Below are positions 1 through 64,000 of a stretch of 64,000 nucleotides of DNA, one piece after another (within the stretch, counting starts at the first letter, position 1; every line of letters begins with the position of its first letter). The stretch comes from Tenggerimyces flavus (lineage in GTDB: Bacteria > Actinomycetota > Actinomycetes > Propionibacteriales > Actinopolymorphaceae). The notes beneath the pieces were generated by a model, which saw nothing but the letters and a program-made list of their open reading frames with translations, did not search any database and had not been told where the DNA came from. The translations under genes and the position numbers were made by a program. The DNA lies in assembly GCF_016907715.1 (NCBI RefSeq), contig NZ_JAFBCM010000001.1, forward strand, positions 806,001-870,000. The letters run 5' to 3'.

Positions 1-1
1 G

Positions 2-1666
2 CTGTTCGGCCTCTGGCTCAAGCTGCTCGTGGACGCGGTCGTCGGCGCGGACCAGCGCGGCGTGATCGCGGCCTGCACGCTCATGGTGGTCACGTGGGTG
101 GGCGGATTCATGGTCGGCACCTTCGGTCGGCGCTTCAACGAGACGCTGCAGGACAAGGCGGGAGTCAACCTCGAGCACGAGCTCATCCACGTCGCGGCCG
201 GCACCCACTCGATCCAGTACCTGGAGCTGCCCCGGTACGTGGATCGGCTCGACCCACTCCGCAAGGAAGCCTGGATCGTGCATTGGACGTTGGAGGCCCT
301 CGCCGAGACGCTTGGTGCGTTCGCGCAGGCCGCGTTCACCATCGCCCTGCTGGTGAGCATCCATCCGGCGCTCGCGCTACTGCCCGCGTTCGGCATACCC
401 GCCCTCCTCGCCGCTCGCGCTGCGGCGCTGCGAGAGAAGCGCGCGGAGGAAGGCACCGCCGCGCACCGACGCCGGCAGCGGCACTTCGTCAAGCTGGGGA
501 CGGATTCCTCGCCGGGCAAGGAGATTCGGGTCTTCGGCCTGGAACGTGAGCTGGTCCGGTTGAGTCGAGTGGAGTGGTCGAAGGAGCACGCGATCCAAAC
601 GCGCGTCGCGTGGAAGGGCACCGGCTGGCAGGTGGCCACGTCGGCGTTCTTCGCCGTCGGCTTCGTTGGCGTGCTCGTTCTCGTCGGCCTTTCCGTCGCG
701 CGTGGAACGGCGACCGTCGGCGACCTCGCACTGGCGCTCGTCCTCGCGCGAACGATGAGCCACAATCTTGGCATGGTGGTCGGGATGACGCGTTGGCTGG
801 TCGACTGCCTCGCGACCGGCCAGCGGTTCCTCTGGCTGGTCGAGCGAGGTCGGGCGGAGGAACCGGCCGCGACCGCGCCGGTGCCGGCCCGGTTGAAGCA
901 GGGCATGGTGTTGAAGAACCTCTCGTTCGGCTACCCCGGGACCGACCGCGTGATCCTGGACGACGTCACGCTGACTCTGGCCGCGGGCAGCGTGGTGGCC
1001 TTGGTCGGCGAGAACGGAGCCGGGAAGAGCACTTTGGTCAAGCTGCTCTGCGGAATGTACGAGCCGACCGGCGGCGCGGTCCTCGTCGACGGAACCGATC
1101 TCCGCGAGCTGGATCCGCGGGAATGGCGCAAGCGCTGTACGGGAGCGTTCCAGGACCACGCGAGGCTGGAGCTCCAGGTCCGGGACGCCGTCACCATCGG
1201 CGACCTCGACCGGCTCGGTGACCGCGACGCCGCGGAGGATTCGCTGGCCGCGGCTGGGGCGGCCGAACTGGCAAGCACGTTGCCGAATGGACTCGACACC
1301 CAGCTCGGGACGACCTGGCCCGGCGGCACCGACCTGTCAGGGGGCCAGTGGCAGAAGGTCGCGTTGGCCCGTGGGCTGATGCGCGACGACCCACTCCTGA
1401 CCGTGCTGGACGAACCCACCGCCAGCCTGGACGCGCAGACCGAAGACGCATTGTTCGCCCGGTACGCCGCCGAAGCCCGTCGAAGCCGTCCCTCGAACGG
1501 GGTGACCCTGCTCGTTTCGCACCGGTTCTCCACCGTACGGGCTGCCGATCACATCGTCGTTCTCGGCCACACCGGGGTCCTCGAACAGGGGAGCCACGAC
1601 GAGCTGATCCGCCGGGACGGTGTCTACGCGGAGCTCTACCACCTGCAGGCACGCGGCTACAGGTGA
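2..1666 (+). CDS. ABC transporter, fused permease/ATPase (5' end outside window)
   Basis: The reading frame is open at the left edge, so the true start lies outside; a GTG at 29 is only an internal codon. The first roughly 290 residues are a transmembrane exporter domain with several hydrophobic helices. The rest is a complete nucleotide-binding domain: Walker A GENGAGKST (about 1005-1035), signature LSGGQ (about 1336-1350), Walker B LLTVLDEPTASLD (about 1396-1434) and H-loop SHRFSTV. This is the fused half-transporter architecture of multidrug, peptide or lipid exporters. The substrate cannot be deduced. It ends against a strong hairpin shared with the convergent importer operon. Confidence 0.9.
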   Translation: MFGLWLKLLVDAVVGADQRGVIAACTLMVVTWVGGFMVGTFGRRFNETLQDKAGVNLEHELIHVAAGTHSIQYLELPRYVDRLDPLRKEAWIVHWTLEALAETLGAFAQAAFTIALLVSIHPALALLPAFGIPALLAARAAALREKRAEEGTAAHRRRQRHFVKLGTDSSPGKEIRVFGLERELVRLSRVEWSKEHAIQTRVAWKGTGWQVATSAFFAVGFVGVLVLVGLSVARGTATVGDLALALVLARTMSHNLGMVVGMTRWLVDCLATGQRFLWLVERGRAEEPAATAPVPARLKQGMVLKNLSFGYPGTDRVILDDVTLTLAAGSVVALVGENGAGKSTLVKLLCGMYEPTGGAVLVDGTDLRELDPREWRKRCTGAFQDHARLELQVRDAVTIGDLDRLGDRDAAEDSLAAAGAAELASTLPNGLDTQLGTTWPGGTDLSGGQWQKVALARGLMRDDPLLTVLDEPTASLDAQTEDALFARYAAEARRSRPSNGVTLLVSHRFSTVRAADHIVVLGHTGVLEQGSHDELIRRDGVYAELYHLQARGYR

Positions 1667-1673
1667 GAAAGAC

Positions 1674-1711
1674 CGAGCACCCTCGTCCCAGCCGCGGGAC
1701 GAGGGTGCTCG
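1674..1711. terminator. Bidirectional hairpin terminator
   Basis: Perfect 16-bp inverted repeat (1674-1689 and 1696-1711) around a 6-nt loop. It lies between the stop of the exporter and the stop of the convergent solute-binding protein gene. There is no long T-run, as is usual in high-GC actinomycetes. It can serve both strands. Confidence 0.85.
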
Positions 1712-1723
1712 ACGTTCTCGGCC

Positions 1724-2653
1724 CTAGCTCAGGCCGGCGCCGTCCAACCACGCCTTCGCGATGTCGTCGGGGTTCTTCTTGTCCACCTCGGCCTGCTTCA
1801 CCAGGTCGGCGAGCGTCGGGGTGTCGAGCTTCGCCGACACCGCGTTGAGCGCTTCCTTCACGGTGTCCGAAGCTTTCGACTTGGTGATCAACGGCACCAC
1901 GTTCTGTGCCGCGAACAGGCTCTTCGGGTCGTCGAGCACGACGAAGTTGTTCTCCGCGATCGCCGACTGCGTGGTGAACAGGTTGACGGCCTGCACCTGC
2001 CCGTTCTTCAACGCCTGCACGGAAAGCGGCCCCGCCACGTCCAGCGGACGGAACTGCTTGAACTCCAGCCCGTACTTCTCCTTCAGCCCGACGAGGCCGG
2101 TCTGCCGGGTACGGAACTCAGGCGGTCCGCCGATGACGATGTCCTTGGCCACCGGGCCAAGATCCTCGATCGACTTCAGCTTGTACTGGTCCGCGACCTC
2201 CTGCGTGACGACGATCGCGTCCTTGTCCTCCGCGGCAGCCTTGTCCAGCACCGTCAGGGTCTCCGGCAGCTTCGCCGGGATCGCGTCGTACACCTCGTCC
2301 GGCGTCACCGCGGCCGTCTGCTTGTCGAAGAACTGCAGCAGCACGCCGGAGTACTCCGGGATCAGGTCGATCGACCCGTCCTCGAGCGCCTGCATGAACG
2401 CCTCGCGGTTGCCGATGTTGAGCTTCTTGGTGACCTTGACGCCCTTCGCCTCGAGCGCGCCAGCGTAGATCTCCGCGAGCACGACGTTCTCCGGGAAGTT
2501 CGCCGATCCCACCACGATCGTGTCGGTCGGCGCCTTCGAGCTGTCGGTGTCGCCGCTCGGCGTGGCCAGCGGGTCCCCGCCCGCACCGCACCCCGCAACG
2601 AGGGCGAGCGCCCCGACCGCGAGCCCCGCGGCGAGTCTCTGGAACGGTTTCAT
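1724..2653 (-). CDS. Glycine betaine/choline-type ABC transporter substrate-binding lipoprotein
   Basis: Protein of 309 aa with a lipoprotein signal (hydrophobic stretch ending in the lipobox LVAGC, Cys22) and an OpuAC/OsmF-like fold: TIVVGSANFPENVVLAEIYA, then a long periplasmic-binding-type domain with DLIPEYSGVLLQF, typical of osmoprotectant binders. It would be tethered outside the membrane and deliver betaine, choline or a related quaternary amine to the two permeases downstream on the same strand. ATG at 2653 has a good upstream GAAGGAGAG. It is the last gene in map order but the closest to the terminator, so the transcribed order is ATPase, permease, permease, binding protein. The exact ligand is not determined. 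Confidence 0.9.
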   Translation of the reverse strand: MKPFQRLAAGLAVGALALVAGCGAGGDPLATPSGDTDSSKAPTDTIVVGSANFPENVVLAEIYAGALEAKGVKVTKKLNIGNREAFMQALEDGSIDLIPEYSGVLLQFFDKQTAAVTPDEVYDAIPAKLPETLTVLDKAAAEDKDAIVVTQEVADQYKLKSIEDLGPVAKDIVIGGPPEFRTRQTGLVGLKEKYGLEFKQFRPLDVAGPLSVQALKNGQVQAVNLFTTQSAIAENNFVVLDDPKSLFAAQNVVPLITKSKASDTVKEALNAVSAKLDTPTLADLVKQAEVDKKNPDDIAKAWLDGAGLS

Positions 2654-2701
2654 CTGGGAGTTCTCTCCTTCGTTGCTGCTACCGGTTCGGTACGCATGCC
2701 A

Positions 2702-3457
2702 TCAACGTGCTGCGACCAGCTCTTCTTCCTTCACGTCGCTTTCCGCGGCGGTCTCCGCCACCAGGTCGCGCCGTCCAGTGCGCTTGGACAGTCCGCGCGG
2801 GACCAGCAGCCACTGCACGAACGCCAGCACCAGCTCGAACGCCACCGCCAACAGAGCCACCAGAATCGCGCCGCCCAGCATCACCTGGTACTGCTGGTTG
2901 GCCAGTCCGTCGAGCACGAACCGGCCCAGGCCACCGAGCGAGACGACGGCGGCGATCGTCGCGGTCGAGACGATCTGCAGCATCGCGCTGCGGATGCCGG
3001 ACATCATCAGCGGCAACGCGCAGGGCGTCTCGATCTTGAACAACACCTGCCCGCCGGTCATCCCCATCCCGTACGCGGCGTCCCGCGCCGCCTCGTCTAC
3101 GCCCTCGACTCCCGCGTACGTCGTCGCGAGGATCGGCGGAACGGCCAGCACCACGAGGACGAAGATGCTCGGCACCAGGTAGGCCGCGTCTCCGGGAAGC
3201 AGCGGACCCACGATGATCGCGGCGAGGATCACCAGACCCAGCGTCGGCAGCGCGCGGAACGCGTTCGCCAGCCCGGCGACGAGGAACTTCCCCTTGCCGG
3301 TGTGCCCGATGTACAGCCCGAGCGGGATGCCGATCGCGGCGGCGAGGATCAGCGCGAGCACCGAGTAGCCGATGTGCTCGATGAGCCTGTTCGGAATCCC
3401 GTCGATGCCGGACCAGTTGACGGGATCTCTGAGCCAGTCGAAGAATCCGGTGATCAT
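2702..3457 (-). CDS. Osmoprotectant ABC transporter permease (second)
   Basis: Protein of 251 aa with about six membrane helices and the binding-protein-dependent transport permease signature region (GLANAFRALPTLGLVILAAI). It belongs to the OpuCB/OpuCD (YehW/YehY) type. Its ATG overlaps the TGA of the preceding permease (ATGA, 3454-3457), so the two are translationally coupled and probably form a heterodimeric channel with the other permease. A 48-nt gap separates it from the binding-protein gene. Confidence 0.9.
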   Translation of the reverse strand: MITGFFDWLRDPVNWSGIDGIPNRLIEHIGYSVLALILAAAIGIPLGLYIGHTGKGKFLVAGLANAFRALPTLGLVILAAIIVGPLLPGDAAYLVPSIFVLVVLAVPPILATTYAGVEGVDEAARDAAYGMGMTGGQVLFKIETPCALPLMMSGIRSAMLQIVSTATIAAVVSLGGLGRFVLDGLANQQYQVMLGGAILVALLAVAFELVLAFVQWLLVPRGLSKRTGRRDLVAETAAESDVKEEELVAAR

Positions 3458-4101
3458 GCGCGCGCCCTTCGCCAGGGAGTCAGCATTCGGGTACCGACCA
3501 GAACGACCGCGTCGAGCGCCAGCGCCAACGCGACCGACAGGACGAGCCCGGTGAGCAGCGGGGCCGGGAAGTTGCGCTGGAACCCGTCGATGAACAGGCT
3601 GCCGAGCTGAGAGACCCCGATCAGCGAGGCGACGCTGACCATGCTCACGTTCGACACGACCGCCACGCGGAGGCCGGCGGCGATGAACGGGACCGCCACC
3701 GGGAGCTCGACGGAGATGAACTGGCGGAACGGTTTGTAGCCCATCGCCTGCGCCGCCTGCCGGACGTCCTCGGGCACCGCCGCGAGACCGTCAGCGACCG
3801 TACGGACGAGCAACGCGACGGAGTAGACGGTCAGCGCCGCGATCACGTTCGCGTCGTCGAGGATGCCGAAGCCGAAGATCACCGGAGCGATCACGAACAA
3901 CGCCAGCGACGGGATCGTGTAGAGCAGGCCGGTGATGCCGATCATCGGCGGATAGACCCAGCGGAACCGGCGCGCCACCCAGCCCAACGGGATCGCCAGC
4001 ACCAGGCCGATCACCACGGGAACGAGCGTGAGGTAGACGTGCCGGACGAAGACCGTGAAGATCTCGCTGGCGTTGCTCGAGAACCACTCGAACCAGTTCA
4101 T
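3454..4101 (-). CDS. Osmoprotectant ABC transporter permease (first)
   Basis: Protein of 215 aa, shorter than its partner, with five to six hydrophobic helices and the family signature around LLYTIPSLALFVIAPVIFG. It is a paralogue of the other permease in this operon, as in OpuB/OpuC systems that use two different membrane subunits. The start ATG overlaps the stop of the ATPase gene (ATGA at 4098-4101) and its stop overlaps the start of the next permease, a chain of coupled genes typical of a single complex. Confidence 0.9.
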   Translation of the reverse strand: MNWFEWFSSNASEIFTVFVRHVYLTLVPVVIGLVLAIPLGWVARRFRWVYPPMIGITGLLYTIPSLALFVIAPVIFGFGILDDANVIAALTVYSVALLVRTVADGLAAVPEDVRQAAQAMGYKPFRQFISVELPVAVPFIAAGLRVAVVSNVSMVSVASLIGVSQLGSLFIDGFQRNFPAPLLTGLVLSVALALALDAVVLVGTRMLTPWRRARA

Positions 4102-5207
4102 CCGGTGACCTCGGCAACTCCCGGGTGCGCCTCGTCGACCTTCTCCAGGACGCGGCCCGCGACGACGGTTCCGAGCAGCCGGCCCTGGCCGTCGGTGACG
4201 ACGCCGCGGCCGGTCGGCGAGGACAGCGCGGCGTCGAGGATGCCGCGCAGCGATCCGTCGACGGACGCCACCGTTCCGCCCCGGTTGAGGACGTCCGGCG
4301 TCACCTCGTCGTCCAACCGGTCGACGTCAATCCAGCCTTGCGGGCGCTGGCCATCGTCGAGGACGAGCACCCAGCCGTCGGTCGCGGCCGAACGTGCCTC
4401 GGCGGCGGTCTGCCCCAACTTCACGGTCGGCTCGGAGTCGAGCTCGATCCCGTCAGCCTGCATGAACGACAGCGCCCGGTAGCCGCGGTCCCGTCCGACG
4501 AACCCCGCGACGAAGTCGTCGGCAGGGTCGGCCAGCAGCTCCGCGGGCGTCGCCATCTGAGCGAGGATGCCGCCCGTGCGGAACACCGCCACCTGGTCGC
4601 CGAGCTTGATCGCCTCGTCGATGTCGTGCGTGACGAACACGATCGTCTTGTCCAGCTCGTTCTGCAGCCGCAGGAACTCCTCCTGCAGACCCTCGCGGAC
4701 GACGGGGTCGACGGCGGAGAACGGCTCGTCCATCAGCATCACCGGCGGATCGGCCGCGAGCGCGCGAGCGACGCCGACGCGCTGCTGCTGCCCGCCGGAC
4801 AGCTGCGACGGATAGCGCTGCGCGAACGCACCGGGCAGGCCGACGCGCTCGAGCACCTCGCGCGCACGGCTGCGCGCCTTCGCCTTGTCCCAGCCGAGCA
4901 GCAGCGGAACGGTCGCGACGTTGTCGACCACCGTCCGGTGTGGGAACAGGCCCGCGTGCTGGATCACGTACCCGATGCCGCGCCGCAGCGTGGCAGGGTC
5001 CTTACCTCCCGTTTCGTCACCGTCGATCAGGATGCGCCCGCTCGTGGGCTCGATCATCCGGTTGATCATGCGGAGGGAGGTCGTCTTGCCGCAGCCCGAA
5101 GGTCCGACGAACACGGTGATCTTCCCGGACGGAGCCTGCAGATTCACCTCGTTCACCGCGACGGTGCCGTCGGGGTAACGCTTGGTGACGGAATCGAACT
5201 CGATCAC
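4098..5207 (-). CDS. Glycine betaine/choline ABC transporter ATP-binding protein with C-terminal CBS domains
   Basis: Protein of 369 aa beginning with GTG at 5207, chosen because GAGGAG lies 7 nt upstream and the alignment to OpuCA/ProV begins there (VIEFDSVTKRYPDGTVAVN). The open frame continues upstream without homology. Walker A GPSGCGKTTS, signature LSGGQQQRVG, Walker B VMLMDEPFSAVDP and H-loop VFVTHDIDEAI are all intact. The C-terminal third (about residues 255-369) resembles a pair of CBS repeats, the ionic-strength-sensing module of this family. First gene of the importer operon; 54 bp separate it from the divergent lyase-like gene. Confidence 0.92.
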   Translation of the reverse strand: MIEFDSVTKRYPDGTVAVNEVNLQAPSGKITVFVGPSGCGKTTSLRMINRMIEPTSGRILIDGDETGGKDPATLRRGIGYVIQHAGLFPHRTVVDNVATVPLLLGWDKAKARSRAREVLERVGLPGAFAQRYPSQLSGGQQQRVGVARALAADPPVMLMDEPFSAVDPVVREGLQEEFLRLQNELDKTIVFVTHDIDEAIKLGDQVAVFRTGGILAQMATPAELLADPADDFVAGFVGRDRGYRALSFMQADGIELDSEPTVKLGQTAAEARSAATDGWVLVLDDGQRPQGWIDVDRLDDEVTPDVLNRGGTVASVDGSLRGILDAALSSPTGRGVVTDGQGRLLGTVVAGRVLEKVDEAHPGVAEVTG

Positions 5208-5261
5208 GCCGGCACTCCTCGGTCGACGGAAGCACAATGGCCAGAGGACCACACTAGTCAT

Positions 5262-6704
5262 GTGGGACCGACAGACATCTTCCTCGACGGAGAGTCGTTG
5301 ACACCTTACGACGTTGTTTCCGTCGTACGAGGCGGTGCGACCGTCGCCCTCGACCCGGTCGCACGGGCACGGGTCGAGGCCACGGCGAGGGCCGTGCAGC
5401 AGGCCGTCGCCTGGCGTCCGGTGTACGGGGCGACCACCGGCGTCGGCGCGAACCGCGACGTCGTGGCCGAACGAGCGGGCCACGGCCAGCGCATCCTGCT
5501 GAGCCACGCGACTGCCGGCGGCGACGCACTGCCGGACGAGGTCGCGCGGGCTGTGCTCGTCGTCCGGGCGAACCAGCTCGCAGCGGGCGGATCGGGCACG
5601 CGGGCCGAGGTGCTCGACGGACTCGTCGTCGCGATCGGCCTGGGCGCGGCGCCGTTGCTGCACGGCTACACCGGGATCGGTACGGGCGATCTGTCCGCAC
5701 TCGCCGAGCTCGGGCTGCAACTCGCGGGCGAGCTGCCCTGGCGGTCGGGGGCGCCGCCGGTGGTCGCGCTCACCGACCTCGACGTACTGCCGTTCCTGTC
5801 GAGCACCGCCGCGACCGTGGCGCAGGCGATCGTCGCCGCGATCGACCTCGCCGAGCTGCTCACCGCCACGTACCCGGTGACCGCGCTGTCGTTCGTCGCG
5901 CTCGGCGGCAACCCGGAAGCGTTCGACGCCCGGGTGCACGAGGCCCGCCCGCAACCCGGTCAGGCCGAGGCGGCGAAGGCAGTCCGCGACCTGCTCGCCG
6001 GTGGCAGGCCGACGACACCGCTGCGGATCCAGGACCCGTTCGGCCTGCGATCGTTTCCCCAGGTGCACGGTCCGGCCGTCCACGCGCTCGATCGGCTGTT
6101 GGAGGTCCTGACCATCGAGCTCAACTCGCGCGCCGAGAACCCGCTCGTCGTACGAACCGAGGCCGGCGGCGACGTTCTGCACCACGGCAACTGGCACGGC
6201 GCGCCGGTCGCCTTGGCGTTGGACTCGGCTCGGCTCGCCCTGCACTCGGTCGCGTCGCTGTCGGTCGCGCGCACCGCGAGCCTGATGAACCCGGACCTCA
6301 CCGCGCTCACGTCGTTCCTCGCCGAGGGCCCGGCGGGGTCGTCGGGAGCGATGGGGGTGGAGTACGTCCAGCACGCGGCGCTGGCGCGGCTGCGTTCGCT
6401 GGCCGCTCCCGCGAGCCTCTCGACGGCCCGGATGTCGCGCGGCGCGGAGGACCACGCGAGCTTCTCGACCGAGGCGGCTCGGCTGACCGGGGAGAGCGTG
6501 CAGCCGTTCCGTACGGTGCTCGCGTGCGAGCTGGTCACCGCGACGCGGGCGCTCCGGCTGGCCGGCGCGAAGCCCGCCGACCTGCTGCCGTCCGGGGTGG
6601 GTGAGGCGTACCAACGCGCGTACGACGAGCTACCTCCGGACCTCGGCGACCGACCCCTGACAATCGACATCGCGAAAGCCGAGGCACTGCTCGTCGCTCG
6701 CTAG
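5262..6704 (+). CDS. Aromatic amino acid lyase-like protein (histidine ammonia-lyase family) with altered MIO triad
   Basis: Protein of 480 aa with the full fold of histidine/phenylalanine ammonia-lyases: VYGATTGVGANRD (catalytic Tyr55 region), IQDPFGLRSFPQVHG, ELNSRAENPLV and SRGAEDHASF. The family's Ala-Ser-Gly that cyclises to the MIO electrophile is here Gly-Thr-Gly (residues 140-142, in TGIGTGDLSAL). So it may not make MIO, and ordinary histidase activity should not be assumed. The GTG start at 5262 is the first in-frame start after the divergent importer promoter region; the frame stays open upstream without homology. No other hut genes are nearby. Its TAG stop is also part of the next gene's promoter. 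Confidence 0.75.
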   Translation: MGPTDIFLDGESLTPYDVVSVVRGGATVALDPVARARVEATARAVQQAVAWRPVYGATTGVGANRDVVAERAGHGQRILLSHATAGGDALPDEVARAVLVVRANQLAAGGSGTRAEVLDGLVVAIGLGAAPLLHGYTGIGTGDLSALAELGLQLAGELPWRSGAPPVVALTDLDVLPFLSSTAATVAQAIVAAIDLAELLTATYPVTALSFVALGGNPEAFDARVHEARPQPGQAEAAKAVRDLLAGGRPTTPLRIQDPFGLRSFPQVHGPAVHALDRLLEVLTIELNSRAENPLVVRTEAGGDVLHHGNWHGAPVALALDSARLALHSVASLSVARTASLMNPDLTALTSFLAEGPAGSSGAMGVEYVQHAALARLRSLAAPASLSTARMSRGAEDHASFSTEAARLTGESVQPFRTVLACELVTATRALRLAGAKPADLLPSGVGEAYQRAYDELPPDLGDRPLTIDIAKAEALLVAR

Positions 6705-6707
6705 GGT
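6702..6707 (+). promoter_or_regulatory. -10 element of a leaderless promoter for the sulfatase
   Basis: TAGGGT, 8 nt before the ATG at 6716. Its first three bases are the stop codon of the upstream lyase-like gene. No ribosome binding site precedes the ATG. Confidence 0.55.
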
Positions 6708-6715
6708 GGTCGATC

Positions 6716-8176
6716 ATGAGCGCGACCAGGCCGAACGTGCTGCTCCTGATGACCGACCAGCAACGCGCTGACTTCACTCTCGGCGCGGGCTTCGAGCTCG
6801 ACACGATGCCGTTCGTCGACTCGCTCGCCGCGCGCGGCAGGCGGATCCGCAACGCGTACACAACGGCCCCGGCCTGCGTCCCGGCGCGGACGAGCCTGCT
6901 GACCGGCCGCTATCCGTCGGCACATCGGGTCCGGCAGAACTCCGCGGTCTCCCACGTCGTGCGCGGCGACGACCTGCTCGATGTTCTACGCGGCGCGGGC
7001 TACTCGCTGCACTTCGCGGGCAAGACGCACATGTACCGCAAGGCCGAGGACTTCGACACGTTCGCCGGTCCGTACTGGCACGAGACCGGTCCCGAGGCGA
7101 CGCCGGAGGACGCGGCGTTCGCGGACTGGATGCGCTCGATCGACCACGGCCCGGCCCTCGAGCCGACACCGTTCCCACTCGAGCGGGAGTTCCCGTACCG
7201 GATCGTGTCGGACGCGATCGCCGGGCTCGAGCAACGGGACAAGGACAAACCGTTCTTCAGCTGGCTGTCGTTCCCGGAGCCGCACAACCCGTACCAGGCG
7301 CCAGAGCCGTACTTCTCGATGTTCCCCGACGTGCCCGACCGCGCGCACGGTCCGGAGGCCGCGCTGGCTAAGGGCGGCATGTACCGCTGGCTGCGTGAGC
7401 TGCAGGAGTCGAAGCGCCCTGGGTACGACGACCTGTGGCGGCGCTACCGGTCGACGTACTGCGGCATGCTGCGGCTCATCGACGACCAGCTGCGGCGGCT
7501 GTTCGCGTACCTGGACAAGAACGGGCTCGCCGAGAACACGCTGGTCTGCTTCATCGCCGACCACGGCGACTACGTCGGCGACTACGGCCTGCAGCGCAAG
7601 GGCGCGGGGATGCCGGAGGTGCTGATGCGCATCCCGTTCGTCGTCGCCGGGCCGGGAGTCGTGGCCGGCGCCGACGACGTCTACGTCACGCTCGCCGACC
7701 TGCTGCCGACGCTGTGCGAGGCGGTCGGCGAGCCGATCCCGTTCGGCGTGCAGGGCCGCAGCCTCTGGCCAGTGCTGACCGGAAGCCCTTACCCCGTTGA
7801 GGAGTTCGCGAGTTGCTACGCCGAGCGCGGGTACGGCGGAGTGCCGTACGAACCCGACGAGCACCCACCACTGCACTTCTCCTACGAGGGTGAGACGTAC
7901 GACGAGCTCAATTCCGTCACCCAGAGCGGCTTCACTCGCATGCTCCGCACCGGCGACTGGAAGCTGCTGTACGACAACGCCGGAACGGGCGAGCTGTACG
8001 ACCTGAGCACGGACCCGTACGAACTCGACAACCTCTGGTCCACCCGTCCCGACGTCCGCGCCGAACTGCTGGAACGCCTGCTGCTGTGGGCGAATCGCGT
8101 TGTCGACGATCTTCCGCAGGCGGCCTACACGCCGAAGAGGTCCCCCCACAACTGGCGGTGGGCGGACGAACCGTAG
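6716..8176 (+). CDS. Sulfatase (type I, formylglycine-dependent)
   Basis: Protein of 486 aa of the alkaline-phosphatase superfamily. N-terminal metal site RPNVLLLMTDQQR (Asp14); active-site motif C-V-P-A-R at Cys54 followed by TSLLTGR, the canonical Cys-type sulfatase signature converted to formylglycine; second metal site FIADHGDYVGDYGL. No signal peptide is visible, so it probably acts in the cytoplasm on an imported sulfate ester. The substrate is unknown; the family also contains phosphonate monoester hydrolases. The leaderless-type promoter suggests independent expression. It ends 14 nt before the convergent DinB gene. Confidence 0.9.
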   Translation: MSATRPNVLLLMTDQQRADFTLGAGFELDTMPFVDSLAARGRRIRNAYTTAPACVPARTSLLTGRYPSAHRVRQNSAVSHVVRGDDLLDVLRGAGYSLHFAGKTHMYRKAEDFDTFAGPYWHETGPEATPEDAAFADWMRSIDHGPALEPTPFPLEREFPYRIVSDAIAGLEQRDKDKPFFSWLSFPEPHNPYQAPEPYFSMFPDVPDRAHGPEAALAKGGMYRWLRELQESKRPGYDDLWRRYRSTYCGMLRLIDDQLRRLFAYLDKNGLAENTLVCFIADHGDYVGDYGLQRKGAGMPEVLMRIPFVVAGPGVVAGADDVYVTLADLLPTLCEAVGEPIPFGVQGRSLWPVLTGSPYPVEEFASCYAERGYGGVPYEPDEHPPLHFSYEGETYDELNSVTQSGFTRMLRTGDWKLLYDNAGTGELYDLSTDPYELDNLWSTRPDVRAELLERLLLWANRVVDDLPQAAYTPKRSPHNWRWADEP

Positions 8177-8190
8177 GCCTCCTGCCGCGG

Positions 8191-8742
8191 CTACGCCTCG
8201 CTGGGCGGGTCCTCCCCCACCAGCCCGTCGACGGACTCGCGGATGATGTCCGCGTGTCCGGTGTGCCGCGCGTACTCCTCGATGATGTCGACCAGCATCC
8301 GTCGCAGCGTCGGCGTGCGACCGTCCGACCAGGTGTACACCTGCGGGCGGTCGAGCCCACCGCCTTCGGTGAGCGCCTTGGAGATCAGCGCACGCGAGCG
8401 GGCGACGGTCTCGGTCCACAACGCCAGCAGTTCCTCGGGTGAGTCGTCGGCGGCCGTTCGCCACTCCCAGTCCGGGTCGGAGTCCCAGTCCACGTTCCAC
8501 AGCGGCTGATAGTCGTTCCCCCAGAGCCGGTGCGAGAAGTAGTCGTCCTCGACGAGCGAGATGTGCTTGATCAGTCCGCCGAGCGTCATCGACGAGGCCG
8601 CGGTCGTCGCCCGCAGGCCAGCCGCGTCCACGCCGCTGCTGGCCTTCCAGATGAACGTGCGGCGCATGCGTTCCAGCGAGCCCACCAGGGTGTCGGCCTC
8701 GTTGCCCGCGACGGGTGGCTCGGTCAGGTGCGATTCGGTCAT
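8191..8742 (-). CDS. DinB/DUF664 family protein
   Basis: Protein of 183 aa with the four-helix DinB-like fold: SSMTLGGLIKHISLVEDDYF carries the first metal-ligand His, and EEYARHTGHADIIRESVDG carries the His pair near the C terminus. In actinomycetes such proteins are often mycothiol-dependent transferases or detoxification enzymes; the reaction here is unknown. It is clearly a paralogue of the protein at 24786-25325 (same motifs and the same WDxDPDWxW segment). ATG at 8742 lies 7 nt after a TAGGCT -10 box and has no ribosome binding site. Confidence 0.85.
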   Translation of the reverse strand: MTESHLTEPPVAGNEADTLVGSLERMRRTFIWKASSGVDAAGLRATTAASSMTLGGLIKHISLVEDDYFSHRLWGNDYQPLWNVDWDSDPDWEWRTAADDSPEELLALWTETVARSRALISKALTEGGGLDRPQVYTWSDGRTPTLRRMLVDIIEEYARHTGHADIIRESVDGLVGEDPPSEA

Positions 8743-8749
8743 GGCACGC

Positions 8750-8755
8750 AGCCTA
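8750..8755 (-). promoter_or_regulatory. -10 element of a leaderless promoter (DinB gene)
   Basis: On the minus strand TAGGCT followed by 7 nt and the ATG at 8742. No Shine-Dalgarno-like sequence is present. Confidence 0.55.
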
Positions 8756-8772
8756 GGACCCGTTCCGGACGA

Positions 8773-9333
8773 TCAGCTTCCGGTAAGCGGACGGAGCTCG
8801 TCGGCGTACGAGACGGACGCGCGCTGGAGCACCCCGCTGCCGGTCACCGTGTACTGGCCGACCCGCCAGAGCGCGGGCGAGTACGCGTGGATCGACACGC
8901 TCCGCGGCAGATAGCCGGTCACCCGATGGATGTGATCGGGGCCGAAGCAGAAGACGCTCCCGGCCTCGATCACCGTCGCGAGGCTGGGCCGGCCGATCGC
9001 GAGGTTGTGCTCGACCAGCGCGCCCTGCGCCACGGCGACCGCGCCGGAGGAGATGTCGTGGTCGTGCCAGCCGGTGTCGTTCCGCGGTGTCCAGCACAGC
9101 GCCCAGACATCGACGTGCGCGTCGCGGTGCAGGCAGACGTAGTGCCGCTCGTCGTCGCTCCAGGCGAGCTGGTCCTCCCAGCGATACGACTGGGCGGCCA
9201 CCGAGGCGACCAACCGCTTCAGCTCGTGCTTGTCCAGGTCGCGGTCGGGCAGGTCATCGAGGTGCAGATCAACAGGAAGGCCGGCGAACAGTTCGGCGGA
9301 GTGGGCCGGGACGTAGTCGGCTTCGGCGGTCAT
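8773..9333 (-). CDS. Cysteine dioxygenase family protein
   Basis: Cupin protein of 186 aa matching type I cysteine dioxygenase in length and motifs: TGWHDHDISSGA supplies His90 and His92, and GPDHIHRVTG supplies His136, the three-His iron site. The usual reaction is oxidation of a thiol (cysteine to cysteine sulfinate, or 3-mercaptopropionate in related enzymes) with O2 in the cytoplasm. Its ATG overlaps the TGA of the amidohydrolase upstream (ATGA at 9330-9333), so the two are co-translated and may act in one catabolic pathway. Substrate choice between thiols cannot be decided from sequence. Confidence 0.85.
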   Translation of the reverse strand: MTAEADYVPAHSAELFAGLPVDLHLDDLPDRDLDKHELKRLVASVAAQSYRWEDQLAWSDDERHYVCLHRDAHVDVWALCWTPRNDTGWHDHDISSGAVAVAQGALVEHNLAIGRPSLATVIEAGSVFCFGPDHIHRVTGYLPRSVSIHAYSPALWRVGQYTVTGSGVLQRASVSYADELRPLTGS

Positions 9334-10205
9334 GGCAGTCCTCCTTCCAGGAGGCGGTGCGGGTTGGTCCTGCGGATGGCCGCCGTCGCGGCCGCGCCGA
9401 GCTCGGGGTTGGTGGGCTCCGCGTACGGGCGATCGGTGCCGAACGCGACGGTGTCGATGCCGAGCACCCGGATCACCGCGTCGAGCCCGCGCGGTCCGTA
9501 CGAGGAGGTGTCGACGAACACGTCCGGATCGATCCGGCGGTACGTGCCGCCGCGGGCCGTGAGGCGTTCATGATGAACAGGCGCGAGTCCCGCCGCGGCG
9601 GCGAAACACAAACGCAGTTTGGGGAACTGCGCACGTCCGGCGACGTGCCACGCCCACCAGGCGGCGTGCAGCTGGCCGACGTAGTCGACTACCGCGGGCC
9701 ACCATCCCGGCACGTTGTCCCGCGGCGTTGCGGGTCCGGGATGGACGAGGACGGGCTTGTTCGCCGCCTCGCAGACCTCGAGCAGCGGGCCGACCCGTTC
9801 CAGCCCGTCCGGCGTCCCCAGCGGGGTCGCCGGGAGCTCGAGCCCGACGCAGCCGGCGTCGAGATTCGCCTGCAGGGTTGAGGGATCGAGCTCTCGTACG
9901 GACACCGCGGCCCAGGCCTTGAACGGAGCCGGCAGCTCCAGCGCGCCGGAGTGCCAAGCGGCGAGCAGGTCGGGATCCTCGACGCCGAGCGCCGCGGACA
10001 GCGCGACGAGCGCGAGCCCCGTGCCGTCGTCGGTCTCGAGGGCGACCCGCTTCGGCACGTCGTGCGCGGCGGGATCGACGTCGTACGGCGCCTCGCCGTC
10101 GAGCTCGAGCCGCCACCCGACCAGCCGCGGCGGTCTCGGCCGCGACCGCAACGCCTCGATCAGCGCGACCGGCCACAGATGCTGGTGCACATCGATGGCT
10201 TCCAT
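9330..10205 (-). CDS. Amidohydrolase family protein (TIM-barrel metal-dependent hydrolase)
   Basis: Protein of about 291 aa of the amidohydrolase-2 group. The N-terminal metal motif is MEAIDVHQHLWP (His-x-His), a His sits in PVLVHPGPATP, and the C-terminal Asp lies in VAFGTDRPYAEP. The family includes decarboxylases and lactonases as well as hydrolases. I place the start at ATG 10205 because the conserved domain begins there; an in-frame GTG at 10241 would add 12 residues but falls inside a hairpin. The gene is coupled by a 4-bp overlap to the cysteine dioxygenase-like gene, which suggests degradation of a sulfur-containing compound, an inference from linkage only. Confidence 0.8.
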   Translation of the reverse strand: MEAIDVHQHLWPVALIEALRSRPRPPRLVGWRLELDGEAPYDVDPAAHDVPKRVALETDDGTGLALVALSAALGVEDPDLLAAWHSGALELPAPFKAWAAVSVRELDPSTLQANLDAGCVGLELPATPLGTPDGLERVGPLLEVCEAANKPVLVHPGPATPRDNVPGWWPAVVDYVGQLHAAWWAWHVAGRAQFPKLRLCFAAAAGLAPVHHERLTARGGTYRRIDPDVFVDTSSYGPRGLDAVIRVLGIDTVAFGTDRPYAEPTNPELGAAATAAIRRTNPHRLLEGGLP

Positions 10206-10232
10206 GTCCGCCCCGGGGCCAAGGTTGGTGAT

Positions 10233-10262
10233 GCGGTTCACTGAACGGCTTCAGTGAACCGC
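10233..10262. promoter_or_regulatory. Perfect 13-bp inverted repeat, operator or terminator
   Basis: GCGGTTCACTGAA (10233-10245), CGGC loop, then its exact complement (10250-10262). Just beyond, at 10254-10267, is a second palindrome-like 14-mer, GTGAACCGCTTCAC, with a central CG like LacI-family operators. It sits 28 bp upstream of the amidohydrolase ATG and 31 bp after the stop of the membrane-protein gene, so it could be an operator for the first or a terminator for the second. Confidence 0.5.
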
Positions 10263-10292
10263 TTCACCGTCTGGTCGTCAAGGCCCATCCAC

Positions 10293-10724
10293 CTACCGGA
10301 CAACCGCGCTCTCCGCCTCGATCCGCGCCGGGATCGCCCGCTTGAACATCATCCACAGCGCCAACGCGAGCACCGAGACGCCGGAGGCGACGTCGGTCCA
10401 GATCAGCACCGTCTGCAGCCCGTCGAACGCCGACGGCGGCGCCTCGCCGTAGTGGCCGAGGCTGATCAGCCCGGTGAGCGAGTAGATCGCCATGAACACG
10501 ACCGCTGGCCACCAGCGCTCCTGCCGCGTGCGGAGATACGCCAGCACGCCGATCGTGGTGAAGATCACCCAGCCGAGCACGATCTGCCACGCGCCGACGA
10601 CGAGCGGACTGTCGCCCTTGTCGTACGCGGCGAACCGCACCGTGTTGTCCGTGTAGTGCAGGATCGACAGCCCCACCGAGACCCAGAAGACGACGTTGAG
10701 CGCTTTCCGCAGACCGTCGGTCAT
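10293..10724 (-). CDS. Small integral membrane protein, unknown function
   Basis: Protein of 143 aa with four predicted membrane helices (about residues 10-30, 42-62, 71-93 and 103-128) and short loops; I recognise no family. ATG at 10724 has GGGAGAG six bases upstream. It is divergent from the TetR regulator with a palindromic site between them, the standard arrangement for a TetR-controlled target, so it may be involved in export or membrane stress. That role is inferred only from the layout. Confidence 0.75.
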   Translation of the reverse strand: MTDGLRKALNVVFWVSVGLSILHYTDNTVRFAAYDKGDSPLVVGAWQIVLGWVIFTTIGVLAYLRTRQERWWPAVVFMAIYSLTGLISLGHYGEAPPSAFDGLQTVLIWTDVASGVSVLALALWMMFKRAIPARIEAESAVVR

Positions 10725-10741
10725 GGGAACTCTCCCGTTCT

Positions 10742-10759
10742 CTAGATAGATCGCTCTAG
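10742..10759. promoter_or_regulatory. Imperfect palindrome, probable TetR operator
   Basis: CTAGATAGATCGCTCTAG reads the same on both strands at 14 of 18 positions. It lies between the divergent membrane-protein and TetR genes. TAGACT (10769-10774) just downstream could be the -10 of the regulator gene. Confidence 0.5.
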
Positions 10760-10817
10760 TCAGAGGCTAGACTGCCTCATACGACCAGCGCAACGCCATA
10801 CCTCGGAGAGGGGACCC

Positions 10818-11396
10818 ATGCCTGCCGAGACCAGAGAGCGGATCATGGCGACGACCGCGGAGCTGTTCCGCCGACGCGGCTACAACGGGACCGGCCTGAA
10901 GCAGATCGTCGCCGAGGCGAGCGCTCCGTTCGGTTCGCTGTACCACTTCTTCCCCGGCGGCAAGGTGCAGCTGGGCGAGGAGGTCATCCGCTGGTCCGGC
11001 GGACTGTACGGGCAGCTGATCGACTCCCTCTTCGACCCGGCGCCGGACGTGGAGACCGCGATCGCGTTCGCGTTCCACAGCGCCGGCGAGACCCTCGTCG
11101 AGACCGACTACGCGGACGCCTGCCCGATCGCGACGGTGGCCCTGGAGGTCGCGAGCACGAACGAGACGTTGCGCGTCACGACGCACGAGGTCTTCGAGAG
11201 CTGGCTTGCCAACCTGCATGAGCGATTCGTCTCCGCCGGCCTGCCCGCGGAACGCGCACGGACGTTGTCGCAGACGTTGTTGATGCTGCTCGAGGGAGCG
11301 TTCATCCTCTGCCGCGCCGCGCGGACGACCGAGGCGATGGCCGCGGCCGGCGACGCAGCTGTGGCGGAGGTGCGTCGCGCGTTCGACGCCACCTAG
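10818..11396 (+). CDS. TetR family transcriptional regulator
   Basis: Protein of 192 aa. N-terminal helix-turn-helix (about residues 5-50: TRERIMATTAELFRRRGYNG, then GLKQIVAEASAPFGSLYHFF) and a ligand-binding domain of the LmrA/YxaF-like type (DACPIATVALEVAS). ATG at 10818 is preceded by GGAGAGGGG. It probably represses the divergent four-helix membrane protein and itself through the palindrome at 10742-10759. The ligand is unknown. Its TAG stop is also the left boundary of a dispersed repeat element. Confidence 0.9.
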   Translation: MPAETRERIMATTAELFRRRGYNGTGLKQIVAEASAPFGSLYHFFPGGKVQLGEEVIRWSGGLYGQLIDSLFDPAPDVETAIAFAFHSAGETLVETDYADACPIATVALEVASTNETLRVTTHEVFESWLANLHERFVSAGLPAERARTLSQTLLMLLEGAFILCRAARTTEAMAAAGDAAVAEVRRAFDAT

Positions 11397-11669
11397 CCCC
11401 GGGATCTCAGGTGTTGGTAGGCGACTTCGGCGTGTGAAAGCCGGGCGTGTCTGTCTTGCTGGGGAGACTTGGGGTGGCGACGTCTCGAGTGAGCTGAGCG
11501 GGACGGCACTCCGTGGGTGAAGCGTGTCGTGGTCGCCTTACCCGGCCAGTGGCCGCTCTACCTGGCGTCCACCCCACGTAAAGCGGCCGCTGACCATGTA
11601 AAGATCATTGGCCCAGGGGGGTGGGGGCGGACCGGTCGAACCCACCGCTGGACGAAAGATCGAGGCTAG
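11393..11669. repeat. Dispersed intergenic element, family A, copy 1
   Basis: About 277 bp bounded by CTAG on both sides (11393-11396 is the TetR stop; 11666-11669). Homologous along its length to 39863-40130 (inverted) and over its right half to 53769-53912. The block 11535-11583, containing CCAGTGGCCGCTCTACC, is identical in copy 3. Ends are imperfect inverted repeats beginning CTAGCCTCG or CTAGCCCCG. No coding capacity is evident. Resembles a MITE or REP-like element. Confidence 0.75.
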
Positions 11670-11786
11670 CGAAGCGTCTGGCAAAGATCGCCTGGCGCGC
11701 GCCACCTCGCGTCCCGCCTTGCCGCGGGGCGCCGCGCGCCATCGCGCTACGCGCGACGACCGGCGCTATTGCCAGACACGGCCTTG
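11666..11786. repeat. Dispersed intergenic element, family B, copy 1
   Basis: Terminal inverted repeats: GTCTGGCAAAGATCGCC at 11676-11692 and the complement of GTGTCTGGCAATAGCGCC at 11762-11779. It shares its left CTAG with element A. The right boundary is CTTG (CAAG on the other strand) where other copies have CTAG. Inside is one copy of the 19-bp unit that is repeated ten times in copy 3. The roughly 90-bp core present in copies 2 and 3 is missing here. Confidence 0.7.
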
Positions 11787-11813
11787 TCGCACAAGAGTCG
11801 GCGGCGGCGTTGC
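11786..11813. repeat. 28-bp repeat, family C, copy 1
   Basis: Begins GTCGCACAAGAGTCGGCGGC and matches 54866-54893 with one mismatch over 28 nt. It abuts element B. The remaining 11814-11945 shows nothing further that I can interpret before the LacI gene promoter. Confidence 0.6.
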
Positions 11814-11945
11814 TTTCTCGACTCCACCCGTGCACCGACGGCCCATGGCCGGGACCTCTCACCTTCGACGCAGCCGCCATCGGTGCCCGCGGTCGAGAAG
11901 GCGACGCCTCATGCCGCCGACCGGTGCGACCGATCGGGTACGGCA

Positions 11946-11951
11946 TAGGCT
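11946..11951 (+). promoter_or_regulatory. -10 element of a leaderless promoter (LacI gene)
   Basis: TAGGCT followed by 6 nt and ATG at 11958. The GCGGGG between them is too close to act as a normal ribosome binding site. Confidence 0.55.
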
Positions 11952-11957
11952 GCGGGG

Positions 11958-12971
11958 ATGCCGGCCCGCCGCAAGCGACCGACGATCCGTGACATCGCAA
12001 CGGAGACAGGGCTGTCTCCGGCAGCCGTGTCCTACGCGCTGCGCGGATTGCAGGTTCCCGAGGAGACGCAGCAGCGCGTCCGCGAGGCGGCCGAGCGGTT
12101 GGGGTACGAGGCCGATCCGATCGCCCGAGCGCTGGCGTCCGGACGTACCGGCCTGGTCGGCGTCCTGTGCGGATCGCTCGCCGACGGCTGGCAGCAGTCC
12201 GTCGCCGCCGAGCTTGGCCGCGGCCTGTTGGGCGCCGACCGCAACGCGTTGATCGTGGACGCCGCGAACGACCGGGCCCGCGAGGCAGCGCTCGCGAAGC
12301 ACCTCCTCGACCAGCGCGTCGACGCCCTGATCACCCTGCCCGTCGACCCGCGCTCGGCCCACTGGACCGACGCCGCGTCGCGCACCGTTCTCGTCGCGAT
12401 CGGCGACGCACTGCCGGACGCGTCGACGGCGGCGGAGATCGTGTTCGACAACACGACCGGCGTCACCGAGGCGCTGCGTACGCTGGCGGCCGCGGGACAC
12501 ACGCGCGTGACCGTCTTCACCCCGGCGCGCGCCGGCACCCCGGACCGCCCTGCCGAGCTGGTCGTTCAGCAGGTCGCGCCCGCGTTGGGCATCACCGCGT
12601 CCCTGGTCGACTGCCCGCACGACCTCGACGGCGCGGCCGCGGTCGCACTCGACGTGCTGAGCATGCAGCCACGGCCAACCGCGGTGTTCTGCCTCGCCGA
12701 CTCGATGGCGTACGGGGTCTACGACGCCGCCCGCTCGCTGGGCCTGTCGATCCCGCGGCAGCTGTCGGTGCTCGGATACGACGACCAGCCGATGTCGCGC
12801 ATCCTGACTCCGCCGCTCTCCTCCTATGCCTGGCCCATCGACGAGCTCGTCGCGGCCGTCGTCGAACGCGTCGTGCGCGCGATCGACGACGGCCGCCGGA
12901 GCCGCCGCAAGGTTCTGACGCCCGAACCCCGCCCCCGCGACTCCATCGCCCCTCCGGGCTCCCGTGGGTAG
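11958..12971 (+). CDS. LacI family transcriptional regulator
   Basis: Protein of 337 aa. N-terminal LacI helix-turn-helix (residues 8-55: TIRDIATETGLSPAAVSYAL, then EETQQRVREAAERLGYE) and a periplasmic-binding-like sensor domain (VGVLCGSLADGWQQ; SIPRQLSVLGYDDQPMS near the C terminus). Such proteins repress carbohydrate or nucleoside uptake and catabolism and release DNA on sugar binding. No transport or catabolic gene is adjacent, so the target may be remote. Candidates inside the window are the LacI-type sites at 10254-10267 and upstream of the GH43/GH5 genes; neither link is proven. Confidence 0.92.
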   Translation: MPARRKRPTIRDIATETGLSPAAVSYALRGLQVPEETQQRVREAAERLGYEADPIARALASGRTGLVGVLCGSLADGWQQSVAAELGRGLLGADRNALIVDAANDRAREAALAKHLLDQRVDALITLPVDPRSAHWTDAASRTVLVAIGDALPDASTAAEIVFDNTTGVTEALRTLAAAGHTRVTVFTPARAGTPDRPAELVVQQVAPALGITASLVDCPHDLDGAAAVALDVLSMQPRPTAVFCLADSMAYGVYDAARSLGLSIPRQLSVLGYDDQPMSRILTPPLSSYAWPIDELVAAVVERVVRAIDDGRRSRRKVLTPEPRPRDSIAPPGSRG

Positions 12972-13125
12972 TTCACGCTGTTGAGTTGTCAAGGTGCCGT
13001 TGTGACGCCCAGCTTTCATCGCGAGAAGGGGAAACGCGACCGGCTGGAGGCGAGCTGTGGACAACCTGCGGAAAGACCCGGCTGTGGACAGAAAGCCGGC
13101 AGCCGAACCCCGGCCGGTGGGCTAA

Positions 13126-13140
13126 GTTACTTTCGAGTAG
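13126..13140. promoter_or_regulatory. GTTAC-type operator upstream of the Fe-S reductase gene
   Basis: GTTACTTTCGAGTAG fits the pattern GTTACY-n4-RGTAG found twice upstream of the acyl-CoA dehydrogenase gene (54993-55037). It lies 77 bp before the TTG start. Probably a TetR-type repressor site for fatty-acid or acyl-CoA genes; the regulator itself is not in the window. Confidence 0.5.
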
Positions 13141-13217
13141 CATCGGCTTCGGCGTGTTGCGCGGGCGCGCGGCGCGCTGATGGAGTGAGCTGAGCGCGCC
13201 GGAAGAGGAGGCACCCC

Positions 13218-15374
13218 TTGCAAGCCGCCGCGATCATCATCTGCGCAGTCAGCACGCTCGTCGCCGTCGCGCTCGTCGCGAAGAGCGGCGCCGGGATCGT
13301 CCGGACCGTACGGCTCGGGCAGCCTGCCGTCGGCCGTACGGACAACCCGACGCAGCGCTGGGTCACCATGCTCACCGAGACCCTCGGCCACACGCGCATG
13401 CTGAAGTGGACGCTGATCGGCGCCGCGCACTGGTTCGTGTTCGTCGGCTTCGGGTTGCTGTTCTTCACGCTCGTCACCGCGTACGGGCAGGTTTTCGCCC
13501 ATCCCGACTGGGCACTGCCGATCATCGGTCATTTCTGGCCCTACGAGTTCGTCTCCGAGCTGATCACCGTGATCATGCTCGTCGCGATCGTCGCGCTGAT
13601 CGCGATCCGGCAGCGCAACCACCCGCGGACGCTCGGGCGCAAGAGCCGCTTCTTCGGCAGCCGGTTCTGGCAGGCGTACTACGTCGAGTACACGATCCTC
13701 GCGATCGGTGTCTGCATCATGCTGCTCCGCGGCTTCGAGGGTGCCCGCGTCGATACGCCGTGGGATCTGCACTTCGCGTTCAGCTACCCGCTCGCCGTCC
13801 TCTTCAGCGGCCTCAGCGACGGCGCCCTCGCCAACGCGATCTGGGTCACCGCAACAGTAAAGATCCTTGTCTCCATGGCCTGGTTCCTCACCATCGCGCT
13901 GAACCTGACCATGGGCGTCGCCTGGCACCGCTTCACCGCGTTCCCGAACATCTGGTTCCGCCGCGAGGCCACCGGCGGTACGGCGCTCGGCCCGCTGCAG
14001 CCGATGCACTCGCGCGGCGAACCGATCAACTTCGAGGACCCTGGCGAGGACGACATCTTCGGCGTCGGGAACGTGGAGGACTTCACCTGGAAGGGGCTGC
14101 TCGACTTCACCACCTGCACCGAATGTGGCCGCTGCCAGTCCCAGTGCCCGGCGTGGAACACCGAGAAGCCGCTCTCGCCGAAGCTGCTCATGATGGACCT
14201 GCGCCAGCACGCGTACGCCAAAGCCCCTTACCTGCAAGCGACTGAGGCCGAACGCAAGGAGCTCCCCGAGCACGTCCAAGCCGAGGGCGAACGCGTCCTC
14301 GTCGGTCCGCTCGACAGCGGCGCGGTCATCGACCCCGACGTGCTCTGGTCCTGTACGACGTGCGGCGCGTGCGTGGAGCAATGCCCGGTTGACATCGAAC
14401 ACGTCGACCACATCGTCGACATGCGGCGCTATCAGGTGCTGGTCGAATCGTCGTTCCCGAGTGAGCTCAACCAGCTCTTCAGAGGCCTGGAAAGCAAGGG
14501 CAATCCTTGGAACCTGAACCCGTCCGGCCGGCTCGATTGGGCAAAGGACCTTCCTTTCGAGGTCAAGGTGCTCGGCGCGGACGTCGAATCGCTCGGCGAA
14601 GTGGAGTACCTGTTCTGGGTCGGCTGTGCCGGCGCGTTCGAGGACCGGGCGAAGAAGACGACGCAGGCCATGGCAGAGCTGCTGGACGCGGCGGGCGTCT
14701 CGTTCGCCGTCCTCGGCGAGGGCGAGACCTGTACGGGCGATCCCGCCCGACGGGCGGGCAACGAGTTCGTCTTCCAGATGCTCGCGCAGCAGAACGTCGA
14801 GGTGCTGAAGGTGGCGGGCGCGTCGAAGGTCGTCGTGACCTGCGCGCACTGCTTCAACACGATCAAGAACGAGTACCAGCAGCTCGGCCTCGAGCTGGAG
14901 GTCGTTCACCACACGCAGCTGCTCAACCGGCTCGTCCGCGAGCGCAAGCTCCGTCCGGTCGCGCCGTCCGCGCACGACACCGCAGCGATGCCGATCACGT
15001 ACCACGACCCGTGCTACCTCGGCCGGCACAACCAGGTCTACACACCGCCGCGCGAGCTGCTCGGCGCACTGCCGGGCGTCGAGGTCCGCGAGATGGAACG
15101 GTCAGGTAACCGATCTTTCTGTTGCGGTGCCGGCGGCGCGCGGATGTGGATGGAAGAGCCGATCGGCAAGCGGATCAACCTGGAACGTTCCGACGAGGCG
15201 GTCGCGACCGGCGCCGAACGGATCGCCACCGCGTGCCCGTTCTGCCGCGTGATGCTCTCCGACGGACTGACCCAGAAGCAGGCCGACGGCACTGCCGGCG
15301 AGGACGTCCAGGTCGTCGATGTCGCCCAGCTGCTGCTGGAGTCGGTACGCAGAGGAGACGGCCAGCCCGGCTGA
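13218..15374 (+). CDS. Membrane Fe-S oxidoreductase, heterodisulfide-reductase-like (EtfD/Rv0338c type)
   Basis: Protein of 718 aa starting at TTG 13218, supported by GAGGAGG about 6 nt upstream. The N-terminal 250 residues hold about six membrane helices (nitrate-reductase-gamma-like). Then come two 4Fe-4S motifs, CTECGRCQSQCP near residue 300 and CTTCGACVEQCP near 379, and two CCG cysteine-rich domains (CAHCF near 542, FCCGAGGARMW near 634), the layout of HdrD/GlpC-type enzymes. The mycobacterial homologue Rv0338c (EtfD) receives electrons from acyl-CoA dehydrogenases via ETF and passes them to the quinone pool. A GTTAC-type operator shared with the acyl-CoA dehydrogenase gene at 55075 supports that role. 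The gene ends in a nested hairpin. Confidence 0.85.
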   Translation: MQAAAIIICAVSTLVAVALVAKSGAGIVRTVRLGQPAVGRTDNPTQRWVTMLTETLGHTRMLKWTLIGAAHWFVFVGFGLLFFTLVTAYGQVFAHPDWALPIIGHFWPYEFVSELITVIMLVAIVALIAIRQRNHPRTLGRKSRFFGSRFWQAYYVEYTILAIGVCIMLLRGFEGARVDTPWDLHFAFSYPLAVLFSGLSDGALANAIWVTATVKILVSMAWFLTIALNLTMGVAWHRFTAFPNIWFRREATGGTALGPLQPMHSRGEPINFEDPGEDDIFGVGNVEDFTWKGLLDFTTCTECGRCQSQCPAWNTEKPLSPKLLMMDLRQHAYAKAPYLQATEAERKELPEHVQAEGERVLVGPLDSGAVIDPDVLWSCTTCGACVEQCPVDIEHVDHIVDMRRYQVLVESSFPSELNQLFRGLESKGNPWNLNPSGRLDWAKDLPFEVKVLGADVESLGEVEYLFWVGCAGAFEDRAKKTTQAMAELLDAAGVSFAVLGEGETCTGDPARRAGNEFVFQMLAQQNVEVLKVAGASKVVVTCAHCFNTIKNEYQQLGLELEVVHHTQLLNRLVRERKLRPVAPSAHDTAAMPITYHDPCYLGRHNQVYTPPRELLGALPGVEVREMERSGNRSFCCGAGGARMWMEEPIGKRINLERSDEAVATGAERIATACPFCRVMLSDGLTQKQADGTAGEDVQVVDVAQLLLESVRRGDGQPG

Positions 15375-15419
15375 ACGGCCGAGGCGGCGACAGCCGCCAG
15401 GGCGCACGATCGGCCGTTC
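15373..15419 (+). terminator. Nested hairpin terminator after the Fe-S reductase
   Basis: Outer 10-bp arms (15373-15382 and 15410-15419) enclose a second hairpin GGCGGC-GACA-GCCGCC (15383-15398). The structure starts inside the stop codon. Confidence 0.6.
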
Positions 15420-15461
15420 GGTAGAGGCAGCGAGCCCGCTTCGGCCGCGAGGCTGGTGACC

Positions 15462-16532
15462 ATGAGACTGAGGATCGCCAGTGCCCTGTGGTCCGTCGGC
15501 GCTCTCGCACTCGGCCTTGTGTGGTTGACGAACGAGGGCACCTACCCGTTCGGAGCGGCCGACCGCGTCACGATGTCGTTCACCCATCTCGTCGAGGCAG
15601 CGGCCGCGGGCTGGCTGATGATCGGTGCTGGTGTTACCGGGGTGCTCACGACGCTTCTGTGGAAGCGGACGGTGCCGGTCGGCGGCGCGCTGCTGACCGC
15701 GTACTTCGGGCTGTTCTGGTCCGACGCCTCGGTGCTGTCGGCGTTCGGCTACTCCCTTGCGGTGGCGGCGCCGCTGGCGATCCTCGCGCTCGTCGTGGTC
15801 GCCTGCGTCCGGTGGAACCGGATCGGGTACGCGGCCGCCGCAGCCATCGTGGTGCTGCTCGCCCTCGGCATCGCCACGGGACTGGTCAGCTCGACGAACG
15901 TCCTCGGGTTCTGGCGCAATGTCGGACGCGGGATGGGGACGTACGGGGTCCGCATGGGGTGGGCGCTCGCCATGGCGGCGTCGGCCGTGTGGTGGGGGTT
16001 CGTCGCCGTACGTACGGGCCGGGTCCGCGAGTGGCTGGCGTCCGCACGACCCGCCCGCGGCTGGGTCGTGGCGATCACCGTCGCAGCGGCGCTGTGCCCG
16101 TTGCCGTACGCGGTCGTCCGGTTCAGCTGGCTCACGCCCTGGGCGATCGGGCTCGACGAGCGATTCGACTCGTTCGCGACCCGGCTGCAGGGCGCGTCGC
16201 TCGGGGTCGCCGGACTCGTCGGTGCCATCCTGACGCTGGGCTTGGTCAGCCGGTGGGGCGAGACTTTCCCGCAGTGGTTGCCCTTCGTGGGCGGTCGCGC
16301 GGTGCCCGTCTGGCTCGCCGTGGTCCCCGGCTTGGTGGTGGCGACGGTGGTCTGCGTCTCGGCGCCCAGCATGGTCGCGCACTGGTTCGCGACGATGCCG
16401 GTGGTCGACGCGTTCGTGGCTACGCTCTTCGTGCCCGCGCCGGTCTGGGGACCGCTGCTCGGGTCGGCTGTGGTCGCCTACTGGCTGCGTCGTCGCGACC
16501 CTGACGCCGAACGACGTCACTCCGGCGCTTGA
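15462..16532 (+). CDS. Polytopic membrane protein, unknown function
   Basis: Protein of 356 aa with about nine to ten hydrophobic helices, Trp-rich loops and a basic C-terminal tail (YWLRRRDPDAERRHSGA). I recognise no transporter family signature, though it resembles uncharacterised actinobacterial integral membrane proteins. The start could be GTG 15456 or ATG 15462; a GAGG at 15448-15451 is better spaced for the ATG. It is separated from the Fe-S reductase by a terminator and from the next gene by a promoter, so it is probably its own transcription unit. Confidence 0.75.
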   Translation: MRLRIASALWSVGALALGLVWLTNEGTYPFGAADRVTMSFTHLVEAAAAGWLMIGAGVTGVLTTLLWKRTVPVGGALLTAYFGLFWSDASVLSAFGYSLAVAAPLAILALVVVACVRWNRIGYAAAAAIVVLLALGIATGLVSSTNVLGFWRNVGRGMGTYGVRMGWALAMAASAVWWGFVAVRTGRVREWLASARPARGWVVAITVAAALCPLPYAVVRFSWLTPWAIGLDERFDSFATRLQGASLGVAGLVGAILTLGLVSRWGETFPQWLPFVGGRAVPVWLAVVPGLVVATVVCVSAPSMVAHWFATMPVVDAFVATLFVPAPVWGPLLGSAVVAYWLRRRDPDAERRHSGA

Positions 16533-16557
16533 CATGACGTCACGATGACGTCATGCT
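16529..16557 (+). promoter_or_regulatory. Promoter with internal paired TGACGTCA operator
   Basis: TTGACA (-35, 16529-16534) and CATGCT (-10, 16552-16557) are 17 nt apart. Between them lies a perfect inverted repeat CATGACGTCA-CGA-TGACGTCATG (16533-16555). A repressor bound here would exclude RNA polymerase. The following ribbon-helix-helix protein is the obvious candidate. Confidence 0.7.
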
Positions 16558-16564
16558 GATGCAC

Positions 16565-17083
16565 ATGGACCTTGGACCGTACATCGAAAGCATCCGCCGC
16601 GACCTCACAGCGGCCGCGGAGGTGGGTGGACCGGAGGCCGCCGCGGCGGCCGACCGGCTGTCCGCCGCCCTCGACTCCTCCGTTCGGCTCTCGATCATCG
16701 ACGCACTGTCGGCGGCCACGGACGTCATCACCCGCGAGCTCGCGCCCGGCGCGGTCGAGCTCCGCATTCGCGGCCGCGAGCCGGACTTCGTCGTGACCCG
16801 GCCGCCGGCGCCCGCTCCCCCGGCAGCGCCGCCGCCCCCGCCTCCGCCGCTGCCGCCCGAGGGCGACGAGGGCGGTACGGCTCGGCTCACGCTCCGGCTG
16901 CCCGAGTCGCTCAAGCCCCGCATCGAGGAGGCCTCCGCCAAGGAGGGTGTCTCGGTCAACGCCTGGCTCGTGCGCGCGGTCCTGCAGGCGCTCAACCTGC
17001 CGCCCGACGACAACCGGGGCCGCGGTCGTTCGCGGCGCGGCTCGTTCGGTATCGGCCAGCACGTCACGGGCTGGGTGCGCTAG
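16565..17083 (+). CDS. Ribbon-helix-helix (HicB/Arc-like) DNA-binding protein
   Basis: About 172 aa. An N-terminal segment of about 80 residues is helical. A proline-rich linker follows (about residues 79-97, seven consecutive Pro), then a C-terminal ribbon-helix-helix domain: ARLTLRLPESLKPRIEEASA, then GVSVNAWLVRAVLQAL. It ends in a basic tail (RGRGRSRRGS). An in-frame ATG at 16553 also exists but overlaps the operator and -10; from the promoter geometry I prefer the leaderless start at 16565 (MDLGPYIESIRRDL). It probably autoregulates through the TGACGTCA pair and controls the DUF4097 gene behind it. No toxin partner is recognised. Confidence 0.8.
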   Translation: MDLGPYIESIRRDLTAAAEVGGPEAAAAADRLSAALDSSVRLSIIDALSAATDVITRELAPGAVELRIRGREPDFVVTRPPAPAPPAAPPPPPPPLPPEGDEGGTARLTLRLPESLKPRIEEASAKEGVSVNAWLVRAVLQALNLPPDDNRGRGRSRRGSFGIGQHVTGWVR

Positions 17084-17140
17084 CCAGTCCGAACAGTTCA
17101 CCTCCCTTACAAACCTCCCTCACCGTCAGGAGATACGAGC

Positions 17141-17977
17141 ATGCCCACTTTCCAGACCCCCGAGCCGATCAGCCTGCGCGTCCGGTTCGCCTCCGGCGAC
17201 GCCGTCCTCAGCGCGTCCGCCCGTACCGACACCGTCGTCGAGGTGCTGCCGGAGAACTCGAGCCGCCAGCGCGACGTCGAGGCCGCCGAGCAGACTCGCG
17301 TCGAGCAGCGCGACGGCGCGATCGTGGTCGAGGCGCCGGATGACCACCGCGGCAAGAACGGGTCGATCCGCGTGATCGTCGGCCTGCCCGAGGACTCGCG
17401 GATCAGCGCGGCCGCCGCGTCCGGCGACATCCGCGTCGAGGGCCGGGTGAGCGAGGTCGAGATCACCACGGCGTCCGGCGACCAGCGGGTCAGCGAAGCG
17501 ACTGGAAACGTGACGTTGAACGCCGCTTCCGGCGACATCAGCGTGGGCCCCGTCGGCGGCGACGCGAAGATCGAGACCGCGTCCGGCGACATCGACGTCG
17601 CGCCTGTTCAGGGCAACGTGTCGCTGTCTTCCGCGTCCGGCGACATCAACCTCCCCAGCGTCGGCTCCGACGTCCGCGTGCAGTCGGCGTCGGGCGACAT
17701 CCAGATCGGCACGATCGGCGGCTCGGTCAAGGCCAACTCCGCGTCTGGCGACGTGTCCTTGGCCTCGGTACGTTCCGGCCAGGTCAAGGTCGAGAGCGCG
17801 TCCGGCGACATCAGCATCGGGATCGCGGCCGGAACCGCCGCATGGCTCGACGTTCACTCCCTCACCGGCGACGTCACGACGTCGCTCCAGGACGCGCCCG
17901 GCCCGGACGAGTCCGACACCCAGGTCGAGATCCGCGTCAACTCCGTCAGCGGCGACGTCCGCGTCCACCGCGCCTGA
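17141..17977 (+). CDS. DUF4097 family repeat protein (beta-solenoid-like)
   Basis: Protein of 278 aa built from a roughly 19-residue repeat with ten SGD motifs (ASGDIRV, ASGDISV, ASGDIDV, ASGDINL and so on), the mark of DUF4097/DUF4098 proteins thought to form a right-handed beta-helix. There is no signal peptide or membrane helix, so it is likely cytoplasmic or peripheral. AGGAG precedes the ATG. It follows the ribbon-helix-helix regulator by 57 bp and precedes a small basic protein by 12 bp, a conserved-looking operon. Function in bacteria is unknown; some relatives sit with anti-sigma or PspC genes. Confidence 0.85.
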   Translation: MPTFQTPEPISLRVRFASGDAVLSASARTDTVVEVLPENSSRQRDVEAAEQTRVEQRDGAIVVEAPDDHRGKNGSIRVIVGLPEDSRISAAAASGDIRVEGRVSEVEITTASGDQRVSEATGNVTLNAASGDISVGPVGGDAKIETASGDIDVAPVQGNVSLSSASGDINLPSVGSDVRVQSASGDIQIGTIGGSVKANSASGDVSLASVRSGQVKVESASGDISIGIAAGTAAWLDVHSLTGDVTTSLQDAPGPDESDTQVEIRVNSVSGDVRVHRA

Positions 17978-17989
17978 AAGGACAGTGTC

Positions 17990-18205
17990 GTGTCTGACAC
18001 AAGCTATCTCTTCCACAAGATCCTGCACGAGACGAAGATCGCCGACCGACAACGCGAGCTTGCGGCCCAGCGGCTCGCGCGCCGGAACCGCAAGCAGCGT
18101 TGGGACTCCGTACGACTCGCCGCCGCTCGCGGACTCCACCGGCTGGCCGGGGCGATCGAGCCCGGCTCCGCCCTGCGGGTGCCGGCCCAGCGCCGGGCGG
18201 CCTAA
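17990..18205 (+). CDS. Small basic protein, unknown function
   Basis: 71 aa, start GTG 17990 with GAAAGGA upstream. Arg/Ala-rich amphipathic helices (TKIADRQRELAAQRLARRNR) and no membrane span. It is the third gene of the regulator-DUF4097 operon. Similar small proteins are often found behind DUF4097 genes, but I know of no function. The stop overlaps the stop of the convergent gene (18202-18205). Confidence 0.65.
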   Translation: MSDTSYLFHKILHETKIADRQRELAAQRLARRNRKQRWDSVRLAAARGLHRLAGAIEPGSALRVPAQRRAA

Positions 18206-19005
18206 GGCAACTCGAGCACGGCCTGGACCGGGAAGTGGTCGGACCCGAAGTGTCCGTCCAAGGCGAACTGGTTGATCGCCGCCACCCTGGTCCGCACGGA
18301 TGGACTGGTAAGTATCCAGTCAATTCTCTCGCCGCTTGGAACTGCCTCGCGATAGCCGTGAAACGTAGCCACCGTTGAGGAAAGTCGCCGTTCGGCCGTC
18401 AACCAGGTATCTGCCAAGCCGCCCTTGCCGACGAAGATCTCGTAGGGCTCGGAGTGTTCGGCGGGAACGTTGAAGTCACCGGTCACGACGATCGGGAGCT
18501 CGCCGAAGTTCGACAGCTCCTCCACCAGCAACTTCGCACCGTTGACCTGTGCTGCCTGCGTTTCGTGGTCGAGGTGGGTGTTGAGGGCGATGAACTCCTT
18601 GCCAGTCACACGGTCGGTGAACCTGACCCAGGTGGCCATGCGGACGCAGGTGTTGCCCCAGGTGGTCGAGGCCATGAGCCTCGGGGTGTCGGACAACCAG
18701 AGATGGTCGAACTCCCTTGCCCGCAAGCGATGCGAGTTGAAGAAGACGGCCGAGAACTCGCCCTTGCTGCCGCCTTCGCGGCCGAGCCCGATCCAGTCGT
18801 ACTGCGGAGGCAAGTCCGCCTTGACGTCCTGGATGGACTCGTAGACGCCTTCCTGGGTGCCGATGATGGTGGGCAGCTCGTCGTTCAGCAATGCCTTGGC
18901 AATGGGGCGGCGGCCTGACCAATGGTCGTCGCCCCAGTCGCCGGCGTTGCGCAGGTTGAACGACATCACATGCAGGCTTGGTGATTCCACTGGTCCGATC
19001 AACAT
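18202..19005 (-). CDS. Endonuclease/exonuclease/phosphatase family protein
   Basis: Protein of 267 aa with the EEP fold: LHVMSFNLRNAG (metal Asn), TIIGTQEGVYESIQD (catalytic Glu), FIALNTHLDHETQ (His), PIVVTGDFNVPAEH (Asp/Asn), ERIDWILTS and FGSDHFPVQAVL (Asp-His pair). All catalytic positions are present. No signal peptide. Substrate could be a phosphodiester, nucleic acid or phospholipid headgroup; the sequence does not decide. It lies 7 nt downstream of the dCTP deaminase gene on the same strand and is probably co-transcribed. Confidence 0.88.
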   Translation of the reverse strand: MLIGPVESPSLHVMSFNLRNAGDWGDDHWSGRRPIAKALLNDELPTIIGTQEGVYESIQDVKADLPPQYDWIGLGREGGSKGEFSAVFFNSHRLRAREFDHLWLSDTPRLMASTTWGNTCVRMATWVRFTDRVTGKEFIALNTHLDHETQAAQVNGAKLLVEELSNFGELPIVVTGDFNVPAEHSEPYEIFVGKGGLADTWLTAERRLSSTVATFHGYREAVPSGERIDWILTSPSVRTRVAAINQFALDGHFGSDHFPVQAVLELP

Positions 19006-19012
19006 GGTTGCG

Positions 19013-19588
19013 TCAGGTACCGGTCCGGTAGAAGTTCTGGAACGAGCGCGAGGGCGTGGGACCGCGTTGGCCCTGGTAGCGCGAGCCGTAGACGCCGGAG
19101 CCGTACGGGTGCTCGGCGGGCGAGGAGAGTCGGAAGAAGCAGAGCTGGCCGATCTTCATGCCGGGCCAGAGCTTGATCGGAAGCGTCGCGACGTTCGAGA
19201 GCTCGAGCGTGACGTGGCCGGAGAAGCCGGGATCGATGAAGCCGGCGGTGGAGTGGGTGAGCAGCCCGAGCCGGCCGAGGCTGGACTTGCCCTCCAGCCG
19301 CGCGGCGATGTCGTCGGGGAGCGTGATGACCTCGTACGTGGAAGCGAGCACGAACTCGCCCGGGTGCAGGATGAACGGCTCGTTCCCGTCCGGCTCGACC
19401 TGCCGCGTGAGATCGGGTTGCTCCTCAGCGGGATCGATGTGCGGGTAGCGGTGGTTCTCGAACACGCGGAAGAACCGGTCCATGCGAACGTCGACGCTGG
19501 ACGGCTGGATCAGGTCCGCGTCGTACGGATCGAGCACGACCCGCCCCTTGTCGATCTCGACACGGATGTCGCGGTCGGAGAGCAGCAT
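19013..19588 (-). CDS. dcd: dCTP deaminase
   Basis: Protein of 191 aa, the usual length, from ATG 19588. Begins [17 protein letters not shown] and carries the dUTPase-like core [36 protein letters not shown] and [16 protein letters not shown]. Converts dCTP to dUTP. Many actinobacterial members are bifunctional (deaminase plus dUTPase), and the GKSSLGR/HSTAGF residues are compatible with that, but sequence alone does not prove it. The chosen start is 7 nt after a TAGATT -10 box; longer in-frame starts lack homology. Confidence 0.93.
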
Positions 19589-19595
19589 CCTCAGG

Positions 19596-19601
19596 AATCT
19601 A
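19596..19601 (-). promoter_or_regulatory. -10 element of a leaderless promoter (dcd)
   Basis: TAGATT on the minus strand, 7 nt before ATG 19588. The intervening CCTGAGG touches the ATG and is too close for a normal ribosome binding site. Confidence 0.5.
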
Positions 19602-19623
19602 CCGAACCCGACAGCGGCACTGG

Positions 19624-20094
19624 TCACCCCGCCACGGTGATCGGCTCGGCTGGCGGGCCGTCGGCCAGCAGATTCTCGATCAGCTCGGGCAGTTCGGCGG
19701 GTCGCAGCAGGTCTGTGGTCGCGGTCAGCTCGGCGAGCGTCCACCAGCGGTGCCCGGTGATCGAGGCGCCTTCGACCTCCTCGAATCCGGAGGTGTCGAT
19801 CTCGAACGCCGGGACCCGAACGAGGAAGTAGCGCTGCCAGACCTCGTACTCGACCCCGCTCCAGACCGCCGTCCACGGCCGCCCGCGCCAGACCTCCGGG
19901 CCGAGCGCAACGTCCGTCAGCCCGGTCTCCTCGCGCAGCTCTCGCAGGGCGGCCTGCTCGTGGGTCTCGCCCGGCTGGAGCCCACCGCCCGGCTGGAACC
20001 AGCGGCTCGAGCCGTCCTCGTTCCGCAACGAGAACAGCAGGATCCGGTCCGCGTCGTCGAGCAGCACCACCCGTGCCCGTTCGCTCCGTCTCAT
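19624..20094 (-). CDS. Nudix hydrolase
   Basis: 156 aa with the Nudix box in [20 protein letters not shown], followed by TGLTD, fitting GX5EX7REUXEEXGU. Hydrolyses a nucleoside diphosphate linked to another group; substrate unknown. The start at 20094 overlaps the stop of the upstream kinase (ATGA at 20091-20094), so they are co-translated. Near dcd and an EEP-fold phosphodiesterase, it may belong to nucleotide-pool cleaning, though the linkage is only suggestive. Confidence 0.9.
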
Positions 20095-20669
20095 CTCACA
20101 GCGATCTGGAGACGTTCGGACAACGTGTCCCATGGCCGCACCGGGATCGCCGCGACTCCGTGCTTGGGCGCTTCCGCCGCCAGCCATTGGCCGAACAGCC
20201 AGCTCACGCGGGCTCGCATGTACTGCGGGCCTTCGTCCTGCTCCCGCCCGAGGAAGTTGGCGACGAGCTGGGCCTCGTCCGGCTCGTAGAGAAAGACCAC
20301 CCGTACCCGCGGGCTGCGGATCCTGCCCGCCAAAGCCGGAAGGAGGTAGTCACCCTCCATGATCACCGGCGGGCCGTGGTTCAGGTGCGACTGGACGACC
20401 GCCTCGACCGCGGGCGACAGCGCCTCGGCGGCGGCGAGGGTGAGATCGAAGATCTCCTCCGCCGTCCACTCTCGGGACTCCGCGTGCGCCGACCAGTGGT
20501 GCAGAATCGGCTGCTGCTCCGGCGTCGTCATCGCCTGCACCGCGGTCTCGATGTCATCGATCTCGCTGGCGCCCACCCCGTACTGGCGCATCAGTGCACC
20601 ACAGACGGTGCTCTTGCCGGTCCCAGATGGGCCACCGACAAGCAGAACGTGCCAGTCGCGCTCAGCCAC
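20091..20669 (-). CDS. P-loop kinase-like protein
   Basis: 192 aa from GTG 20669, chosen because the P-loop domain begins there ([20 protein letters not shown]) with AGGA just upstream. Walker A is [10 protein letters not shown]; a likely catalytic or substrate segment follows ([36 protein letters not shown]). It resembles 2-phosphoglycerate-kinase-like and uridine-kinase-like small-molecule kinases. No substrate can be assigned. Coupled to the Nudix gene; divergent from the nucleotidyltransferase gene. Confidence 0.8.
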
Positions 20670-20791
20670 GGGTGGATCCTGCCCGGCCGGACGATGCCAG
20701 CGCCAGCGAATTGCGCATGGGCTGGTTGACTTGCCGATCCGGCCGGGCACCCGATCTGCTTCTAGGCCAGCCGTACAACGAGGTGGGAGCG

Positions 20792-21694
20792 ATGCGCATG
20801 GTGAACCCCGCAACCGAACACAAGCGTAGGCAGCTGGTCGACTTCATCGACCGCAAGCTGGCGCCGCATTCGGCGATCCGGGCGGTGATCGGCGTGGGCA
20901 GTATCGCGACGGGGACCGCTCGCCCAGGCTCGGACATCGATGCCGTCGTCTTCATGGATCCGCTCGACCTCTACCTCGTTCCGGCCGAGTCCATCTGGCG
21001 GCCGAGCGACGACACCTTTCACAGCATCATGTCGGGCGATCACACCCTGGACCGTGACGGCATACAGCTCGACCTTCATCGCATCGACCTCCGCGTCTGG
21101 CGCGATCCCGCATACAGGTGGCCCGAACCTTCTCGCCAGGAACTAGCCAACGGATGGATCGCGTTCGATCGAGACGGAGAGGTACGCCGCCTGATCGATG
21201 AGCGAACGACCTACCCTGACGACGAACGGCAACGGATCCTCGACGACGCCATGCCGTTGATCTCGGACCATCTCGCGGAGGACGTGGTGTCCCGTTGCTG
21301 GGACACGTTGGGGCCGCTGGTGGCTGGTGATCGGCTGCAGAGCGTGTACGAGTACCTGGTCCGCGCGCTCTTCGCGTACAACCGTCAGTGGCGAGGCTGG
21401 CGCAACCGCGAGATGACGGCGCTGACGCGATTGCCGTGGCTTCCTACAGTCTTCGACGAGCACATCATGGCGGCAGCGTTGGGCGGCTCCGGCGACGATC
21501 GCGACGCGTACCTCGGTCGGGCCGAGGCGCTCAAGCTGTTGTCGAACCAGCTCCTGGAACGCCTCGTCGCGGACGGGGTCTACGGGGACGCCGAGCCCAT
21601 CGACGAAGCCTTCATCCGTGCGCATGACGAGCCCGGCCGCGCCTGGAACATGGAGGTGTGGAACGCCCGACACGCGACGCGCCACGGCCCGTAG
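20792..21694 (+). CDS. Nucleotidyltransferase domain protein (DUF4037-like)
   Basis: 300 aa from ATG 20792, preceded by GAGGTGGGAG. The minimal nucleotidyltransferase motif is GSIATGTARPGSDIDAVVF (G-S-x(n)-D-x-D). The C-terminal half is helical with an Arg/Trp-rich motif (AYNRQWRGWRNREM), as in DUF4037 and kanamycin-nucleotidyltransferase-like families. It could modify a small molecule or a protein. It starts a run of kinase- and transferase-fold genes reaching to 34.4 kb. Confidence 0.8.
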   Translation: MRMVNPATEHKRRQLVDFIDRKLAPHSAIRAVIGVGSIATGTARPGSDIDAVVFMDPLDLYLVPAESIWRPSDDTFHSIMSGDHTLDRDGIQLDLHRIDLRVWRDPAYRWPEPSRQELANGWIAFDRDGEVRRLIDERTTYPDDERQRILDDAMPLISDHLAEDVVSRCWDTLGPLVAGDRLQSVYEYLVRALFAYNRQWRGWRNREMTALTRLPWLPTVFDEHIMAAALGGSGDDRDAYLGRAEALKLLSNQLLERLVADGVYGDAEPIDEAFIRAHDEPGRAWNMEVWNARHATRHGP

Positions 21695-21718
21695 CGGCGC
21701 TGTGCGGATACTTGCGGG

Positions 21719-22683
21719 ATGCGAGAGCCCACGTACGAGGAGGTTGCCGCGTTCCTCGCCCGGCACTCAGGCGGCGCTGCCACCGACCTGGAGCCTCTCA
21801 CCGGCGGAGCGTGGTCGTCAGCATGGGCCTATCGAGCGGGTGGGGAAGCGTTGGTGATCCGCTTCGGCCGTGAACGTTCCTGGTACGAAGCCGACCGGAT
21901 GGCCATGGCCTTCACCGGGCCGGATCTGCCGGTACCGCGGGTCAGGGAGGTGGGGACGACACCTTCTGGCCAGGCGTACGCGATCTCGGAACGTCACTAC
22001 GGGCCGTTCCTGGAGGACACGCCGGTCGAGCGCGCCGATGCTGTCGCGCCCACCCTCACCCGGCTGCTCGTGGCGCTCTTCCGGGTACCCGCGTCCCCCG
22101 GTATCCCGATGAGGTGGCACCCGGCAGGCGCGCCGGTCCGCAGCTGGCGGGAGTTCGTCCTCGACCAACTGGTGGACGATCCGGCGAATCGGGAGCACGG
22201 GTGGCGCGCCGTCCTGGACGCCGACCCGAAGCTCGCGGCCCTGGCCACGGCGGTCTGTGACCGGATCCGCACCCTGATCGAGGCCTGCCCCGAACGCCGC
22301 GACCTCATCCACGGTGATCTCCTGCACGGCAACGTGCTGGTGAGCCCGGACTGTCGCCGGGTTGACGCGGTGCTTTCCTGGAAGCGTTCGGTACGCGGCG
22401 ACTTCCTCTACGACGCCGCCTGGTGCAGTGTCTGGGGCCGGTGTTCTATCCGGGGATCGCTGCCATCGACCCGCTGTCCTTACTGCTCCAGGACTCAGGC
22501 TTACGCGCCGACCAGAGCGCGCTCGTCGACGCCGCCGTACGCCATCACTGCTACGAGCTGCAGATCGGTTTCACCCACCTGGGTTGGAACCTCGGGACCT
22601 GGAAGCAGGAACATCTCACCGCCACTGCCGAGCTCCTGGCGGAGATTCTCGAACGCGGTCCGCTGCCCTCGACCGGCGCCTGA
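21719..22683 (+). pseudogene. Aminoglycoside phosphotransferase-like gene, frameshifted
   Basis: Frame 1 gives an APH-fold kinase from ATG 21719 to about DAAWCSVWG. The matching C terminus (GPVFYPGIAAIDPLSLL to LPSTGA) continues in another frame to 22683. The switch lies at a run of four G (22434-22437); one extra G would restore WGPVFYPG. It may be a real mutation or a homopolymer sequencing error. The catalytic loop HGDLLHGNVLV is present, but the magnesium-site Asp of the usual D-W/F-G-like motif is Ser in AVLSWKRSVRGDFLYD, so even a repaired protein may be impaired. Confidence 0.75.
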
Positions 22684-22701
22684 CCGCTCAGCGCGGCGTG
22701 G

Positions 22702-23028
22702 CTAGGCGCCACTCGTCGCGTCTTGGCTGAGCTCCTGCTCCGTCTCGCGGAAGCGTCGGAAGGCGTGCATGTCGTAGTCGAGGCCGTAGACGCGCTTGAG
22801 GTCGGCGACAGCGGCAAGTGAGCGCTTACCGAGCGCGCTCCACGCCTGCTCGCCCTCCTCGCCGGGCACCGGCTCGAACGAGTGCAGCACGATCTTCTCG
22901 AGTAGCTGCCCGAGCGTCATGTTCTCGAACTCGGCCAGGCCCTTCAGGACCTTGACCAGATTCCGCTCCATGCGGACTCCAAGCTGAACCCGCACAACCG
23001 TTGGCGTCTCTTCGCCTGCTGTCGTCAT
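22702..23028 (-). CDS. Probable ribbon-helix-helix protein, 108 aa
   Basis: Starts at ATG 23028 (MTTAGEETPTVVRVQLGVRM). The segment TVVRVQLGVRMERNLVKVLK, then GLAEFENMTLGQLLEKIV has the strand-helix-helix pattern of MetJ/Arc proteins. The C-terminal half (ALGKRSLAAVADLKRVYGLD) is not recognised. The start lies within a 28-bp inverted repeat that also contains a TACCTT -10 box, so autoregulation is likely. An upstream in-frame ATG at 23052 would add eight residues but sits in the palindrome. No toxin partner is evident. Confidence 0.65.
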   Translation of the reverse strand: MTTAGEETPTVVRVQLGVRMERNLVKVLKGLAEFENMTLGQLLEKIVLHSFEPVPGEEGEQAWSALGKRSLAAVADLKRVYGLDYDMHAFRRFRETEQELSQDATSGA

Positions 23029-23053
23029 GGTCCCAAGGTACCACGGGACCATG
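23026..23053. promoter_or_regulatory. Inverted repeat overlapping -10 and start codon of the RHH gene
   Basis: CATGGTCCC (23026-23034), a 10-nt centre AAGGTACCAC, then GGGACCATG (23045-23053). On the minus strand the centre supplies TACCTT (23040-23035), a -10 box 6 nt before ATG 23028. Operator and leaderless promoter coincide. Confidence 0.6.
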
Positions 23054-23112
23054 ACGGTGGAGCGAGCGTCGGGCTGGACTGGCATGTCGGTGCCCGATGG
23101 AACGGTAGGTGC

Positions 23113-23691
23113 ATGAAAGAGCACCTGTGGTCAGCGCTGCGCGGCACCCGTGAGGCGTTCTTGTGGAAGTTGGAAGGCCTGGGCGAGTACGACCTGCGTC
23201 GGCCGATGACACGGACCGGTACGAACTTGCTTGGCGTGATGAAGCACGTCGCGGCCGAGGAGTACGGCTACTTGGGCGAGGTCTTCGGACGCCCGGCTCC
23301 GGAGCAGCTTGCTTGCTTCGCAGACGGGTCGGTCTGGGAGGGCGCCGACATGTGGGCGGCCCCGGATGAGAGCGCGGACTACATCGTGGGCTTCTACCGC
23401 CGCGCCGCTGCCCACGCGGACGAAACGATCGGGGCGCTGGAGTTGGAGGCGGTGGGCTCGGTGCCGTGGTGGGACGAAGGTAGCCGGGAGACAACGCTGG
23501 GCGCGATTCTGGTCATGATGGTGGGGGAGACCGCACGGCACGTCGGGCACGTCGACATCGTGCGCGAGTTGATCGACGGCGCGGCAGGAGGCGGGCGGAA
23601 CGCCACCGGACTCCCCGACGCAGACGATTGGGACTGGGGAGAGTACGTGGCCCGGCTGGAAACCGTTGCCCGCGTGGCCGCTGAACGCTAG
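23113..23691 (+). CDS. DinB/DUF664 family protein
   Basis: 192 aa, starting MKEHLWSALRGTREAFLWKL. Metal-site His residues are expected in NLLGVMKHVAAEEYGYLG and GETARHVGHVDIVRELIDG. More distant from the other two DinB proteins in this window than those are from each other. Probably a thiol-dependent transferase or isomerase; the reaction is unknown. Divergent from the RHH gene across 84 bp that contain the RHH operator, so it may be under the same control. Confidence 0.85.
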   Translation: MKEHLWSALRGTREAFLWKLEGLGEYDLRRPMTRTGTNLLGVMKHVAAEEYGYLGEVFGRPAPEQLACFADGSVWEGADMWAAPDESADYIVGFYRRAAAHADETIGALELEAVGSVPWWDEGSRETTLGAILVMMVGETARHVGHVDIVRELIDGAAGGGRNATGLPDADDWDWGEYVARLETVARVAAER

Positions 23692-23807
23692 ATCACCTCT
23701 GACTGCTGGTGGGGGCCGGCCCGCCCACAAGGCCGAGCGCCGGGCTTCGTCACGTGGGACCGCTCGATCCGAAACCGCGTTGACAGCGGACGGGTCGGAC
23801 CGTTCGG

Positions 23808-24722
23808 ATGGCGCTCGTGAGTCCCCGCAAGATCCACGCCGATCAGGCCGACATCGATACGCCGCTGGTCCGTGAGCTGGTGGACGCTCAGTTCCCGCAG
23901 TGGGCCGCGTTGCCGCTGGAGCCGGTCGACTCCGGTGGGATGGTGAACGCGATCTACCGCCTCGGTTCCGACCTGTCCGTACGGCTGCCGCTCCGGCCCT
24001 CGACCACCGACGAAGTCCAACGGGAGCAGGCGAAACTCGCGGCACTCGCGCCGTTCCTGCCTGTGGCCATCCCTTCTGTCGAGGCGATCGGCTCACCCAC
24101 TGACGCGTTCCCGGGCGAGTGGGCCGTCCACCGCTGGCTCACCGGTTCGCACCCCTCCCCCGACGCGCTCGCCGACCCGCGTCGGCTGGCGATGGACCTC
24201 GCGGCGTTCGTCGACGCGTTCCGGCGGATCGACCTGCCAGACCGGCCGCCGGCGTACCCGGGCGAGCGCAGGACGCGCGCTCCGATGGACTCGATGGACT
24301 CCTTGACGCGGAAGGCGATCGGCGAGCTGGACGGCCTGATCGACACTCGAGCAGCGCTGGCGTCCTGGGAGGAGTCGCTCGCGGCGCCGTACGACGGGCG
24401 CGAGGTGTGGGTGCACTCGGATCTGACGCCGAGCAACCTGCTCGTTTCGGCGGCGGGCCGGCTGACCGCGGTGCTCGACTTCGAGTCGTGCGGTGTCGGC
24501 GATCCGGCGTGCGACCTGTTCGTCGTGTGGAACCTGCTGCCCGCGAGCCTCCGCGACGAGTTCCGTACGGCGCTGGACGTGGACGACGCGACCTGGCTCC
24601 GCGGCCGCGGGCGGGTGCTGTCCCAGGCCCTGATTACGTTGCCGCACTTCAAGGACACCAAACCGGCGATGGCGAACACCAAGCTGCACGTGATCCGCGA
24701 GGTGCTCGCAGCTCCTCGATGA
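23808..24722 (+). CDS. Aminoglycoside phosphotransferase family kinase
   Basis: 304 aa. ATP-binding N lobe (SVRLPLRPSTTDEVQREQAK), catalytic loop VWVHSDLTPSNLLVSAAG (H-x-D-x4-N, here HSDLTPSN) and metal motif AVLDFESCGVGDPACDLFVV: all key residues present. APH-fold proteins phosphorylate antibiotics, sugars, choline or other alcohols; the substrate here is not determined. No clear ribosome binding site before ATG 23808; alternative starts downstream are less likely because the domain begins early. Confidence 0.85.
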   Translation: MALVSPRKIHADQADIDTPLVRELVDAQFPQWAALPLEPVDSGGMVNAIYRLGSDLSVRLPLRPSTTDEVQREQAKLAALAPFLPVAIPSVEAIGSPTDAFPGEWAVHRWLTGSHPSPDALADPRRLAMDLAAFVDAFRRIDLPDRPPAYPGERRTRAPMDSMDSLTRKAIGELDGLIDTRAALASWEESLAAPYDGREVWVHSDLTPSNLLVSAAGRLTAVLDFESCGVGDPACDLFVVWNLLPASLRDEFRTALDVDDATWLRGRGRVLSQALITLPHFKDTKPAMANTKLHVIREVLAAPR

Positions 24723-24772
24723 GGTCCAACGACGACGTTCGCGAGCAGATGGCCGACCTGAGGCGGCAGCCA

Positions 24773-24778
24773 TACACT
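24773..24778 (+). promoter_or_regulatory. -10 element of a leaderless promoter (DinB gene)
   Basis: TACACT, 7 nt before ATG 24786; no ribosome binding site between them. Confidence 0.5.
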
Positions 24779-24785
24779 CCTGCCC

Positions 24786-25325
24786 ATGACCGTCCTAGAC
24801 GAGCAGGGCCGCCCGGAGACACCGCTCGCGTCCGGTGAGACCGAGACCCTCGTGGGCTTCCTGGACTACCATCGCGCGACGTTCGCCTGGAAGTGCGCTG
24901 GCCTGGACGCGGCCGGTCTGAAGGCGACCGTGGGTGCCTCGACGATGACGCTGGGCGGGATGCTCAAGCACCTGGCCAAGGTTGAGGACCGTTGGTTCTC
25001 CCACCGCATTGGGGGGAACCAGCCCCAGGCCCTGTGGAACGCCGTCGACTGGGACGCCGACCCCGACTGGGACTGGAACACAGCTGCCGAGGACTCCCCC
25101 GAGCAGCTGCACGCCCTCTGGCAGGACGCGGTGTCCCGCTCCCGCGAGATCCTCTCCGAAGCCCTGGCCGACGGCGGACTAGACCGGCCGGCACGACGCC
25201 CCACTGGGGACGGTCGCACAGCCAGCGTGCGGTGGATCGTGATGCACATGATCGAGGAGTACGCGCGGCACAACGGACACGCCGACCTCATCCGGGAGTC
25301 GGTGGACGGCCTCATCGGGGAGTGA
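24786..25325 (+). CDS. DinB/DUF664 family protein, paralogue of the 8191-8742 gene
   Basis: 179 aa. Shares with the 8191-8742 protein the segments TETLVGFLDYHRATFAWK, STMTLGGMLKHLAKVEDRWF, WDADPDWDW and EEYARHNGHADLIRESVDG, including the metal-binding His residues. Probably arose by duplication within this genome. Mycothiol-dependent chemistry is the usual proposal for this family in actinomycetes; substrate unknown. Followed by about 390 bp without a gene that hold a tRNA-Gly fragment. Confidence 0.87.
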   Translation: MTVLDEQGRPETPLASGETETLVGFLDYHRATFAWKCAGLDAAGLKATVGASTMTLGGMLKHLAKVEDRWFSHRIGGNQPQALWNAVDWDADPDWDWNTAAEDSPEQLHALWQDAVSRSREILSEALADGGLDRPARRPTGDGRTASVRWIVMHMIEEYARHNGHADLIRESVDGLIGE

Positions 25326-25428
25326 TGGGGCAGGTCGAAGACCGGCGGCCGGCGAGGGGTTTGGCAGCCTTAATCCGTGCCTTGCAAGGTGTGCCTGGTG
25401 AAGCCGCGCCGTCGACATCGGGATGACG

Positions 25429-25468
25429 AAGGCCCAGGTCTCCGGATGTCCGGTGTGACCTGGGCCTT
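25429..25468. terminator. Hairpin beside the tRNA-Gly fragment
   Basis: Perfect 12-bp arms AAGGCCCAGGTC (25429-25440) and GACCTGGGCCTT (25457-25468). Equivalent to the terminator of the intact tRNA-Gly gene at 26407-26455; it probably was the original terminator before a segment was inserted. Confidence 0.6.
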
Positions 25469-25471
25469 GAC

Positions 25472-25516
25472 GTGGAGCGGGTGAAGAGAATCGAACTCTC
25501 ACTGTCAGCTTGGGAA
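25472..25516 (-). repeat. 45-bp tRNA-Gly 3'-half duplication (att-like site)
   Basis: Identical over 45 bp to 26456-26500. It covers the tRNA-Gly from the anticodon loop to CCA on the minus strand and stops at the anticodon loop, as do attachment sites of tRNA-targeting integrases. It cannot form a tRNA. The region 25517-25717 shows no further feature; 984 bp separate the two copies. Confidence 0.75.
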
Positions 25517-25717
25517 CGGACAACACCCCGTGTGCTGGACCGCGAGCACGCCTGTCCAGATGGCCTGTATGGCCCTCGACGATCCCGAGAAACACGGTCG
25601 AATGGGTCAAGGGTCGAAGATCACGAAGTGACGGCGTAGCCGCCCTTGACGCGTGAAGTGCAGGCCGGAGACTGGCGTGCGAGGAGGACGGCTCCCCCGG
25701 GTCGCCGTAGTCGGCTG

Positions 25718-26203
25718 TCAGGCGATGGGAGCTGGCAGGGGTTCGTTTGCGGTCCAGGCCAGGTACTGGCCGGCGGGATCGAAGCCGGTCCTGCGATAGA
25801 GGGGGACCGCGCGCTCGGTCGGGTGCAGCAGGATGCGGGAGAGGTGGTGCTCGCGTGCGTAGTTCAGTGCCGTGTCGAGCAGGCGTCCACCGAGTCCACA
25901 ATCCCGGTTGGCGGGCAGGACGAAGAGGAGGCCGATGTAGCCCCAGCCAGCTGTGTCGCGATCAGGCATCGGCATTCGGGCGTGGACGAACATGTGCAGC
26001 ATGCCGACTGGTTCAGCGCGCAGCTCGGCTAGCCACGCGACGCTCATGGCGCGGGTCTCTTCGGCCCAGGTCGCGAACCGAGTTTCGAAGCCGGGATCCG
26101 CATCGTGGGCGACTGCCCGGCGCTCGATCGCATCTGCCCGTCGCAACATCGCCAAGGTTGGATCATCATGCGGCGAAGTCCTGCGTATCAGGTAGTCGCT
26201 CAT
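25718..26203 (-). CDS. GNAT family N-acetyltransferase
   Basis: 161 aa from ATG 26203 (MSDYLIRRTSPHDDPTLAML). The acetyl-CoA loop region is GLLFVLPANRDCGLGGRLLD, followed by ILLHPTERAVPLYRRTGFDP. Substrate unknown. It is the only gene between the two tRNA-Gly direct repeats, so it may have arrived with an integrated element. CATACT 7 nt before the ATG may be a weak leaderless -10. Confidence 0.85.
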   Translation of the reverse strand: MSDYLIRRTSPHDDPTLAMLRRADAIERRAVAHDADPGFETRFATWAEETRAMSVAWLAELRAEPVGMLHMFVHARMPMPDRDTAGWGYIGLLFVLPANRDCGLGGRLLDTALNYAREHHLSRILLHPTERAVPLYRRTGFDPAGQYLAWTANEPLPAPIA

Positions 26204-26406
26204 GGCCGCGAGTATGCAGGCTCTCGCCCTATTGGTGCGTCCCGGCCCGGCCGAGGACAGGCCACAAGCCCGCCCGCAAGGGCCGAGCGCCGAGGCGGGC
26301 GCGCCGTAGTGGCCTGACCTGCCGTTTCTTGGTCGGCCGCACCTTCGTCGACGACGCGCGGGGTAATGGCCCGCTAATGGCACAGAGCGGGGTGAACTCG
26401 CCACAT

Positions 26407-26455
26407 CACGAAGGCCCAGGTGACCGGAGAACCGGTTCTGACCTGGGCCTTCGTG
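26407..26455 (-). terminator. tRNA-Gly terminator hairpin
   Basis: Perfect 15-bp arms (26407-26421 and 26441-26455) directly after the CCA of the minus-strand tRNA-Gly gene. Confidence 0.75.
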
Positions 26456-26456
26456 G

Positions 26457-26530
26457 TGGAGCGGGTGAAGAGAATCGAACTCTCACTGTCAGCTTGGGAA
26501 GCTGATGTTCTGCCATTGAACTACACCCGC
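26457..26530 (-). tRNA. tRNA-Gly (anticodon CCC)
   Basis: 74 nt including encoded CCA. Acceptor GCGGGTG pairs with CACCCGC; D-arm GTTC-AATGGCA-GAAC; anticodon stem TCAGC/GCTGA with loop TTCCCAA (CCC at 34-36); T-arm GAGAG-TTCGATT-CTCTT. All arms pair. A TAGTAT -10-like box lies upstream on the minus strand (26563-26568). Its 3' half is duplicated at 25472-25516. Confidence 0.95.
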
Positions 26531-26688
26531 GTGATGCTGCCCGAAGCGGACGAGCGCTCAGAATACTACCCAGAGTTGGTCGCTCCTGCGGGATGCTGGT
26601 CCGCGTGGGTATGTGGGCATCGGGGAATGGGCAGGATTCTGCGACAGACAAAGGGGAGAAAACGGGGCAGGGGTGGACAAGTCTTGAG

Positions 26689-29208
26689 GTGATCGGCCGG
26701 GAAACGGAGCTGGCCGAGGTTGCTGGCGTGCTCGCGGCTGGCCGGAACGGGCCGGCCGGGCTGCATCTGGTCGGGCCCGCGGGCGTCGGCAAGACGGTGC
26801 TGCTGCGCGCGGCCAGGACGATGGCCAAGGAGCAGGGCGACCGGACCGTACTCGTCGCCACCGCGACGCAGCATCACGGCGCGGTGCCGTACGGCGGTCT
26901 CGCCGACCTGGTCGCGCCGATCGCGAGCCTGGTCGACAAGCTGCCGCCGACACAGCAGCAGGCGCTCGCCGTCGCTGTGCTCGCCGAGGCCGCTCCTCCC
27001 AAGGAGGGCGTCGAGCGGAACGCGGTCGCGGCCGCGGTGACCGGGCTGCTCCGGCAGGCGGCCGAGGCGAGCCCGACCGTGCTCATTCTCGACGACCTGC
27101 AGTGGTTCGACGAGTCCTCGCGCAGCGTCCTCGCGTACGCGTTCCGACGCATCGAGGCCGAGCCGATCGCCACGATCACCGCCGCGCGGCGTGGGCCGAA
27201 GGACGAGGCGTTCGAGCTCGGCAGCCTGCTGGGGCGCGACACGGTACGCGAGCGCGCCGTCGAGGGCCTCACCGTCGACCAGCTCGTCGCGATCGTCCGT
27301 CAACAGCTCGGCGCGCTGCTCTCGGTCTCCACGGCGATCCGCCTGCACGAGGCCACGAACGGCAACCCGCTGCTCGCGCTCGAGATCGCCCGCGTCCTCG
27401 CGACCGGGCGACAAGGCGTCCTCGACTTCGTCGACGACCTCCCGCTCCCGGACCGCTTCGAGCGCGCGCTCGCCGACCGCGTCGACACGATCACGCCGGC
27501 CGCGAGGCAAGTCGCCACCGTCGTCGCCGCGCTCACCCGCCCGACGGTCGGCCTGCTTCGCCAGGCGCTCCCCGGCCCAGCAGTCCTCTCCGGACTGCAG
27601 GCAGCGGTCGATGCCAACGTCGTCGAGACGCAGGGCGAAGAGCTCGCGATCTTCCACCCGCTCGCCCGCGCGTACCTGCTCGACCGGCTCGACGAGTCAG
27701 CCCGGCGCGGCCTGCACGAGCGCCTCGCCCAGCTGGTCACCGACCGGTACGAACGCGCGGCACACCTCGCCGCCTCGGCCGCACAGCCCGACCAGCGCAT
27801 CGCCGACGACGTCGCGAACGCCGCCCAGGAGGCCTCCCTCCGGGGCGCACCCGCCACCGCGGCAGCACTCGCCGAGGAGGCGGCCCGGCTCACGCCGGCG
27901 GACGACGAGACCAGCCGCGCCGACCGGTACGGGCTCGCCGCGGACGCGCGCTTCCGCGCCGGCAACACCGACCTCGCGCTCGACCTCGCCGAACGCGCGC
28001 TCCACTCCGCGCCCCAGGACAGGGCGGGGAGCTTCATCCACCGCATCGGTCGCATCCAACTCGAACGCGACGGCATCGCCGACGCGCTCCCCAAGTACGA
28101 GCTCGCCATCCAACTCACGACCGACCGGGGCGAACGTGCGCTCCTCTACCGCGACCTCGCCGTGGTCACGCGCTACGTCGAAAGCCCTCGCGCCGCGCTC
28201 AAGCACGCTCAAGCGGCGGTCGAGCTCGCCGACCAGGTCACCGACCCAGCTATCCAGTCCGAATGCATCGCGACCCTCGCTCACCTCCATTTCAATTCCG
28301 GCCTCGGTATCCCCGAGGACCTGTTGGAACGTGGCGTCGCGCTCGAACGCGAGCACCACCTGCCGGTTCAGAACGGCTCGGTGCGACTCACCGAGGTCCT
28401 GATCCGCACCTGGTCCGGCCGCCCCGACCGGTCCCTACCGCTCGTGCGCCGCATCATCGACGAGGCCGTCCCCGACGACGCCGTCACCCGTACGTACGCG
28501 CTCTATCACCGGGGCATCGCCGAATGGCGATCCGGTCACTGGACCGAGGCGCGAGCAACCGCCGAGCAGGTCGTACAACTCGTCGACCAGCTCGGGTGGG
28601 GCACCCGCGGCGCGTTCCTCTGGCTCCGCTCCATGGTCGCCGCGCACCTCGGCGACCTCGACCGCGCCCGCACTGACGCGATCGATTCGATAACTGTATC
28701 CGAACATACGGGCGAACGCACCTGGGTGCCGCTCGCCCGGTGGATACTGGGGTTCGTCGCGCTCTCGGAGGGCGATACGCAGGGCACGGTCGCGATGCTG
28801 AAGGAGAGCGACAAGCTGCGGCAGAGCGGCGATCCCGCCGGCGCGCTCTACCTCCCGGACTTCGTCGAAGCCCTGGTCGCGACCGGCCAGGTCGCCGTGG
28901 CCGAGGCCGCGATGGAGCCGTGGGAGCAGGCCGTCGAGGAACTCGGCCGCGTCGAGGCGCACGGCGTCAGGGCCAGGTGCCGCGCGCTCGTCCTCGCCGC
29001 GAAGGGGCAGGTCGACCAGGCGATCGAGGAGCTCCGGCCCTACACCTCTGCCGAAGGGTGGGAGTCGTACGAACCGTTCCAGGTAGCGCGCAACGACCTC
29101 ACGTTCGGCCAGCTAGGGACAGGCGACAAGCAGGCGATCGCAGCCGCCGCGAGGGGCTTCCGCGCCCTCGGCGCCGTGGTCTGGGAAGCGAAGGCGTTGG
29201 CGCTTTGA
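26689..29208 (+). CDS. Large AAA-ATPase/TPR regulator (LAL type) lacking the LuxR domain
   Basis: About 839 aa. N-terminal MalT-like ATPase: VIGRETELAEVAGVL, Walker A GPAGVGKTVL, Walker B TVLILDDLQWFDESS. Then a long helical TPR-like region (repeated AE/ALDLAERAL-type helices). The family normally ends with a LuxR helix-turn-helix (about 60 residues); here the protein stops at GFRALGAVVWEAKALAL. GTG 26689 is my start because homology begins there; in-frame ATGs at 26593 and 26611 are possible but the added sequence is unlike coding sequence. The stop overlaps the TTG start of the PHP gene. It may work as a signalling ATPase without DNA binding. Confidence 0.8.
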   Translation: MIGRETELAEVAGVLAAGRNGPAGLHLVGPAGVGKTVLLRAARTMAKEQGDRTVLVATATQHHGAVPYGGLADLVAPIASLVDKLPPTQQQALAVAVLAEAAPPKEGVERNAVAAAVTGLLRQAAEASPTVLILDDLQWFDESSRSVLAYAFRRIEAEPIATITAARRGPKDEAFELGSLLGRDTVRERAVEGLTVDQLVAIVRQQLGALLSVSTAIRLHEATNGNPLLALEIARVLATGRQGVLDFVDDLPLPDRFERALADRVDTITPAARQVATVVAALTRPTVGLLRQALPGPAVLSGLQAAVDANVVETQGEELAIFHPLARAYLLDRLDESARRGLHERLAQLVTDRYERAAHLAASAAQPDQRIADDVANAAQEASLRGAPATAAALAEEAARLTPADDETSRADRYGLAADARFRAGNTDLALDLAERALHSAPQDRAGSFIHRIGRIQLERDGIADALPKYELAIQLTTDRGERALLYRDLAVVTRYVESPRAALKHAQAAVELADQVTDPAIQSECIATLAHLHFNSGLGIPEDLLERGVALEREHHLPVQNGSVRLTEVLIRTWSGRPDRSLPLVRRIIDEAVPDDAVTRTYALYHRGIAEWRSGHWTEARATAEQVVQLVDQLGWGTRGAFLWLRSMVAAHLGDLDRARTDAIDSITVSEHTGERTWVPLARWILGFVALSEGDTQGTVAMLKESDKLRQSGDPAGALYLPDFVEALVATGQVAVAEAAMEPWEQAVEELGRVEAHGVRARCRALVLAAKGQVDQAIEELRPYTSAEGWESYEPFQVARNDLTFGQLGTGDKQAIAAAARGFRALGAVVWEAKALAL

Positions 29209-30044
29209 CGGCTCTTCCGGCAGACAGTCATGTGCACAGCGAGTGGTCCTGGGACGCGCGCAGGGGGTCGATGGAACGGACCTGCACGCGGGCCGTCGAG
29301 CTCGGCCTGCCCGCCGTGGCGTTCACCGAGCACGCCGACCACACCCGGCTCACGATCCCGGAGGGCAGCTTCTTCGAGCAGGCGCACGGCCACCTCGTCG
29401 CGGAAGACCGGACGCTGCAAGCGCCGCCGCTGGACCTCACCGGCTACCTCGAGAGCGTGCAGCGGTGCCGCGACAAGTACCCCGACCTGAAGATCCTGTC
29501 CGGCGTCGAGCTCGGCGAGGCGCACTGGCACGCCGACGCCGTGGCGACGCTGCTCGAGGCCGGCCAGTTCGACCGGGTCCTCGGCTCGCAGCACTGCCTC
29601 CAGGTCGGGTCGCAGCGATACGAGATCCCGGACCTCTACCTGCTGATGCCGCCGGCCGAGATCATGCACGCGTACCTGGCCGAGGTGCATCGGCTGATCG
29701 AGTCCTCGGACGTCTTCGCGGTGCTCGGCCACATCGACTACGCGGTCCGCGGATGGGTGGTCAACGTGGGGCCGTTCGACCCGTGGGCGTTCGAGGACGA
29801 GTTCCGGCACGTCCTGCGAGCGCTCGCCGGCAGCGGACGGGCGTTGGAGGTGAACACCCGCGTGCCGCTCCACCCGGAGATCGTGCGCTGGTGGCGCCAG
29901 GAGGGCGGGGACGCGATCACGTTCGCGAGCGACGCCCACGAGCCGATGGCGTTGGCGAACGGGTTCGCCGAGGCCGTCGCGATGGTGGAGTCGATCGGCT
30001 TCCGCCCCGGCCGCCACCCGTACGACCTGTGGCGGCGCGGCTGA
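29205..30044 (+). CDS. PHP domain phosphatase (histidinol-phosphatase-like)
   Basis: 279 aa from TTG 29205, which overlaps the TGA of the preceding gene (TTGA). Metal motifs: PADSHVHSEWSWD (His-x-His), FTEHADHTR, GVELGEAHWH, VLGHIDYAVRGW and FASDAHEP. The pattern matches HisK-type histidinol phosphatases and related PHP phosphoesterases. No other his genes are nearby, so the substrate is open. The TTGA overlap means its translation depends on the upstream regulator-like gene. Confidence 0.85.
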   Translation: MTALPADSHVHSEWSWDARRGSMERTCTRAVELGLPAVAFTEHADHTRLTIPEGSFFEQAHGHLVAEDRTLQAPPLDLTGYLESVQRCRDKYPDLKILSGVELGEAHWHADAVATLLEAGQFDRVLGSQHCLQVGSQRYEIPDLYLLMPPAEIMHAYLAEVHRLIESSDVFAVLGHIDYAVRGWVVNVGPFDPWAFEDEFRHVLRALAGSGRALEVNTRVPLHPEIVRWWRQEGGDAITFASDAHEPMALANGFAEAVAMVESIGFRPGRHPYDLWRRG

Positions 30045-30059
30045 CGTCGGACTGGCAAC

Positions 30060-30065
30060 TAGGCT
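30060..30065 (+). promoter_or_regulatory. -10 element of a leaderless promoter (solute-binding-like gene)
   Basis: TAGGCT, 7 nt before ATG 30073. Confidence 0.5.
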
Positions 30066-30072
30066 TCCGATT

Positions 30073-30780
30073 ATGGAGAACGTAGCCAAGGATCTCGCGC
30101 CGTCGGGCGTTCTGCGCGCCTCGATCAACCTCGGCAACCCGGTCCTCGCGCAGGGCACGCCCGAGGCGCCCACTGGGGTGACGGTCGACATCGCGCGCGA
30201 GGTCGCCACACGGCTCAACCTCGAACTCGAGCTCGTCTGCTTCGATGCGGCGAGGAAGTCTTTCGAGGCGATGACGAACGGGTCGGCTGATCTGGGGTTC
30301 CTTGCCAACGAGCCGGCTCGGGCGGCGGAGATTGCTTTCACGGCGCCCTACGTGGTGATTGAGGGGGTCTTCGCTGTCCCCGGTGACTCGGACCTGCGCA
30401 CCACCGCTGACGTTGATCGCGAGGGTGTGCGCGTCGGCATCAACCAGGGCTCTGCGTACGACTTGTTTCTCACGCGCACGCTCCAGCACGCCACGCTTGT
30501 CCGTAGCGACGACGGCGTCGATACGTTCGTTACGCAGGGGCTCGAGGCTGCCGCGGGCATCCGGCAGCCGCTGACCGCGTTCGTCGCCGAGCATCCGGAA
30601 GTCCGCCTGATCGACGAGCCGTTCATGCAGATCAAGCAGGCCGTCGGCACGACGAAGGACAAGAGTCCGGCGACCCTCCAGTTCCTCCACGATCTCGTCG
30701 AGGAGCTCAAGGCGAACGGCTTCGTCGCTGACTCGCTTCGCCGGGCTCACCAGTCGGCTACTGTCGCGCCCGCCGCATGA
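30073..30780 (+). CDS. Solute-binding protein family 3 domain, no signal peptide
   Basis: 235 aa with the amino-acid-binding (SBP_bac_3) fold: LRASINLGNPVLAQGT, GVTVDIAREVATRLNLELEL, DLGFLANEPARAAEIAFTAP and VGINQGSAYDLFLTR. The protein begins MENVAKDLAPSG with no hydrophobic leader, so it is predicted to stay in the cytoplasm. No transporter subunit is adjacent. It may sense or carry a small metabolite, or be a dehydratase-like relative. The ATG of the GNAT gene overlaps its stop (ATGA at 30777-30780). Confidence 0.82.
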   Translation: MENVAKDLAPSGVLRASINLGNPVLAQGTPEAPTGVTVDIAREVATRLNLELELVCFDAARKSFEAMTNGSADLGFLANEPARAAEIAFTAPYVVIEGVFAVPGDSDLRTTADVDREGVRVGINQGSAYDLFLTRTLQHATLVRSDDGVDTFVTQGLEAAAGIRQPLTAFVAEHPEVRLIDEPFMQIKQAVGTTKDKSPATLQFLHDLVEELKANGFVADSLRRAHQSATVAPAA

Positions 30781-31202
30781 GCGTGGAGATCCGGCCGTTC
30801 GGCCGCGAGTACGCGGACGGCGTCGTCGCGCTCGCCCAAGCGGAGGGGTGGCCGACGTTCTCCGACGCTGAGCGGGTGACCCGTCTCCTCACCGCTCCCG
30901 GCGTCGTCGGCCTCGTCGCCGTACAGAACGACAAGGTGGTCGGAGCCGCACAGCTGCTGACCGACGGCCACCAGGCCTACCTGGCCATTCTCGTCGTCGC
31001 CGCCGAAGCCCGCGGTCAAGGCATCGGCAAGCGCCTCATCGAAGCGGGGTTCCAAGCCAGCAAGGCCGTACGCATGGATCTGCTGAGCACGCCCGAGTCG
31101 GAGGAGTTCTACCGCCGCTTCACGCACCGCGAGATCACCGGTCTCCGCCTGTTCCAAGGAGCGCCTCGAGAAGCCGGTGACAGCGAACCGGGTCTTCGGT
31201 AA
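30777..31202 (+). CDS. GNAT family N-acetyltransferase
   Basis: 141 aa. Acetyl-CoA motif VVAAEARGQGIGKRLIEAGF (R-x-x-G-x-G/A pattern) preceded by the strand AYLAILVV. Coupled to the solute-binding-like gene by ATGA overlap. Its last 68 bp overlap the 3' end of the convergent APH gene (31135-31202). Substrate unknown; linkage suggests the two upstream proteins handle the same small molecule. Confidence 0.85.
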   Translation: MSVEIRPFGREYADGVVALAQAEGWPTFSDAERVTRLLTAPGVVGLVAVQNDKVVGAAQLLTDGHQAYLAILVVAAEARGQGIGKRLIEAGFQASKAVRMDLLSTPESEEFYRRFTHREITGLRLFQGAPREAGDSEPGLR

Positions 31203-31941
31203 GGCCTGCGCCGAGGGCCCAGAGCCAATAGTGAGTCGTCTGAACAATTGTCCACGCCAGCGCACGATCCGCGTCGAGGCCGCCCGCGCGGACCACGGCG
31301 GCCAGTGTGCCGTGCACGTCGGTGACCTCGTCGAGGCGAGTCCACATGAGCTCGGCGACCGAACGTTCCGGGTGGCCTACGAACGGCTTCGGGTCGATCG
31401 CCAACCACGGCGAACGGGTGCCCGCCAGGATGTTGTCGAAGTGCAGGTCGCCGTGCACGAGGTCGGTGCCCGGGTCGGAGGTCAGCTCGATCGCCAACGT
31501 ACGCGCACGATCCAGCCAGGCCGGCGGTACGGGCGAGCCCTGCGCAAGCTGCCACGCATCCAGACCCTCCGCGTACTCCCGCGCGATGTCGACCAACAGC
31601 GGCAGCCCCGGTGGCGCCGGCACGCTGAGGGTACGGATGAGGTCGCCCGCGATCTCCAAAGCGTCAGGCAACTTGACTGTCCGAAGCGAACGATGGGGAT
31701 CGAGCCGCTCGAGCAGCATCGCGTCCGACCGAGCCTCGAGCACCCGCACGGCACCGCGTCCGTTCCAGGCTCGCAGAGCCGTCACCTCCTCGACCGCGTT
31801 GACCTCGGGTCCGGACACGCGGAGAACGCACGGCTCACTGCCCCGATGCGCGAGCAGGACGAGGTTCCAGTCACCAAACGCGCGCTGCCCCGGATCCAGC
31901 TCCAACCCCCAGAGGGCACAGAGCTCCTCGACAGCGCTCAC
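31135..31941 (-). CDS. Aminoglycoside/hydroxyurea antibiotic-kinase-like protein (APH fold)
   Basis: 268 aa from GTG 31941, whose first bases overlap the stop of the upstream gene (GTGA at 31938-31941). Similar to streptomycin 6-kinase/hydroxyurea-kinase type: VLRVSGPEVNAVEEVTALRA, DAMLLERLDPHRSL, LVHGDLHFDNILAGTRSPWL and AIDPKPFVGHPE. The catalytic HGDLHFDN and metal-binding Asp are intact. Fourth gene of a coupled operon. Resistance to a streptomycin-like compound is possible; the true substrate is unknown. Confidence 0.87.
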   Translation of the reverse strand: MSAVEELCALWGLELDPGQRAFGDWNLVLLAHRGSEPCVLRVSGPEVNAVEEVTALRAWNGRGAVRVLEARSDAMLLERLDPHRSLRTVKLPDALEIAGDLIRTLSVPAPPGLPLLVDIAREYAEGLDAWQLAQGSPVPPAWLDRARTLAIELTSDPGTDLVHGDLHFDNILAGTRSPWLAIDPKPFVGHPERSVAELMWTRLDEVTDVHGTLAAVVRAGGLDADRALAWTIVQTTHYWLWALGAGLTEDPVRCHRLLEALLGTGGDR

Positions 31942-32699
31942 GACGACCGCACGCAGTGCTCGACCCACACGCCCGGCTCGACGTAGACCGCGTAGTCGTC
32001 GGCAACCGAGCAGCGCACGGGAGCGAGGGCGTGCGGAACCTCGACAAAGCCGTCGGTAGAGAACGGAAGTCCAGTCCACGCACGCCATTCGGCGAGCGTC
32101 CCGGCGATCAGCCACGACGTCGAAGCGATGCCAACGATGCGGCCGCCCGCGCGGACGTGGGTACGGAGCCACGGGTCGTACGGCAGACCGTCCGGGCGCA
32201 GGCGGGCAACGTACGAGGCCATCGGCGTCCGCGGCTCGCGGTCCTTCCACGTCGGCCGCACCGGCGCCACCAGCCGATCCAGCCCAGCGGCGGCAACGGC
32301 GGAACGCAGCGCGCCGAGCATCAACCCGGACAGCCCCTGCCCCTGAAGTCCCGCGGCCACGCTGATGTTGAGCGCACCCGCAGCGTCAGTCGCGCTGCCG
32401 CGTTCATGGTCCTGGTACGCCCACACCAGCAGCTGCTCGTACCCGCCCGGAGGAAGCTCGCCACGCAACGCGAACCGCACCGCGTGAGCGTTGGCGACGA
32501 CCGAGCCGTCCTCATCGGTCGCGACGAGACAGAGCTCCGGGAACACCTTCACCGACATGAAGTAGTGCGCGTCCGCCACCCGGTTGTACTGCATGAAAGT
32601 GCCCCACGGCCCGGCGTCGAAGCCCTTCCCCACCAGCTCAGGACGCTCGGCCACGGTCGTGATCTCGACCGGCTGCCCCGAACGCAGCCGCACCTTCAC
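31938..32699 (-). CDS. GNAT-like acetyltransferase domain protein
   Basis: 253 aa from GTG 32699, overlapping the TGA of the upstream kinase (GTGA at 32696-32699). The acetyl-CoA loop is likely LNISVAAGLQGQGLSGLMLG; flanking strands resemble GNAT enzymes but the C-terminal half (RIVGIASTSWLIAGTLAEWR onward) is longer than usual. Acceptor unknown. Third gene of a four-gene operon whose other members are APH-fold kinases. Confidence 0.7.
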   Translation of the reverse strand: MKVRLRSGQPVEITTVAERPELVGKGFDAGPWGTFMQYNRVADAHYFMSVKVFPELCLVATDEDGSVVANAHAVRFALRGELPPGGYEQLLVWAYQDHERGSATDAAGALNISVAAGLQGQGLSGLMLGALRSAVAAAGLDRLVAPVRPTWKDREPRTPMASYVARLRPDGLPYDPWLRTHVRAGGRIVGIASTSWLIAGTLAEWRAWTGLPFSTDGFVEVPHALAPVRCSVADDYAVYVEPGVWVEHCVRSS

Positions 32700-33571
32700 T
32701 CGTCCTCCAGCCGGGAGGCCACCGTCATGATCGCCCGATGCTGGGCTTCGTCGCCGACGGTGAGGAACCACGAAGCGGCCTGCACCGCCACCGCGAACAG
32801 CCATTGCCGCGTACGCACGGGATCGAGGTCCAGTCGTTCCGACAGCCGGTCCGCCCGCGCGATCGTCGCGGGGTCGTCCATGTCGTGCTGCAGGAAGCAG
32901 GCGACGTCGAACGAGGGATCGCCCAGCCATGGTCCGGGGTCGACCGCGAGCCAGCCACGCGAAGAGCGCAGAACGTTGCGCCGATGGAAATCGCCGTGCA
33001 GCAAGACCGTTCGCGGCGCAGACGCCGGCAGCGAACCGTACAGCCGCGACGCTTCCAGGTACGCGACCGCGTTCTCCGGGGACGACTCCGCACGCCCGGC
33101 CATCACCCTGCTGCGGAATCGGCACATCTCTCCGAGCAGAGGCATCGCGTCCGGAGGCGAAGCGGCCCATAGCTGCGGGAGCACAGCCGCCGCCACCTCG
33201 TCCGCCTCCGCCGTCGCCAGCTCGCTCGCGTGGTCCCCGGGGACGCAACACTCCAACAACGACGCCCGCACCGTCTCGTCGTACTCGAACAGCTCGACCG
33301 CGCCCCGTCCGCCCCAGGCGCGCAGCGCGACGACCTGATCGGACATCGCGGCCGACGGGACGGTGATCTGCAGAACGGCGAGCTCGCCCGTCCGCCGCCG
33401 CGCGGGCGCGACCCAGCTCGCGTCGCCGCCGGGCTCGTACGCGTCGAGAACGGACAGCTCCCATCGTTCGGCGCAACGGGAAACGAGCCTGGGCAGTTCG
33501 TCGAGCCACGCCGCGCCGTCCTCGTGGTACGCGACGATGCGCTCGGCAAGGCCGGCCGGCACGAGTCCCAA
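32696..33571 (-). CDS. APH-fold kinase (streptomycin kinase-like)
   Basis: 291 aa from TTG 33571, chosen because GGAG lies six bases upstream and the stop of the previous gene is 2 nt away; a GTG at 33562 is the alternative. LQITVPSAAMSDQVVALRAW resembles the N lobe of antibiotic kinases; catalytic loop VLLHGDFHRRNVLRSSRGWL and metal site AVDPGPWLGDPSFDVACFL are intact. It is a paralogue of the 31135-31941 protein. Second gene of the operon. Confidence 0.85.
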   Translation of the reverse strand: MGLVPAGLAERIVAYHEDGAAWLDELPRLVSRCAERWELSVLDAYEPGGDASWVAPARRRTGELAVLQITVPSAAMSDQVVALRAWGGRGAVELFEYDETVRASLLECCVPGDHASELATAEADEVAAAVLPQLWAASPPDAMPLLGEMCRFRSRVMAGRAESSPENAVAYLEASRLYGSLPASAPRTVLLHGDFHRRNVLRSSRGWLAVDPGPWLGDPSFDVACFLQHDMDDPATIARADRLSERLDLDPVRTRQWLFAVAVQAASWFLTVGDEAQHRAIMTVASRLEDE

Positions 33572-33573
33572 GA

Positions 33574-34413
33574 TCAGCTCCAGGACCGTACGAGGTCGGG
33601 GATGGTCTCTGGTTCGCCCAGGTCCAAGGCATCGGTGACGGCTTCGAGCCGGCGAGCGTTCTCGGCGGCCGGAAGGTTGAGCGGATGGCCACCGCGGATC
33701 GTGTACGTGTTCGACAGCAGCTCGACCAGCCGCGGCGCCTTCATCAGGTAGCGGAGGTCGAACGAGGGCTCGCCCAGGCTCACGCAGGAGAAGTCCCACA
33801 CCGCGGCGACGGCGCCGGTACGTTCGTCCAGAACGAGGTTGCCGAAGTGGAAGTCGTTGTGCAGCACGGTCCGACGTTCCGGCGCTGGAACGTCAACCCA
33901 GTAAGCACGAACCTCGGCGATCAGCTCATCTACCGCCGGACGCGCCGACGCGGGGACGAGCGGGAGACGCTCCTCCAGACCCGCCACCGCGCCGGCGTGG
34001 TCGAGAACGGGAAGGTTCAACGACGCGATCTCCGCCGGCGAGAGGGCCGAGTGGACAGCCAGCAGGAACTCGGCGAACGACGACGCCAGCACCTTCTGCC
34101 GTACCGGCGACAGCGAGTAGAACCGCGTGGCGGCGAACTCCTGGCCAGTGAGCTTCCGGTACGCCGCGAACGGCCGCAGCCGACCGACCCACTCCACCCG
34201 CGGGATCGGAACGGGCACCCGCGCGGCAAGCAGCTCCAACACCGCGAGCTCGCGGGCGAAGTCCACATGTGGCCGCGGGAAGCGCAGGATCCAGCCGTCC
34301 CGCGTCTCTACGACCAGGCTCTCCCAGCCGGACTTGAGCACCGCGCCGGACAGATCCACGCCGCGATCCTCTGCTTCGATCGCGGTCAGCAGCGGCGCGA
34401 GCTCTGAGTCCAC
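33574..34413 (-). CDS. APH-fold phosphotransferase, first gene of operon
   Basis: 279 aa. The start GTG 34413 is decided by a TACGTT -10 box exactly 7 nt upstream, a leaderless promoter; an open TTG at 34455 would put the promoter inside the gene. Catalytic loop VLHNDFHFGNLVLDERTG and metal motif AAVWDFSCVSLGEPSFDLRY are complete. N-lobe: SLVVETRDGWILRFPRPHVD. Substrate unknown. Followed closely by two more kinase genes and an acetyltransferase. Confidence 0.86.
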   Translation of the reverse strand: MDSELAPLLTAIEAEDRGVDLSGAVLKSGWESLVVETRDGWILRFPRPHVDFARELAVLELLAARVPVPIPRVEWVGRLRPFAAYRKLTGQEFAATRFYSLSPVRQKVLASSFAEFLLAVHSALSPAEIASLNLPVLDHAGAVAGLEERLPLVPASARPAVDELIAEVRAYWVDVPAPERRTVLHNDFHFGNLVLDERTGAVAAVWDFSCVSLGEPSFDLRYLMKAPRLVELLSNTYTIRGGHPLNLPAAENARRLEAVTDALDLGEPETIPDLVRSWS

Positions 34414-34420
34414 GTCCAGC

Positions 34421-34426
34421 AACGTA
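34421..34426 (-). promoter_or_regulatory. -10 element of a leaderless promoter (APH operon)
   Basis: TACGTT on the minus strand, 7 nt before GTG 34413. It is 37 bp from the divergent promoter at 34463. Confidence 0.5.
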
Positions 34427-34462
34427 GGCGAAATGACGAGGCGAGCGCCACGCAATTCCGGC

Positions 34463-34468
34463 TAGGGT
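34463..34468 (+). promoter_or_regulatory. -10 element of a leaderless promoter (kinase gene)
   Basis: TAGGGT, 6 nt before ATG 34475. Confidence 0.5.
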
Positions 34469-34474
34469 CCCGCC

Positions 34475-34963
34475 ATGGGACTGGAACGGCTGTACGTCGT
34501 CGCCGGCGCGCCCGGCGTCGGCAAGACCACGCTGCTCCCAGCGCTTGTCGCGGAGGCGGACGGCGAGGTGGTCTTCGACACCGACGAGCTCCTCGAGGAC
34601 GGCAGCCTGATCGGCGTACCCATCGCCACCATGGAGGCCGCGCCGATCTGGCCCGCCTACAACCGGATGTGGGAACGAATCATCAACGCCGTAAGGCGAG
34701 CCGGGCACCCCGTCATCTTCCTCTCCGCTGTCCCCGACGAAGACGAGCTCACGGCAGACGTGCACTGGGCAGGACTCGACTGCGCCGACGCGCTACGGAG
34801 AACTCGGCTCGAGGCCCGCGGCTGGGTCGAGGAGGAGATCGAGGATGCGATGGTCGACGCGAAGGCGCTCCGCTCGTTGATCGCGCCCAGGTTCGACACC
34901 GACGACCAGGACGCCAGCGCACTCGCTCGGCGAATCCTGCAATGGGTAAGGAAGAATCCCTAA
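34475..34963 (+). CDS. Small P-loop kinase-like protein
   Basis: 162 aa. Walker A VVAGAPGVGKTTLLPAL at the N terminus; EVVFDTDELLEDGSLIG probably holds the catalytic Asp; VIFLSAVPDEDELTADVHWA forms the core strand. It resembles shikimate/adenylate-kinase-like nucleotide kinases of unknown substrate. Together with the next gene (3 nt apart) it may form an operon from the leaderless promoter at 34463. Confidence 0.75.
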   Translation: MGLERLYVVAGAPGVGKTTLLPALVAEADGEVVFDTDELLEDGSLIGVPIATMEAAPIWPAYNRMWERIINAVRRAGHPVIFLSAVPDEDELTADVHWAGLDCADALRRTRLEARGWVEEEIEDAMVDAKALRSLIAPRFDTDDQDASALARRILQWVRKNP

Positions 34964-34966
34964 CAC

Positions 34967-35767
34967 ATGCGGATCCAAGCGATCTCGGTCAACCACGGGA
35001 CGAACGAGTACGCCGAGCTCATGCTGCGCTCCCTCCTCGCCCACCACCGCGACCACCCCGACCTCGACGTCAGCCTGCTCTGCAGCGGCGACGAGGACCT
35101 CACGCCGTTCGATTGGGCCACCACACAAGGCGTCGACGTCACGCACACCGGCTACCCGCTCGACGTGCCTGTCACCACCCACGGCGAGATCCTCCGCGAC
35201 GCCGTCCTGGCCAAGCCCGACACCGACGCCTACCTGTTCGTCGACGCCGACGTCTGCTTCACCGCGGACCACACGATCGACACCATGGCCGACGAGCTCG
35301 AGGCAGATGACGACACTTTCGCCATCCAGGCAAGGTGGCTGCTCGAGGACGGCACCGAGTTCGTCGGGAGCGACGCCGTCCAGACGCCCTGGATCAGGCA
35401 GTCCGTACGCCCGGGCGCCGACCAGCCCTGGTCGGATCCGGTCGAGTACCAGGTGACGATCGGCGACCGCGTCCACCCGTTCTGCACGCTGATCCGCAAC
35501 AATCCGGTCTTCCGCAGCGTCGTACAGAACGTGGGCCTCTCCCCCGCGATGACAGAGTGCGTCAACGGCGGGCGGTGGTGGGACACGCTCGGCCTGCTCA
35601 CGCAGGTCATGAAGACGCACGGCCAGACGTGGCGGCGCTCCAAAGCAGGCGTCCAGCACTTCGGCAGCGTCAGCTTCTCGCAGGACTGGGCGAAGGAGAA
35701 GGCGGCGAGGCGCGACGCCCTCCTGGAGCACTACCGCAACGTCACGACACGGGTTAGAGGCACCTAG
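34967..35767 (+). CDS. Glycosyltransferase-like protein (GT-A fold, putative)
   Basis: 266 aa, starting MRIQAISVNHGTNEYAELML. The segment DAYLFVDADVCFTADHTIDT looks like the DxD metal motif of GT-A enzymes, and SLLAHHRDHPDLDVSLLCSG resembles the nucleotide-binding strand. The rest (ECVNGGRWWDTLGLLTQVMK) is not recognised. No membrane segment. It could modify a cell-wall or secondary-metabolite substrate. AGGAAG upstream of the ATG supports the start. Confidence 0.6.
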   Translation: MRIQAISVNHGTNEYAELMLRSLLAHHRDHPDLDVSLLCSGDEDLTPFDWATTQGVDVTHTGYPLDVPVTTHGEILRDAVLAKPDTDAYLFVDADVCFTADHTIDTMADELEADDDTFAIQARWLLEDGTEFVGSDAVQTPWIRQSVRPGADQPWSDPVEYQVTIGDRVHPFCTLIRNNPVFRSVVQNVGLSPAMTECVNGGRWWDTLGLLTQVMKTHGQTWRRSKAGVQHFGSVSFSQDWAKEKAARRDALLEHYRNVTTRVRGT

Positions 35768-35814
35768 CGACGTCCCACGACACGCCGAGACATCCCCCAC
35801 GACATGCGAGTACG

Positions 35815-35832
35815 TCACATGTGAGATACGTT
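35815..35832 (+). promoter_or_regulatory. Leaderless promoter with palindrome (HTH-MurA gene)
   Basis: TCACATGTGA (35815-35824) is a perfect 10-bp palindrome just upstream of the -10 box TACGTT (35827-35832), which lies 7 nt before ATG 35840. The HTH domain of the encoded protein could bind it. Confidence 0.5.
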
Positions 35833-35839
35833 CTCCCGC

Positions 35840-37369
35840 ATGACGGAGGACTACCTCGCCCGGATCGGCAATCTCATCCGGGACTCGCGCAAGCACCGTG
35901 GCTTGACGCAGACCCAGCTCGCCGAGGCGCTCGGCACCAGCCAGAGCGCGGTGAACCGGATCGAACGCGGGCACCAGAATCTCAGCCTGGAGATGATCGC
36001 CCGCATCGGGGCGGCCCTCGACAGCGAGATTGTCGCGCTCGGTCACACGACGCCTACGCATCTGCGCGTCGTCGGCGGCAGCCAGCTCTCCGGCGCGATC
36101 GACGTCAAGACCAGCAAGAACGCGGGCGTCGCCCTCCTCTGCGCGAGCCTGCTCAACAAGGGCCGCACCACCCTCCGCAAGGTCGCCCGCATCGAGGAGG
36201 TCAACCGGATCCTCGACGTCCTGCACAGCATCGGCGTCAAGACTCGTTGGCTGAACGAGGAGAACGACCTCGAGATCGTCCGCCCCGAGCAACTCGACCT
36301 TGACGCGCTCGATCTCGAAGCAGCGCGACGTACGCGTTCGATCATCATGTTCCTCGGCCCGTTGCTGCACGACGAGACGAGGTTCAAGCTCCCGTACGCC
36401 GGTGGCTGCGACCTCGGTACGCGCACGATCGAGCCGCACATGCACGCGCTGCGCCCGTTCGGCCTCGAGGTCAAGGCGACCGGCGGCTTCTACCACGCCG
36501 AGGTCGACCGCTCCGTCTCGCCGAAGCGCCCGATCGTGCTCATCGAGCGCAGCGACACCGGCACGGAGAACGTCCTACTCGCCGCGGCCCGCAATCCGAG
36601 CGTCACGATCATCCGGAACGCCAGCCCCAACTACATGGTGCAGGACCTCTGCGTGTTCCTGCAGAAGCTCGGCGTCCAGATCGACGGCCTCGGCACCACC
36701 ACGCTCACCGTGCAGGGCGTCGAGGAAATCTCCACCGACGTTGACTATGCGCCGTCGGAGGACCCGATCGAGGCGATGAGCCTGCTCACCGCGGCGATCG
36801 TCACCGGCTCCCAGCTCACCGTGCGGCGCGCGCCGGTCGAGTTCCTCGAGATCGAGCTCGCGATCCTCGAGGAGATGGGACTGGACTACTCGCGCAGCAA
36901 TGAGTACGTCGCCGCCAACGGCTTCACGCGACTCGTCGACCTCGAGGTCCGCCCGTCCAGGCTGCACTCGCCGATCGACAAGATCCACCCGATGCCGTTC
37001 CCGGGCCTGAACGTCGACAACATCCCGTTCTTCGCCGGCATCGCTGCGGTCGCGCACGGGTCGACGCTGATCCACGACTGGGTGTACGAGAACCGCGCGC
37101 TTCACCTTACGGAGTTGACGAAACTCGGCGCGACAGTCAAGCTCGCCGACCCGCACCGGATCTACGTCGAAGGCCCGACCCGCTGGCGCGCGGCCGAGGT
37201 GATCTGCCCGCCCGCGCTCCGTCCGGCCGTGGTGATCCTGCTCGGCATGATGGCGGCGAAGGGTACGTCGGTGCTGCGGAACGTGTACGTGATCCACCGT
37301 GGCTACGAGGAACTCGCCGAACGCCTCAACCAGCTCGGCGCGCAGATCGAGACGTTCCGCGACATCTAG
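35840..37369 (+). CDS. HTH domain fused to UDP-N-acetylglucosamine 1-carboxyvinyltransferase (MurA)
   Basis: 509 aa. Residues 1-70 are a Cro/CI helix-turn-helix (RDSRKHRGLTQTQLAEALGT, then SQSAVNRIERGHQNLSLEM). From about residue 75 it is a complete MurA/EPSP synthase-fold enzyme: TSKNAGVALL (catalytic Lys), GGCDLGTRTIEPHMHAL (active-site Cys, the fosfomycin target, retained) and PFPGLNVDNIPFFAGIA (catalytic Asp). Standard MurA is about 420 aa and has no HTH. It may sense UDP-GlcNAc or PEP and regulate genes, or be a second cell-wall enzyme. The stop overlaps the stop of the convergent GT-C gene (CTAG, 37366-37369). Confidence 0.85.
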   Translation: MTEDYLARIGNLIRDSRKHRGLTQTQLAEALGTSQSAVNRIERGHQNLSLEMIARIGAALDSEIVALGHTTPTHLRVVGGSQLSGAIDVKTSKNAGVALLCASLLNKGRTTLRKVARIEEVNRILDVLHSIGVKTRWLNEENDLEIVRPEQLDLDALDLEAARRTRSIIMFLGPLLHDETRFKLPYAGGCDLGTRTIEPHMHALRPFGLEVKATGGFYHAEVDRSVSPKRPIVLIERSDTGTENVLLAAARNPSVTIIRNASPNYMVQDLCVFLQKLGVQIDGLGTTTLTVQGVEEISTDVDYAPSEDPIEAMSLLTAAIVTGSQLTVRRAPVEFLEIELAILEEMGLDYSRSNEYVAANGFTRLVDLEVRPSRLHSPIDKIHPMPFPGLNVDNIPFFAGIAAVAHGSTLIHDWVYENRALHLTELTKLGATVKLADPHRIYVEGPTRWRAAEVICPPALRPAVVILLGMMAAKGTSVLRNVYVIHRGYEELAERLNQLGAQIETFRDI

Positions 37370-39225
37370 CGGAAGCGCACGACCTCGACCGAGTTGACGT
37401 CGCCCGTCGTTCCGTACAGCGTCCGCGAGACCGGCCGGTCGCCGATCAGCTGCGTCATCACGGCGTCGGCGGCCGGGTTCGGCTGGGACGGATAGTGGAA
37501 GATCACCATCGGGTGCGACTTGTCGAGCCGGTACAGCTGGGAGAAGCCCAGCACCGAGCACTTCGCGTACCAGCCGACCTCGGTCGGAATGTTGAACGTG
37601 TACGAGGGTCCGACGATCGTGCACGGATGCTGAAGGCCGAGCTCCTTCGACGCCTGGACGAGCGGGCCGCGCCGCGCCTCGGTGATCTCGAGCGTCCGGT
37701 CCAGCGTGATCGTGGTGCCGACGACCTGCACGGCCGCGAGCACCGCGGCGATGACGAGCAGCACGCCGGAGTGTTTGCCGGCTCGCGTCGCGAGCAGGTG
37801 GATCCCGAACAGGGTCAGCGCCATGATCGCGAAGAAGACGAACCGCTGCTCCCCATGAGAGCTGATCCCGAGCAGCAGGAACTGGAAGCTCGACGCGAGC
37901 GTGAGAACGACGATCCACCGCTCGTGCTGGGCGATCCGGCCGCGTAGCAGGCGCCAGACGAGCAGTGCCCCCAGGAGGAGGCCGCTCAGGATCAGGACGC
38001 CGCCGAGATCTCCGCCGAGTCGGTCCGGAAGCCAACGTACGTAGTCGACCAGGCCTTGCCCGATGTACTGCCTGCCCGCACCCGTTCCTGCCGCCGTCAT
38101 GATGCCGAGCGGGGAGTCGAACTCCCTTTGTGCGTGGAGAAAATGCGGGACCATGCCGCCGAGGAAGATCACCGCGGCGCCGAGGACGTGCCAGCGCCGC
38201 TGCCACCAGGAGCGCCACCCGTACGCGAGGAAGGCCGCGAGCACGATCGCGGCGATGCCGCTGATCGCCCCGTACCGCAGATAGAACGTCAGCAACGCGA
38301 CACCGGCCGCGACGAAGAGCAGGTACGGACGCTCCTGTGTACGGATCACGAGGTAGGCCACGACGAGCAGCAGGCCACTCGAGGGAATGTCAGTAAGGCT
38401 TTCTGACATTCGGACGACGAACGGCGCCATGCTGAGCACGACGAGAACCGTCAACGCCGCTTGGGCTTTCGACGCGAGCTTCGCTCCGACGAGATAGAGC
38501 GCGAGCAAAGTACCGAGGGTGAGCAGCAGGCCGACAACGCGGAACGAGAACAGGCTGTTGTGGATGGCGAGGGCGACCGACCCGAGCGCGGGCAGGACGA
38601 GCGGCCGCGTCTCCATGAAGCCGACGTCGGGGAGATCGGTGATCCAGGAGCGCGATTTGTTCGCGTACACCGACTCGTCGTGGCCGATGTAGAGGTTGGC
38701 CGTGCTCGCGACGAACCAGACGACGACGGTCGCGGCCAGCGTGATCAGGACGAGCGTGCGAGGCGAAGGGAGGCGCCGCCCGCGCAGATCCGCGTTGGTA
38801 GGAAGGCGAATCCTGTTAACGAGGTCGAGCGTTCGCGCCGGCGCGCAGAGGATGACCACGCAGACGAGGGTGGCCGCGATCAGGTCGAAACCCTCCGACT
38901 GCGCGCTGAGACCGTAGGCCACGAGGTAGGCGACGGTCGCGGCGCCGAGGATCAGCGTGAGAACGGCGGCGACCGCTCGCAGCTGGGCGGGTCGCGCGGC
39001 CGGCAGCGTTCCGCGGAGCAGGATGAACACGAGCCATCCGAGGGCCGGGAGCCAGAGCAGCGGAGCGGGGCTGCTGCGGTCGATCGCCACCGCGTGCAGC
39101 AGCAGGTCGGTGAGCTTGGCTGCCGACGTGGCGAGCGCGGCGACCAGCGCGACCAGGCTCGCGGTCGTGCCTCGGCTGGGGGTGTTGGCGCGCTGGGTCT
39201 CGAGGGCGGCCGCGCTAGATACCAC
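37366..39225 (-). CDS. GT-C membrane glycosyltransferase (PMT/ArnT-like)
   Basis: 619 aa, GTG start at 39225 with AGGA upstream. About 12 membrane helices; a large first loop carries GHDESVYANKSRSW, the acidic motif of dolichyl-phosphate-mannose-type transferases, and a soluble C-terminal region follows (ITLDRTLEITEARRGPLVQA). It would transfer a sugar from a polyprenyl phosphate donor to an external acceptor. The acceptor is unknown. Convergent with HTH-MurA through a 4-bp CTAG overlap. Confidence 0.82.
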   Translation of the reverse strand: MVSSAAALETQRANTPSRGTTASLVALVAALATSAAKLTDLLLHAVAIDRSSPAPLLWLPALGWLVFILLRGTLPAARPAQLRAVAAVLTLILGAATVAYLVAYGLSAQSEGFDLIAATLVCVVILCAPARTLDLVNRIRLPTNADLRGRRLPSPRTLVLITLAATVVVWFVASTANLYIGHDESVYANKSRSWITDLPDVGFMETRPLVLPALGSVALAIHNSLFSFRVVGLLLTLGTLLALYLVGAKLASKAQAALTVLVVLSMAPFVVRMSESLTDIPSSGLLLVVAYLVIRTQERPYLLFVAAGVALLTFYLRYGAISGIAAIVLAAFLAYGWRSWWQRRWHVLGAAVIFLGGMVPHFLHAQREFDSPLGIMTAAGTGAGRQYIGQGLVDYVRWLPDRLGGDLGGVLILSGLLLGALLVWRLLRGRIAQHERWIVVLTLASSFQFLLLGISSHGEQRFVFFAIMALTLFGIHLLATRAGKHSGVLLVIAAVLAAVQVVGTTITLDRTLEITEARRGPLVQASKELGLQHPCTIVGPSYTFNIPTEVGWYAKCSVLGFSQLYRLDKSHPMVIFHYPSQPNPAADAVMTQLIGDRPVSRTLYGTTGDVNSVEVVRFR

Positions 39226-39309
39226 TGTGTGTCCTGTCGGTCTGGTCGTCCCGGTCCGCCGAGACTACCGAGCGGGGCTATTGGAGATGCGGGTGACCGG
39301 CCGTTCTCG

Positions 39310-39315
39310 TAGGGT
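39310..39315 (+). promoter_or_regulatory. -10 element of a leaderless promoter (GNAT gene)
   Basis: TAGGGT, 8 nt before the GTG start at 39324. Confidence 0.5.
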
Positions 39316-39323
39316 CCCCGTCC

Positions 39324-39866
39324 GTGGACTCGGTGACGATCAGGACAGAGCAGCAGGGCGACGAGGCGGCGATCCGTACGGTCGTGGAGGCGGCGTTCGG
39401 CGGCCCGCACGTGGCGGATCTGGTCGACGCGCTACGGACGTCGCCGGGCTGGGTGCCAGAGCTGTCGTTCGTGGCGGTGGCGGGCGAGGACGTGGTGGGG
39501 CAGGTCCTGTTTACCCGCTGCCGGCTGGACGCGCCCGCGCGATTGGTCGACGTGCTGACGCTCAGCCCGCTGGCCGTGCATCCATCGCATCAGGGCCAGG
39601 GAGTGGCGACGCGCCTCGTACGCCACGGGCTCGCGGCGGCCGCCGAACGAGGGGTCGAGCCGCTCGTCTTCCTGGAAGGCGACCCGAGCTTCTACGCGCG
39701 GTACGACTTCGTCGCGGCCGGCTCGCTGGGCTTCCGGCGTCCCTCGCTGCGCATCCCCGAGCCGGCATTCCAGGTCTATCCGCTGCCCACGTACGAGGAC
39801 TGGATGACCGGCACGTTCGTCTACTCCGACACGTTCTGGGCCTACGACTCCGTCGGACTGCGTTAG
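39324..39866 (+). CDS. GNAT family N-acetyltransferase (YhbS-like)
   Basis: 180 aa, start GTG 39324. Acetyl-CoA binding loop AVHPSHQGQGVATRLVRHGL, then LVFLEGDPSFYARYDFVAAG typical of the YhbS group. Substrate unknown. The TAG stop is also the left boundary of repeat element A copy 2. Confidence 0.88.
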   Translation: MDSVTIRTEQQGDEAAIRTVVEAAFGGPHVADLVDALRTSPGWVPELSFVAVAGEDVVGQVLFTRCRLDAPARLVDVLTLSPLAVHPSHQGQGVATRLVRHGLAAAAERGVEPLVFLEGDPSFYARYDFVAAGSLGFRRPSLRIPEPAFQVYPLPTYEDWMTGTFVYSDTFWAYDSVGLR

Positions 39867-40130
39867 CCTCGATCTTTCATCTGGCGGTGGGTTCGACCGG
39901 TCCGCGCTGGGCCCAATGATCATGTTTACATGATCATTGGCCGCTTTACGTGGGGTGGACGCCAGGTAGAGGGGGCACTGGCCGGGTAAGGCGACCACGA
40001 CGCTTCACCTACGGAGTGCCATCCCGCTCGGATCGCTTGGACGTCGCACGCCCAGTCTCCCCAGCAGGACAGGCACTTCTGTCCTTCACAGGCCAGTTTC
40101 GCCCACCAACATCTGAGATCCCGAGGCTAG
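39863..40130. repeat. Dispersed intergenic element, family A, copy 2 (inverted)
   Basis: 268 bp from TTAG (GNAT stop) to CTAG (40127-40130). Complementary orientation to copy 1. Ends TTAGCCTCGATCTTTCATC and, on the other strand, CTAGCCTCGGGATCTCAGAT are related inverted repeats. Contains a strong palindrome AATGATCATG-TTTA-CATGATCATT (39915-39938). Confidence 0.78.
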
Positions 40131-40323
40131 GCCGTGTCTGTCAAAGATCGCCGGGCGCGCGACACCCCACAGAAGTCAGCAGAGGCCGCCTGGACGCGGT
40201 GCACCTCGTCACCCATATAACCAATATGAGTTCCTCCTGCACCACGCCCAGCCGGGCGCGGGGCGCCGCGCGTACGCGCGCTACGCGCGCTTTTGCCGAC
40301 GCTCTTTGAGAGACACGCCCTAG
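40127..40323. repeat. Dispersed intergenic element, family B, copy 2
   Basis: 197 bp between two CTAGs; the right one (40320-40323) holds the stop of the NCS1 permease. Terminal inverted repeats CTAGGCCGTGTCTGTCAAAG and, on the other strand, CTAGGGCGTGTCTCTCAAAG. An internal core of about 90 bp is shared with copy 3. Together with element A it fills the whole gap between two convergent genes. Confidence 0.78.
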
Positions 40324-41798
40324 CCCGCGGTGATCGGCTCGGTTGGACGATCCGACGCCGGCACGAACCGGGGACCGTCCGGCCCGAAGACCCCGCGGCG
40401 CTCCGGGGACACGAACAGCAGCACCAGGTAGATCACGCCGGCGAGCACCATCGTCACCACGAGGCTGAGGTCGATCCCGCCGGCGATGTTGCGGAGCGGA
40501 CCGGCGATCAGCGGCGTGTTCGCGAGGCACAGCCCCACGATCGTCGCCGGAATCCACGCCGCCAGCCCGCGCCAGTTCAGTCCGGCGGCGAACCAGTACA
40601 GCCCGCCGCGCTGGCCGCGGTTGAACACCTGCAGGTCGTCCGGGCTGTACCAACCCCGCCGCACCAGCCAGCCGATCATCATGATCACCATCCACGGCGA
40701 CGTGCAGATCACGATGAGGACGGCGAACGCGTTGATGCTCTGCACGATGTTGAACACGAAGTTGCCGATGAAGATGAACAGCACCGCGAGGGTCCCGATC
40801 AGCACCGTGGCCTGCACGCGCGACAGCCGCGGGAAGATCGAGGAGAAGTCCAGCCCCGTTCCGTACAGCGACGTCACACCGGTCGACATGCCGCCGACGA
40901 GCGCGACGATCATCAACGGAATCGCATACCACAAAGGCGAAATGGCCGCCAAGCCGCCGATGTAGTTCGCCGGGTCCGCCACCAGCGTGGCCGTCGCGAC
41001 GCCGAAAAGGAACGGCACCAGCGTCGCCAGTTGGGCAAGGAACGGCGCCGCCATCAGCTGCACCGGACGGTACGTGTCGGGGATGTAGCGGCCCCAGTCG
41101 CCGAGGAACGCGCCGAACGAGATCGGGTTCGACACGACCGTGAGGACGGCGAGCATCCAGGTCGGCCAGAACGATCCCAGCACGTACGTTCCCGTTCCAG
41201 GGAAGGAGAACGAGAACGACGACGCGTACGCCACCACGCCGAGCAGCATCATCACCGTGGCCGCGATCACCGCGACCTTGTTGACCGCGAGCATGAACTG
41301 GTAGCCGTAGATGCACACCGCGAGGACGGCGAGCGCGATCACGCCGTACGCAACCGCCCGCAGGACGTTCCCGCCGGAGATGTCAAGCAGCCGTTGCGCC
41401 GCCCCGACGATCGCGTCGCCGCTCACCCAGACCGAGATCGAGAAGAACGCGATCGCCGTCAGCAGCGAGAGGAACGAGCCGACGATCCGTCCGCGGACGC
41501 CGAAGTGGGCTCCGGACGAGACCGCGTTGTTCGTGTGGTTGCGCGGGCCGAACAGAGCCATCGGCGCCAGCACCAACCCGCCGACGACGACGCCGACCAC
41601 GGTGGCGGAGGCGGCCGCCCAGAAGCTCAGGCCGAACGCGATCGGCAGCGTGCCGAGGATGATCGTGGCGAACGTGTTGGCGCCGCCGAACGTGATGCGG
41701 AACAGGTCGAACGGCGTCGACGTCTGGTCCTCGCGCCGGATCGGCTCGATCCCGTAGCGCTCGACCTCGAGAACGGGGGGCGGGGTCGCATCGGACAT
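40320..41798 (-). CDS. NCS1 family nucleobase/cation symporter
   Basis: 492 aa with about 12 membrane helices, start ATG 41798 (MSDATPPPVLEVERYG). Typical of purine-cytosine permeases/CodB-like transporters: PFDLFRITFGGANTFATIIL, then LGTLPIAFGLSFWAA. Imports a purine, pyrimidine, allantoin or hydantoin. Lies downstream of a cyclase and a PRPP-synthase-like gene on the same strand but has its own leaderless promoter, whose TAG overlaps the cyclase stop. Confidence 0.9.
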   Translation of the reverse strand: MSDATPPPVLEVERYGIEPIRREDQTSTPFDLFRITFGGANTFATIILGTLPIAFGLSFWAAASATVVGVVVGGLVLAPMALFGPRNHTNNAVSSGAHFGVRGRIVGSFLSLLTAIAFFSISVWVSGDAIVGAAQRLLDISGGNVLRAVAYGVIALAVLAVCIYGYQFMLAVNKVAVIAATVMMLLGVVAYASSFSFSFPGTGTYVLGSFWPTWMLAVLTVVSNPISFGAFLGDWGRYIPDTYRPVQLMAAPFLAQLATLVPFLFGVATATLVADPANYIGGLAAISPLWYAIPLMIVALVGGMSTGVTSLYGTGLDFSSIFPRLSRVQATVLIGTLAVLFIFIGNFVFNIVQSINAFAVLIVICTSPWMVIMMIGWLVRRGWYSPDDLQVFNRGQRGGLYWFAAGLNWRGLAAWIPATIVGLCLANTPLIAGPLRNIAGGIDLSLVVTMVLAGVIYLVLLFVSPERRGVFGPDGPRFVPASDRPTEPITAG

Positions 41799-41805
41799 GC
41801 GCGGA

Positions 41806-41811
41806 ACCCTA
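41806..41811 (-). promoter_or_regulatory. -10 element of a leaderless promoter (NCS1 permease)
   Basis: TAGGGT on the minus strand, 7 nt before ATG 41798. Its TAG is the stop codon of the upstream cyclase gene. Confidence 0.55.
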
Positions 41812-42477
41812 GCTGTTGATGATCTCGCTGGCGATAGCGCGGATCGGTGCACCGTCGGCGCCGCCGAGCTTGATCGGCAGTAGGCTGACCAGCGGGTCGG
41901 CGAAGTCGATGTCGGCGAGGCGGGTGAGGTTCTCGGCGATGATGCCGCCGGCCCGCGAGATCGTGTGGTGCACGGCGAAGTCCGACGGCGGGCCGTCGAG
42001 CACGGTCTCGTCCGGGCTGAGCGCGTCGATGCCGACCGTACGTACCCCCAGGTCCATCAGCCGCCGCGCCGCGTCACCGTCGAGGAACGGGTGGTCGTAG
42101 TAGCGCTCGGTCCCGAAGTACTCCGACCAGCCGGTGCGCAGCAGCAGGATCCGACCGGGGCCGAGCACGGACTCGTACGGCGCGAGGTCGGCCCAGCCGA
42201 TCCGCGACCGCGGCTCCCGCCCGCTCACGTCGGCGACGACGCCGACACCGAGGAACGACGCCAGCGGCACCTCGTCGATCCGCGCTCCGTCGGAGACGAA
42301 GTGGTACGGCGCATCGACATGCGTCCCCGTATGCGACCCGATGTGCACGTGCAGCACGTTGAAGCCGTCGGCCTCGATCGTCGTCGCCGGATGCAGCGAG
42401 GGAACGGGATCGCCGGGATAGATCTGCGTCGACGAGTCGACCACCTGCGACAGGTCGACGACCTTACTAATCCGCAC
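41809..42477 (-). CDS. Cyclase family protein (putative kynurenine formamidase type)
   Basis: 222 aa from GTG 42477, 2 nt from the stop of the PRPP-synthase-like gene. The cyclase/formamidase metal motif is HIGSHTGTHVDAPYHFVSDG (H-x-G-T-H-x-D-x-P-x-H). Family members hydrolyse N-formylkynurenine or cyclic amides such as isatin; the placement before a nucleobase permease suggests a ring-opening hydrolase in nucleobase or hydantoin turnover, an inference from neighbours. Confidence 0.85.
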   Translation of the reverse strand: MRISKVVDLSQVVDSSTQIYPGDPVPSLHPATTIEADGFNVLHVHIGSHTGTHVDAPYHFVSDGARIDEVPLASFLGVGVVADVSGREPRSRIGWADLAPYESVLGPGRILLLRTGWSEYFGTERYYDHPFLDGDAARRLMDLGVRTVGIDALSPDETVLDGPPSDFAVHHTISRAGGIIAENLTRLADIDFADPLVSLLPIKLGGADGAPIRAIASEIINS

Positions 42478-42479
42478 GG

Positions 42480-43436
42480 CTAGAGCGTCGAGGGTGGACC
42501 GAACAGGCTGCTGACCGACTCGCCGAGGTGGATCCGGCGGATCGCCTCGGCGAACAGCGGCGCGACCGAGCGGACCTCGAGGTTGGCCAGCCGCTTCTCC
42601 GGCGCGAGCGGAACGGTGTTGGTGGTGACGATCTCGGTGATGTCGTCCTGGGAGGCGAACCGTTCGATCGCCTTGCCGGTGAACAGGCCGTGCGTGCACG
42701 CGATCGCGATTCGCCCCACCTGACGTTCGCGGAGCCGGTCGAGCAGCTCGATGATCGAGCCGCCAGTGGCGATCTCGTCGTCGAGAACGATCACGTCCTT
42801 GCCGTCCACGTCGCCCACGATCGCGTCGATCACGACCTGGTCGTCGGCGAGGCGCCGTTTGCTGCCCGCCGCGACCGGGATCCCGAGCAGCCGCGCGAAC
42901 ACCGAAGCGGGCTTGGCGTTCCCGAGGTCGGGTGAGACGACGACGGTGTTGGCGAGGTCCTTGCCGCGGAAGTGCTCGGCGAGCTCCGCGATCGCGTTCA
43001 GGTGGTCGACGGGGACGCTGAAGAAGCCGTGCACCTGCGGCGCGTGCAGGGCCATGGTGAGGACGCGCGAGGCGCCGGACGTGGCGAGCAGGTCGGCGAC
43101 GAGTCGGCCGCCGATCGAGATCCGCGGCGCCTCCTTCTTGTCCGACCGCGCGTACGCGTAGTGCGGGATGACCGCGGTGATCTGGGCCGCCGACGCGCCA
43201 CGGGCGGCGTCGAGCATGAGCAGCAGCTCCATCAGGTGCTCCTGAACGGGAGGCACGAGCGGCTGCACGATGTAGATGTCACGTTGCCGGCAGTTGGCCT
43301 GCAACTGGACCTGCAGGCAGTCGTTGCTGAACCGCTGGATCGCGGTCGGCAGGAGGTCTACCCCAAGCGCGGTGCAGACCTCTTCGGCGAACTCCTGGTG
43401 GGCACTCCCGGTGAAGACACCGATCTCTCCTCGCAC
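42480..43436 (-). CDS. Ribose-phosphate pyrophosphokinase-like protein
   Basis: 318 aa, GTG 43436. PRPP synthase fold: GVFTGSAHQEFAEEV, AVIPHYAYARSDKKEAPRIS, VHGFFSVPVDHLNAIAELAE, SKRRLADDQ, PRPP loop VIVLDDEIATGGSIIEL. Deviates from canonical Prs at conserved points: the DLH-type motif is ALH, VSPDxGG is VSPDLGNAKPA, and the loop reads DDEIATGGS instead of DDMIDTAGT. So it may be a specialised or regulatory paralogue. Coupled to the cyclase and near the NCS1 permease, a nucleobase salvage context. Confidence 0.82.
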   Translation of the reverse strand: MRGEIGVFTGSAHQEFAEEVCTALGVDLLPTAIQRFSNDCLQVQLQANCRQRDIYIVQPLVPPVQEHLMELLLMLDAARGASAAQITAVIPHYAYARSDKKEAPRISIGGRLVADLLATSGASRVLTMALHAPQVHGFFSVPVDHLNAIAELAEHFRGKDLANTVVVSPDLGNAKPASVFARLLGIPVAAGSKRRLADDQVVIDAIVGDVDGKDVIVLDDEIATGGSIIELLDRLRERQVGRIAIACTHGLFTGKAIERFASQDDITEIVTTNTVPLAPEKRLANLEVRSVAPLFAEAIRRIHLGESVSSLFGPPSTL

Positions 43437-43443
43437 GGGTCAA

Positions 43444-43449
43444 ACGCTA
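43444..43449 (-). promoter_or_regulatory. -10 element of a leaderless promoter (PRPP-synthase-like gene)
   Basis: TAGCGT on the minus strand, 7 nt before GTG 43436. The intergenic region 43437-43652 also has a less GC-rich stretch at about 43541-43585 that may hold the promoter of the divergent large operon; I cannot place that promoter. Confidence 0.5.
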
Positions 43450-43652
43450 CCCGTCGCCATCGCGGCATCGTGCTGCCACCCACCATCGCGTTTTGGACAA
43501 TCAGCTCATAACACCCCTGGCGATCGGCCCAAGTCCAAAATATAGGTAGCCATCGCCCAAATGTACGTACTTTCACCGATAGAACGGGCGACACCGCGTG
43601 CCCATACTCACGATCGGAGGGCTGCACAAGGACACCATCGAGGGGGGCACTC

Positions 43653-46600
43653 GTGTCCGAACGGGACGATCATGTCGCGCTCAGTCATGCTGAACCGATC
43701 ACCGAGGCCTTGAACGCAGGAACGCTGAGCCGGCGTGGCTTTCTCGTCATCGGCGGCGGTGGCCTGCTGGTCGCCGGCGTCCAGGCCACAGCGCCAGGTT
43801 TGCTGGGCAAGGCGTGGGCGGCCGAGACGCCGTCGCACCAGCTCGAACTCACCCGGGCCGCCGACATGCTCCGGCTGAAGTTCGACTTCTACAACCTCGT
43901 GCTCTCGACGAGCACGAACCCGCCGCAGCTGACGCGGCAGAACGCCGGCCAGGACGCGTACGTCGTGGTCACCTTCCCCTCCCAGCACGTGATGGAGGAC
44001 CCGGTCCTCGAGACCGATCCCCGGCCAGCTCCCGGCGCGGTCAAGACGGAGGCAGTGGAGAGCAGCCACCTCGGGTTCAAGGTTCCGGCGACCGTGACGT
44101 CGCTCCCCTACACCGAGAGCGCCCTGTTCGCCTGGTGGCAGTGGATCATGAACGTCGTCCCCCGGGCACTGCCAGCGGGAACGCCACCGTTCGAGCCAGG
44201 CGAGCCCACTCCGGCGTACGTCGAGCCGGATGCTCTCCAGACCGACCTTCGGCTGGTCGACTGGCTGCACCTGTCACCGGACAGCCTCACCACCTGGACC
44301 CACGCCGCGGCACCCGTCACCCACGGCGCGCGGACCGAGCTCTGGCACACGAGGCTGGTCAACCGCGACGACGAGAACCGGCCAGACGTCCTGTCCGGAC
44401 CGACCTCGCTGCGCGCTGTCTACACCGAGACGCCACCGAACGGCACCCCCTTCACGGTGTTCGGCCCGAATCACCCGAACGAGATCGTGCAGAACACCTC
44501 GGACTTCTCCGCGCCGTTCGTCAAGGAAGCGGGCACGGACCTGGTGCTCCTCAGCGCGTTGGGTTCGTCCCTCGAACTCGAGGGCACGTGGGACACGACC
44601 AAGGGCGCCACCCTGATCAAGTGGCGGCATCGGTCGTCGATCGGCCGCGACAACTACGTCCGCCTGGAGAACGCAGGCTTCTTGTTCCCGTTCGGCAACC
44701 GGGCCGTCCTCGTACGTGAGAGCCAGCGCCGGATCGAGAACGGCGTCGCGTACCTGTTCCAGAACCTGTTCATCATCGTCAAGGAGCCAGTCAAGTCCTT
44801 CCCCGACGCGGCCAACGCCGAGCCTCGACCGAACGCGTTCCCGTTCCGGCGAATTCAGCTCACCACGACCGTGACGCCGACGCTGGCCCAGAGTCCCGAG
44901 CTGATCCTGACCGGGAAACAGAGCTTCTGGGTCCAGATCGGCGACACGCCACGAGACCTCGCCTTCCCCGTCGTCGCGACCGACCTGGAGGGGCGGAAGA
45001 TCGAGTTCAGCTGCCCGCTGGCGTTCGTCTTCGCCGGCTACAGCCCGACCGATCTGAACGCGAAGTACAACCCCGCCCTCGACGAGGCGCGCGGAAGCGG
45101 ACCCGGCACGGTCCTGGCCGAGCTCTACCAGGACTACGGCAGTCTGGAGAGCTACGCCCAGCTCGCGACCGACAAACGGCGCGCGATCTCGTTGAAGGGC
45201 CAGCAGGTCGGCTTCGCCACGCCACTCCAGCCGGGCGAGTCCGCCTATCCCGTCCAGACCTTGTACCTCGGCGCCGACATCAACGAGCAGATGCCTCCCG
45301 ACGAGCGCATCAAACGGGACCTGCCGAACTTCTACCCGACAGTGCTCGCCGCGGACGTGCGGCTGCCTGCGGTGGAGGCGATCGCGGGGCCGGGCGCCAT
45401 CTCGACGATCGGGTTCGACCCCGCGTACGCGAAGGCACCGAGCACGCTCGCTGCCGGTGCTGCCGCAGCCGCTGCCGAGGTGCCGGACGTCTTCGCCCGT
45501 GTGCAGACGAACGTCGCCAAGATGGGCGAACTGCTCGAGTACGTCCAACAGCTGCCCGGCAGCACGGATCCGAACGCCACGGTCGGAGCCACCTTCAAGG
45601 CGGAGAACGTCGGCGGGATTGCCGTACCCAACCTCAACGTCGGTGCGCTCTCTCGACGGTTCGGCCCGGTCAGCGGAACGGCCGACAAGATCAGCGAGCT
45701 GCGAGATCAGGCGAAGTTCGACCCGAACGACTTCTTCACCGGAGAAGCGACGAAGTTGCTCGGCTCGATCCCGCTCAACGAGATCCTCGGGGCGGCCAAC
45801 GTCACGGACCCGAAGGGCGGCGGGCCGACGATCAAGACGACGGTCGTGTACCCGAACGGGAACACGAACCAGCTGCCCGAGGCCGTCGTCACCAAGCTCG
45901 ACTGGAACCCCGCACTCAAGAACCAGAACCAGGACGCCACCGATCCCGACAAGTTCGGGCCGTTCGAGGCGCACGGCAACGGAGTTGCCGCCGAGCTGGA
46001 GCTGCATGGCGAGTTCCGCGTCAACCTCCAGACCGGTGAACGTACGTCGAAGATCACGGGCGAACTGCGCAACTTCACCATCCACCTCGTGGATCGCAAC
46101 GACAGCTCGCTGTACTTCCTGGCCATCGTCTTCAACAAGTTCAGCTTCGAGCAGCACAACGACAGCAAGCCCAACCTGACACCCGATCTCGGGACCGTCA
46201 TGTTCAAGGGGCCGCTGAACTTCATCAACACGCTGCAGCGCTACCTGCAGACCGGCGGCTCGGGACCGAACATCGACGTTCAGCCGAGCGGCATCACCGC
46301 TGGGTACACGCTGGCCTTGCCGACCATCTCACTCGGGGTCTTCTCCCTGCAGCAGCTGAGCTTCTCCGCCGGGCTGAGCCTGCCGTTCGACGGCCGCCCG
46401 GTGAGCGCGCGGTTCGGATTCTGCAGCAGGGAACAGAAGTTCCTCGTCAGCGTGTACGTGTTCGCTGGCGGTGGGTTCTTCGCGCTCGAGCTCGGGCCGA
46501 GCGGTCTGGTGATGATGGAGGCGGCGATCGAGTTCGGCGGCAACCTGTCGCTGGACATCGTCGTCGCGAGCGGCAGCATCACCGTGATGGCCGGCATCTA

Positions 46601-46952
46601 CTTCCGGCTCGAGAACAACGACGAGATCACCCTCACCGGATACCTGCGGGCTACGGGTCGGCTCAGCGTGCTCGGCCTGATCACGATCACCGCCGAGTTC
46701 TACCTTGGCCTGACCTACAGCAACGCGGGCGGCGCCAACATCGTCGAGGGCGAAGCGTCCCTCAAGGTCTCCATCGACATCTTGTTCTTCAGCGTCTCGG
46801 TGACACTGCGGGTCCGTAAGCAGTTCGCCGGGCCGGACTCTGCCAACGGGGCAGCGGCACTCGCCGCCGCACCCGCGGCGGAGCAGCCCGAGTTCGCCGA
46901 CCTGATGACGCATTCCGACTGGACCGCTTACTGCGACTCGTTCGCCGCCTAG
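43653..46952 (+). CDS. Large Tat-exported protein, unknown family
   Basis: 1099 aa, GTG 43653 with GAGGGGGG upstream. Twin-arginine signal: TLSRRGFLVIGGGGLLVAGV (Arg27-Arg28), likely cleaved near residue 56 (GKAWA-AE). The mature part is mainly beta in the first 600 residues. Residues about 840-1060 hold long alternating hydrophobic strands rich in Gly (FAGGGFFALELGPSGLVMME, GNLSLDIVVASGSITVMAGI) that look like an extended beta-sheet or barrel. I recognise no family and see no catalytic signature. It is followed 18 bp later by a 1344-aa protein, and both are probably partners in an exported complex. Confidence 0.85.
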   Translation: MSERDDHVALSHAEPITEALNAGTLSRRGFLVIGGGGLLVAGVQATAPGLLGKAWAAETPSHQLELTRAADMLRLKFDFYNLVLSTSTNPPQLTRQNAGQDAYVVVTFPSQHVMEDPVLETDPRPAPGAVKTEAVESSHLGFKVPATVTSLPYTESALFAWWQWIMNVVPRALPAGTPPFEPGEPTPAYVEPDALQTDLRLVDWLHLSPDSLTTWTHAAAPVTHGARTELWHTRLVNRDDENRPDVLSGPTSLRAVYTETPPNGTPFTVFGPNHPNEIVQNTSDFSAPFVKEAGTDLVLLSALGSSLELEGTWDTTKGATLIKWRHRSSIGRDNYVRLENAGFLFPFGNRAVLVRESQRRIENGVAYLFQNLFIIVKEPVKSFPDAANAEPRPNAFPFRRIQLTTTVTPTLAQSPELILTGKQSFWVQIGDTPRDLAFPVVATDLEGRKIEFSCPLAFVFAGYSPTDLNAKYNPALDEARGSGPGTVLAELYQDYGSLESYAQLATDKRRAISLKGQQVGFATPLQPGESAYPVQTLYLGADINEQMPPDERIKRDLPNFYPTVLAADVRLPAVEAIAGPGAISTIGFDPAYAKAPSTLAAGAAAAAAEVPDVFARVQTNVAKMGELLEYVQQLPGSTDPNATVGATFKAENVGGIAVPNLNVGALSRRFGPVSGTADKISELRDQAKFDPNDFFTGEATKLLGSIPLNEILGAANVTDPKGGGPTIKTTVVYPNGNTNQLPEAVVTKLDWNPALKNQNQDATDPDKFGPFEAHGNGVAAELELHGEFRVNLQTGERTSKITGELRNFTIHLVDRNDSSLYFLAIVFNKFSFEQHNDSKPNLTPDLGTVMFKGPLNFINTLQRYLQTGGSGPNIDVQPSGITAGYTLALPTISLGVFSLQQLSFSAGLSLPFDGRPVSARFGFCSREQKFLVSVYVFAGGGFFALELGPSGLVMMEAAIEFGGNLSLDIVVASGSITVMAGIYFRLENNDEITLTGYLRATGRLSVLGLITITAEFYLGLTYSNAGGANIVEGEASLKVSIDILFFSVSVTLRVRKQFAGPDSANGAAALAAAPAAEQPEFADLMTHSDWTAYCDSFAA

Positions 46953-46970
46953 GAAGCCAGGAGCATCCCC

Positions 46971-49900
46971 ATGGTTTCGCAGACAGTTACGTGGACCGTC
47001 CTGCCGAACGGCGTGAAGAACGGGCGGCTCCAGCTCTCCGTGTTCGTCTCGCCGCGACTCGTCGCCGACCAGCCCGAGGACACGTTGGAGACGTTCTCCG
47101 ACTGGCATGACTGGCCGAAGAAGCCGCTCGAGTTCTACGTGACCGTCGGGGACGCCCCCGAGGTCAAGGCCACTCTCGTCGGGCCGAGCCCGCGGTCCGA
47201 CCTGTGGACGAAGCTCTTCACCAAGGACTCCCGGGTCTTCAGCAGCAACGGGGCACGCGTCGCGGCCCTGGACAAGCGGGTGATCCGCTCGGCTCCGACG
47301 AAGACCGTGAAGGACCTCGTGCGCGGCGAGTACTCCGCGCTCGCCGCATGGTGGTCGACCGATCCGCCGACGGGCTACACCTATTACCCACCGGGCTGCG
47401 GTGGCGGAACGTCGGACGGCACGGTCGAAACCAACGGTGCGAGTCCGAGTCCCAGCCCGAGTCCCAGCCCGAGTCCCAGCCCCACCGGCGGAGAGCCGCC
47501 GCGACGGCCGACCCTGCAGCTGCACCGCGTGCAGCTGACGTCCGGCGAGCGAGAGCAGATCAGCGGCGCGATCAAGCTGGTTCTGGAACGGCAGCGATGG
47601 GTCAAGGGAACCGAACCAGAGTTCGACGGCATCCACCCGGCGAAGGTGAGCTTCCTCCTCGTCGAGCAGTTCCACCGCCGCGACAAGGCCAACAACCCAC
47701 AACCACCGAACCAACCCCCACCGCCGCCGAAGGCGCTGGCTGACGAGGCGCCGCGGCTCGACTTCCACACCGCGGTCGGATCGATCGTCGAGTACCCACC
47801 GCTGCTGCGCATGTTCGGGCTCGTCCGCGACATCTCGATTCCGCTGCCCGCGGCCAGCCCGTCCGTTCTCGTCAAGGTGCGTCCGGTGTGGGACCACATC
47901 GCGAACAGCGTCGACCAGACGCCCGCCACCGAGTGCGCGATCACGAACTCGTCCTTCGTCGCGGTCGCGAGCGAGGACTCGTTCATGAAGAACGGCCTGC
48001 TCGAACTCGAGCGGCCGGAGTTCGACGTCGTCGACATCGACCCCGACGCGGCCGCCGCCAAGATCTCCGCCAGTGCGCAGACGTTGGCCAAGATCGCGTA
48101 CGACTCACGGCGGAGGACCCTCCCGCAGCCGCCGCCGGCCCTCGAGTCGCGCGGTCTCTCCTTGACCCAGACGAACAGGGCGGAGAAGCTCGACGCCCTG
48201 CTCAACAAGGCGATGTCCCTCGAGGCGAGCCTGCAGTCGAAGACCCTGGCCGAGATGGTCGTCCGAGCCGAAGACATCAACCGCGGGTTCCGCCTCGATG
48301 TCTGGGACGACGCCACGAAGGCCTGGCACAGCCTCTGCCTACGCAAGGGCGCGTACACGTTCGCTGGCATGACCGTCAACGTCGACGACGAGGGCGCGAT
48401 CATCCCGGCGCACACCGAGCAGGAGGATCAGCAGGACGCGACGATCTACCTGCACGAGTCGCTGGCACGCTGGGCGGGCTACAGCCTGGTCGCCCCGCGT
48501 CCCGGCAAGGGCACCAGCGACAGCGGAGAGCTCGTCGGCGGCGACACCGATCCCGATCCCTCGTTCGACCTGAAGGCGACCTTCAAGGCGGCACCAGGAA
48601 CGTTGCCGAAGCTCCGGTACGGACGCACCTACAAGTTCCGCGCACGCACCGCCGACCTGGCAGGCAATGGCCTCCGGCTCTCCGACGTTCCCTCCAACGC
48701 CTCCCAGGTGAGCGAGACGATCAAGTACCGCCGGTTCGAACCGGTGGATCCGCCGAGCGTGCTGTTCCGCAAGCCTCGTACCGAGGGCGAATCGCATGAA
48801 CGGTTGGTCATTCGCAGCAACCACAACCAGCCGATGGTGGCCGACAGCCAGCGCCACCTGACACCGCAACGGGTCGCCGAGCTGACCGCGGAGCAGCACG
48901 GGATGTTCGACGTCCCGAAGAGCCTGCTCAATCCCGGCGGCATGAACCGAGCCGCGTACGGGCAGATCGCCGACAGGGATCCGGGCACGTTCGCGACTCT
49001 CGGCAAACCCGACCCGCTCGGGCAGGACCAGAGGTACTACGACGCCGACCAGCTGAAGCTGCCGTACTTCCCCGACCCGCTCGCGCGCGGCGTCGCGTTC
49101 GTGGGCCTGCCCGGCCTCTCGGCGGACGCGGTCCACACCGAGGACTTCGACTACGGGTTGCTGCAGAGCTGGCCGGACGCGCGACCGTTCCGCATCCAGC
49201 TCATCGAGGGAACCGGCCAGCCACAGTTCGACCAGTTCAAGCGCGTCCTGATCGTCAAGATCCCCAAGGGGCGCAGCTTCGACGTTCGGTACAGCAGCCG
49301 GATCAACGCCTCGGACCGGGAGCTGCTCGGGCCGTGGGGCTGGCTGATGAACTGGATCGCCGACGGCAACGACCTGCCAGCAGACGTGGCCCAGGCCGAC
49401 CTGGAGGAGTGGGCGGTCAAGGGGCAGCTGTGGCAGCTCACGCCGTACCGCACGTTGACGCTCGTGCACGCCGTTCGGCAGCCGCTCCTCGCTCCGGGCT
49501 TCACCAAGCCGGTCGCGATTCGGAAGATCGGCGACACCACGGCCAAGATCGCCGACAAGGTCACCCTCGACCGAGCGAGCACCGTTCGGCTCGACCTGGT
49601 CGCGAGGTGGACCGAACAGCTCGACGTCCTCGGGGAGACAGAGCCGAAGCCGCGCAACGGCGAGGTCGTGGCGTACCAGGTGCCGATCGATCTCGACGAC
49701 GAGGCCGGCGACCTGCAGGTGCTCGACAAGACGCAGGAGTTCCACGACACCAAGTACCGCAAGGTCAGCTACGAGCTCATCGCGACCACCCGATTCGCCG
49801 AGTACTTCGTCGAGCGCAAGAACGTCGCGCTCCTCCCGCCCGGTACGGAGACTCCGGTGTCGGCCGCCGGCTTCGTCCCCGGGACGGAGGCGCTGACGTC

Positions 49901-51005
49901 CACGACCGGCACGCGCACGACGTACGCGCGCGGCGTGGACTACGACGTGAACTACGCGAAGGGAACGGTCACCGCGAAGCCTCCGCTCAAGGGCGCGACG
50001 GTCGAGGTCGCGTTCGTCGCCCCGCCGATCACACGAGTGAGCACCGAGGCCAAGCCGCGAGCCGTGGTGGACGTGCCGAGCACCGCGCGGCCGATCGCGC
50101 CGGACATCGCCTACATCGTGCCGACGTTCGGGTGGGCTCGGACGGGCAGCGGCAACCAGTTCACGAGCACCCGGTCGGGTAACGGCCTGCGCGTCTACCT
50201 CAGGCGTCCCTGGTACTCCTCCGGCGACGGTGAGCAGCTCGGCGTGATCGTTCCGCAGGCGCAGCCAGATCCGATCCAGCTCGCCCGGATCGAGCGGTAC
50301 ATCACCACCTGGGGTCAGGACCCGGCGTTCAACTCTGGCGCCGCTGATCCGCAGCTTCAGGTGTCGCCGTTGCGCACCCAGTTCCCGTTGGCGATCCGGC
50401 CCAAGTCCAACCTCAAGCTCGCCGAGTCCGACAAGGACGCCGGACTGACCGACCGGGTCGCCGTCGCGCCTCACGATGTCGGGTACGACAAGGAACGTCA
50501 GCTCTGGTACTGCGACGTCACGATCAACCGCACGGACACGGCGTACACCCCGTTCATCCGGCTGGCTCTCGCCCGCTACCAGCCGATCTCCCTCACCGGT
50601 GTCGAGCTCTCGACCGTGGTGCTGGCCCAGTTCGCCCAGCTGAGCCCGGACCGCACCATGACGGCTGTCGTCGACTCGGCGGACCCGACGAAGGTCAAGG
50701 TCACCGTGACCGGCCGGACGTACGTACCCGTCACCGGCACGACTGAGCGAGCGTCGGTCAAGGTGCTCGTCCAGACCGCCAGGACGGGGGTTCCGGGCGA
50801 TCTCGCGTGGGAGACGGCGAGCACCGTCGACCTCCCGGTCACCGCCACCGCTCCGCTCGCCACCTGGTCCGGCACGGTGACGCTTCCCGGTCCGCGCGGC
50901 AGCAAGCCGTTCCGCCTCGTGGCCGAGGAGTCCGACCAACTCGGCAAGAACCAGACCAACACCACGACCAGCCGCCTCGTCTACGTCGACGCCATCCAGA
51001 TCTGA
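46971..51005 (+). CDS. Giant protein of 1344 aa without signal, unknown family
   Basis: Starts MVSQTVTWTVLPNGVKNGRL at ATG 46971; no Sec, Tat or lipoprotein signal and no membrane helix. A Ser-Pro repeat linker (about residues 160-172) follows PPGCGGGTSDG. Residues about 545-570 (YGRTYKFRARTADLAGNGL) resemble a fibronectin-type strand. The C-terminal 350 residues are beta-rich (VKVTVTGRTYVPVTGTTERA). No enzyme motif found. It lies between two genes for exported proteins and could be carried out with the Tat partner. Third gene starts 23 bp later. Function unknown. Confidence 0.85.
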   Translation: MVSQTVTWTVLPNGVKNGRLQLSVFVSPRLVADQPEDTLETFSDWHDWPKKPLEFYVTVGDAPEVKATLVGPSPRSDLWTKLFTKDSRVFSSNGARVAALDKRVIRSAPTKTVKDLVRGEYSALAAWWSTDPPTGYTYYPPGCGGGTSDGTVETNGASPSPSPSPSPSPSPTGGEPPRRPTLQLHRVQLTSGEREQISGAIKLVLERQRWVKGTEPEFDGIHPAKVSFLLVEQFHRRDKANNPQPPNQPPPPPKALADEAPRLDFHTAVGSIVEYPPLLRMFGLVRDISIPLPAASPSVLVKVRPVWDHIANSVDQTPATECAITNSSFVAVASEDSFMKNGLLELERPEFDVVDIDPDAAAAKISASAQTLAKIAYDSRRRTLPQPPPALESRGLSLTQTNRAEKLDALLNKAMSLEASLQSKTLAEMVVRAEDINRGFRLDVWDDATKAWHSLCLRKGAYTFAGMTVNVDDEGAIIPAHTEQEDQQDATIYLHESLARWAGYSLVAPRPGKGTSDSGELVGGDTDPDPSFDLKATFKAAPGTLPKLRYGRTYKFRARTADLAGNGLRLSDVPSNASQVSETIKYRRFEPVDPPSVLFRKPRTEGESHERLVIRSNHNQPMVADSQRHLTPQRVAELTAEQHGMFDVPKSLLNPGGMNRAAYGQIADRDPGTFATLGKPDPLGQDQRYYDADQLKLPYFPDPLARGVAFVGLPGLSADAVHTEDFDYGLLQSWPDARPFRIQLIEGTGQPQFDQFKRVLIVKIPKGRSFDVRYSSRINASDRELLGPWGWLMNWIADGNDLPADVAQADLEEWAVKGQLWQLTPYRTLTLVHAVRQPLLAPGFTKPVAIRKIGDTTAKIADKVTLDRASTVRLDLVARWTEQLDVLGETEPKPRNGEVVAYQVPIDLDDEAGDLQVLDKTQEFHDTKYRKVSYELIATTRFAEYFVERKNVALLPPGTETPVSAAGFVPGTEALTSTTGTRTTYARGVDYDVNYAKGTVTAKPPLKGATVEVAFVAPPITRVSTEAKPRAVVDVPSTARPIAPDIAYIVPTFGWARTGSGNQFTSTRSGNGLRVYLRRPWYSSGDGEQLGVIVPQAQPDPIQLARIERYITTWGQDPAFNSGAADPQLQVSPLRTQFPLAIRPKSNLKLAESDKDAGLTDRVAVAPHDVGYDKERQLWYCDVTINRTDTAYTPFIRLALARYQPISLTGVELSTVVLAQFAQLSPDRTMTAVVDSADPTKVKVTVTGRTYVPVTGTTERASVKVLVQTARTGVPGDLAWETASTVDLPVTATAPLATWSGTVTLPGPRGSKPFRLVAEESDQLGKNQTNTTTSRLVYVDAIQI

Positions 51006-51028
51006 CCCCCGTCTCTCCAGGAGAAGCC

Positions 51029-52393
51029 ATGCGCCCGGCTCGTCTTCGCCGCTTCGCCGCCGTTGTCGCCGCGCTCGTCGCGACCGCGCCGTTCGCCATG
51101 ACGGTAGGCCCGGCGGCAGCCGGCGAGTCCGACCGACCCACCACGCCTGAGGAACTGAAGTCCTCCGTCATCGCTCGCGGCGCGGCTGCCAAAGCTCGCG
51201 TCGCCGGCGGCGCTTCGGTGACCGCTCTGCCACCCGGCGGCGTCGGCAACGGGATCTTCCAGTTGTACGTCGAGCAGAGCACACCCGGCAACGGCACGTT
51301 CACCGTCCTCACGGGGCCCAACCACCCAGCCGGCCCCGGACTGAACGTGCTGTTCGGCAACGGGATCCCCGGCACCAGCTACCTGATGGTGAAGCACGTC
51401 ACCGTGCCCGACGAACCGGGCGACGAGGAGTCGACGCGCGTCTACGTCCAAGGCCCTCTGATCACGCACGAGGACGAGATCTCCCTGGACGAGAGCCGCC
51501 TCGGAGTCGAACTCGGCACGACGGGCTACGAGGTGGGGTGGTCCGCCTACTTCGGGTACCTCTACGAGACGGTGGAGGTGCACGGCTCGACGCTCGCCGA
51601 CACGAGCATCGAGGTGACGACCAGGATCGAGCCCTATGAGTGGGCGCTCAACGATCGTTACCAGATCCAGCACATCTGGGACGTCGCGGCGGGCGCTGAC
51701 GACGGGCCCGTACTCCAGACCCAGCAGGCCGACACGGTCTTCCGGCCGTTCGCCGCTGTCGGCACGACCGAGCACACCCTGAACGCCTCCGAGAACCACG
51801 TCGTCGTCGCCGACAACGACGCGAACCCGGTGCCGCCGAACCTCGGCATCGCCATCTCCAGCGCCGGACCGAGCTGGCTCGATCCGACACCGACGCCGCC
51901 GGACTCGGTGAAGTACGTCTGCTGGCCGCAGGCTGTCTACGCGCCGATCGGTGAGTACGAGGTGGACGAGACGTACGACGTGAGCACGCCCGCATCGTCG
52001 TGCACGAACTCCAACAGCAAGAACGACTCCGCCGTGGTGTCCCTCTGGTCGGTGAACAACCCCGGAGGTCCGACCTCGGTCACGCAGACTCTGTTCTCCA
52101 GCCCGCGAACGCCGTATCCGACGGTGATGACCGCGACTCCGGTGCTGCTCAACCCGCCCGTCTTCACGGCGACGCTTCGGGACACCGGTGCGAACAAGCC
52201 GTTGGTCGGGCGAACGGTCTCGTTCGTTGTGGGCAACACCGTTCGGTGCTCGGCGGTAACCGACGCGACAGGTACGGCCGGGTGCGGGACGCTCGTTGAC
52301 CGGCTGGCCGCTGTGCTGGCATTGGGCTACACGGCGCGCTACGCCGGGAACGCGATCTGGGCACCCGCGTCCAAGCGCGCCGGAATTCTGTAG
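51029..52393 (+). CDS. Secreted protein with C-terminal Ig-like domain
   Basis: 454 aa, ATG 51029 with CCAGGAG upstream. Sec signal MRPARLRRFAAVVAALVATA, cleaved near GPAAA-GE (about residue 31). The middle contains aromatic beta-rich segments and a Cys pair region (KYVCWPQAV, SSCTNSNSK). Residues about 380-454 (TLRDTGANKPLVGRTVSFVV, then TGTAGCGTLVD) resemble a bacterial Ig-like domain. Third gene of the large exported cluster; perhaps the cell-surface or extracellular partner. Its TAG stop doubles as the -10 start for the next gene. Confidence 0.82.
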   Translation: MRPARLRRFAAVVAALVATAPFAMTVGPAAAGESDRPTTPEELKSSVIARGAAAKARVAGGASVTALPPGGVGNGIFQLYVEQSTPGNGTFTVLTGPNHPAGPGLNVLFGNGIPGTSYLMVKHVTVPDEPGDEESTRVYVQGPLITHEDEISLDESRLGVELGTTGYEVGWSAYFGYLYETVEVHGSTLADTSIEVTTRIEPYEWALNDRYQIQHIWDVAAGADDGPVLQTQQADTVFRPFAAVGTTEHTLNASENHVVVADNDANPVPPNLGIAISSAGPSWLDPTPTPPDSVKYVCWPQAVYAPIGEYEVDETYDVSTPASSCTNSNSKNDSAVVSLWSVNNPGGPTSVTQTLFSSPRTPYPTVMTATPVLLNPPVFTATLRDTGANKPLVGRTVSFVVGNTVRCSAVTDATGTAGCGTLVDRLAAVLALGYTARYAGNAIWAPASKRAGIL

Positions 52394-52396
52394 CCT
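52391..52396 (+). promoter_or_regulatory. -10 element of a leaderless promoter (glycosyltransferase)
   Basis: TAGCCT, 7 nt before ATG 52404. Its TAG is the stop codon of the secreted-protein gene. Confidence 0.55.
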
Positions 52397-52403
52397 CGGC
52401 CAC

Positions 52404-53438
52404 ATGCCGGGTCGAATCGCCTATCTCGCAAGGGGAAACGGCTTCGGTCACGCGGCCCGGGCGTTGCCGGTCATCGACGCACTGAACCGGCTCGATCCCG
52501 CCGTCGAAGTGCGGCTCGCGTCCGCGGGTACTGGTGCGGAGTACCTGCGGATGCGCGGTCGTGGCCATGACGATCTCGGGTTCCCGGATGAGGACGATCA
52601 CGACCAGGACGCCACCGCCAAGCTGCACGCGTACCTCGCCTCCATGCCCGAGCTGGACCTGGTGGTGTGCGACGAGCTGCTCCGGGTGCCGGCGCTGTGC
52701 GATCTGATCGGCGTTCCTTGCGTGTTCGTCAGCTGCTTCCTCGGTACGGATCCTGGCCAGGATCCACGCCAGGACATCATGCTCATGGGCGCTCGGCGAA
52801 TCGTCATCCCGGACTGGCCGGAACTGCACAGCGTTCCGCCTTTCCTCGACCAGGTGGAGTTTCTGGGCCCGATCGTGCAGCCGATCGCGATGTCGCGAGC
52901 AGCCGCCCGGCAGGAACTGGGCATCGGCGACTCGTTCGTTGGCGCTGTGTCCCTGGGCGGACTGACCGCGAATCGGCTTACGTACCAGCGAGAACTGCTG
53001 CGAACCGCGCTTGCCCTGTGGGAGCAGAACGCGCCGTCCGATGGCGCGCTCTACGTCCTCTGCGGCTCGGCGGTTGCGGCGGCCGAGCTCGGGATCCGCT
53101 CGGACGACGCACGAGTCAGGTGGATCGGGTACGAGTCGAGCCAGGATCCCGATCTCTACCTGCGCTCGGCCGACGTCGTGTTCCCCTCACCCGGCTCGGC
53201 GATGCTGAAGGTAGCCCGGAGCGGGATCCCGGCGGTCGTCCTGCGCGAGCCGAACTGGCCGGTCGGCCGGCAGCACGTTCAGCACCTCGCCGGCCGTTCG
53301 TCGGTGCACGTCGGTTGGAACGGTGACGCCTGGACGACGGTGACGGACGCAGGCGTCGCGCCCACTTCCGAAGGGCTCTGGTGGGGAGAGCCCAGCGACC
53401 TCGCGAAGGTCATCCTGGCCGAGCTTCCGCGCGGCTAG
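52404..53438 (+). CDS. GT-B glycosyltransferase (MurG-like)
   Basis: 344 aa from ATG 52404 (MPGRIAYLARGNGFGHAARA). The N-terminal Gly-rich loop GNGFGHAARALPVIDAL matches MurG/GT28 enzymes; ADVVFPSPGSAMLKVARSGI and PAVVLREPNWPVGRQH fit the donor-binding half. Cytoplasmic or peripheral. Own leaderless promoter, so it is not necessarily part of the upstream operon, though glycosylation of the exported proteins is conceivable. Its TAG stop borders repeat element B copy 3. Confidence 0.83.
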   Translation: MPGRIAYLARGNGFGHAARALPVIDALNRLDPAVEVRLASAGTGAEYLRMRGRGHDDLGFPDEDDHDQDATAKLHAYLASMPELDLVVCDELLRVPALCDLIGVPCVFVSCFLGTDPGQDPRQDIMLMGARRIVIPDWPELHSVPPFLDQVEFLGPIVQPIAMSRAAARQELGIGDSFVGAVSLGGLTANRLTYQRELLRTALALWEQNAPSDGALYVLCGSAVAAAELGIRSDDARVRWIGYESSQDPDLYLRSADVVFPSPGSAMLKVARSGIPAVVLREPNWPVGRQHVQHLAGRSSVHVGWNGDAWTTVTDAGVAPTSEGLWWGEPSDLAKVILAELPRG

Positions 53439-53768
53439 AGGTCGTGTCTGGCAAAGAGCGCCGGTCATCGCGCGTAGCGCGATGGCGCGCGCGTAGCGCG
53501 ATGGCGCGCGCGTAGCGCGATGGCGCGCGCGTAGCGCGATGGCGCGCGCGTAGCGCGATGGCGCGCGCGTAGCGCGATGGCGCGCGCGTAGCGCGATGGC
53601 GCGCGCGTAGCGCGATGGCGCGCGCGTAGCGCGATGGCGCGCGCGTAGCGCGATGGCGCGCGGCGCCCCGCGCCCGTATGGGCGTGGTGCAGGAGGAATT
53701 CATGTTGGCTATATGGGTGACGATGTGCACCGCGTCCAGACGGCCTCTGCTTACTTCTGGGGGTGTCG
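53435..53768. repeat. Dispersed intergenic element, family B, copy 3
   Basis: Starts at CTAG (stop of the glycosyltransferase), then GTGTCTGGCAAAGAGCGCC (from 53444), a 19-bp tandem repeat array, and the roughly 90-bp core shared with copy 2 (about 53690-53765 inverted). The far end inverted repeat is missing; it joins directly to element A copy 3. Confidence 0.75.
53466..53660. repeat. 19-bp tandem repeat, 10 copies
   Basis: Unit GCGCGTAGCGCGATGGCGC, ten copies in phase. Each unit can form small hairpins (CGCGC-GTA-GCGCG). Copy 1 of element B has one unit and copy 2 a degenerate one, so this array expanded here and may vary between strains. Confidence 0.9.
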
Positions 53769-53912
53769 CGCCTTACCCGGCCAGTGGCCGCTCTACCTGG
53801 CGTCCACCCCACGTAAAGGGGCAAATGATCATGTAAACATGATCATTGACCCCGGGGCCGGGGCGGGGCCGGGCCGGGGCGAACCGACCGCCGGACGAAA
53901 GATCGAAGCTAG
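53769..53912. repeat. Dispersed intergenic element, family A, copy 3 (truncated)
   Basis: Matches the right half of copy 1 from GCCTTACCCGGCCAGTGG to the CTAG at 53909-53912, which is the stop of the PAC2 gene on the minus strand. Contains palindrome AATGATCATG-TAAA-CATGATCATT (53824-53847). Confidence 0.75.
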
Positions 53913-54835
53913 TCGGGGTTGTCGCCGGTGTCCTTGCGCTCGTGCTCGGCGAGGAAGCGTTCGAAGCTCTCTGCCAGCTCGTCGCCGGTCGGGAGCTCGC
54001 CGCCGGCGGCTTGGAGGAGGTCGGCGCGGTTGGACTCCTCGGCGGTGTACGCGTCGTACTGCTGCTCCAGCTGGGTCACCACCTGCGCGACCTCAGTGGA
54101 CGACGACGTCTGCTCGTCGATCTGCACGCGCGCCTGCTCGGCGGCCTCGTGCAGGTCGGAACTGGGGAGGGCGAGGCCGGTGGCCTTGGCGAGTGAGTCG
54201 ACCATGGCCGCGGCGGCGGTCGCGTACTCGGACTCGGCGAGGTAATACGGCACGTGCACGGCCAGGCCGAACGTGTCATGTCCGCGTTCGGTCAGGCGCA
54301 GCTCGAGCAGCGACCCGACGCTCGCTGGGATCAGCACCGAGTGCTTCCACGAGCGCTCGCCGGCGATGAGGTCGGTCCGGTTGCCGTGCGTCGTGAACGC
54401 CACCGGGCGGGTGTGCGGGACGGCCATCGGGATCGCGTGCAGCTCGACCGCGAGGCCGACGTTCCACGCCTCGAAGAGCTCGGTGACGCCGGACACGAAC
54501 CGGTCCCACTGCACGTCTGGCTCGCGGCCGTCGAGGATGAGGAACGGCGTCCCGTCCTGGTCCCGCACCAACACGACCTCGATCACCGGCTGCTGGTAGC
54601 CCGTGTAGTGGTCCTGGTCGAACGCGATTCGCGGCCGCCGGGACCGGTAGTCGATCAGCTGGTCGGCGTCGAAGCGCGCGATCACCCGGCTGTCCAACGT
54701 CGTCCGCAGGTGCTCGATCGCGAGCCGCGTCGAGCTCCCCGCGTCCACGAACCCGCTCAGGCCGTGCACCAGCACCGCCCCGTCGAGCTCGGGCACGTCG
54801 GGCTCGAGTTCGTACAGCTCACCCGGATCCAGCAT
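53909..54835 (-). CDS. PAC2 family protein
   Basis: 308 aa from ATG 54835, supported by GGGGGAGGATGGAGG upstream. PAC2 (proteasome assembly chaperone 2) domain: ELDGAVLVHGLSGFVDAGSS, then RVIARFDADQLIDYRSRRPR. An acidic, helical C-terminal tail (AEESNRADLLQAAGGELPTG onward) is typical of actinobacterial members. Function in bacteria is unsettled; actinomycetes have a proteasome, but a chaperone role is not shown. The TAG stop lies in the CTAG boundary of element A. Confidence 0.87.
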   Translation of the reverse strand: MLDPGELYELEPDVPELDGAVLVHGLSGFVDAGSSTRLAIEHLRTTLDSRVIARFDADQLIDYRSRRPRIAFDQDHYTGYQQPVIEVVLVRDQDGTPFLILDGREPDVQWDRFVSGVTELFEAWNVGLAVELHAIPMAVPHTRPVAFTTHGNRTDLIAGERSWKHSVLIPASVGSLLELRLTERGHDTFGLAVHVPYYLAESEYATAAAAMVDSLAKATGLALPSSDLHEAAEQARVQIDEQTSSSTEVAQVVTQLEQQYDAYTAEESNRADLLQAAGGELPTGDELAESFERFLAEHERKDTGDNPD

Positions 54836-54865
54836 TCCTCCATCCTCCCCCTTCGCGGACATCGC

Positions 54866-54893
54866 GTCGCACAAGAGTCGGCGGCGCCGTTGC
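54866..54893. repeat. 28-bp repeat, family C, copy 2
   Basis: Matches 11786-11813 with one mismatch. It is on its own here, upstream of the PAC2 start. Confidence 0.55.
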
Positions 54894-54992
54894 ATTGGGA
54901 AGACCGGTCCGACTGGTGAAACTCATCGGCCCTGGCGCGGCGTGACGTGGCTCACATCCGACGCGGGCATCTGACGTGATCCACTTGCACAA

Positions 54993-55037
54993 GTTACCGC
55001 CGGGTAGGACCATGGAGGGGAAGTTACCGACAGGTAG
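54993..55037. promoter_or_regulatory. Two GTTAC-type operators before the acyl-CoA dehydrogenase
   Basis: GTTACCGCCGGGTAG (54993-55007) and GTTACCGACAGGTAG (55023-55037), 30 bp apart start to start, about three helical turns, so on the same face of DNA. The same pattern occurs upstream of the EtfD-like gene (13126-13140). Probable binding sites of a TetR-type regulator of fatty-acid or acyl-CoA oxidation. Confidence 0.6.
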
Positions 55038-55074
55038 TTCCAAGCGTGACCTGACTCGAGATGGAAATGCTGTC

Positions 55075-56937
55075 ATGAGCCATTACAAGAGCAACCTCCG
55101 TGACACCGAGTTCACCCTCTTCGACGTACTGGGACGCGACGAGCTGCTCGGCACCGGGCGGTACGCCGACGTCGACGTCGACACCGCGAAGAGCATCCTG
55201 AGCGAGATCGCGCGGCTGGCCGAGGACCAGGTCGCGGCCTCGTTCGAGGACGGCGACCGCAATCCCCCGGTCTTCGATCCCGCGACGCACTCGGTGACGA
55301 TGCCCGAGTCGCTGCGCGCGTCGTTCAACGCCTGGGTCGACTCCGAGTGGTGGCGGCTGGAGATCGACCAGGAGATCGGCGGCCAGCCCGTTCCGCCGTC
55401 ACTGCGCTGGGCCGCGGCAGAATTCGCGCTGGGCTCCAACCCGGCCATGTTCATGTACGCGAGCGGCCCGCGCTTCGCGACCGCGATCTACCGCAACGCG
55501 ACCGAGTCGCAGAAGCGGGTCGCGGAGCTCATGATCGAGCGCAAGTGGGCCGCGACGATGGTGCTCACCGAGCCGGACGCGGGCTCCGATGTCGGCGCCG
55601 GGCGTACGAAGGCGTTCCCGCAGGCCGACGGCACGTGGCACATCGAGGGCGTCAAGCGCTTCATCACCGCGGGCGAGCACGACCTGTCCGAGAACATCAT
55701 CCACCTCGTGCTCGCGCGTCCGGTCGGCGTCGAGGGCGCCGGCGGCCCGGGCACGAAGGGGCTGTCGCTGTTCATCGTTCCAAAGACGCGCTTCGACCTG
55801 CAGACCGGCGAGCTCGGCGAGCGCAACGGCGTGTTCGCGACGAACGTCGAGCACAAGATGGGGCTGAAAGTTTCGACGACCTGTGAGCTGACTTTCGGCG
55901 ACGGGACGCCGGCGGTCGGCTACCTGCTCGGCGAGGTGCACGACGGCATCCGGCAGATGTTCCAGGTGATCGAGTACGCGCGGATGATGGTCGGCACGAA
56001 GGCGATCGCGACGCTGTCGAGCGGGTACCTGAACGCGCTGGAGTACGCGAAGACACGCGTGCAGGGCCGCGATCTCACCCGGCAGAGCGACCGGTCCGCG
56101 CCGAGCGTGCCGATCACGAACCACCCGGACGTACGCCGTTCGCTGATGACGCAGAAGGCGTACGCGGAGGGCCTGCGCGCGCTCGTTCTCTACACCGCGA
56201 CGCAGCAGGACGCGATCGACATCGCTTCGTTCAACGGTACGACGGACGACGCGGCGGAGCGGCTGAACGACCTGCTGCTGCCGATCGTCAAGGGGTACGG
56301 CTCGGAACGCGCGTGGGTGCAGCTCGGGACGGAGTCGCTGCAGACGTTCGGCGGCTCGGGCTTCCTGCAGGACTACCCGATCGAGCAGTACGTGCGGGAC
56401 GCGAAGATCGACACGCTGTACGAGGGCACGACCGCGATCCAGGGCATGGACCTGTTCTTCCGGAAGATCGTGAAGGACAACGGCCAGGCTCTCGGCGCTC
56501 TTTCCGCGGAAGTTTCGGCGTTCGCCTCGTCCGAGGCGGGGAACGGGCGGCTCAAGCTCGAGCGCGGCCTGCTCGCGTCGGCGCTGGAGAACGCGCAGGG
56601 CATCGTCGGCGCGATGGTCGGGTTCTTGCTGAAGGCCAACCCGGCCGGCGACAACCCGGACCCGACGGCGCTGTACCAGGTCGGCCAGAACACGACCCGT
56701 CTGCTGCTCGCGCTGGGCGACGTGGTGTGCGCGTGGCTGCTGCTGCGCAAGGCCGAGGTCGCGATCGCGCGGCTCGACGCGGGCGAGGTGTCGGCGAAGG
56801 ACCAGGCGTTCTACGAGGGCAAGGTCGCCGCGGCACAGTGGTTCTGCTCCCAGGTGCTGCCGCGGTTGGCTTCGGAGCGCGCGACCGCCGAGGGAACCAC
56901 GAACGACCTGATGACGTTGTCCGAGGACGCCTTCTAA
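55075..56937 (+). CDS. Acyl-CoA dehydrogenase (with N- and C-terminal extensions)
   Basis: 620 aa from ATG 55075 ([20 protein letters not shown]). Acyl-CoA dehydrogenase N-terminal domain, then FAD/acyl motif [40 protein letters not shown], and C-terminal [35 protein letters not shown] containing the catalytic Glu region. Longer than the 380-aa standard, as in the AidB/FadE5-like group with an added C-terminal helical domain. FAD-dependent, hands electrons to ETF, and thus plausibly to the EtfD-like protein sharing its operator motif. Terminated by a hairpin. Confidence 0.92.
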
Positions 56938-56951
56938 AACCGGGGCCAGCT

Positions 56952-56990
56952 GAACGAGGGGCACCTCTTGTCGGAGGGTGCCCCTCGTTC
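56952..56990. terminator. Bidirectional hairpin terminator
   Basis: Perfect 14-bp arms (56952-56965 and 56977-56990), 11-nt loop, followed by TCTTA. Lies between the convergent acyl-CoA dehydrogenase and RidA genes. Confidence 0.85.
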
Positions 56991-56992
56991 TC

Positions 56993-57412
56993 TTATGCGG
57001 GTTGTTGGAAGCGGTCGTGCGGGACGACCGCGATCGGGACGACCTCGACGACGAGCTCCGGAATCACCAGGCCCGCGGCCTGGATGAGGATGCTCACCGG
57101 CGCGGTCTCCGCGGGGAAGTGCCTCGAACGGACGTGCTGGATCGCGGGGAGATCGTCGCGGTCGACGAAGTAGATCGTCTGCGAGACGATGTCGTCGAGC
57201 CTTCCACCGACCGCCTCGAGAATCACGCGAACGTTGTCGAACGCTTTCTCCAGTTGGGTTTCCGCGTCCCCTACACCGACCACGTTGCTGTCGGCGTCCC
57301 AGGCGACCTGGCCGGTGACGTGGACGACCTGACCATCGCCCTGGATCACGCCTTGCTGGAACGAGCGCCCGTTCGGCGCCCAGATCCCGGCGGGGTTGTA
57401 GCCGTCAACCAA
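56993..57412 (-). CDS. RidA/YjgF family protein
   Basis: 139 aa, start TTG 57412. Rid-family core: VVHVTGQVAWDADSNVVGVG, then LEKAFDNVRVILEAVGGRLD, and VSILIQAAGLVIPELVVEVV. Rid proteins hydrolyse enamine/imine intermediates. The usual catalytic Arg (S-K-x-R in RidA) is not obvious here, so it may belong to the Rid subfamilies without deaminase activity. It follows the F420-type oxidoreductase gene closely and is probably co-transcribed. Confidence 0.85.
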   Translation of the reverse strand: MVDGYNPAGIWAPNGRSFQQGVIQGDGQVVHVTGQVAWDADSNVVGVGDAETQLEKAFDNVRVILEAVGGRLDDIVSQTIYFVDRDDLPAIQHVRSRHFPAETAPVSILIQAAGLVIPELVVEVVPIAVVPHDRFQQPA

Positions 57413-57426
57413 GGCGATCTCTCTTT

Positions 57427-58398
57427 CTAGGAAGAGAACTTGAGCTGCCGCAGCGTCTCGCCGAGCAGCTGGATGCTGTCGAGATCGTACGCGAACGGCG
57501 TGTTGAACAGCAGGCCGTCGAGGCCGGCGTCAACCAGCGCTTGCGCCTGCTCCAGAACCTGGTCCGGGTTGCCGGCGATGACGCGGTCGGCCCACAGCTC
57601 CTTCGGCGCGTCGAACCGCTGGCGGACCTCCTCCGAGAGTTCCGCGGCCTTCTCGGCAGTTGGTGCGATGATCACCGAGCCGAGCCGGGTCTTGGTGATC
57701 TCCGCGGGGTCGCGGCCGATGTCCTCGCAGTGCTTGGCGATCACGCCGACCTTGTGCCGGACCTGCTCCGGGTTGCCGAAGATGTTGGAGGCGTCGCCGT
57801 ACTGCGCGACGAGCTTCAACGTCCGTCGTTCGCCACCGCCGCCGATCATGATCGGCGGACCGTTCTCGCGCAGCGGGCGGGGATTGTTAAGTGCGTTGAC
57901 GATTCGGTAGTGCTTGCCCTCGAAGCTCGGCCGGTCCTCGGTGAACATCGCCTTGCAGATCTGCAGGGCTTCCTCGAGCCGGTCCAACCGCTCGCCGTCG
58001 GAGGGGAAGTCGTAGCCGTACCCCTCGTGCTCGCTGATGTTCCAGCCGGCGCCGATGCCGAGGATCGCGCGGCCCGCGGAGACGGTGTCGAGGGTGGAGA
58101 TGATCTTGGCGAGGTACGCCGGGTTGCGGTAGGTGACGCCGGTGACCATGGTGCCGAGCAACGCCTTGCGCGTCCGCGCGGCGATGCCACCGAGCAGCGT
58201 GTACGCCTCCAGCATCTCGTCGGTCTCAGGGCCGACGCCGTGCGGGAGTTGGTAGAAGTGGTCCATGACCCAGACCGAGTCGAAGCCCGAGTCCTCGGCG
58301 GTCGTCGCGATCGCCGCGATCTTCTCGAACAGCCGGTCTGGCGGCGTGTCTGGATAGGTGAAGCTGGGAATCTGGAGCCCGAGACGGGTCAGTGCCAC
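57427..58398 (-). CDS. LLM class F420-dependent oxidoreductase
   Basis: 323 aa, GTG 58398 with AAAGGA upstream. Luciferase-like TIM barrel: LGLQIPSFTYPDTPPDRLFE, DSVWVMDHFYQLPHGVG, LGTMVTGVTYRNPAYLAKII, RAILGIGAGWNISEHEGYG and NGPPIMIGGGGERRTLKLVA. Such actinobacterial proteins use coenzyme F420 and sometimes FMN. Substrate unknown. Followed by a RidA-like gene. Confidence 0.9.
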   Translation of the reverse strand: MALTRLGLQIPSFTYPDTPPDRLFEKIAAIATTAEDSGFDSVWVMDHFYQLPHGVGPETDEMLEAYTLLGGIAARTRKALLGTMVTGVTYRNPAYLAKIISTLDTVSAGRAILGIGAGWNISEHEGYGYDFPSDGERLDRLEEALQICKAMFTEDRPSFEGKHYRIVNALNNPRPLRENGPPIMIGGGGERRTLKLVAQYGDASNIFGNPEQVRHKVGVIAKHCEDIGRDPAEITKTRLGSVIIAPTAEKAAELSEEVRQRFDAPKELWADRVIAGNPDQVLEQAQALVDAGLDGLLFNTPFAYDLDSIQLLGETLRQLKFSS

Positions 58399-58596
58399 GG
58401 CAAGAGTCCTTTCCGGTAGACCTTCTCGCCAAATTACAAGCCGGCTAACGACTTTGCCAACAACCTGGACCGCACTCCACCCACCGGCCTTCGGCGCGAC
58501 GACCAGCGGCCACCTGCAGCTGGTGCCCGTGACGGTGGCCGGTGCCCGGTGGCGACTGGCGGCGTGCTTGCCAAGTGGTGGCGACCGCTTGGGTCG

Positions 58597-58699
58597 GGGG
58601 CACCCTTGTCCGAACCTATGGGACCAGGGCGCCCCTCACCCCAACCCGCCACGCCAACGCGTGGTGGGGCGGGTTCCGGAAGACCATCGTCCGGAACCC
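58597..58699. repeat. Cluster of three inverted repeats
   Basis: Hairpin 1: 58597-58611/58620-58635 (14 of 16 pairs). Hairpin 2: AACCCGCC (58643-58650)/GGCGGGTT (58668-58675) enclosing CCACGC-CAAC-GCGTGG. Hairpin 3: GGGTTCCGGA (58671-58680)/TCCGGAACCC (58690-58699), ending 4 nt before the next gene's -10 box. Hairpin 3 may be an operator. The rest of the 58399-58716 gap shows nothing I can interpret. Confidence 0.6.
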
Positions 58700-58703
58700 C
58701 GTC

Positions 58704-58709
58704 TACCGT
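58704..58709 (+). promoter_or_regulatory. -10 element of a leaderless promoter (VOC-like gene)
   Basis: TACCGT, 7 nt before ATG 58717. Confidence 0.45.
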
Positions 58710-58716
58710 GCCGGCC

Positions 58717-59094
58717 ATGGCAACCAAGTGGACGCTCGGCGGCGACGCGCTCGACCCGATCAAGCTGGCGGAGTTCTGGGCCGCCGCTCTCGGCTACGTC
58801 CCCGAGCCCGGCTCCTACGACGACGACTGCGCCTCGCTCATCGATCCCGACGGCGTAGGCCCGGTGATCGGGTGGCTGCGCGTACCCGAGGCCAAGACCG
58901 CGAAGAATCGGCTGCACTGGGCTCATGGCGACCGCTCGCACGTGTCGGCCGCGGGCGGCCTCCCCGGCATCGGGTCGCGGTGCTCGGCGGCGTCGGGTGG
59001 CCTTGCGGCGACCAGACGGCGGCCTTCGGCCGGAGGGGCCGTCCTCGGACCCCGGAAGCCGACGCCGCCGAGCGCGGTGGCTCGGCTTGTGTGA
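58717..59094 (+). CDS. VOC/glyoxalase-like protein, probably truncated or decayed
   Basis: 125 aa. The first 60 residues (TLGGDALDPIKLAEFWAAAL, VIGWLRVPEAKTAKNRLHW) are typical of glyoxalase-like VOC proteins, usually followed by a second half with DPEGNEFC. Here the remainder turns into Arg/Ala-rich sequence (GSRCSAASGGLAATRRRPSA) unlike the family and stops 8 bp before the convergent GH43 gene. A frameshift or truncation is likely, but the break point is not clear. Confidence 0.5.
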   Translation: MATKWTLGGDALDPIKLAEFWAAALGYVPEPGSYDDDCASLIDPDGVGPVIGWLRVPEAKTAKNRLHWAHGDRSHVSAAGGLPGIGSRCSAASGGLAATRRRPSAGGAVLGPRKPTPPSAVARLV

Positions 59095-59102
59095 CTCTGC
59101 GG

Positions 59103-59987
59103 CTATTCGCGGGCGACGGTAGGGCGGCCGTCCTCCCAGACGACCTCGTCGATCCAGAACTGGCGGCCGGGTGGCTCTTTCACCTTGCCTGGTTGCCAGG
59201 CGTGGTACGCGAGCCAGGTCCGCCCCTCGAGCGTCGTCATCGAAGCGTGCCCGGGCCCAGCAACTTCGGTACCCCCAGCCAGGATGGGGTTCTCGGCCGC
59301 CTTGATGAACGGTCCGAGCGGTGAGTCGGCGACCGCGTAGCCCTCGCCGTACTCGGGTCGGTCGAACGCGTTCGCCGAGTAGAACAGGTAGTAGCGACCG
59401 TCGCGCGGCCAGAGGAACGGCCCCTCGACGAGGTTACCCTCCCACGGAACGTCCTGCTTGATCAGCTCTACCACCTTGCCGACGAGCGAGCGCGGCCCCG
59501 CCAGCTGCTGCAGGTAGATCCAGGTGTCGACGCCGATCGCGTTGCCGTCGTTCTTCCACAGCAGGTACGTCGTACCGTCGCCGTCGACGAACGGGCTCGC
59601 GTCGATCGAGCCGCCGTTGTCCTGGTCGAGCAGCGGTCCGTCGGTGTCGTCGACGAACGGCCCCTCCGGCGAGTCCGCGAGAGCGACGCCGACGGCCTGC
59701 CGGTCGGTCGCACGGCAGTGCGCGGTGTAGTACATCGCGTACCGGCCGTCCGGCCACGGCAGCACCTCAGGCGCCCAGGTACGACCGGGAATCACCCACG
59801 ACGCAAGGGCAGGCATCGCATCGCCCACCTCGCGCCAGGTCGACAGATCTTCCGACGCCAGCAGCTGCACGTTGCCGAGCGTGCCGTTCGTCGCGTACGC
59901 GTAGTAGTGGGCGCCCTCCCCGACCCGTTCGTCCTCGATGCGGAGGACGAACGGATCAGGAAAGTTGCCTTCGTAAACGACTCCCAT
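59103..59987 (-). CDS. Glycoside hydrolase family 43 protein, cytoplasmic
   Basis: 294 aa, no signal. Five-bladed beta-propeller GH43: first catalytic Asp in YEGNFPDPFVLR, second in NGGSIDASPFVDGDGTTYLL, acid Glu in GNLVEGPFLWPRDGRYYL. It would cleave arabino- or xylo-oligosaccharides in the cytoplasm. It lies 3 nt downstream of the secreted GH43 gene and is probably in the same operon: the outer enzyme cuts polymers and this one processes imported fragments. Confidence 0.9.
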   Translation of the reverse strand: MGVVYEGNFPDPFVLRIEDERVGEGAHYYAYATNGTLGNVQLLASEDLSTWREVGDAMPALASWVIPGRTWAPEVLPWPDGRYAMYYTAHCRATDRQAVGVALADSPEGPFVDDTDGPLLDQDNGGSIDASPFVDGDGTTYLLWKNDGNAIGVDTWIYLQQLAGPRSLVGKVVELIKQDVPWEGNLVEGPFLWPRDGRYYLFYSANAFDRPEYGEGYAVADSPLGPFIKAAENPILAGGTEVAGPGHASMTTLEGRTWLAYHAWQPGKVKEPPGRQFWIDEVVWEDGRPTVARE

Positions 59988-59990
59988 CGA

Positions 59991-62327
59991 CTACGGCCTC
60001 GAGACGCGGAAGTAGTCGAACTGGGAGAGTGCCTTACCGAACTGGTCCGTCGTCCCCTGCAGCGACGCCTGCGAGGTCAGGCCGATCTTCGGCGTGACGT
60101 TCGCGGGCAGCGTCCAGGTCAGGCCCCACACCCAGGTCTTGCCGTCCAGGCTCGACGCGGCGCGGTAGCGGTGCTCGCCGGTCTTCGGGTCGAGCGTGTG
60201 CACGAGCCGCAGCCAGGTCGTCTCCCCCGGCGGGCCGACGACGCCGCCGCCCCACGAACGCCGGCCCTGGAAGATCGTCTCCTTGCCGAACTCCGCGATC
60301 CGCGTCTTCTCCACCGCGACGATGTCGAAGCGCAGGAACTCGTTGTCGTTCACGTAGACGAGGATTCCGCCCTGCTGGTAGTTGCGGACCGTGTCGACGC
60401 CGAGGTCGATCGACAGCTTGGTCTCGATCGTAAAGTTACCTGTCGGTTGGTCGCGGACCAGCAGGCTCGGCGTGCCGTCGCCGACGAGGTCGGCGATCTG
60501 TGTGGGCCACTTGAACTCGCCGCCGGTGACGACCGCCTCCGGGTCGGCGTCGCGCACCCAGCTCCAGCCGGCGCCGAGCGCGCCGCCGTTGAACTCGTCC
60601 GAGAACGCCTTGTCGACCTTGCCCGGCTTCGGCGCCGGAACGACCTTGCGCACCGGCTCGTACAGCGGGTTCGCCGAGAAGTTATCGACCTCGCCGCCAC
60701 CAGTAGCGGTGACGCCGGCGCGCCCCGTGCGGTCCAGGCGACTCGGCACCTTCAGCGAGACCTCGGCCCACGGGTCGGCGAGCCGCGCGTCGGTGACGTC
60801 GGCGGTGACCGTACGGCCACGCGCCTGCAGCGCCACCACGTGCCAAGCGCCGTAGTCGAACCCGTCGGGAATCGGCGCCGACTTCGACTGCACATGGCCG
60901 CCGACGAACGTCTCGACGCGCAACTGCTTGCGCTTGGCGTCGATCACCGCGCGGACACCGCCGAGCGGTTCGCCCGCGCGGGCGACGACACCGACAGTGC
61001 CGTTCGCGCCGGAACGGACGTCCGCCTCGACGCGGACGTCGGAGTCGGACACGTTCTTCTTCGTGAGCGCGAGCGCGTACTGACCGGACAGCTTGCCGAA
61101 GCCGCCCGACTGCGCGTCTGGACCGGCGTTCGCGAGGTCACCGAGCACCTCGACGAACCGGCCCTTGGTCGCGGCCGCGTCGTCGAAGCGGTCGTCGATC
61201 TGGCCGACCGCGATCGGCGCCTTCTCCCCCGACTCGGAAGCACCCAGACCGGCGCGCACGATCGGCCAGCCGTCGATCCAGTCGAGCCGGTCGAGGTTCA
61301 TCGGCCGCATCGTGAAGCCCGGCGAGACGTCGAGCCACGGGTCGTTGCGGTCGATCGCGTGGTATGCCATGTACATCTCGCCGCTGACGTCGGTCGCGGC
61401 CGAGTGGTGACCAGTGCCGATCCACTTGTTTCCGTTCGGCGCGATCACCGGGGTGCCGCCGGTGCGGCTCTCCAGCATTGTCTTGCCGAGACGGTCGACG
61501 AACGGACCGAGCGGGTTCTTCGACCGGCCGACGAACACGGTGTAGCCGGTGGTCGGGCCGGCGCAGCAGTTCGCGGACGAGGCGAACAGGTAGTACCAGC
61601 CGTCGCGGTGCAGCACGTTCGGGCCCTCGAAGCGGGACGAGGCGATGTGCTTCGGCTCGCCGACCGTGGCGAGGCCGTCGGGCGACATCTTCACGACGTA
61701 GAGGCCGGTGCCGTACCCACCCCAGTACATGTAGTGCGTGCCGTCGGTGTCGGTGAACAGCGCCGGGTCGATGGTCGTGTCGAAGCCACCGCCCACAGGC
61801 CTGGCGGGGATCAGCGGCTCGGCCTTGGGGGTCCATGGACCGGCCGGGTGCGGCGCGGTCGCGACGCCGATCGCGGGGTCGAAGCCCTGCGTGGTCGTCG
61901 TCGTGTTCGGGACGGTGAAGTACAGCAGGTACTGACCGTTGAGGTAGCGGACGTCCGGGGCCCAGAAGCCGGTGCCGGGTGCCGCGTACGCCGGCAGGTT
62001 CGAGGCGTTGAAAACGTCGCCGGCCTCGGTCCAGTGCACCAGGTCGGTGGACTTACCGATCTTGTACGACGAACCGCGGGTGCCCTGCTCGTCGTGCGGA
62101 CCGCCGGTGGCGTAGCCGTACCAGACCCCGTCCTTGCCGCGGATGACGGCCGGGTCGGGGAAGTCGATGGTGTACCCCTGGACGACGGGGTTGGAGTACG
62201 TTGCCGCGGCCTCTGCCTTCTGGTTCGGTGCTGCTGCCGTCGGCGTAGCGACGAGGGACACCGCGGCGAGTCCGCCGCAGAGCGCGGCGATCCCCACGAG
62301 CGTCAACGGACGCCGTCGTACGGGCAT
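59991..62327 (-). CDS. Secreted GH43 enzyme with C-terminal beta-sandwich domains
   Basis: 778 aa from ATG 62327 with GGAGG seven bases upstream. Sec signal (PLTLVGIAALCGGLAAVSLV, cleaved near TAAA-PN). GH43 propeller, residues about 45-340: DFPDPAVIRGKDGVWYGYAT, TTIDPALFTDTDGTHYMYWG and RFEGPNVLHRDGWYYLF give the three catalytic acids. Two beta-sandwich domains follow; the last (DEFNGGALGAGWSWVRDADP to SQFDYFRVSR) is like the concanavalin-like C-terminal domain of beta-xylosidases. Target arabinan, arabinoxylan or xylan. Start of the operon with the cytoplasmic GH43. Confidence 0.9.
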   Translation of the reverse strand: MPVRRRPLTLVGIAALCGGLAAVSLVATPTAAAPNQKAEAAATYSNPVVQGYTIDFPDPAVIRGKDGVWYGYATGGPHDEQGTRGSSYKIGKSTDLVHWTEAGDVFNASNLPAYAAPGTGFWAPDVRYLNGQYLLYFTVPNTTTTTQGFDPAIGVATAPHPAGPWTPKAEPLIPARPVGGGFDTTIDPALFTDTDGTHYMYWGGYGTGLYVVKMSPDGLATVGEPKHIASSRFEGPNVLHRDGWYYLFASSANCCAGPTTGYTVFVGRSKNPLGPFVDRLGKTMLESRTGGTPVIAPNGNKWIGTGHHSAATDVSGEMYMAYHAIDRNDPWLDVSPGFTMRPMNLDRLDWIDGWPIVRAGLGASESGEKAPIAVGQIDDRFDDAAATKGRFVEVLGDLANAGPDAQSGGFGKLSGQYALALTKKNVSDSDVRVEADVRSGANGTVGVVARAGEPLGGVRAVIDAKRKQLRVETFVGGHVQSKSAPIPDGFDYGAWHVVALQARGRTVTADVTDARLADPWAEVSLKVPSRLDRTGRAGVTATGGGEVDNFSANPLYEPVRKVVPAPKPGKVDKAFSDEFNGGALGAGWSWVRDADPEAVVTGGEFKWPTQIADLVGDGTPSLLVRDQPTGNFTIETKLSIDLGVDTVRNYQQGGILVYVNDNEFLRFDIVAVEKTRIAEFGKETIFQGRRSWGGGVVGPPGETTWLRLVHTLDPKTGEHRYRAASSLDGKTWVWGLTWTLPANVTPKIGLTSQASLQGTTDQFGKALSQFDYFRVSRP

Positions 62328-62379
62328 GTGCGACCTCCGGGATGAGCGGTGCATCGATGTCCCGTGTCTAACCGCAATG

Positions 62380-62393
62380 CTCAACGTTGTAAA
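62380..62393. promoter_or_regulatory. LacI-type operator candidate
   Basis: CTCAACGTTGTAAA centres on the palindrome CAACGTTG with central CG. On the minus strand TTTACAACG is a perfect left half of the TTTACAACGTTGTAAA type. Located 53 bp upstream of the secreted GH43 start, between the divergent GH43 and GH5 genes. Confidence 0.5.
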
Positions 62394-62481
62394 GACCGCG
62401 TCACACGACGCGCCTGACCGGTGCCGGACTGACAGGCGGCCGCCTTCAGGTAATGAATAGTCAGTCTGTCTAACAATTGCA

Positions 62482-62511
62482 TTGACTTGGCCGTCGAACA
62501 GCACCTATTGT
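62482..62511 (+). promoter_or_regulatory. Promoter of the GH5 gene
   Basis: TTGACT (62482-62487) and TATTGT (62506-62511), 18-nt spacer. The 5' UTR holds the palindrome CCCGGGCCCGGG (62523-62534). Confidence 0.5.
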
Positions 62512-62593
62512 CCGTTTCAACTCCCGGGCCCGGGATGCACCTCTTGGCGCCAACGGCCGGATGCTGTCACCGTGTAAGCAAGGGAGGACCCCC

Positions 62594-64000
62594 GTGTCTC
62601 GAATGCTGTCTCGATCACGACGTGCGCCGGTCTGGCTGATGGCCGGACTGGCGCTGGCGTTGGTTCCGATCGGCGCTGCTGATGCCCGCCCACCCTCGAC
62701 GCCCGACGCGGAGGTGGCCGCCGCCAGGTACGAGGCGGAGAGCGCGACGATCTCGCAAGGACTGGTCGAGTCCAACCACGCCGGTTTCAGCGGCACCGGG
62801 TTCGTGAACTACGACAACGTGACCGGTAGCTCCGTCCAGTTCCAGGTGACCGCCGCGCAGGCGGGTGCCGCGATCCTCACGTTCGGGTTCGCCAACGGGA
62901 CGCCCACCAACCGACCCATGAACATCATCGTGAACGGCACGACCGTCGCCGGCGCCAAGCCGTTCCAGGGAACGGGCGCGTGGACCAATTGGCAGCAGAC
63001 CGCCGTCAATGCCAACTTGACGGCGGGCACGAACACCGTCCGCGCCGTGGCGACGACCGCGAACGGAGGCCCGAACGTCGACTACCTCGAGCTTGGCTCA
63101 CCCGGCCAGCCCGGCGCGACGCCGGTCGCCGCGAACGGTCAGCTGCGCGTGTGCGGCACCCAGCTGTGCAACCAGAACGGCACGCCGATCCAGCTGCGCG
63201 GCATGAGCACGCACGGCCTGCAGTGGTACCGGCAGTGCGTGAACGACTCGTCGCTCGACGCGCTGGCGAACGACTGGCAGGCGGACATCGTGCGGCTGTC
63301 GATGTATATCCAGGAGGGTGGGTACGACACCAACCCGCGGATGTTCACCGATCTCATGCACCAGCTGATCGACCAGGTGTCGGCGCGCGGCATGTACGTG
63401 ATCGTCGACTGGCACATGCTCGACCCGGGCGACCCGCACGCGAACCTGGAGAAGGCGAAGACGTTCTTCACCGAGATCGCCCAGCGACACAAGGACAAGC
63501 CGAACGTCCTGTACGAGGTGGCGAACGAGCCGAGCGGCGTGAGCTGGTCGCGGATCAAGAGCTACCACGAGCAGATCGTCCCCGTGATCCGCGCTCAGGA
63601 TCCCGACGCGGTCGTTCTGCTGGGCACGCGCGCATGGTCCTCGCTCGGCGTCTCCGACGGCGGGAACGAGCAGGAGGTCATCGACTCGCCGGTGAACGCG
63701 TCGAACGTGATGTACACGTTCCACTTCTACGCGGCGTCGCATGGCTCGGAGTACCGGACCGCGCTGTCGCGGGCGGCGGACCGGATCCCGATGTTCGTCA
63801 CGGAGTTCGGCACGCAGGAGTACACCGGTGACGGGCCGGACGACTTCAACTCCTCGCAGCAGTACCTCGACCTGCTGGCGCAGAAGAAGATCAGCTGGAC
63901 GAACTGGAACTACTCCGACGACGAGCGCACGGGTGCGGCGTTCACCCAGGGCACCTGCCCGAACGGTCCGTACGCGGGCACCAGCCGGCTGAAGGAGGCC
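62594..64000 (+). CDS. Secreted GH5 endoglucanase-like enzyme with N-terminal CBM (3' end outside window)
   Basis: At least 469 aa; still open at the right edge. GTG 62594 with AGGGAGG upstream. Signal APVWLMAGLALALVPIGAAD. Residues about 45-165 are a CBM6/CBM35-like module (YEAESATISQGLVESNHAGF). From about 180 a GH5 catalytic barrel: LRVCGTQLCNQNGTPIQLRG, DWHMLDPGDPHANLEKAK, YEVANEPSGVSW (acid Glu), YTFHFYAASHGSEY and MFVTEFGTQEYTG (nucleophile Glu). Likely cellulase or mannanase. Divergent from the GH43 operon, sharing its regulatory region. Confidence 0.92.
   Translation, partial: MSRMLSRSRRAPVWLMAGLALALVPIGAADARPPSTPDAEVAAARYEAESATISQGLVESNHAGFSGTGFVNYDNVTGSSVQFQVTAAQAGAAILTFGFANGTPTNRPMNIIVNGTTVAGAKPFQGTGAWTNWQQTAVNANLTAGTNTVRAVATTANGGPNVDYLELGSPGQPGATPVAANGQLRVCGTQLCNQNGTPIQLRGMSTHGLQWYRQCVNDSSLDALANDWQADIVRLSMYIQEGGYDTNPRMFTDLMHQLIDQVSARGMYVIVDWHMLDPGDPHANLEKAKTFFTEIAQRHKDKPNVLYEVANEPSGVSWSRIKSYHEQIVPVIRAQDPDAVVLLGTRAWSSLGVSDGGNEQEVIDSPVNASNVMYTFHFYAASHGSEYRTALSRAADRIPMFVTEFGTQEYTGDGPDDFNSSQQYLDLLAQKKISWTNWNYSDDERTGAAFTQGTCPNGPYAGTSRLKEA

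Follow-up and report, generated by a model that had tools for sequence, protein, structure and literature searches.

Why should the gap between two genes that face each other be filled, from the stop codon of one to the stop codon of the other, by repeated elements? The question is raised by a locus of Tenggerimyces flavus within a stretch of 64,000 nucleotides (the window), itself part of a single-contig chromosome of 8.52 Mb. Direct reading of the sequence between a GNAT acetyltransferase gene and a convergent NCS1-type permease gene agrees with what the initial annotation had claimed, namely that the gap consists, stop to stop, of two elements, A and B, which have the middle CTAG in common. 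We consider it very probable that A and B are MITEs, each from its own family and unrelated to the other, that the parents of both target YTAR (mostly CTAG), and that insertion at a shared stop codon is harmless, which would be why the copies are kept.

The gap and related copies

The gap is laid out as follows (window positions).

39324..39866, plus strand: GNAT acetyltransferase gene (open reading frame, Pfam, sequence); its stop TAG, 39864-39866, lies inside the TTAG left of A
39863..39866: TTAG (a YTAR), left target tetramer of A (sequence)
39867..40126, plus strand: element A, putative 260-bp IS1380-family MITE, terminal repeats CCTCGATCTTTCATC / CATCTGAGATCCCGAGG
39915..39993, plus strand: conserved A core, AATGATCATGTTTACATGATCATT with alternating TTTACGTGG-type motifs
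40127..40130: CTAG common to A and B (sequence)
40130..40320, plus strand: element B, putative 191-bp MITE, IS5/IS427-type terminal repeats GGCCGTGTCTGTCAAAGATCGCC / GCTCTTTGAGAGACACGCCC
40320..40323: right CTAG, whose CTA is the permease stop on the minus strand and whose first base comes from B (sequence)
40320..41852, minus strand: NCS1-type permease gene, Transp_cyt_pur (open reading frame, Pfam)

Related arrangements occur at two other places in the window. The stretch at 11.4-11.8 kb had been said to start at a TAG stop, and indeed it starts at a CTAG that ends a gene, followed by a reversed A and a remnant of B. The gap at 53.4-53.9 kb had been thought to be built like the gap between the GNAT and permease genes; it does have a CTAG stop at either edge, but what fills it is a B-A chimera and not two elements.

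10818-11396: TetR-type gene ending in CTAG at the reversed A copy (Pfam)
11393..11669, minus strand: reversed A copy, from the CTAG stop at 11393-11396 through the A body (11397-11665) to a CTAG at 11666-11669
11670..11783: B remnant adjoining the reversed A copy
53435..53912: B-A chimera, CTAG stop to CTAG stop
53909-54895, minus strand: convergent PAC2-family gene at the chimera (Pfam)

The chimera opens with the left end of a B, continues with the B hairpin in expanded tandem repetition and closes with a reversed A left end, the expansion consisting of about 10 units of the 19-bp repeat CGCGCGTAGCGCGATGGCG at about 53469-53677. The A-B array itself is found again at chromosome positions 1,026,225-1,026,670, with A 98% and B 85% identical, as expected if A is a recent arrival next to a B of greater age, or if it was converted.

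A search of the whole chromosome with both elements, as had been suggested, places A and B in multi-copy repeat families. We found at least 40 copies of A in the own genome, at 80-100% identity (the best 40 of 281 candidates were scored), and at least 40 of B (the best 40 of 141 candidates). These copy numbers are far beyond chance, and the true numbers probably exceed the 40 scored for each. A 28-base motif from A's middle part matches 149 times in the own genome at three or fewer mismatches, its reversed control not once; the exact 39-base core gave no match in a scan of genome contigs.

The window also holds identical 45-bp direct repeats at 25472-25516 and 26456-26500, 984 bp apart, the second of which runs into a tRNA gene on the minus strand (26460-26530), an arrangement that resembles the duplication of an integration site. 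Rfam, searched over the whole window for a described RNA family, gave one tRNA only.

Two families, their probable parents and targets

Element A is too short for a transposase gene and present in many copies, as expected of a MITE. Its first bases (query 2-23) are identical in two relatives of another genus, where A's start and A's right end stand about 1.6 kb apart with a transposase between them, and its right 131 bp are 72-73% identical to full-length ISs. The own genome likewise has a transposon with A's terminal repeats, of the kind that the initial annotation had proposed to look for: one intact parent-type copy, at chromosome about 5,598,592-5,600,348, with an open 472-aa gene and the ends CTAG-CCTCGAG...GATCGAGG-CTAG. 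The left CTAG of this copy holds the stop of the upstream gene, a B copy sits at its right CTAG, and after that B comes the CTAG stop of the facing gene, making two convergent CTAG stops. The NCBIfam model NF033539 (IS1380) scores above its cut-off for P0001, P0002 and the transposase gene of the own genome (284 bits). Moreover, 212 plasmid records, mostly from Streptomyces and Rhodococcus, match relatives of the A parent, and the close ones are annotated as IS1380 family.

The flanks point to the target. Left flanks of 30 A copies are CTAG in 15, TTAG in 5 and CTAA in 1, with 3 left unassigned, and right flanks are CTAG in 22; where both flanks could be read, 15 of 27 copies have the same YTAR on either side, which is CTAG/CTAG in 13 (the count that had been suggested as a check), TTAG/TTAG in one and CTAA/CTAA in one. 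The picture of CTAG-bounded elements needs one correction: not every A flank is CTAG, TTAG and CTAA being used too, and B would fit a TA. With terminal repeats common to a full-length IS, target duplications and many copies, the suspicion of a MITE family is borne out, and judged by sequence A appears to be a MITE of an IS1380-family transposon with a 4-bp duplication. Nothing in the IS1380 matches corresponds to its core, which is more conserved than the rest of A (95.5% mean column identity, vs 88.3% to the left and 91.6% to the right). The core is present also in repeat family C (L083:6542-6683, L085:7523-7659 and others), which has an A-like core about 80% alike and a different right end, CAGGTCCTAG; family C, too, is often at CTAG stops, and its parent IS was not found.

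The same target is seen at IS1380 ends in other actinobacteria. An end motif that ignores the flanks was used for this comparison, and 41 of 77 public loci were counted, 36 partial-match loci being left out. A YTAR stands at 51 of the 64 candidate ends (25 CTAG, 15 TTAG, 7 CTAA and 4 TTAA), against a background rate of 0.11% of positions. By hand count, the two ends of 13 loci have an identical YTAR, two of these loci being the copies from Actinopolymorpha rutila that are also used below. When ends were paired purely on their inverted-repeat score, chance pairs dominated (68 loci, none with equal flanks).

Element B has ends of another kind. Among 394 genomes of the class, 11, the own one included, have its end TAGGGCGTGTCTCTCAAA at no more than one mismatch. 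A transposon with B's terminal repeats, also on the list of proposed checks, exists in other actinobacteria: in genome G133 (loci L141 and L157) B ends bound an IS5-family element of 942 bp whose two frames overlap, the first of them scoring 114 bits with NF033580 (cut-off 110). Its two frames suggest that it belongs to the IS427 group. Elements of about 160 bp bounded by B ends, MITEs of other genera, are found in G034, G068, G122, G177, G274 and G411. In the own genome NF033580 (IS5_3) has nine matches, none above cut-off, so that no IS5-type parent above this limit is left and B may be stranded there. In a hand count, from which six pairs of over 800 bp were dropped as spurious, only 10 of 30 B copies retain TA on both sides, and 23 of 30 retain it on at least one. 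A TA duplication inside C-TA-G would suit these flanks better than one of the whole CTAG, although the flanks are worn and the small number of copies with TA on both sides speaks against it.

Other repeats and ISs of the own genome deserve mention beside these two. Five near-identical ISs of 1046 bp (L183-L187) have ends CTAGATGATCGATTCC at YTAR; one of them (L183) is at a CACTAG stop and another (L185) adjoins an A-type end. A further IS with ends GGATGYGCTGAT (L189-L191) is flanked by CTAA/CTAA, CTAG/CTAG and CTAG/CTAG, and L190 is at a CCCTAG stop. A 3.2-kb unit in three near-identical copies (L078-L080) has two transposase-like genes, one 27% identical to IS1380, and is bounded by ATGAAGGTGCCCTTCAT palindromes of an intergenic family, E. 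Another palindrome family, D (GTGATCATGTACGTGATCATGAAGG...), has a copy at L094:17349-17423 (plus strand) and 24 further copies in the chromosome sample described below. In 7 of these 25 copies (8 edges) the TGA stop of a gene lies in the element's own terminal GTGA, so that the element itself supplies the stop; the copy at chromosome 6295500-6295574 gives a stop to both of two convergent genes.

Target tetramers at stop codons

How could such a target bring transposons to the ends of genes? For the host chromosome we used a sample of three runs, 1.264 Mb in all, with 1099 genes called by codon statistics and 52 element clusters. CTAG is scarce in it, with 496 occurrences against the 812 that its trinucleotides predict. 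Of the 496, 192 coincide exactly with stop codons; 224 genes were called as ending in CTAG, and TAG is a very common stop here (415 of the 1099 genes, with 597 TGA and 87 TAA). Both halves of an earlier suggestion are thus supported, that CTAG is rare and concentrated at stops and that an element targeting it would land at gene ends, although the target is more exactly YTAR. Elements adjoin 27 of 223 CTAG-ending genes vs 1 of 596 TGA-ending ones (p=3.5e-15), with 11 of 190 for other TAG stops and 3 of 87 for TAA. Element edges that face the 3' end of a gene are at the stop in 42 of 76 cases, a zone that covers 3.7% of intergenic positions, and edges that face a 5' end are as close in 3 of 27. 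Per CTAG, occupancy is 26/192 at stops vs 14/193 at other intergenic positions (p=0.046), and 4/106 in called genes. Since stops are only modestly preferred per CTAG, the bias towards them comes mostly from the supply of CTAG and the loss of copies inside genes, and any preference beyond supply is mild at most.

Convergent genes stand out in the same sample. An overlap of exactly 4 bp, in which one tetramer is both stops, is found in 43 of 197 convergent pairs (31 CTAG, 8 CTAA and 4 TTAG). Clusters lie at 27 of the 197 convergent junctions vs 23 of 899 others (p=3.7e-9), and among 26 convergent gaps with an element both edges are at stops in 8 and one edge in 13.

These observations can be brought together in a simple mechanism. 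A keeps the ends of an IS1380-family IS, which duplicates 4 bp of target, and B has IS5/IS427-type ends, starting with G and finishing with C, which would fit a 2-bp TA duplication inside CTAG. Because CTAG is palindromic it can give a TAG stop on either strand, and convergent genes here often have one CTAG as both stops. Insertion into such a shared stop would separate the two genes and restore TAG on each side. With TAG rebuilt on both sides no protein would change and the copy would be retained; every insertion would also create one more CTAG, so that further elements could land alongside, giving an A-CTAG-B array. The family ends, the parent IS, the target duplications of A, the copy numbers, the association with stops and one empty site of a parent-type IS are observed; that A and B themselves arrived by transposition we infer from them, and the neutrality of the site would account for their survival.

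One empty site agrees with the mechanism. The initial annotation had called for empty sites in relatives, and a single-CTAG junction is seen for a parent-type IS1380 copy, not for a copy of A or B: genome G004 has a single CTAG where A. rutila (G006, locus L068) has CTAG-IS-CTAG, and the flanks align gapless once the IS and one CTAG are removed. In G004 the right gene keeps its stop and the left gene ends earlier, its stop lying about 38 bp further in, so that the G004 site is not a shared stop. At the window locus no empty site for A or B was found, relatives being without the flanking gene pair and no genome of the same genus being among those listed; for locus L148, in the genus of G411, none was found either, no relative retaining both flanks. 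The stop-to-stop layout itself occurs elsewhere, at L068 (A. rutila), L148 (G411) and L196 (a Nocardioidaceae bin). In hand counts, B-like loci of other genomes show 15 edges that look towards the 3' end of a gene, 10 of them at the stop (three own-genome loci are omitted, as is L155, the same MITE as L147), and IS1380 relatives outside the own genome have 6 of 20 edges at a stop, given a gene end facing within 300 bp. The latter number indicates that the stop rule is weaker outside this genome.

This explanation would account in simple terms for the harmless crowding of some transposons between facing genes, the target being a two-way stop that is copied on insertion, and with it comes a testable rule for where such elements occur and are tolerated.

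Alternatives and known systems

Could the elements instead owe their retention to a role in ending transcription from both sides between convergent genes, transposition having merely supplied them? We think this unlikely, though several observations speak for it. A and B fold far better than shuffles (z of -5.1 and -5.3), the arms of B covary, with two-sided changes in 8 of 21 pairs, a number reached by none of 500 shuffles, and clusters are commoner at convergent junctions, as counted above. However, matched terminal repeats are needed for transposition anyway, and private symmetrical arm changes can come from arm-to-arm correction. A GC hairpin followed by a T run was found at no site in 39700-40500, the share of CTAG stops with an element is 17/103 for convergent genes and 9/89 for tandem ones, which is no significant difference (p=0.21), and 25 of the 52 clusters lie outside convergent gaps. 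The terminator role that had been offered as one option may still apply to A and B. More generally, MITE insertion at shared stops carries a warning, that a hairpin between convergent genes need not be an evolved terminator.

It is most improbable that A and B are host palindromes of the REP/REPIN type, mobilised by a RAYT, that follow stop codons and merely look like MITEs: the genome does have further intergenic palindrome families (D, E and F), some after stops, but A and B come with terminal repeats that match, duplicated targets and full-length ISs that have the same ends. We give even less credence to copies made by an IS481-type transposon with an NCTAGN target, as the initial annotation had considered, for although TnRErm46 has the same CTAG target and stop restoration (PMC6794481, as excerpted), the ISs with A and B ends carry IS1380 and IS5 transposases (the parents being of the NF033539 and NF033580 types), both ends differ from the TnRErm46 inverted repeat as quoted, and an IS481 origin of A is already contradicted.

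We keep to the reading of A and B as MITEs of YTAR-targeting parents, and compare it with what has been published. TnRErm46, an IS481-type element of Rhodococcus equi, targets CTAG. The duplicated tetramer supplies the TAG that ends the genes it hits, parB among them, and their function is left uninterrupted (PMC6794481, in excerpt). The restoration of CTAG stops is thus already published, and the principle known for one element. TnRErm46 is like A and B in its target, and unlike them in its IS481 transposase, its nature as a resistance transposon, its 6-bp NCTAGN repeats and its lack of a MITE swarm, and the excerpted text does not mention shared convergent stops. To the extent of our searches, three things are new: IS1380 and IS5-type elements behave in this way too, whole families of MITEs occupy gaps between convergent genes, and shared YTAR stops are offered as the explanation; a link between shared convergent stops and transposon targets was not found in the open-licence literature searched, which is no proof of absence.

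The IS1380 family (NF033539) has the same transposase as the A parent and its relatives, the plasmid relatives being so named. For IS1247 a 5-bp duplication is listed (PMC3281130, in the part available), vs the 4 bp of YTAR here; the same partial source lists IS427-group elements with 2-bp repeats. In the IS5 family and its IS427 group, B's ends match the 942-bp element of G133, a parent above cut-off being absent from the own genome. At its insertions the IS5 of Escherichia coli makes a second copy of a Py-T-A-Pu tetramer, which is CTAG at 15 of the 24 sites listed (PMC5493358), so that its target consensus is YTAR, as here, and that paper, as far as its excerpt goes, treats gene activation and inactivation, not stop codons. 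We would speculate, with some reserve, that several unrelated transposase families (IS1380, IS5 and, to judge by TnRErm46, IS481) settled on YTAR because it is just the set of tetramers that end genes on both strands, that convergent genes with one common CTAG thereby offer them a landing pad where no harm is done, and that MITEs there have reshaped gene ends of this genome. The tetramers that can end two genes on opposite strands are CTAA, TTAA, CTAG and TTAG, that is, YTAR, according to a 2007 study (PMC2174442) whose 4-bp convergent overlaps are the same tetramer set as here, with no link to transposons in the portion seen. Our explanation thus joins two published facts: IS5 targets Py-T-A-Pu, and convergent genes can overlap by a YTAR.

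Follow-up and report, generated by a model that had tools for sequence, protein, structure and literature searches.

A near-invariant pair of genes for two large proteins of unrecognised families, one with a Tat-type export signal in some bacterial lineages

Introduction

Membrane-spanning β-barrels, among them the outer-membrane proteins CymA, OmpG and FhaC, usually carry a belt of aromatic residues (Trp and Tyr) on the side that faces the lipid. Amphipathic β-sheets also occur in the large lipid transfer proteins MTP, apoB and vitellogenin, and arrays of Ig/FN3-like sandwiches are found in tenascin, contactin, alpha-2-macroglobulin and the tip protein J of phage lambda. Export through the Tat pathway does not require every subunit of a complex to carry a signal: signal-less partners can hitchhike, with PaoABC as the precedent (PMC4273604).

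Here we describe two adjacent genes, A and B, of Tenggerimyces flavus. The arrangement is like that of PaoABC (PMC4273604) in that the signal is found on one subunit only and the signal-less partner is encoded in the same operon. A first-pass annotation had singled out A, B and a third gene as a cluster of giant exported proteins and as a candidate new system. Our analysis upholds the candidate for A and B, which are constantly adjacent, matched in divergence, widely spread and under purifying selection, but not for the third gene.

Results

Genes of the window

The window is the whole stretch of 64,000 nucleotides that was analysed, and the coordinates below are positions in it. Three consecutive open reading frames, with the lengths previously given for them and with gaps of 18 bp (A to B) and 23 bp (B to gene 3), were all reproduced from the sequence and from codon GC. 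The latter is of the coding type in each gene, with values of 0.88–0.90 at the third position and 0.47–0.53 at the second. Purine-rich sequence resembling a ribosome site precedes all three starts. The frame of gene 3 is open from 50807; translated from its ATG at 51029, which AGGAG precedes, it yields a protein of 454 aa. Gene A encodes, in order, a Tat-type signal, an N-terminal β-rich domain, a short hinge and a C-terminal amphipathic β-meander, and it ends in the motif W..YC.AFA. The features are as follows.

43653–46952, + strand: gene A, GTG start, 1099 aa
43728–43820, + strand: Tat-type signal of A; SRRGFL, then a hydrophobic stretch, then a cleavage-like site AWA|AE
43836–45512, + strand: N-terminal β-rich domain of A (residues 62–620), with conserved GRDxYVR and GFLFPFGHRA; no known fold was found
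45768–45890, + strand: hinge of A (residues 706–746), the site of a helical insert of 137–271 aa in other homologues
45990–46829, + strand: C-terminal amphipathic β-meander of A (residues 780–1059); in the model, the part 868–1072 can be superposed on porin-type barrels
46971–51005, + strand: gene B, ATG start, 1344 aa, without a signal peptide
47445–47482, + strand: 12-bp tandem repeat in B, encoding a Pro-Ser linker that joins the N-terminal domain to the core
49470–51002, + strand: predicted Ig/FN3-like β-sandwich array of B (residues 834–1344; structural model)
51029–52393, + strand: gene 3, 454 aa, Sec-type signal, weak Ig-like match at the C-terminus
52404–53438, + strand: fourth co-directional open reading frame, 344 aa, 10 bp downstream of gene 3

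The signals had also been read correctly, as Tat type on A (SRRGFL...AWA|AE) and Sec type on gene 3. Long antisense frames show a mirror-image codon-GC pattern and were rejected as artefacts. No RNA families were found in the region. Two further features had escaped the earlier reading, namely the fourth frame (52404–53438) and a paralogous A-B pair at 6.65 Mb. The fourth frame is putatively glycosyltransferase-like, by the appearance of its sequence and one sub-threshold Pfam match. The second pair (P0004/P0005) is diverged, with ~37% identity to the window pair in the best local matches, and gene 3 is absent there.

A near-invariant module of two genes, A and B

A profile scan of contigs from one genome of each species gave 54 loci, at which A and B were called from stop-to-stop frames and family profiles. 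B lies downstream of A on the same strand at all 51 loci with enough sequence, a count that leaves out three contigs ending too early; the B gene of one locus (L053) is fragmented. The same order emerged whichever gene was used as the query. A class-wide search with A alone gave 16 intact A loci, each with B downstream, and the loci found in a search with B only have A upstream. One genome (G544) has a degenerate copy. A gap of -4 to 82 bp separates the two genes at 64 of 66 loci. The other two loci have 149 bp and, in Amycolatopsis (L040), 2065 bp around a WD40-like frame read by eye.

The pair is widespread and infrequent. Carriers made up 13 of 396 genomes in a phylum search with B and 14 of 395 in a class search with A, a frequency of ~3% of sampled Actinomycetota. 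The hosts in the 54-locus scan include many actinobacteria as well as Acidobacteriota, Aminicenantota, Chloroflexota, Thermomicrobiota, Kapaibacteria, Chlorobiota and Pseudomonadota, so that genomes of the Bacteroidota group are represented too. A followed by B is also present in five plasmids from four genera (Streptomyces, Rhizobium, Diaphorobacter and, on a megaplasmid, Cupriavidus). Plasmid annotations, where they exist, list the products as “hypothetical proteins”.

The distance matrices of A and B are strongly correlated (Mantel r = 0.965, 43 loci, none of 2000 permutations as high). Part of this correlation comes from the vertical descent that the linked genes share, or from their transfer as a unit, so that it indicates a long common history rather than contact. 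In six close pairs, dN/dS is 0.09–0.40 for both genes, that is, they are under purifying selection. Together, A and B constitute a near-invariant two-gene module. We infer that the two proteins bind each other as fixed partners.

The conservation of the trio, which had been put forward as a check on the cluster, thus holds in part: the A-B pair is present in all intact loci, but gene 3 was found beside no other pair. The two findings that had been named as counting against a system, genes scattered in other genomes or each gene belonging to a known family, were both looked for, and neither applies to A and B.

A and B match no family in the libraries searched

The earlier judgement that A and B are unrecognised families agrees with our searches, in which no model in Pfam, NCBIfam, PHROGs or PADLOC accounts for either protein. 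Pfam gave no matches to the window proteins at E<=1. As a guard against an atypical window copy, we also scanned 51 C-terminal and 33 N-terminal A domains and 24 B cores at the same threshold, and no Pfam family appeared in more than two members. No curated NCBIfam match was obtained for A or B; the sole match to B, tail_tube, scored 17.6 bits against a cut-off of 60, so that membership among phage tail proteins falls short of the curated threshold. No PHROGs match was better than E 0.28, and the PADLOC models of known anti-phage defence proteins gave no matches for eight proteins at E 0.01. Among PDB sequences, with profile searches included, B has no relatives and A matches only generic coiled coils, at the helical insert. 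No account of the pair emerged from literature searches.

Matches to phage tail proteins in a viral structure library were of low TM only. In a viral collection, scans with single proteins were empty, and profile scans gave one contig with B and none with A. That contig proved to carry A too, followed by B, and no other viral contig was found. We also considered that A and B might be one duplicated family, which a profile comparison did not support (probability 0.4%), and that long open frames might encode A-B fusion proteins, of which the domain scan gave none.

Predicted structures of A and B

The AlphaFold model of A has a mean pLDDT of 76 and a pTM of 0.65, and that of B (residues 250–1344) has a mean pLDDT of 84 and a pTM of 0.67; both monomer folds rest on 44–51 sequences. 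The C-terminal 330 residues of A are its least variable part in length and sequence. The middle of the protein is a short hinge in the clade of the window and a helical insert of 137–271 residues in most others, and these inserts give faint apolipoprotein-like matches.

An alternating hydrophobic region near the C-terminus of A had been noticed in the first-pass annotation, and it is real. Across 51 homologues, the strands at 880–1059 have one face of L/V/A/F/I/G and another of S/E/G/T/R/D. The hydrophobic face is without Trp/Tyr belts, with family averages of 2.0% Tyr and 0.3% Trp. With VIA-align, for which noise usually reaches Z 7–8, the modelled region 868–1072 was superposed on CymA (Z 12.8, 191 residues), OmpG (Z 12.1) and FhaC (172 residues at 3.1 Å). 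In Foldseek, A was weakly similar to MTP, apoB and vitellogenin (E 0.0017–0.11); the match to MTP had a probability of 0.51 and an E of 0.0017, with a TM below 0.1.

According to its model, B is mostly β and has a tandem array of Ig-like β-sandwiches in its C-terminal half. The best single-domain match is of the Ig/FN3 type (Z 8.5, rmsd 2.8, 100 residues), and multi-domain matches, with moderate Z values, span model residues 585–1095. Matches to the named Ig/FN3 families of Pfam are confined to two of 24 B members, which hit Big_3_2 at E 0.046 or weaker. No structural match was obtained for the N-terminal halves of the A and B models, but this does not speak for a new fold; nearly all the rows obtained for B fall in the Ig-like half.

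Export signals are clustered on A and absent from B

A scan for Tat-like motifs found them in 12 of 57 A proteins, 14 of 704 products of neighbouring genes and none of 67 B proteins. The enrichment on A relative to the neighbours has a Fisher p of ~4e-8, a value that ignores kinship among the sequences. On the A tree, the Tat label changes four times, as compared to a shuffled mean of 8.5, with three loci (L031, L033 and L049) outside the tree. Thus, the signal on A is clustered, not universal. In Pseudomonadota, most Streptomyces, Micrococcales and Chloroflexota, neither A nor B has a signal that can be seen. In particular, no signal peptide emerged in the Rhizobium, Litoreibacter, Nitrosovibrio and Sphingopyxis copies when their N-termini were read by eye and scanned for Tat motifs. 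Reading by eye revealed no LPXTG, SLH or membrane anchor.

The proposal of a cell-surface or extracellular assembly is therefore only partly sustained. A has a Tat signal here and in some clades, but the motif is found in only 12 of 57 A proteins and in no B protein of 67. Since most A homologues and every B are without a signal, extracellular assembly by classical routes is not the general rule. Where A does have a Tat signal and B has none, B could leave only alongside A or by another route. Since signals are missing in most lineages, an intracellular role is possible as well.

The slot after B varies with clade

Gene 3 was not found beside other A-B pairs, including the paralogous pair of its own genome. 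Its relatives in other genomes are similar only over the C-terminal 90–150 residues, which include the region of its weak Pfam match to an Ig-like family. Given this lack of conservation, a three-gene system is rejected as a general rule; gene 3 is at most a local accessory, and one that by its spacing probably belongs to the A-B transcriptional unit. It has no similarity to the Ig-domain gene that follows B in Saccharothrix (L018), and its 21-residue match to A is at chance level. The gene after B changes with clade, and in the majority of loci the pair is followed by no co-directional gene. The occupants of the slot are as follows.

Window: the 454-aa gene 3
Saccharothrix: an Ig-domain protein, unrelated to gene 3
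One Streptomyces clade and two more actinobacterial genomes: a family of ~320 aa
Three Streptomyces and one Streptoalloteichus: a protein with a Sec signal and the motifs TAGHC and DSG[AS]P
Kapaibacteria (L030): an RCC1 propeller gene (Pfam 1e-82)
Chlorobiota: a gene resembling those for outer-membrane proteins, judged by eye
Elsewhere: metabolic genes, or nothing co-directional

Since Pfam and PDB sequence searches with the TAGHC/DSG[AS]P protein gave no match, it is protease-like by motif alone. Propellers also occur in other positions: two WD40 genes (P0011/P0012, the former with a Pfam match at 3e-36) lie between A and B at one locus (G053), and a YNCE-like propeller is fused to A at another locus (L024). 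The association with propellers is limited to a minority of loci. In a Pfam scan of 85 neighbours of A and B, no family had more than three members.

Discussion

What might the A-B pair do? We tentatively favour, at somewhat below an even chance, an obligate A-B complex that is exported by Tat where A has a signal and that works with swappable propellers or third genes. A and B would form a two-component complex with fixed partners, in which B may serve as a stalk or scaffold through its Ig-like array and the amphipathic β-sheet of A may either enclose a hydrophobic ligand or provide the assembly interface of the complex. The ligand idea is drawn solely from the composition of the sheet faces. 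In Tat-bearing lineages, this organism included, the complex would probably fold and assemble in the cytoplasm; the signal of A alone would drive its export, with B as the hitchhiker. Once outside, it could act as a binding or adhesion assembly at the surface or beyond it, with a target set by the propellers (fused to A, between A and B, or after B) and by the varied genes after B, such as those for protease-like and Ig-like secreted proteins. In lineages without any signal, the complex may be intracellular or may leave by some other route. That the A sheet and the B Ig array co-assemble into a new kind of two-protein machine that has spread horizontally across several phyla, exits by Tat in some lineages and carries interchangeable propellers or payloads is, taken as a whole, unlikely.

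The absence of a signal from ~45 of 57 A proteins and from every B would also fit a cytosolic particle or scaffold, for example around a lipid or other hydrophobic cargo, to which Tat signals and propellers were added in some lineages only. The amphipathic A sheet with nearly no Trp or Tyr on its hydrophobic face, the weak Foldseek similarity to MTP, apoB and vitellogenin and the faint apolipoprotein-like matches of the insert all point in this direction. However, A proteins of several separate groups, the window copy and its paralog among them, have Tat-like signals, secreted genes immediately follow B in several clades, and the matches to lipid proteins are of low TM and not significant as homology. 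We consider this explanation somewhat unlikely. The same face composition argues against A being an outer-membrane-type β-barrel in the membrane of its own host, with B as an extracellular or periplasmic partner: 2% Tyr and 0.3% Trp are not what a lipid-facing surface would be expected to show. Outer-membrane barrels account for all the top structural matches of the C-terminal part of A (Z up to 12.8), but the Gram-positive hosts have no outer membrane and the Pseudomonadota N-termini that we inspected have no signal peptide, which makes such a barrel highly improbable.

A barrel-like C-terminal sheet, as modelled, could instead belong to a pore-forming effector, with B acting as carrier or as receptor-binding scaffold, and with swapped payloads encoded after B. 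Such an antagonism system would be consistent with the patchy spread over phyla and plasmids and with the variable gene after B, including the Sec-signal TAGHC/DSG[AS]P protein of the Streptomyces-group loci. Nevertheless, neither a toxin nor an immunity gene was found (the neighbour survey gave no repeated family and PADLOC was empty), most loci lack a co-directional third gene, the hydrophobic face of A is without the aromatic belt of membrane-spanning barrels, and carriers are mainly soil bacteria and metagenome-assembled genomes; we regard antagonism as improbable. Several Arg, Asp, His, Glu and Trp positions are invariant across 44–51 diverged homologues, and the polar residues among them (GRDxYVR and FGHRA in A; GDGE, HAV and RYQP in B) could make up an active site common to the complex. 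Yet a catalytic family, a cofactor motif and a metabolic gene neighbourhood were all looked for and not found, and we regard an unrecognised enzyme as quite improbable.

Two families of ~1000 and at least 1300 residues, present in ~3% of sampled Actinomycetota and in several phyla and without a model in the libraries, would amount to a sizeable annotation gap. The constant pairing of A and B makes their binding and location directly testable, and the natural division into copies with a Tat signal and copies without any could reveal how the complex moves between the inside and the outside of the cell. If the accessory slot is truly a payload position, it would offer a route to many linked secreted proteins.

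The features tested for A and B, with Pfam, NCBIfam, PHROGs, PADLOC and PDB sequences as the libraries searched, agree with no known kind of system, and each of the closest described systems resembles the pair in part. Hitchhiking is inferred for A-B, and most homologous A-B pairs have no signal, unlike PaoABC (PMC4273604). The barrels of CymA, OmpG and FhaC share with A a superposable C-terminal sheet of about 12 strands in the model alignment, but identity is 7–12%, and A has a large N-terminal β domain and an obligate partner in B. Most A copies also differ from these barrels in having neither outer-membrane targeting nor the aromatic belt. MTP, apoB and vitellogenin resemble A in their amphipathic β-sheet with a single continuous hydrophobic face, whereas their α-helical superhelix is missing from the A model and homology is not significant. 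For B, the Ig families of Pfam offer only the two faint Big_3_2 matches. In its model, B is like tenascin, contactin, alpha-2-macroglobulin and the lambda tip protein J in being an array of Ig/FN3-like sandwiches, and it is set apart from them by conserved motifs of its own and by its strict partnership with A.

Genes flanking the A-B module

Directly after gene 3, which encodes the 454-aa protein with a Sec signal, a fourth ORF runs in the same direction, starting 10 bp past the end of that gene.

52404-53438, +, ORF of 344 aa

To judge by its sequence, this ORF resembles nucleotide-sugar-type glycosyltransferases, but its sole Pfam match, to PF13528 with a longer frame, is sub-threshold (E = 0.021). 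In the spacer that separates the end of the cluster from the next gene lies, at 53469-53662, a perfect tandem array (100% identical) of 10.2 copies of the 19-bp unit CGCGCGTAGCGCGATGGCG. Elsewhere in the window, Pfam matches to PF00275 and PF01381 identify a fused enzyme.

35840-37366, +, Xre-type helix-turn-helix domain fused to the N terminus of an EPSP-synthase/MurA-type enzyme

Variation among A-B loci in other genomes

On a Rhizobium ruizarguesonis plasmid (locus L096:9251-13595), A is divided into two ORFs, with the break at the hinge between the N- and C-terminal domains; this could be either a natural split or a frameshift. In an actinobacterial MAG (L053:13239-17276), B is in three pieces, reflecting either an assembly error or a frameshift within the gene. 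The genes 3ʹ of A-B in several Streptomyces loci (L025:16181-18974, L026 and L028) include a companion gene and one that we label ATP-grasp-like from inspection of its sequence. Their presence suggests that peptide or protein modification may occur there.
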